From the NCBI GenBank assembly GCA_002440625.1, contig DJUV01000091.1, forward strand, positions 1 to 15,470: a stretch of DNA of 15,470 nucleotides. The letters are read 5' to 3'. The position numbers and the translations under genes are program-made. This DNA comes from Rhodobacteraceae bacterium UBA6273 (GTDB lineage: Bacteria > Pseudomonadota > Alphaproteobacteria > Rhodobacterales > Rhodobacteraceae). Shown piece after piece: positions 1-15,470 of this stretch; position 1 is the stretch's first letter; every line of letters begins with the position of its first letter. The notes beneath the pieces were generated by a model. That model was not told where the DNA came from. It saw nothing but the letters and a program-made list of their open reading frames with translations, and did no database searches.

Positions 1-1
1 G

Positions 2-1051
2 GCAGAGCCGTTCCGGCGCTGGTTCGACATCGCGCTCCTCACCGGGCAGGAGGATCGCGCCTGCAACGTCATGCGCGGCACGCCGCAGGTCGCGCCGACC
101 TTCCCGGCCCGCGTCTTCTGCCTTGCGCGCGGCGGCGACTGGAACGCGGCCGCGCTGTCGCTCAGGACCGGCGAGACGCTGGGCTATATCGAGCCGGACT
201 TGGCGCGGCTTCTCGAACACTTCCTCGACCCCGACCTATTCGAGGGCGAGCCCGACCTTCCACTTCCCGACCGTCCCTCGCCGCTTGTGCTGAGGATGAT
301 GGAGGCAATCGGTCAGCCGATGCCGACGGCGACCCTGCCCGTCGCCTTCGCCCAGGCCGACCTCAGGTCGAACGCCGGCTGGAAGACCCGGCTCGACGCC
401 GCCGAAAGGCTGGCGCGGACCGGGGCGATTCAGGCCAACCAGCTTTTCGGCCTTTACACCGAAAGCGCCCCTTCGGCCTCGGGCGGGGTCTGGGAACGGG
501 TGTCCGCGGTACAGGACCTTGACGCCGCCCTGAACGACGGCGAACCGGCAAAGATCGCGACCGCCCTTTCGGCGGCCTGGTTCGAGATGACGGCGGTGGA
601 ACTCGAAGTGCCCTTCGCCTCGTTCTTCGCCGACCGGCTGACCAAGGCCGGCCTGACCGGGCCGGCCGGCACCATCGCCTTCCGCGCGGCGCTGCTGTCG
701 GACAGTTACGAGAAGGCCGCCCGCGCGCACATCCCCGCCAATGGCGACGAAGCCTTTTTGGCCGGCATCGCCACCGGCAAGCTCGACGGCGTGACGCCCG
801 GCGACCAGATGGGCGTGGCGATCAAGGCGGCGTTCCTGCCATCGACGCCGCTCCGCGAGGACTATGTCGCGCTGAAATCCGACGACCGGCTTGGCGAGGG
901 CATCCTCAAGGCCATCGACGACATCACCGAAGGCGCGCGGGGCGATCTGCGCGATGTGACCGGCGGCCTTCGCTTTCTGCGCGAGGTCGGGCTTGAGACC
1001 ACCGCCCGCCGCGCCTCGCTCGAGCTTCTGCTGCTTGAGCGCCGGGGCTGA
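2..1051 (+). CDS. Unrecognised helix-rich protein, 3' part only
   Basis: The frame is open to the left edge, so the true start lies outside the window. The first in-window Met (base 71) is probably internal, because the upstream codons read as ordinary protein (AEPFRRWFDIALLTGQEDRA). About 350 residues are visible, ending in a TGA. They are rich in Ala, Leu, Asp and Glu and read as a run of amphipathic helices, a pattern seen in TPR- or HEAT-like solenoid scaffolds. I see no catalytic motif, membrane segment or clear repeat consensus. The xerD-type gene follows after 5 bp in the same direction, so the two are probably co-transcribed. I do not recognise the family and assign no function. Confidence that it is a real gene is high, from codon usage and tight spacing. 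Confidence 0.8.
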   Translation, partial: AEPFRRWFDIALLTGQEDRACNVMRGTPQVAPTFPARVFCLARGGDWNAAALSLRTGETLGYIEPDLARLLEHFLDPDLFEGEPDLPLPDRPSPLVLRMMEAIGQPMPTATLPVAFAQADLRSNAGWKTRLDAAERLARTGAIQANQLFGLYTESAPSASGGVWERVSAVQDLDAALNDGEPAKIATALSAAWFEMTAVELEVPFASFFADRLTKAGLTGPAGTIAFRAALLSDSYEKAARAHIPANGDEAFLAGIATGKLDGVTPGDQMGVAIKAAFLPSTPLREDYVALKSDDRLGEGILKAIDDITEGARGDLRDVTGGLRFLREVGLETTARRASLELLLLERRG

Positions 1052-1056
1052 GGCAG

Positions 1057-2001
1057 ATGACGGCGGGGCGCTGGATCTCGACCTTTCTTGAGGCACAGGC
1101 GGCAGAGCTTGGCTCGGCCCGGAACACGCTTCTTGCCTATGGCCGCGACCTCAATGACTTCGCGGGCTGGCTCGCCCACCGCAAGCGCGACTTCGCCGCC
1201 GCCAACCGCGCCGATGTCGAGGCCTATATCGTCTCCTGCGAGGCGGCGGGGCTTTCGCCCGCGACCCGCGCGCGGCGCCTTTCCGCGATCCGCCAGCTTT
1301 ACCGCTTTGCCTATGACGAAGGCTGGCGGAAGGACAATCCGGCGATCCAGATTTCCGGCCCCGCCAAGGCGCAGCGCCTGCCAAAGATCCTGACCGAGGC
1401 CGAGGTTGACCGCCTTCTGGCCGCCGCGCGGGTGAGCGGGCGCAACCCGGTCGAAGAGGCGCGCAACATCTGCCTGATGGAGTTGCTCTACGCCACCGGG
1501 ATGCGGGTGAGCGAGCTTGTCGGCCTGCCGGTTTCCGCCGCGCGCGGCGATCCCCGGATGCTTCTCGTGAAAGGCAAGGGAGGCAAGGAACGCATGGTGC
1601 CGCTGTCGAGCCCGGCGCGCGAGGCGCTTGCGACCTGGCTCGCCATCCGCGACAAGGCCGAAGAGGTCGCCCGACTTGAATTCCGCACCCCACCCGGCAA
1701 GCACCTTTTCCCGGCGCGCGGGGCGGCGGGCCACATGACCCGGCAGGCCTTCCACGGCCTTCTGAAGGACCTGGCCATCGCCGCCGGCCTGCCGCCTGTC
1801 AAGGTCACGCCGCATGTCCTCCGCCATGCCTTCGCCACCCATCTTCTGGCCGGTGGCGCTGACCTGCGCGCGATCCAGACCATGCTCGGCCATGCCGACA
1901 TCTCCACCACCGAGATCTATACCCATGTGCTCGATGAACGGCTGAAGGCGCTCGTCCTGACACATCATCCGCTGGCGCGGACTGGCGACCAGTCGGTCTA
2001 G
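1057..2001 (+). CDS. xerD: Tyrosine recombinase, XerD type
   Basis: A 314-residue protein, close to the usual XerC/XerD length. Residues 1-100 resemble the SAM-like core-binding domain that clamps DNA. Residues about 107-305 are the catalytic domain. All the tyrosine-recombinase residues are visible: Arg150 (ATGMRVSEL), Lys174 (GKGGKER), His253 and Arg256 (HVLRHAF), His279 (LGHADISTTEIY) and the nucleophile Tyr288. In the family, XerC and XerD resolve chromosome dimers at dif together with FtsK. The XerD label rests on overall similarity; XerC cannot be fully excluded, but no phage or integron context suggests a mobile integrase. The gene starts 5 bp after the preceding stop, with a GAGG just upstream of the ATG, and is followed after 22 bp by the CorB-type gene, which suggests one transcription unit. 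Confidence 0.88.
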   Translation: MTAGRWISTFLEAQAAELGSARNTLLAYGRDLNDFAGWLAHRKRDFAAANRADVEAYIVSCEAAGLSPATRARRLSAIRQLYRFAYDEGWRKDNPAIQISGPAKAQRLPKILTEAEVDRLLAAARVSGRNPVEEARNICLMELLYATGMRVSELVGLPVSAARGDPRMLLVKGKGGKERMVPLSSPAREALATWLAIRDKAEEVARLEFRTPPGKHLFPARGAAGHMTRQAFHGLLKDLAIAAGLPPVKVTPHVLRHAFATHLLAGGADLRAIQTMLGHADISTTEIYTHVLDERLKALVLTHHPLARTGDQSV

Positions 2002-2023
2002 GCCCCGTCGAAGAAAGGCCCAC

Positions 2024-3328
2024 ATGCAGTTCCCCGCCGCCCTCGACGCCCCTTTCTGGATCACCGTCGCCGCGATCATCCTGCTCTTGGTGCTGTCGGC
2101 CTTCTTCTCCGGTTCGGAGACCGCGCTGACGGCGGCCTCGCGCGGCAAGCTCCGCGCCGAAGCCTCGCGCGGCAGTCGGGGGGCGGAACAGGCGCTGAGG
2201 GTCCGCGAGGACGGCGAAAAGCTGATCGGCGCGATCCTTCTTGGCAACAACGTCGCCAACATCACGGCGGCATCGCTGGCAACCGCGCTTTTTTCCCGCA
2301 TTCTCGGTGACAACGGCGTGGCCGTCGCCACTCTGGTGATGACCGCGCTGGTCCTTGTCTTTGCCGAGGTCCTGCCCAAGACCTATGCCATCACCGCGCC
2401 TGAGGTTGCCGCCGCCCGCGTGGCCCGGCCGATCTCATGGCTTGTCGTCGTGCTCAACCCGGTGGTGCGGCTCGTCCGGGCGCTGGTGCGCGGTATCCTC
2501 GGGCTTTTCGGGGTGCGGACCGATCCCGACAGCCACGTCCTTTCGGTCCGTGACGAGATTGCCGGCGCGCTGGCGATCGGCCGGTCCGAGGGCACAGTCC
2601 ACAAGGAGGAACGCGACCGGCTTCTGGGTGCGCTCGACCTTTCCGACCGGACCGTCGAGGAAATCATGACGCACCGGAGCAAGATGGCGATGATCGACGC
2701 CGCCGCCGCACCCGAGGCGATCCTGTCCCAGGTTCTCGCCTCGCCGCACACGCGCCTGCCGGTCTTCCGGGGCGAACGCGACAATGTGGTGGGCGTGATC
2801 CATGCCAAGGACCTTCTGCGCGCCGTCGACAAGCTGGTGCGCGGCGATGCGGGCGATCTGGCGTCCATCGCCGATCTCGACATCCTCAGCGTGGCGATGA
2901 AGCCCTATTTCGTCCCCGACACAACGCCACTCGACGAACAGATGCGGGCTTTCCTGAAGCGGCGCACCCATTTCGCGCTGGTGGTCGACGAATACGGCGA
3001 CCTTCGCGGCCTTCTGACGCTGGAGGACATCATCGAGGAGATTGTCGGTGAGATCACCGACGAGTTCGACATCGACGCCGAACATCCCCTGAAGCGCAGC
3101 GAGACGGGCGATTTCGTCGTCGATGGCGGCATGACCATCCGCGACTTCAACCGCGCCACCGAATGCGTGCTGCCCGATGACGAAGCAAACACCGTCGCCG
3201 GCCTTGTCATCCACGAAGCGCAGATGATCCCTGTCGAAGGCCAGGTCTTCGCCTTCCACGGCTTCCGCTTCGAGATCCTTCAGCGCAAGGAAAACCGCAT
3301 CACCCGGCTGAAAGTGCGTCCGCTCTGA
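2024..3328 (+). CDS. CorB/CNNM-type membrane protein (DUF21, CBS pair, CorC_HlyC)
   Basis: A 434-residue protein of the hemolysin C/CorC-CNNM family, whose members are implicated in Mg2+ (and Co2+) transport or efflux. The DUF21 membrane domain spans residues 1-185: a hydrophobic helix at 11-28, the SGSETALTA signature at 29-37, further membrane segments near 67-90 and 98-118, and AEVLPKTYA at 114-122. A CBS pair, which binds adenine nucleotides in relatives, occupies about 210-340, with HTRLPVF near 242-248 and VDEYGDLRGLLTLEDIIEEI at 321-340. The CorC_HlyC domain occupies about 355-434. Length and domain order are those of an intact family member. AAAGG lies about 6 bp before the ATG. The hemolysin name is historical and toxin function is not implied. 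The stop is 6 bp from the end of the convergent NTF2-like gene, leaving no room for a private terminator. Confidence 0.9.
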   Translation: MQFPAALDAPFWITVAAIILLLVLSAFFSGSETALTAASRGKLRAEASRGSRGAEQALRVREDGEKLIGAILLGNNVANITAASLATALFSRILGDNGVAVATLVMTALVLVFAEVLPKTYAITAPEVAAARVARPISWLVVVLNPVVRLVRALVRGILGLFGVRTDPDSHVLSVRDEIAGALAIGRSEGTVHKEERDRLLGALDLSDRTVEEIMTHRSKMAMIDAAAAPEAILSQVLASPHTRLPVFRGERDNVVGVIHAKDLLRAVDKLVRGDAGDLASIADLDILSVAMKPYFVPDTTPLDEQMRAFLKRRTHFALVVDEYGDLRGLLTLEDIIEEIVGEITDEFDIDAEHPLKRSETGDFVVDGGMTIRDFNRATECVLPDDEANTVAGLVIHEAQMIPVEGQVFAFHGFRFEILQRKENRITRLKVRPL

Positions 3329-3334
3329 GGCCGT

Positions 3335-3679
3335 TCAAACCGGCGTCTGCTGGTGCGACATGAGCCGCCAGCCGCCGTCGTCTTTCACATAGGTCGAGGC
3401 GCAGAGCGCCCTGAGGATCGGCGCGTCGGGCCGTTCCGCCTCGGCCCGGTAGGCGAGGACGGCAACATCGCCCTTCAGGTTCACCGTGCGGTCGGCCATC
3501 ACAACAGATCGCCACTTGGGCTGGGCCGAGACGCCCTTCTTGGCGCTGTCACCCTGCAGGATGCCGGCCGGATATGCGAAGACGATGATCGCGCCGTCGG
3601 CCATGGTGCTGTGAAATGTCTCGCCGCCACCGAGCCAGAATTTCTCCTCGAGGCCCCAGAGATCGTCCTGCGTGCTCAT
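3335..3679 (-). CDS. Small NTF2-like / DUF4440-type protein
   Basis: A 114-residue cytosolic protein resembling the NTF2-like superfamily (SnoaL/DUF4440 type). An N-terminal helix with a WGLEEKFWLGG core is followed by alternating strands (GAIIVFAYPAG, WRSVVMADRTVNL, VAVLAYRAEAER) and the closing STYVKDDGGWRLMSHQQTPV typical of the fold. These cone-shaped folds hold small ligands or act as isomerases or association domains; no active-site set can be assigned. Two in-frame ATGs exist. A perfect GGAGG at 3687-3691 lies only 1 bp before the ATG at 3685 but 7 bp before the ATG at 3679, so the inner start (MSTQDDLW) is chosen. It follows the yjgR-like gene on the same strand after about 50 bp, with no terminator between them, so co-transcription is likely. 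Confidence 0.78.
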   Translation of the reverse strand: MSTQDDLWGLEEKFWLGGGETFHSTMADGAIIVFAYPAGILQGDSAKKGVSAQPKWRSVVMADRTVNLKGDVAVLAYRAEAERPDAPILRALCASTYVKDDGGWRLMSHQQTPV

Positions 3680-3729
3680 ATCCATACCTCCTAACGTGAC
3701 CTTGCAAGCTGTGCCGGGGCGGCTCCCGT

Positions 3730-5274
3730 TCAGCGTGACTTGAAAAGCGATCCCAGAATGCCGCGCACAATGGCCTGGCCGGTCTTGGTGCCAAGCTGCC
3801 GCGCGAGGCTCTTGCCGAAAGCAGTGGCGATGCCGTCGTTGCGCGGCGAGGCGCGCGAGGCTGACCGGCCAACCTGCGTCCCATCGTAGCGCCGCGCCTG
3901 CTTCAGTTGCTGCAACTCCGCCTTCATCTTGTCTTCCTCGGCCGCGGCTTGGGCCGCAGCCTCGGCCGCCGCCGAGGCCTTGGCCTGCAGCTTCTCATAG
4001 GCGGACTCGCGGTCGATCACCTTGTCGTACTTGAACCCCAGCCCGGTCGCGGCGATGACCGCGCGGCGCTGGTCGGGAGTGATAGGGCCAAGCTGGCTTG
4101 CCGGCGGGCGCACCAGCGTCCGTTCCACCATCGAAGGAATGCCCTTGGCTTCAAGGAAAGAGGTAACGGCCTCGCCGGTGCCAACCTCCTTGATCGCGGT
4201 TTCCGTGTCGAAACGCGGATTGGGGCGGTAGTTCTGCGCGGCGCGGGCCAGGTCCTTCTGGTCCTTGCCGGTGAATGCGCGGAGCGCGTGCTGGACCCGG
4301 TTGCCAAGCTGGCCGAGAATGTCATCAGGCACGTCGGCGGGGTTCTGGGTGATGAAGAAGATGCCGACGCCCTTCGAGCGGATCAGCCGCGCCACCTGCT
4401 CGACCTTGTCGGTCAGCGCCTTCGGCGCATCGTTGAAAAGAAGATGCGCCTCGTCGAAGAAGAAGACGAATTTCGGCTTGTCGGGGTCGCCGACCTCAGG
4501 CAGTTCCTCGAAAAGCTCGGAGAGGAGCCAAAGCAGGAAGGTCGCGTAGAGCCGGGGCGAGGACATCAGCTTGTCAGAAGCAAGGATGTTGACCTGGCCC
4601 CGCCCGTCCGGTGCCAGCCGCATCATGTCGGCAAGCTCCAGCGCCGGTTCCCCGAAAAGCCGGGTGCCGCCCTGGTTTTCCAGAACCAGCAGCTGGCGCT
4701 GGATCGCCCCCACGGTCGCGGGGGAGATGTTGCCGTAGCGCAGGCCAAGCTCGGCCGCGTGTTCGCCGATATAGACCAGCATCGCCTGAAGGTCCTTCAG
4801 GTCGAGAAGCGCCATCCCGTCTTCGTCAGCCAGTCGGAAGGCAATGTTGAGCACACCCTCCTGCGGTTCGCTGAGGTCCATGAGCCGGGCGAGGAGGAGC
4901 GGCCCCATCTCGGCCACCGTGGTGCGAATCGGCGTACCCTGTTCGCCGAAAAGATCCCAGAAGGCGACCGGGAAGGCCGCGTATTTCAACTCGTAGCCGA
5001 TGGTCTGGGACCGTTTGAGAAAAGCGTCGTGCAACTTGCCGTCGGGTGAACCCGCCGCTGCCATTCCGGCAAGGTCGCCCTTCACATCGGCGAGGAAGAC
5101 CGGAACCCCGGAGGCCGAGAACCCCTCGGCCAGGACCTGCAGCGTCACCGTCTTGCCGGTGCCGGTAGCACCGGCGATCAACCCGTGCCGGTTGCCATAT
5201 TTCAACAGAAGTTCCTGTGGCGTAGCGTAGCCTTCGCCGCCCCCGCCTACGAAAATACCCGCATCCGTCAGCAC
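3730..5274 (-). CDS. yjgR: YjgR/HerA-like P-loop ATPase (DUF853)
   Basis: A 514-residue protein of the DUF853/YjgR family, in the HerA-FtsK clade of P-loop ATPases. Walker A is GATGTGKT at residues 35-42. A FLADVKGDLAGM stretch follows at about 60-71. Walker B is FVFFFDEAHLLF at 269-280 with Asp274 and Glu275, and a sensor-like FFITQNPADVPDDILGQLGNRVQHALRAFT lies at about 306 onward. The C-terminal third has an Ala/Glu/Lys-rich, probably coiled stretch near residues 425-460 and a basic tail. HerA proteins move DNA with NurA nucleases, but YjgR proteins lack that partner and their role is not established; no nuclease is adjacent here. The start is GTG, preceded by GGGGGAAAG. The short N-terminus before Walker A fits the family. 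Confidence 0.9.
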   Translation of the reverse strand: MLTDAGIFVGGGGEGYATPQELLLKYGNRHGLIAGATGTGKTVTLQVLAEGFSASGVPVFLADVKGDLAGMAAAGSPDGKLHDAFLKRSQTIGYELKYAAFPVAFWDLFGEQGTPIRTTVAEMGPLLLARLMDLSEPQEGVLNIAFRLADEDGMALLDLKDLQAMLVYIGEHAAELGLRYGNISPATVGAIQRQLLVLENQGGTRLFGEPALELADMMRLAPDGRGQVNILASDKLMSSPRLYATFLLWLLSELFEELPEVGDPDKPKFVFFFDEAHLLFNDAPKALTDKVEQVARLIRSKGVGIFFITQNPADVPDDILGQLGNRVQHALRAFTGKDQKDLARAAQNYRPNPRFDTETAIKEVGTGEAVTSFLEAKGIPSMVERTLVRPPASQLGPITPDQRRAVIAATGLGFKYDKVIDRESAYEKLQAKASAAAEAAAQAAAEEDKMKAELQQLKQARRYDGTQVGRSASRASPRNDGIATAFGKSLARQLGTKTGQAIVRGILGSLFKSR

Positions 5275-5325
5275 TCTTTCCCCCGTCTCGCACCATCGCC
5301 AGCGCGGTCACCATACTATGTTAAC

Positions 5326-5426
5326 CAGACTGTGCCAGCCTTCATGTGGTGCTGCCGCACGACCTTGCGGCGGCACCGTTTCTTCCTCCCTGTCAGACTG
5401 GCCGCGCCCCCGGGCGCGGCTTTTTT
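5326..5426 (+). ncRNA. Possible small RNA upstream of the second sRNA unit (5' end uncertain)
   Basis: A plus-strand intrinsic terminator at 5401-5426 has no coding gene before it, since the upstream yjgR-like gene runs leftward. Just before it lies a 12-bp stem: 5348-5359 pairs with 5366-5377 (one G-U), loop CGACCT. A pyrimidine-rich single-stranded stretch with CCTCC (5381-5391) separates the two hairpins. Hairpin, linker and terminator are the layout of a trans-acting sRNA. The promoter is weak: TACTAT at 5314-5319 could be a -10, but no convincing -35 lies 16-18 bp upstream, so the 5' end is a guess. It could instead be the tail of an antisense transcript against the yjgR start region. 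Confidence 0.4.
5401..5426 (+). terminator. Strong intrinsic terminator with no upstream gene
   Basis: GCCGCGCC (5401-5408) pairs perfectly with GGCGCGGC (5413-5420) around a CCCG loop and is followed directly by six T (5421-5426). The T tract is present only on the plus strand. No plus-strand protein gene lies between the yjgR-like start and this site. Confidence 0.85.
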
Positions 5427-5465
5427 CCTGTAAAATCAAATTTCTGGCGAGAGGCATTTTATATG

Positions 5466-5494
5466 TTGACGCATAAGTGCGAACTGAATAGCTT
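5466..5494 (+). promoter_or_regulatory. Promoter for the 5501-5573 small RNA
   Basis: TTGACG (5466-5471, 5 of 6 to the sigma-70 -35 consensus), a 17-bp spacer and TAGCTT (5489-5494, keeping the conserved T, A and final T). The 40 bp upstream are unusually AT-rich for this genome (TAAAATCAAATTT, TTTTATATG), like an UP element. The predicted start is near 5501. Because the -10 is weak, an alternative sigma factor such as an RpoH type is possible. Confidence 0.6.
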
Positions 5495-5500
5495 GCGCCT

Positions 5501-5573
5501 CAATGACTAAGTCGGCCCGTCCGACAGGGAGCGTAAGAATTCGAAGGGGCCCCATCCGGGGCCCTTTCTTTTT
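5501..5573 (+). ncRNA. Predicted orphan small RNA of about 73 nt
   Basis: This interval is a self-contained transcription unit: promoter at 5466-5494, predicted start near 5501, an internal hairpin (GTCGG 5511-5515, loop CCCGT, CCGAC 5521-5525), a single-stranded linker AGGGAGCGTAAGAATTCG, then an intrinsic terminator at 5544-5573. It lies between two terminators and encodes no plausible peptide. This architecture (5' hairpin, unpaired seed, Rho-independent 3' stem with a U tail) is typical of Hfq-type trans-acting sRNAs. The purine-rich AGGGAG linker is the likely pairing region. Stress-induced sRNAs of similar size are known in Rhodobacteraceae; I cannot match this one to a named RNA from memory. 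Confidence 0.6.
5544..5573 (+). terminator. Intrinsic terminator ending the predicted sRNA
   Basis: AAGGGGCCCC (5544-5553) pairs with GGGGCCCTTT (5558-5567) around an ATCC loop, 10 bp with one G-T pair, followed by C and five T (5569-5573). It sits about 190 bp before the SDR start and cannot terminate a coding gene. Confidence 0.88.
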
Positions 5574-5762
5574 GCCCCGCCCTCCGGCATCGCCGGGCGG
5601 CTCCGCGCCCCCGGCCGCTGGTCCCAGCCCCTCCACCTCTTACAGAACCGGAAACCGCTGCGGCAGGTTTGGCGTATTTCGCCATAGAGATGGCGGCGCC
5701 TGCAAGTGATCTGTCGCGATGCGCGGGCTAGCTCTGCTGCAGCGCAACAGCAAAGGTGCAGC
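5574..5762 (+). other. Leader region of the SDR-AraC unit
   Basis: GC-rich non-coding stretch between the sRNA terminator and the SDR gene. It contains a short inverted repeat, TGGCG-TATTT-CGCCA (5670-5684), which could be an operator for the downstream AraC-family regulator. I find no convincing -35/-10 pair. AAAGG at 5752-5756 is the probable ribosome binding site for the ATG at 5763. Confidence 0.35.
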
Positions 5763-6590
5763 ATGACCAGCAAGTCAAAACCCACGGCCCTCGTCACCGG
5801 CGCATCGTCCGGCATGGGCAAGAGCATCGCCGAGCGCCTGATCGCGGACGGCTACCTTGTCTATGCGGCCGCCCGCAACACCGACCGGATGGCCGACCTC
5901 GCCCGTCTGGGCGCCGTGCCGCTGAGAATGGATATCTCGAAGGAGGCGGATATCGTCGCCGCCGTCGCTGCCATCACCGAAAGATCTGGCGGCGTCGATG
6001 TGCTGGTGAACAACGCCGGCTACGGGCTTTATGGCCCGGTCGAGGAAATCGGGCTGGACGAGGCGCGCTATCAGTTCGAGGTCAACCTTTTCGGCGCTGC
6101 CCGCCTGACCCAGCTTTTGCTGCCCGCGATGCGGGCGAAGGGCAAGGGCACCATCGTCAACATCACGTCGATGGGCGGCAAGATCTACACGGTACTGGGC
6201 GCCTGGTATCACGCCACCAAGCACGCGCTGGAAGGCTGGTCCGACAGCCTGCGGCTGGAGCTTGAACCCTTCGGCATCAGGGTCGTGGTGGTCGAGCCGG
6301 GGCTGATCGAGACCGGCTTTGGCGCGGCGGCGTCGCAAGGCATTCTGGAACGCTCGGGCAGCGGCGCCTATGCCGGAGTGTCGAAAAGCGTCGCGGCCTC
6401 GATGGAACGCAGCTACGGCCACGGTCGGGGCACCGATCCCAAGGTCATCGCGGATGTGGTGGGTGAGGCGGTCAGGTCGCGGCGCCCCGGAACCCGCTAT
6501 GCCGCGGGGAAATATGCGAAGATGATGATCTGGGTCCGCAAGTGGCTGGGCGATCGCGCCTTCGACCGGCTGATCAAGAGCCAGATGTAG
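5763..6590 (+). CDS. Short-chain dehydrogenase/reductase (classical SDR)
   Basis: A 275-residue classical SDR that binds NAD(P)H on a Rossmann fold. It shows the cofactor motif TGASSGMG (12-19), NNAG (83-86), the catalytic Ser136 (NITSMGG) and Tyr149-x3-Lys153 (YHATK), and the PG..ET motif at 179-184. The Arg38 after the second strand (AAARNTDRM) suggests a preference for NADPH. The C-terminal part (GKYAKMMIWVRKWLGDRAFDRLI) resembles SDRs acting on lipid-like or hydrophobic substrates, but the substrate cannot be told. Met5763 is preferred because AAAGG lies 6 bp upstream and the protein then begins shortly before the first beta strand; an in-frame upstream start at 5706 would add a low-complexity extension without a ribosome site. 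The AraC-family gene follows after 19 bp. Confidence 0.88.
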   Translation: MTSKSKPTALVTGASSGMGKSIAERLIADGYLVYAAARNTDRMADLARLGAVPLRMDISKEADIVAAVAAITERSGGVDVLVNNAGYGLYGPVEEIGLDEARYQFEVNLFGAARLTQLLLPAMRAKGKGTIVNITSMGGKIYTVLGAWYHATKHALEGWSDSLRLELEPFGIRVVVVEPGLIETGFGAAASQGILERSGSGAYAGVSKSVAASMERSYGHGRGTDPKVIADVVGEAVRSRRPGTRYAAGKYAKMMIWVRKWLGDRAFDRLIKSQM

Positions 6591-6609
6591 TACCGCGGAG
6601 GGGGCTGCC

Positions 6610-7611
6610 ATGACCAGGGATGCAAGCGACAGGTGCAGGCTGCCTCAGGCCTTCTGGCGGGCGGCGGAGCGGATGGGCATGCCCGCCCCCGCGCTTCTGC
6701 GGCAGGCCCGGCTTCCGGCGGCGTTGCATGTCACGGCGGATGCCTGGCTGACCACAGCACAGTATTTCGCGCTCTGGCGCGCGGTCGAGCCCCTGTCGCA
6801 GGACCCCGCAATCGGCCTCAGGATGACCGCCGAGAATGACACCTCGGTCTATCCGCCCGCCACGATGTCGGCCTTCTTCGCCCGCGACTACCGCGACGGG
6901 CTGCACCGGCTGGCCCGCTTCAAGCGCCTCTGCACGCCCGAGGAACTGAACCTGACCGATGCCGGGAACGAAAGCCGCATCGCCATGCGCTGGCCCTTCG
7001 CCGAGGGGCCGGAGCCTGGTGCCACCGCCGATGTGACCTTTGCCGCCATCCTTGAACTCGGGCGGCGCGGCACCGGCAAGCACATCACCCCCATACGGGT
7101 CGAAATGGTCCGGCCGGGCCCTGTCGCGGAGGCGCATCGCCGGTATTTCGATGCGCCCGTCCGCAGCGATTGCCCTGAGAATGCCCTTGTGCTGCGCCCT
7201 GCCGATCTTGATTTGCCGTTCCCCGGCCACAACACCGATCTGCTCGCGATTCTCGACCCGTTGCTTACCGGCGCGCTGGGCGAGATCGAGGCGCGATCCT
7301 CGCTTTCCGATCAGGTGAAGATCCTCATCAAGCGCCGTATCGCCAGCGGCAAGCCCGGAATCGGCGATGTGGCGCGCGAGCTGGGCATGAGCGAGCGGAC
7401 CCTGCAACGCCGCATCACCGAAGGGGGCGCGAGCTTTCGCGGTCTCATAGACGACGCACGGCAGGAACTGGGGCGGCGCATGCTCTCGGACGAAGAGAAC
7501 AGCATCGACGAGATCGCCTTCCTGCTCGGTTTTCAGGACACCAGTTCCTTCTACCGCGCCTTTCGCGCGCGGGAGGGCGTCACCCCGGCTGAGTGGCGCA
7601 GCCGTCTCTGA
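6610..7611 (+). CDS. AraC-family transcriptional regulator
   Basis: A 333-residue regulator. Residues about 15-205 look like the Arabinose_bd-type N-terminal effector domain found in OruR/ArgR-like AraC proteins (start LPQAFWRAAERMGMPAPALLRQARLP). Residues 234-333 form the two-helix-turn-helix DNA-binding domain: first HTH about 251-271 (IGDVARELGMSERTLQRRITE), second about 299-321 (IDEIAFLLGFQDTSSFYRAFRA), followed by GVTPAEWR. The ATG is preceded by GGAGGGGG at good spacing. The gene lies 19 bp after the SDR gene in the same direction; such pairs are usually one operon in which the regulator controls the oxidoreductase. The effector is unknown. No U-tailed terminator follows; an 8-bp inverted repeat lies at 7668-7697. 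Confidence 0.9.
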   Translation: MTRDASDRCRLPQAFWRAAERMGMPAPALLRQARLPAALHVTADAWLTTAQYFALWRAVEPLSQDPAIGLRMTAENDTSVYPPATMSAFFARDYRDGLHRLARFKRLCTPEELNLTDAGNESRIAMRWPFAEGPEPGATADVTFAAILELGRRGTGKHITPIRVEMVRPGPVAEAHRRYFDAPVRSDCPENALVLRPADLDLPFPGHNTDLLAILDPLLTGALGEIEARSSLSDQVKILIKRRIASGKPGIGDVARELGMSERTLQRRITEGGASFRGLIDDARQELGRRMLSDEENSIDEIAFLLGFQDTSSFYRAFRAREGVTPAEWRSRL

Positions 7612-7667
7612 GGCCGGGCCTCGCTGACGGCCCCTACGCGCCCTTACTGCCAGCCGAAGATGTTCTG

Positions 7668-7697
7668 GACCCTCGAATGCCTGTCGTCCCGAGGGTC
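7668..7697. repeat. Perfect 8-bp inverted repeat after the AraC gene
   Basis: GACCCTCG (7668-7675) and CGAGGGTC (7690-7697) are exact reverse complements separated by 14 bases. No T tract follows on either strand. It may be a transcript-end hairpin for the regulator mRNA or a protein-binding dyad. Confidence 0.4.
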
Positions 7698-7748
7698 TGC
7701 CCCTGATCGGCAAAGTGTCGCCATAGCCGCCGATCACGCGTTTCTGCA

Positions 7749-7777
7749 CTGACACTGGCAGACGGGCATGTTACACG
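7749..7777 (+). promoter_or_regulatory. Putative promoter of the IalB-family gene
   Basis: CTGACA (7749-7754, 5 of 6 to the -35 consensus), 17-bp spacer, TACACG (7772-7777, weak -10). The predicted start near 7784 leaves a leader of about 30 nt before the ATG at 7814. Confidence 0.4.
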
Positions 7778-7813
7778 CGCCCGGCACTTCGAATGCATCA
7801 ACGGAAAGACATC

Positions 7814-8506
7814 ATGGCCGCATTTCCCAAGACCCTGACGCTCATTCTGGCGCTGGCCGCAGGGCTGCCCGCCGTCGCGCAGGAAACCACGACTCCCGCC
7901 CCGGCGGCGGACGCCGCCGCCCAGCCCGCCGCGACCGGCGACGCCGCAGCCACGGCCGCTGCGCCCGACGACATCGGCAAGCCCTATGTTGCCGAGAAGT
8001 TCGGCGACTGGGATCTTCGTTGCGTCCGTACCGAGGATGGCGCCGATCCCTGCCAGCTTTACCAGCTCCTGAAGGAGAAGAACTCGGGCAACCCGGTGTC
8101 GGAGATCACGCTGGTCAACCTGCCTGAGGGCAGCAAGGTCGCTGTCGGCGCGACGATCATCACGCCCCTAGAGACGCTGCTGCTTGAACAGTTGAACTTC
8201 GCCATCGACACCGCCAAGCCCGTAGCCTACCCGTTCAGCTTCTGCACGCAGGTCGGCTGCGTTGCCCGTCTGGGCTTGACCGCCGAAGAGGTGGAAAAGC
8301 TGAAGAAGGGCAAGGTGGCTTCGGTCACGGTGGTGCCGGTTGCCAATCCGAACGCCAAGGTCATGGTCGAGGTTTCGCTGAACGGCTTCACCAAGGCGCT
8401 TGCGGCACAGAAGAAGTCGGAAGAGGCGCGCGCCGCCCTGGTCAAGCCTGCCACCGATGATCATGCCCCGGCGGAAGCTGCGCCCGCGGAAGCCGCGCCG
8501 CAGTAA
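7814..8506 (+). CDS. Invasion-associated locus B (IalB) family periplasmic protein
   Basis: A 230-residue exported protein of the IalB family, common in alphaproteobacteria. IalB itself is linked to erythrocyte invasion in Bartonella; in free-living relatives its role is unknown and pathogenicity should not be inferred. A Sec signal peptide covers residues 1-23 (MAAFPKTLTLILALAAGLPAVAQ). A low-complexity Ala/Pro linker runs to about 52. The conserved domain covers about 57-200, with GDWDLRC at 64-70 and four cysteines (70, 80, 144, 149) that could form two disulfides. The tail is Ala/Pro/Glu-rich. The ATG at 7814 is chosen because GGAAAG lies 5 bp upstream and the signal peptide then starts properly; the ATG at 7793 has no ribosome site. 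A UUCG-loop terminator follows. Confidence 0.87.
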   Translation: MAAFPKTLTLILALAAGLPAVAQETTTPAPAADAAAQPAATGDAAATAAAPDDIGKPYVAEKFGDWDLRCVRTEDGADPCQLYQLLKEKNSGNPVSEITLVNLPEGSKVAVGATIITPLETLLLEQLNFAIDTAKPVAYPFSFCTQVGCVARLGLTAEEVEKLKKGKVASVTVVPVANPNAKVMVEVSLNGFTKALAAQKKSEEARAALVKPATDDHAPAEAAPAEAAPQ

Positions 8507-8533
8507 GGCCGCTGAGCATCAGGTCACGTCATG

Positions 8534-8559
8534 CGCCGTCCCTTCGGGGGCGGCGTTTT
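8534..8559 (+). terminator. Intrinsic terminator of the IalB-family gene
   Basis: CGCCGTCCC (8534-8542) pairs with GGGGCGGCG (8547-8555), one T-G pair, around a very stable TTCG tetraloop, followed by TTTT (8556-8559). It lies 28 bp after the stop and just before the convergent ketosynthase gene ends. Confidence 0.8.
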
Positions 8560-8563
8560 CATG

Positions 8564-9772
8564 TCAGGCGGCGCGCAGCGCCAGCACCGCGTTCAGCCCG
8601 CCGAAGGCGAAGGCGTTCGACAGGGCAGCCGTCACCTTCCGCTCCCGCGCCACGTTCGGCACCACATCAAGCGCGCATTCCGGGTCCGGCTCCTCATAGC
8701 CTATGGTGGGGGCAATCACCCCGTCCCGCAGCGCCATGATGCACGCCAGAAGCTCGATGGCACCGGTGCCGCCGATGACATGGCCGTGCATCGACTTGGT
8801 GGAAGAGATCATCAGCCTGTCGGCGTGATGGCCGAAGGCATGGGCGACGGCGGCGCATTCGGTCTTGTCATTGGCGGCGGTGCCAGTGCCATGGGCGTTG
8901 ACATAGCCCACCTCCTCTGGCGCCAGCCGCGCATCCCTCAGCGCCCCGGCAATTGCGCGCTGCGCGCCGGCCTGGCTCGGCATCACGATGTCGGCCGCGT
9001 CCGAGGTCATCGAGAACCCCGCGACCTCGGCGAGGATCTCCGCCCCCCGGGCGCGGGCGTGGTCCCAGTCCTCGAAGACAAAGACGCCTGCCCCCTCGCC
9101 CTGCACCATGCCGTTTCGGTTGGCGCTGAAGGGGCGGCAGGCATCCTTGGACATGACGCGCAGCCCTTCCCAGGCCTTGATGCCGCCGAAGCAGAGCATC
9201 GCCTCCGACCCACCGGTAATGATGGCCCGGGCGCCACCCGAACGCACCATCTGGAAGGCGAGCCCCATCGCGTGGTTCGATGAGGCGCAGGCGGTGGCCA
9301 CGGTGAACGAAGGCCCCCTGAGCGACCATTCCATGCTGACATGACTGGCGGCGGCGTTGTTCATCAGTTTTGGCACCACGAAGGGATGGACGCGGTTCTT
9401 CCCCTCTTCATAGACGCTGCGGTAGTTCTCGTCCGAGGTCATGACTCCGCCCCCGGCAGTGCCGAGGATCACGCCGCAGTCAAAGCCCATCTTGCCGCGA
9501 AAATCGAGGCCGGACTGCTCCACCGCCTGTTTGGCCGCCAGCATGGTGAACTGGGTGAAACGGTCGTAGAGCGAGATTTCCTGACGATTGAAATGCTGTT
9601 CGGCATCCCAGCCCCGGACCTGCCCGCCGATGCGGACCGAAAGCCTTTCGACGTCGCGGAACTCCAGCGGGCCGATCCCGCAGCGCCCTTCCCGCATCGC
9701 GGCGAGGGTGGTCGGAACATCATGGCCAAGGGCGTTGATCGTGCCCGCCCCGGTGATGGCGACGCGCCTCAT
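8564..9772 (-). CDS. Beta-ketoacyl-ACP synthase, FabF/KAS II type
   Basis: A 402-residue condensing enzyme that elongates an acyl chain held on acyl carrier protein, giving 3-oxoacyl-ACP. The KAS I/II catalytic triad is complete: Cys162 (TACASSN), His294 (NAHGTGT) and His331 (STKSMHGHVIGGTGA), with Lys326. The C-terminal SNAFAFGGLNAVL Gly-rich motif is intact. The His-Gly-His variant SMHGH differs from the housekeeping FabF SMTGH and recalls specialised synthases such as NodE-like or secondary-lipid enzymes. Its ATG overlaps the stop of the ACP gene by 4 bp (ATGA), a sign of translational coupling, and it is the last gene of the LDT-lpxD-acp-KS series. No ketoreductase or dehydratase is nearby. 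It is unlikely to be the housekeeping fabF, which usually sits with fabG and acpP. Confidence 0.88.
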   Translation of the reverse strand: MRRVAITGAGTINALGHDVPTTLAAMREGRCGIGPLEFRDVERLSVRIGGQVRGWDAEQHFNRQEISLYDRFTQFTMLAAKQAVEQSGLDFRGKMGFDCGVILGTAGGGVMTSDENYRSVYEEGKNRVHPFVVPKLMNNAAASHVSMEWSLRGPSFTVATACASSNHAMGLAFQMVRSGGARAIITGGSEAMLCFGGIKAWEGLRVMSKDACRPFSANRNGMVQGEGAGVFVFEDWDHARARGAEILAEVAGFSMTSDAADIVMPSQAGAQRAIAGALRDARLAPEEVGYVNAHGTGTAANDKTECAAVAHAFGHHADRLMISSTKSMHGHVIGGTGAIELLACIMALRDGVIAPTIGYEEPDPECALDVVPNVARERKVTAALSNAFAFGGLNAVLALRAA

Positions 9773-10044
9773 GCAGCTTCTTTTTCGGCCACGAGCTTTT
9801 CGACGGCTCCGATGATCGCGGCAACCGAGGATATGTCGAAATCGCTTTCCGAAGGCTCGTTGGCGTTGAACGGGACCGATATGTCGAATTCCTCCTCGAA
9901 GGCGAAGATCGATTCCACAAGGCCGAGGCTGTCGATGCCAAGCTCGGTCAGCGACATTTCCGGTCCGACCTGATCGCGTTCCAGAACCGCCTGTTCGGCG
10001 ATGATCGCGATGACCCGGTCACGGATGCTGGGATTTTCGGCCAT
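9769..10044 (-). CDS. Acyl carrier protein, dedicated paralogue
   Basis: A 91-residue acidic protein with the phosphopantetheine attachment motif GIDSLGLVE, Ser39 being the modified residue. It is longer than housekeeping AcpP (about 78 residues) and diverges after helix II (FEEEFDISVPFNANEPSESDFDISSVAAIIGAVEKLVAEKEAA), which points to a specialised carrier. AGGAG lies about 5 bp before the ATG, inside the end of lpxD, and only 1 bp separates the lpxD stop from this start. The stop overlaps the ketosynthase start by 4 bp. This packing suggests that carrier, synthase and LpxD are made in balanced amounts and act on the same acyl chain. AcpXL of rhizobia is a functional parallel, but this protein is not assigned to that family. 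Confidence 0.88.
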   Translation of the reverse strand: MAENPSIRDRVIAIIAEQAVLERDQVGPEMSLTELGIDSLGLVESIFAFEEEFDISVPFNANEPSESDFDISSVAAIIGAVEKLVAEKEAA

Positions 10045-10045
10045 G

Positions 10046-11155
10046 TCACTCCTCTCCCTTGCTGCCCGCCTTCTGCATGAAGGATGTAACGGCTTCGCGA
10101 AGCTCTGCCACCTGGGCGTAGAGCCGGGGCAGACGGCGGATGTTCTTCTGCGCCTCGATATGCTGGTCCATCTTCAATGCCGGATAGCCGAGGATGACCC
10201 GACCCGCTGGCACGTTCGTGAACATCTTGGTCGCACCGCCGGCGATTACGTCATTGCCGACGAAGATGTTGTCACCGACGCCGCACTGGCCGCCAAGGAC
10301 CACGCGGTCGCCGATCCGCGACGATCCGGCGATGCCGACCTGACCGCAGAGAAGCGTGTCGCGGCCCACTTCGACGTTGTGGCCGACATGGACAAGGTTG
10401 TCGAGCTTGGTGCCCGAGCCGATCTTCGTCGCCCGGATCGTGCCGCGGTCGATGGTCACGTTGGCGCCGATCTCGACATCGTCGCCGATCTCCACAGTGC
10501 CGATCGAGTGAATCCGAAGCCAGCTCTGCGCCCTGACCTCGGAGCGTTCGCCAAGCGTCTGGCGGATTTCCTCGACGCCTGATTTCTCTGGCGTGACGAA
10601 GGAAAAGCCGTCCGAGCCGATGACAGCTCCGGGCTGGATGAAGACGCGGTCTCCGATCTTGACCCGCGCCCCGATCCGGGCACCCGAATGGATCAGGGCA
10701 TCGGCGCCGATACTGGTGCCTTCGGCGATATGGACATGGGGGGCGATACGGGCATTGGCGCCAATCTCGGCCCCCTCGCCAATCACCACGAAGGGACCGA
10801 TGGCGGCACCCGGTCCGATCCTCGCGTCAGGGTCGATGATGGCCGAGGGGTGGATACCCGGCGCGATGCGCGGCCCTTGATCGAAGGCGCGGGTCACGCC
10901 CGACATGGCGAGCCTTGGCCGCCCGACGAAGATCGCGGCCTGAAGGCCAAGCGCCCGCCAGTCGGCACCGTCCCAGAGGACGGCAGCACGGGCGCGGCCC
11001 TTCGCCAGCCCCTCGGCATAGGCGGGCTTCATGGCAAGCGCGAGATCATCCGGGCCGGCCATCGCCGGTTCGGCGGCGCCCGCCACCCGTAGATCGGTGT
11101 CGCCTTCTGCCCGCGCATCGAGCGCGCGGGCGATCTCGGCAATGCTGTGGGACAT
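10046..11155 (-). CDS. lpxD: UDP-3-O-acylglucosamine N-acyltransferase LpxD
   Basis: A 369-residue left-handed beta-helix enzyme of lipid A synthesis. LpxD moves a 3-substituted acyl chain from ACP to the 2-amino group of UDP-3-O-acyl-glucosamine in the cytosol. Residues 1-95 form the uridine-binding N-terminal domain. Residues about 96-320 show hexapeptide repeats ([22 protein letters not shown] and onward). GSDGFSF (180-186) and [14 protein letters not shown] (251-264) match LpxD motifs, with His259 aligning to the catalytic His239 of E. coli. A C-terminal helix ends the protein. An upstream TTG frame to 11188 exists, but the ATG at 11155 gives the standard N-terminus ([12 protein letters not shown]). 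It lies 53 bp after the L,D-transpeptidase stop and 1 bp before the ACP gene rather than in a bamA-fabZ-lpxA cluster. Whether it is the only lpxD cannot be told. Confidence 0.9.
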
Positions 11156-11172
11156 GGTTGAACCCGCTCTAG

Positions 11173-11205
11173 CCAATGGGCGCGGCAAGCGCCCTTTCGC
11201 ATTGG
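11173..11205 (-). repeat. Intercistronic stem-loop between L,D-transpeptidase and lpxD
   Basis: GGGCGC (11178-11183) pairs with GCGCCC (11189-11194) around a 5-base loop, and an outer CCAAT/ATTGG (11173-11177 with 11201-11205) extends it past a bulge. No T tract follows on the minus strand, so it is more likely an mRNA processing or stability element than a full terminator. Confidence 0.45.
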
Positions 11206-11208
11206 GAT

Positions 11209-12825
11209 TTAACCCTGAACAACCGGCAAAACCACCCCGGCGTCTTGCAGCGCGTCGAATATCCGCTGATCGCGTCCATAGACATCACGCCGGTAGTCGA
11301 TCCGGCCCTTCGCCGTCGGCCAGGCGGTGAAATAGACCAGATGCACCGGCACTGGCACCTCCAGACGCAGCGAAGTCTCCGCCTTGGTCTCCAGATGCGC
11401 ACGGAATTCGCCGACCGGGTCGCTGCTTTGCGGGGCGAGGAGCGTATAGGCAAATTCGAAGGGTGCGCCGAGGCGGACACACCCGTGGCTGAAGGCCCTG
11501 ATCTCTTTCTCGAAAAGGGATTTCGAAGGCGTATCATGAAGATAGATGTTCCACTTGTTGGGGAACATGAACTTCACGAGGCCAAGCGCATTGTCGTCCG
11601 ATGGCGGCTGCGAGATCGAGAACGGGAAGCTCTTCGCCGTATACCGGGTGAAATCGGTCGCGTTGCGGTCCACGACGCGGCCCCGCCGGTCGACGATCTT
11701 GAGATGCGACACCGCGTTCCGGTTCTTCTGCAGCATCGGCAGATATTCCTTCACGGTGATCGACCGCGGCACATTCCACGTCGGATTGATCACCATGTAT
11801 TCCATCTGGTCCGAGAATTCCGGGGTGCGACGGTCTTCCTGGCTCATGCCGACCACCGTGACCGTCTCGAACGTCACCTTGCCGTTGTCGATGATCTTGG
11901 CGGTGAAGTCCGGAATGTTGACCCAGATGTGCCGCTCGCCGAGCTTGGTGCCGTTCATCCAGCGGATGCGCTCCAGCGCCACCAGCACCGATTTCAGCCG
12001 GTCGACCGGCTCAAGATTGAGAAGTGTGATGGTCGCCTCGGCCGCCACCCCGTCCGGGGTAAGGCCGTTGTCGCGCTGGAACTCCTGCACCGCCTTCTGG
12101 ATGGTGGCGTCAAAGTCCTTCGTCGCCGTGCGCCCGAGGTAGCCCATGCGGATCAGGCGGTCGCGCAGTGCGACCACTGCCGCGCCGCTGGCGCCCGGCG
12201 CCAGCCTGTCGCCGCCGATCTTTGGCCCCCAGCCGCCCTCGGCCATCGCCGCCTCAAGATCGCCCTTGGCTTTCAGAAGCTGGGCATATTGCGGGGCATC
12301 CGGCGCAAGCTTTGCCAGATACTGAGCCGGGGTCGCGGACATGGCAAAGCCCGCGATCGTCGCCTGCGGCTCGCGCAGCACGATTTCGCGGACGATGCCG
12401 GAATCGACACGCTTGGGTTCAACCACCCCCGACCCGACATCCTTCGCATAGGTGAGGAAGGCCGCCGAGACCGCCGCTTCGAGTCTTGCGCGCTGACGTT
12501 CCGACGCAACCGTCCCGAAGCGGGCCCTGAGCCCCTCGGCATCGTATCGCGCGGCAGGAAGCCCCTGCGTGCCCGCGCGGTCAAGCGCCGCGAAGAAAGC
12601 GCCGCGCCGTCCGGCATCGGCGGCCGTCGTCCAGATGGGCGCATAGTCCCTGGCACCATAGAACGCGGCCAGCGCCGGGGTCGCGGCGGCGGCTTCGGCC
12701 AGGGCCTGGCGGAAGGCGAGCGATTCTTCGGCGAGGCCGGGCTGCGCCGCTCCCCAGGCCATCAGGACCGAAGCGGCAATCGTTCTGAGAAATGCCGGGC
12801 GGAAGCGGCGTTCAACAAGCGTCAT
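11209..12825 (-). CDS. L,D-transpeptidase, YcbB/LdtD type
   Basis: A 538-residue exported enzyme expected to form 3-3 (mDAP-mDAP) peptidoglycan cross-links in the periplasm. A signal peptide or anchor covers residues 1-32 (basic start, then [21 protein letters not shown]). A YcbB-like scaffold domain covers about 35-200, a PG_binding_1 domain about 205-270 ([32 protein letters not shown]) and the YkuD catalytic domain about 298-480. Its signature is HDTPS (His430) and FSHGCVRL with His447 and nucleophile Cys449. Length and order match E. coli YcbB. A GTG start at 12861 would add 12 residues before the signal; ATG 12825 gives the better N-terminus. The divergent neighbour is a YcbK-like endopeptidase, the same pairing as ycbB-ycbK in E. 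coli. Downstream is lpxD. Confidence 0.88.
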
Positions 12826-13135
12826 CTGCAATCCAGGATCGTCAGGTTTCTGTCCCGCCACAGTTCCAGTATCGCGCGATTCAGTCCATGCTTTGGCGGC
12901 CTCGGAAGAGGCCCTGGTGCTGCTGCGTCGCTATTTCGCAACACCACCGCGAAAATCAGTGCAAACCGGCCACAGCCACGAGCTTTCAGCAAATTATCGC
13001 CGACTGCGCTTGAAACGCCCGCCTGTGGACAATTGTTCGTTGGCGCGGGAATCATCTTGTGTCATAAAACCGGTGCACTTGGGGAAATGGACACGAGCCG
13101 CATCAAGCGGCCCACTTGGGACAGGCGTCAGCGCT
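12826..13135. other. Divergent promoter region between the two wall-enzyme genes
   Basis: 310 bp without a gene. It contains a hairpin GGCCTC-GGAA-GAGGCC (12898-12913) in the leader of the L,D-transpeptidase, a possible minus-strand -10 GATAAT (12993-12998) without a good -35, the plus-strand promoter described separately, a small hairpin GCCGC-ATCAA-GCGGC (13097-13111) in the endopeptidase leader, and a direct repeat CACTTGGG (13076-13083 and 13113-13120). Confidence 0.4.
13040..13068 (+). promoter_or_regulatory. Putative promoter of the MepK-like gene
   Basis: TTGGCG (13040-13045), 17-bp spacer, CATAAA (13063-13068); each hexamer keeps 4 of 6 consensus bases. The predicted start near 13075 gives a leader of about 60 nt containing the GCCGC/GCGGC hairpin. 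Confidence 0.4.
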
Positions 13136-13705
13136 ATGACTGAACTTGGTCAGACAGGACTTAACCGTCGTAGTTTGCTCAGAATTTTTGCCGCGACCTC
13201 AATCATCGCGGCGCCGACCATGTCGAATGCGTTTGCGCTTTTGCGCGGTGCAGGAGATGTACGGCGCATCCGGATGTATTCCGGCCGGACCGGCGAAACG
13301 CTCGACACGATCTACTGGATCGAGGGCAACTACATCCCCGAGGCCCTGAACGAGATTACCTATTTCATGCGCGACTGGCGGCAGGATGCCACCAAGGACG
13401 TTGATCCGCGCACCATCGACATTGCCGCGGCCTCGCATCGCCTGCTTGAGGTCAAGGAGCCCTACATGCTCCTGTCCGGCTATCGCACTGCCAAGACCAA
13501 TGCGATGCTCCGTTCGTCGTCGCGCGGCGTCGCCCGCAATTCCCTGCACATGAAGGCTCAGGCCGCGGACCTTCGCCTGCGGTCGCGCTCCGTCGCACAG
13601 ATCTACCGCGCCGCGGCTGCCTGTGAGGCCGGCGGCGTCGGCAAGTATTCACGCTCCAACTTCGTCCACATGGACTCTGGCCCGATCCGCACCTGGGGCG
13701 GCTGA
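13136..13705 (+). CDS. YcbK/MepK-like murein endopeptidase (DUF882, M15-type)
   Basis: A 189-residue exported zinc-peptidase-like protein. The N-terminus carries a twin-arginine-like signal (LNRRSLLRIFAATSIIAAPTMSNA, residues 9-32), so Tat export is possible. The DUF882 domain fills the rest: SGYRTAKTN (114-122), then the M15-type metal ligands His138 and Asp145 (H-x6-D in SLHMKAQAADLRL) and His178 (NFVHMDSG). E. coli YcbK (MepK) cleaves mDAP-mDAP cross-links, so the expected role is to cut the bonds made by L,D-transpeptidases, one of which is divergently encoded next door. An upstream open frame reaches 12893, but the ATG at 13136 places the signal peptide correctly. GGGACAGG lies about 10 bp before the start. 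A terminator follows. Confidence 0.87.
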   Translation: MTELGQTGLNRRSLLRIFAATSIIAAPTMSNAFALLRGAGDVRRIRMYSGRTGETLDTIYWIEGNYIPEALNEITYFMRDWRQDATKDVDPRTIDIAAASHRLLEVKEPYMLLSGYRTAKTNAMLRSSSRGVARNSLHMKAQAADLRLRSRSVAQIYRAAAACEAGGVGKYSRSNFVHMDSGPIRTWGG

Positions 13706-13732
13706 GACAAGGCACGAGGTCAACGCTTAAAG

Positions 13733-13758
13733 CGGCGTCGGGGTTCCGGCGCCGTTTT
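13733..13758 (+). terminator. Intrinsic terminator of the MepK-like gene
   Basis: CGGCGTCGG (13733-13741) pairs with CCGGCGCCG (13746-13754), one T-G pair, loop GGTT, followed by TTTT and, after GG, five more T (13761-13765). On the minus strand it is followed only by CTTTAA, so action on the facing cyclase transcript would be weak. Confidence 0.82.
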
Positions 13759-13845
13759 GGTTTTTGGGGTGCTGTGTGGCTTGGGTATTCCCGGGCGGCC
13801 GCAGTACCGGCGGTTATGCAGGGGGAATTGCTGATCGGAGGTTTT

Positions 13846-15174
13846 TCAATCGGCGAGGGCGTAGATTTCCCAACTGTCGGGAATTCCCTTCATCCTTTTT
13901 TGCCCGACAAAGGTGAATGACTGGCCGGAACCAACGGCCAGGTCCTTCACAGTTCTGGAGACATAGGTGGTGCCCGGGGTCGCCTCCGCGGCAATCCGCG
14001 CCGCCAGATGCACGGCCAGACCGCTCAGGTCCTCGCCGCGCCGCTCGCATTCCCCGGTGTGGATTCCGGCCCGCATCTCCAGACCATGTGCCCTGGCATC
14101 GCGCGCCAGGGTCCGTGCGCATTCAATCGCTGCGGTCGGTCCGACGAAGGCCAGCATGTGGCCATCGCCGGTGTGCTTTACGACCTGCCCCCCGAGTGCC
14201 GCAGCATGTCGCGCTGCGCTGGCGTCCAGATGTTCCAGAACCATGCGCCAGCGATCATCCCCCATGGCGCTCAACGCGGCGGTGGAATTGACGATGTCTG
14301 TCATCATGACGGTGACAAGCGCCCGGTCGACTCTTGCGGTGGATCGCCTGCCGGTGAGGAATTCCTCCACTTCCGCGATCAGCCGGTCCTGGTCGCCGTA
14401 CCAGGGGATATGATCGTTGCCCGGCAGCAGGCGAAACTCGGCGCCGGGGATATGCTCTGCCAGATAGCGGCCTTCGTCGGCAGGGTGCCAAAGATCGCCC
14501 TCCCGATGCAGCACAAGCGTTGGCGCCCGTATCGCGGGAAGGATCGCGCGGATGTCGATCTCGTTGTTCAGCCGGGTAATCAGTTCGGCCGCATGCGGAC
14601 TGGCGGAAAACCTAAGGTAGGCGCCAAACCAGTCCCGGACGCTCGGGTTCTGCGCCACGCTTGGCGCGCCTTCGTCAAGGTCAACCGGCTTGCCCCAGCT
14701 GTGGATGAACGACGAGACAAAGGCTTCCAGCTCTTCCGGGGTTCGCCCCCAGGGATAGTCGGGCGCCCTGGCGCGGCGCGCGAATGAGCCGCAGAGCACC
14801 AGCGCACTGACACGTTCGGGATGCGTGGCAGCAAAGTACGATGCCATGCTGCCACCCTCCGAAACTCCGAAAAGCGCCGCTTGCCGTGACCCCACCGCAT
14901 CAAGGACGGCCCTGATATCCTCGACCCTTTGATCGAGCGTCGGGAAACCGACGTTCCGGTCCGACATCCCGGTGCCGCGTTTGTCAAAGCAGATCAGGCG
15001 GGCGAAGCGGCTGAGTTTGGTCAGGAATCGCGAATACTCGGGGCTTTCCCAGGCATATTCGATATTGCTGAGCCAGCCCTGGGCATAGAGCAGGTCGATC
15101 GGCCCGTCGCCGACAACCTGGTAGCCGATCGAGATTTCACCGCAACGGGCGTAACGTGTCTCAGGTCGCTGCAT
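13846..15174 (-). CDS. Alpha/beta-hydrolase fused to class III adenylate/guanylate cyclase
   Basis: About 442 residues in two domains; numbering here counts from an alternative GTG at 15180. Residues 10-278 are an alpha/beta-hydrolase with nucleophile elbow GVSEGG (Ser107), Asp229 and His257 completing a plausible triad. Residues 286-442 are a class III cyclase homology domain: metal ligands Asp295 (MMTDIVNST) and Asp339 (KHTGDGHM), base-selecting Lys335 and Asp384, and Arg395 (AARI). The transition-state Asn is replaced by His391 (GLAVHLAARI). The architecture matches mycobacterial Rv1900c, an active adenylyl cyclase. The Lys/Asp pair favours ATP, so cAMP is the likely product. No signal peptide or membrane segment is seen. 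The ATG at 15174 is preferred, with GCGGG 5 bp upstream; GTG 15180 remains possible. No adjacent cAMP receptor gene is present. Confidence 0.88.
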   Translation of the reverse strand: MQRPETRYARCGEISIGYQVVGDGPIDLLYAQGWLSNIEYAWESPEYSRFLTKLSRFARLICFDKRGTGMSDRNVGFPTLDQRVEDIRAVLDAVGSRQAALFGVSEGGSMASYFAATHPERVSALVLCGSFARRARAPDYPWGRTPEELEAFVSSFIHSWGKPVDLDEGAPSVAQNPSVRDWFGAYLRFSASPHAAELITRLNNEIDIRAILPAIRAPTLVLHREGDLWHPADEGRYLAEHIPGAEFRLLPGNDHIPWYGDQDRLIAEVEEFLTGRRSTARVDRALVTVMMTDIVNSTAALSAMGDDRWRMVLEHLDASAARHAAALGGQVVKHTGDGHMLAFVGPTAAIECARTLARDARAHGLEMRAGIHTGECERRGEDLSGLAVHLAARIAAEATPGTTYVSRTVKDLAVGSGQSFTFVGQKRMKGIPDSWEIYALAD

Positions 15175-15187
15175 GGCCACCCGCCAA

Positions 15188-15204
15188 CCTGCCTGTGCGG
15201 CAGG
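15188..15204 (-). repeat. Hairpin at the cyclase ribosome binding region
   Basis: A perfect 6-bp stem (CCTGCC at 15188-15193 with GGCAGG at 15199-15204, 5-base loop) lies 7 bp before the GTG and 13 bp before the ATG candidate starts of the cyclase gene. On the mRNA its 3' arm contains the AGG that could serve as ribosome site. Confidence 0.4.
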
Positions 15205-15362
15205 ATGCCCATCAAGCCCATGTCCAGACTAGCATGTCGGAACCAAGCAAGGAATGTCGGCGTGCATACCGGAGTTGGCCCCGGTTCGCAGTCGCCGTTG
15301 CAGTTCCAGACTGGTCGGAAAATGGCGCACCCAACAGGGGTTAGACTTCAAACTTCTCTCGC

Positions 15363-15391
15363 ATTATACGTTTACTTTCAATATGTTACAA
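15363..15391 (-). promoter_or_regulatory. Near-consensus sigma-70 promoter reading toward the cyclase
   Basis: On the minus strand TTGTAA (15386-15391) is followed after exactly 17 bp by a perfect TATAAT (15363-15368). The predicted start near 15356 leaves a leader of about 180 nt before the cyclase ATG. The -35 lies inside the spacer of the inverted repeat at 15377-15404. Confidence 0.6.
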
Positions 15392-15404
15392 TAATCATAT
15401 TGAA
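15377..15404. promoter_or_regulatory. Operator-like perfect inverted repeat, 9-10-9
   Basis: TTCAATATG (15377-15385) and CATATTGAA (15396-15404) are exact reverse complements separated by 10 bp, so the half-site centres are 19 bp apart, about two helical turns. The dyad overlaps the minus-strand -35 and a plus-strand extended -10 (TG-T-TACAAT, 15384-15392). A dimeric regulator bound here would block both. No regulator gene is in this part of the window. Confidence 0.55.
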
Positions 15405-15470
15405 GACAGTGTCACCCTGTGTGTAACTTGTCCGTTCCGGCGACCCTTTGCTGTGACCCCCGACGCTCAT

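Follow-up and report, generated by a model that had tools for sequence, protein, structure and literature searches.

A divergent LpxD linked to a private acyl carrier protein and a NodE-related ketosynthase is a hallmark of the Rhodobacteraceae and may mark a dedicated acyl supply for lipid A

The window, the whole 15,470-nucleotide stretch analyzed from Rhodobacteraceae bacterium UBA6273 (contig DJUV01000091.1), carries on its minus strand three tightly packed genes. The first encodes a UDP-3-O-acylglucosamine N-acyltransferase (LpxD) of a divergent class (10046-11155; 369 aa from an ATG start, with a longer start, TTG at 11188, being possible). It is followed by a private acyl carrier protein (ACP; 9769-10044; 91 aa, with a DSL phosphopantetheine site and a PFNAN motif) and by a FabF-like, NodE-related beta-ketoacyl-ACP synthase (KS; 8564-9772; 402 aa, with Cys162-His294-His331 and Lys326 intact). 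The gap between lpxD and the ACP gene is +1 bp and the ACP and KS genes overlap by 4 bp, and the open reading frames of the window thus bear out the spacing described in an earlier note on this DNA. Directly upstream of lpxD, on the same strand, lies an L,D-transpeptidase gene (11209..12861) that is a frequent neighbor of the trio. The plus strand carries a divergent gene for a MepK-type peptidoglycan L,D-endopeptidase of the DUF882 family (12893..13705, its start probably being called too far upstream) and, convergent with and downstream of the KS gene, one for an IalB-domain protein (7793..8506); both are also found in relatives. The earlier note was likewise correct that the operon contains no ketoreductase: a short-chain dehydrogenase with a PF00106 profile match (5706-6590) sits outside it on the opposite strand, and no match to it was recovered in two 19-kb loci from relatives (L316 and L317).

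Elsewhere in the same assembly, the housekeeping AcpP is encoded separately (contig C353), and the slot usually occupied by lpxD reads rseP-bamA-skp-fabZ-lpxA-lpxI-lpxB, without lpxD. The trio's LpxD is the one full LpxD of the assembly. As the assembly is 85% complete and lpxA, lpxB and lpxD are all present, we take the absence of lpxC to be an assembly gap.

Profile searches support the identity of the three proteins to differing degrees. LpxD passes both full-length models, TIGR01853 (284.4 bits against a cut-off of 242.5) and NF002060 (312.4 against 207), and falls under the cut-off of the Pfam N-terminal domain PF04613 (25.3 against 30.8 bits, over 68/70 positions). We retain the name LpxD because the full-length models are satisfied despite this shortfall, which fits a changed residue on the uridine side, F41. 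The KS clears the cut-off of NF005589, a broad model of the FabF subfamily (422.7 bits against 387), and, while possessing the Cys-His-His residues, scores under the cut-off of TIGR03150, the FabF equivalog model for KAS II (446.1 against 493.75). The ACP passes PF00550 (36.9 bits against 20.8) and falls well short of the cut-offs for housekeeping ACPs.

To assess conservation, the locus was read in an order-level sample of 149 genomes, all of which belong to a single family, the Rhodobacteraceae. LpxD, ACP and KS occur in the same order and on the same strand in 147/149 of these, and hence their linkage cannot be attributed to chance. LpxD was found in 148 of the 149 genomes, 146 of those 148 giving just one match, and the KS in all 149. 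In one of the two exceptions (G134) LpxD is encoded elsewhere while the L,D-transpeptidase-ACP-KS arrangement is kept, and the other (G141) is without LpxD. Consequently, the residue counts given below for the family refer to 147 of the 149 genomes, with G141 excluded and the unlinked LpxD of G134, which has N276, tallied apart; two duplicate loci (L205 and L206) and a fragment (L204) were also left out. The exact +1/-4 spacing of the window is not universal in the family: using a heuristic choice of starts, the LpxD-ACP gap has a median of 33 bp in the 147 genomes and the ACP-KS gap a median of 3 bp, the latter being exactly -4 in 34/146. Among the best 80 of 484 named relatives, a set without R. 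sphaeroides, R. capsulatus, Spiribacter and Halorhodospira, all three genes lie on 77/80 contigs and the L,D-transpeptidase on 75/80. Paracoccus versutus DSM 582, whose lipid A contains a 3-oxo chain, carries the trio (locus L234). As the trio is near-universal in the Rhodobacteraceae, the genome survey proposed in the earlier note, of whether it tracks with 3-oxo lipid A, cannot discriminate within the family. Evolutionary distances of the ACP correlate with those of the KS at r 0.71, while the ACP-LpxD and LpxD-KS correlations are 0.39 and 0.41 respectively.

Beyond the family, we used a class-level sample of 105 genomes, comprising two Rhodobacteraceae and one genome from each of 103 other alphaproteobacterial families. 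The trio, with the same LpxD class, is present in 5/103 of these families (G210, G223, G194, G233 and G220), and no L,D-transpeptidase match adjoins it in any of the five. Two further genomes (G205 and G237) have the ACP-KS pair without an adjacent LpxD, and three (G204, G217 and G183) have the divergent LpxD alone. The trios and lone loci were chosen for a low LpxD or a high KS score, so that 5/103 is a lower bound. In a phylogenetic tree the outside LpxDs cluster with those of the family, to the exclusion of the canonical proteins (support 0.945). The observation is larger than first stated, the trio being a hallmark of the family with an LpxD class of its own.

This class was compared with 33 canonical LpxDs, a sample leaning towards the canonical that consists of the 30 best-scoring loci of the 105 class-level genomes, in 30/30 of which LpxD adjoins FabZ, together with L077, L078 and L084. 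In E. coli numbering, the catalytic His239 is kept in 147/147 family LpxDs, as is Asp232, the residue that contacts the 3-hydroxyl in the E. coli enzyme. Between positions 183 and 198 the divergent class has 30-38 residues, against 13-15 in 33/33 canonical sequences, which amounts to a loop insertion of about 19 residues. According to the accessible part of PMC6286764, an elongated LpxD loop helps form the pocket for the 3-O-acyl chain of the acceptor, and the insertion probably maps in or beside this loop. F41 is replaced throughout the family (L 122, M 21, I 3 and V 1 of 147), and H276 has become N in 136/147, with His retained in 11/147 and in all five outside trios. Among loci without a local ACP-KS pair, L240 and L245 have Asn at this position and L249 has His. 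The same text places F41 and H276 in contact with the UDP side and D232 in contact with the 3-hydroxyl, which argues that more change has accumulated on the acceptor side than at the contact with the 3-position of the acyl chain. The position corresponding to M290 of E. coli, which relates to chain length, is Gly in 30/33 canonical LpxDs; in 132/147 family members it is none of Gly, Ala, Ser and Asn, and in 91 of these it is Lys.

Two positions were considered as markers and rejected. H276N is not proof of 3-oxo use, as the accessible part of PMC6286764 puts H276 at the UDP pyrophosphate, with H276A lowering kcat 32-fold, and as His is kept in a minority of the family and in the outside trios. 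Position Q236, itself a 3-hydroxyl contact, varies across the family (H 79, Q 58, M 8 and T 2 of 147), and the Paracoccus plasmid copy has Gln there; it was therefore discarded as a marker of the trio. Given that D232 is invariant, no sequence feature of these LpxDs specifically predicts the use of a 3-oxo chain.

The KS catalytic residues are intact in 160/160 aligned rows (the 147 family genomes, 11 other loci, a partial E. coli FabF and the window again), and the phosphopantetheine Ser of the ACP is present in 147/147. In a tree of 33 non-FabF and 7 FabF sequences, the KS joins NodE in a group apart from the housekeeping FabF (support 0.88), with the FabF root imposed, the FabF set small and a Sphingobium KS included in that group. 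The group unites the family KS, the ACP-KS loci from outside the family, NodE and a Xanthomonas sacchari KS, and the family and outside ACP-KS loci come together with a support of 0.999. The KS shares 45-50% identity with NodE. In a search of named plasmids, its best matches after those from Paracoccus and Pseudorhodobacter are, at about 50% identity, from Xanthomonas sacchari and from Sinorhizobium and Rhizobium plasmids. A GNAT gene lies beside the ACP-KS pair of X. sacchari, on the opposite strand. An ACP gene precedes the NodE-like KS in 5/5 rhizobial loci read; nodBC and a gene for a NodA-family N-acyltransferase lie near the pair in 3/5 of these, and one pair is near nodZ. The pair of S. 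meliloti is annotated hsnA-hsnB, which we take to be NodF and NodE. The ACP of the window is closer to AcpP (38-39% identity) than to NodF (24-29%).

In Nod factor synthesis, NodF and NodE, a dedicated ACP and a single KS, feed the N-acyltransferase NodA, which acts on deacetylated glucosamine. By analogy, the LpxD-ACP-KS trio would work like NodA-NodF-NodE, though we do not class it as a NodF/NodE system; no NodA-like protein was found among the window genes scanned, and LpxD occupies that place. The chains made by NodFE undergo reduction and dehydration through housekeeping enzymes, so that they are alpha,beta-unsaturated rather than 3-oxo. Hence, the want of a ketoreductase gene in the operon is no evidence for a 3-oxo product.

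Loss of the lipid A genes provides a separate view of the ACP-KS pair. LpxC is absent in 7/395 family genomes: the window's assembly, G515 (whose sister G300 has it), G340, G141, G525, G385 and G548. In G340 the KS matches are housekeeping-like only, at 37% and 33%. In the last four, which represent three genera and fall in three separate places in the KS tree, the locus retains the L,D-transpeptidase-ACP-KS genes in place but has lost lpxD; all four catalytic residues of the KS are intact in each. A genome-wide search of G141 recovered no LpxC, LpxB or LpxD, and in G525, G385 and G548 LpxC was checked genome-wide and LpxD at the locus. Likewise, in G205, from another family, LpxC and LpxB are absent genome-wide and the LpxD model gives a weak match only (E 1.5e-4). 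For the congeneric pair G141-G525 the dN/dS is 0.18 for the ACP (dS 1.35, near saturation) and 0.187 for the KS, the latter just over the values of eight LpxD-bearing control pairs, which span 0.013-0.186 (a ninth pair was saturated), and for G385-G548 the KS value is 0.300. These ratios indicate purifying selection on the pair in the LpxC-less relatives, perhaps relaxed in view of the KS values lying above those of the controls. Conversely, LpxD is kept in three MAGs (L240, L245 and L249) where ACP-KS is missing locally, and G300 and G515 have LpxD-KS without the ACP; the genes missing locally from such MAGs may lie elsewhere in them.

The pair is thus kept under constraint, and with its KS catalytic residues intact, in genomes that lack lpxC and have lost lpxD from the locus, which is evidence, short of proof, that it probably has a role besides serving LpxD. 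Judged by gene retention, this contradicts the view that it serves LpxD exclusively, and the persistence of LpxD where ACP-KS is locally gone also tells against an exclusive pairing. The broader proposal of the earlier note, a private supply line to LpxD, is supported by the conserved linkage of carrier and synthase within the family and in the five other families, and by the NodFE parallel.

As to the chains themselves, the 3-oxo chains that the earlier note attributed to the lipid A of R. sphaeroides and R. capsulatus are in print in PMC5923411, the accessible part of which also describes amide-linked 3-oxo-14:0 in Spiribacter salinus, cites the same amide-linked chain for Ectothiorhodospira halophila, and states that 3-oxo-14:0 escaped the usual fatty-acid procedure and was revealed by acid methanolysis. 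Spiribacter and Ectothiorhodospira halophila are gammaproteobacteria. In disagreement with this source, the available text of a review (PMC7956469) gives the amide chains of R. sphaeroides as 3-OH-14:0 only. A term search of the accessible text of PMC4039514, PMC8185171 and PMC9844088 gave no match to oxo or keto terms, and a search of the open-access literature, with subscription journals mostly outside it, found no paper on the lpxD-acp-KS unit.

The linkage, the LpxD class, the intact KS and ACP residues, the kinship with NodE and the reciprocal loss are observed features of these loci. We regard as their best explanation, with a confidence a little short of evenly balanced, a NodF/NodE-like acyl-supply cassette with LpxD as its main client, possibly delivering a 3-oxo-C14 chain, and with a second client besides. 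The KS would condense malonyl-ACP with an acyl chain, presumably C12 to C14, on the private ACP, and the co-translated LpxD would then take the chain off this carrier for the amide position of lipid A, which implies a putative LpxD-ACP contact. Where lipid A carries 3-oxo-14:0, as in R. sphaeroides and R. capsulatus, transfer before reduction would be the simplest route, and elsewhere, or for part of the time, the housekeeping FabG may reduce the chain first. The pair would also feed at least one other acyltransferase, which would account for its survival after loss of the lipid A genes. We counted in favor of this explanation the conserved linkage inside and outside the family, the single LpxD match of most genomes, the intact KS and ACP residues, the grouping of the KS with NodE and the NodE-ACP pairs near NodA genes, the residues at the M290 position, the co-divergence of ACP and KS and the canonical slot without lpxD. 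Against it we counted the ACP-LpxD correlation, which is not above that of LpxD and KS, the ACP-KS loci without adjacent LpxD (G141, G525, G385, G548 and G205), the LpxDs without a local ACP-KS pair or without the ACP, the conserved D232 and the 3-OH-only statement of the review. That this route yields the 3-oxo product is a good hypothesis, as yet unproven. A fuller scenario, wherein the divergent LpxD class recruited a NodFE-like pair, replaced the canonical lpxD in the Rhodobacteraceae and delivers unreduced 3-oxo-tetradecanoyl chains straight into lipid A, with a second amide-lipid client outliving lipid A, is offered tentatively, as possible and yet doubtful.

Aminolipids are a candidate for the second client, since OlsB-like PF13444 proteins occur in 10/10 genomes tested, including G141 and G205. 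A rival account goes further and casts ACP-KS as a general source of long or unusual acyl chains for amide-linked lipids, its main client being aminolipid acyltransferases of the OlsB/GlsB type and its product being reduced to 3-hydroxyacyl; the 3-oxo chain of lipid A would then arise otherwise, by LpxD acting on 3-oxoacyl-AcpP or by later oxidation. This accords with the presence of the OlsB-like proteins in the two genomes without LpxC and LpxB, with the survival of the pair in genomes that lack lpxC and no longer have lpxD at the locus, and with a PF13444 match about 7.5 kb from lpxD in G014 and G075. However, in the other genomes tested the match is separated from lpxD or ACP-KS by roughly 31 kb or more, or sits on a different contig, the ten genomes include no negative case, and the trio is linked in several distant families. 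We judge this account rather unlikely. It is improbable that the linkage is positional only, with ACP-KS serving an unrelated pathway inside a frozen block: the order MepK, L,D-transpeptidase, lpxD, ACP, KS, IalB and HerA is indeed largely conserved in the wider relative loci read, from which LpxD or ACP-KS may be missing without disturbing the rest, and the co-divergence of LpxD with the pair is weak, but the trio recurs in the five other families with no L,D-transpeptidase match alongside, and its reading frames overlap or nearly overlap in many genomes. Least probable is the strict form of the proposal, an exclusive 3-oxoacyl route for LpxD with the pairs in relatives lacking lipid A genes as decaying relics, for although the composition of the trio, the known 3-oxo chain of Rhodobacter and the possibly relaxed constraint speak for it, the dN/dS ratios remain well under 1 and the pair is retained, with its KS catalytic residues, in three genera.

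The TLR4 antagonist Eritoran was modeled on Rhodobacter lipid A with its amide-linked 3-oxo chain, the origin of which can now be tested via single-gene deletion. If the fuller scenario is true, the TLR4-antagonist chain arose by gene recruitment and not by later oxidation. The survey further delimits a class of LpxD and ties it to a supply cassette resembling that of Nod factors, and the lineages without lpxC show that this cassette probably has a second job.

Three known systems invite comparison. Like the canonical LpxDs of E. coli and of alphaproteobacteria elsewhere, the LpxD of the trio scores above the TIGR01853 cut-off and keeps His239 and Asp232; it differs in its long 183-198 stretch, of 32-38 residues against 13-15, in the changes of F41 to L/M/I/V and H276 to N, and in its gene location. 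The AcpXL cluster comprises fabZ, a second KS and an LpxXL-like acyltransferase, none of which was found among the window genes scanned. The window ACP scores 35.1 against a cut-off of 83 with NF005079, which we take to be the AcpXL model, and an AcpXL-type system was accordingly rejected. The likeness lies in a special ACP serving a lipid A acyl chain, AcpXL being so named for rhizobial lipid A in the accessible part of PMC9386255. Finally, the rhizobial NodF-NodE-NodA system differs in that its acyltransferase is NodA, its product is a secreted signal and its NodF is only distantly similar to the window ACP, but both systems place a dedicated ACP and a lone KS near a glucosamine N-acyltransferase, with the KS enzymes of the two belonging to one clade.

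In genus g224, which holds the sampled genomes G300 and G515, LpxD and the ketosynthase (KS) are retained and the acyl carrier protein (ACP) between them is absent (L319 5010-7499 and L320). Another alphaproteobacterial genome, G210, from a family other than Rhodobacteraceae, displays the gene order LpxB-LpxD-ACP-KS (L067 4657-8953) and additionally possesses an lpxD in the canonical arrangement lpxD-fabZ-lpxA-lpxI-lpxB (L078). In the Rhodobacteraceae sample, G122 encodes an additional LpxD that also belongs to the divergent class and has His at position 276 (E. coli numbering); its gene (L082 4173-5264) lies on a separate contig with no ACP-KS nearby.

In the window itself, domain matches identify a fusion protein that combines an alpha/beta hydrolase domain with the catalytic domain of a guanylate/adenylate cyclase (13846-15180, minus strand). 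The gene at 3335-3685 (minus strand), flanked by CorC-like and HerA genes, codes for a 116-aa protein that had no NCBIfam match at the default threshold.

The ACP-KS pair of G237, again from outside Rhodobacteraceae, adjoins genes for an E1-type dehydrogenase, a transketolase-like protein and a protein combining lipoyl and alpha/beta-hydrolase domains (L071 4693-9349), with LpxD present on a different contig; these genes are a further partner for an ACP-KS-type cassette. On a Xanthomonas sacchari plasmid, a GNAT acyltransferase, an ACP and a NodE-like KS form a cluster (L325 5518-8218), which is adjoined by an aminotransferase gene.
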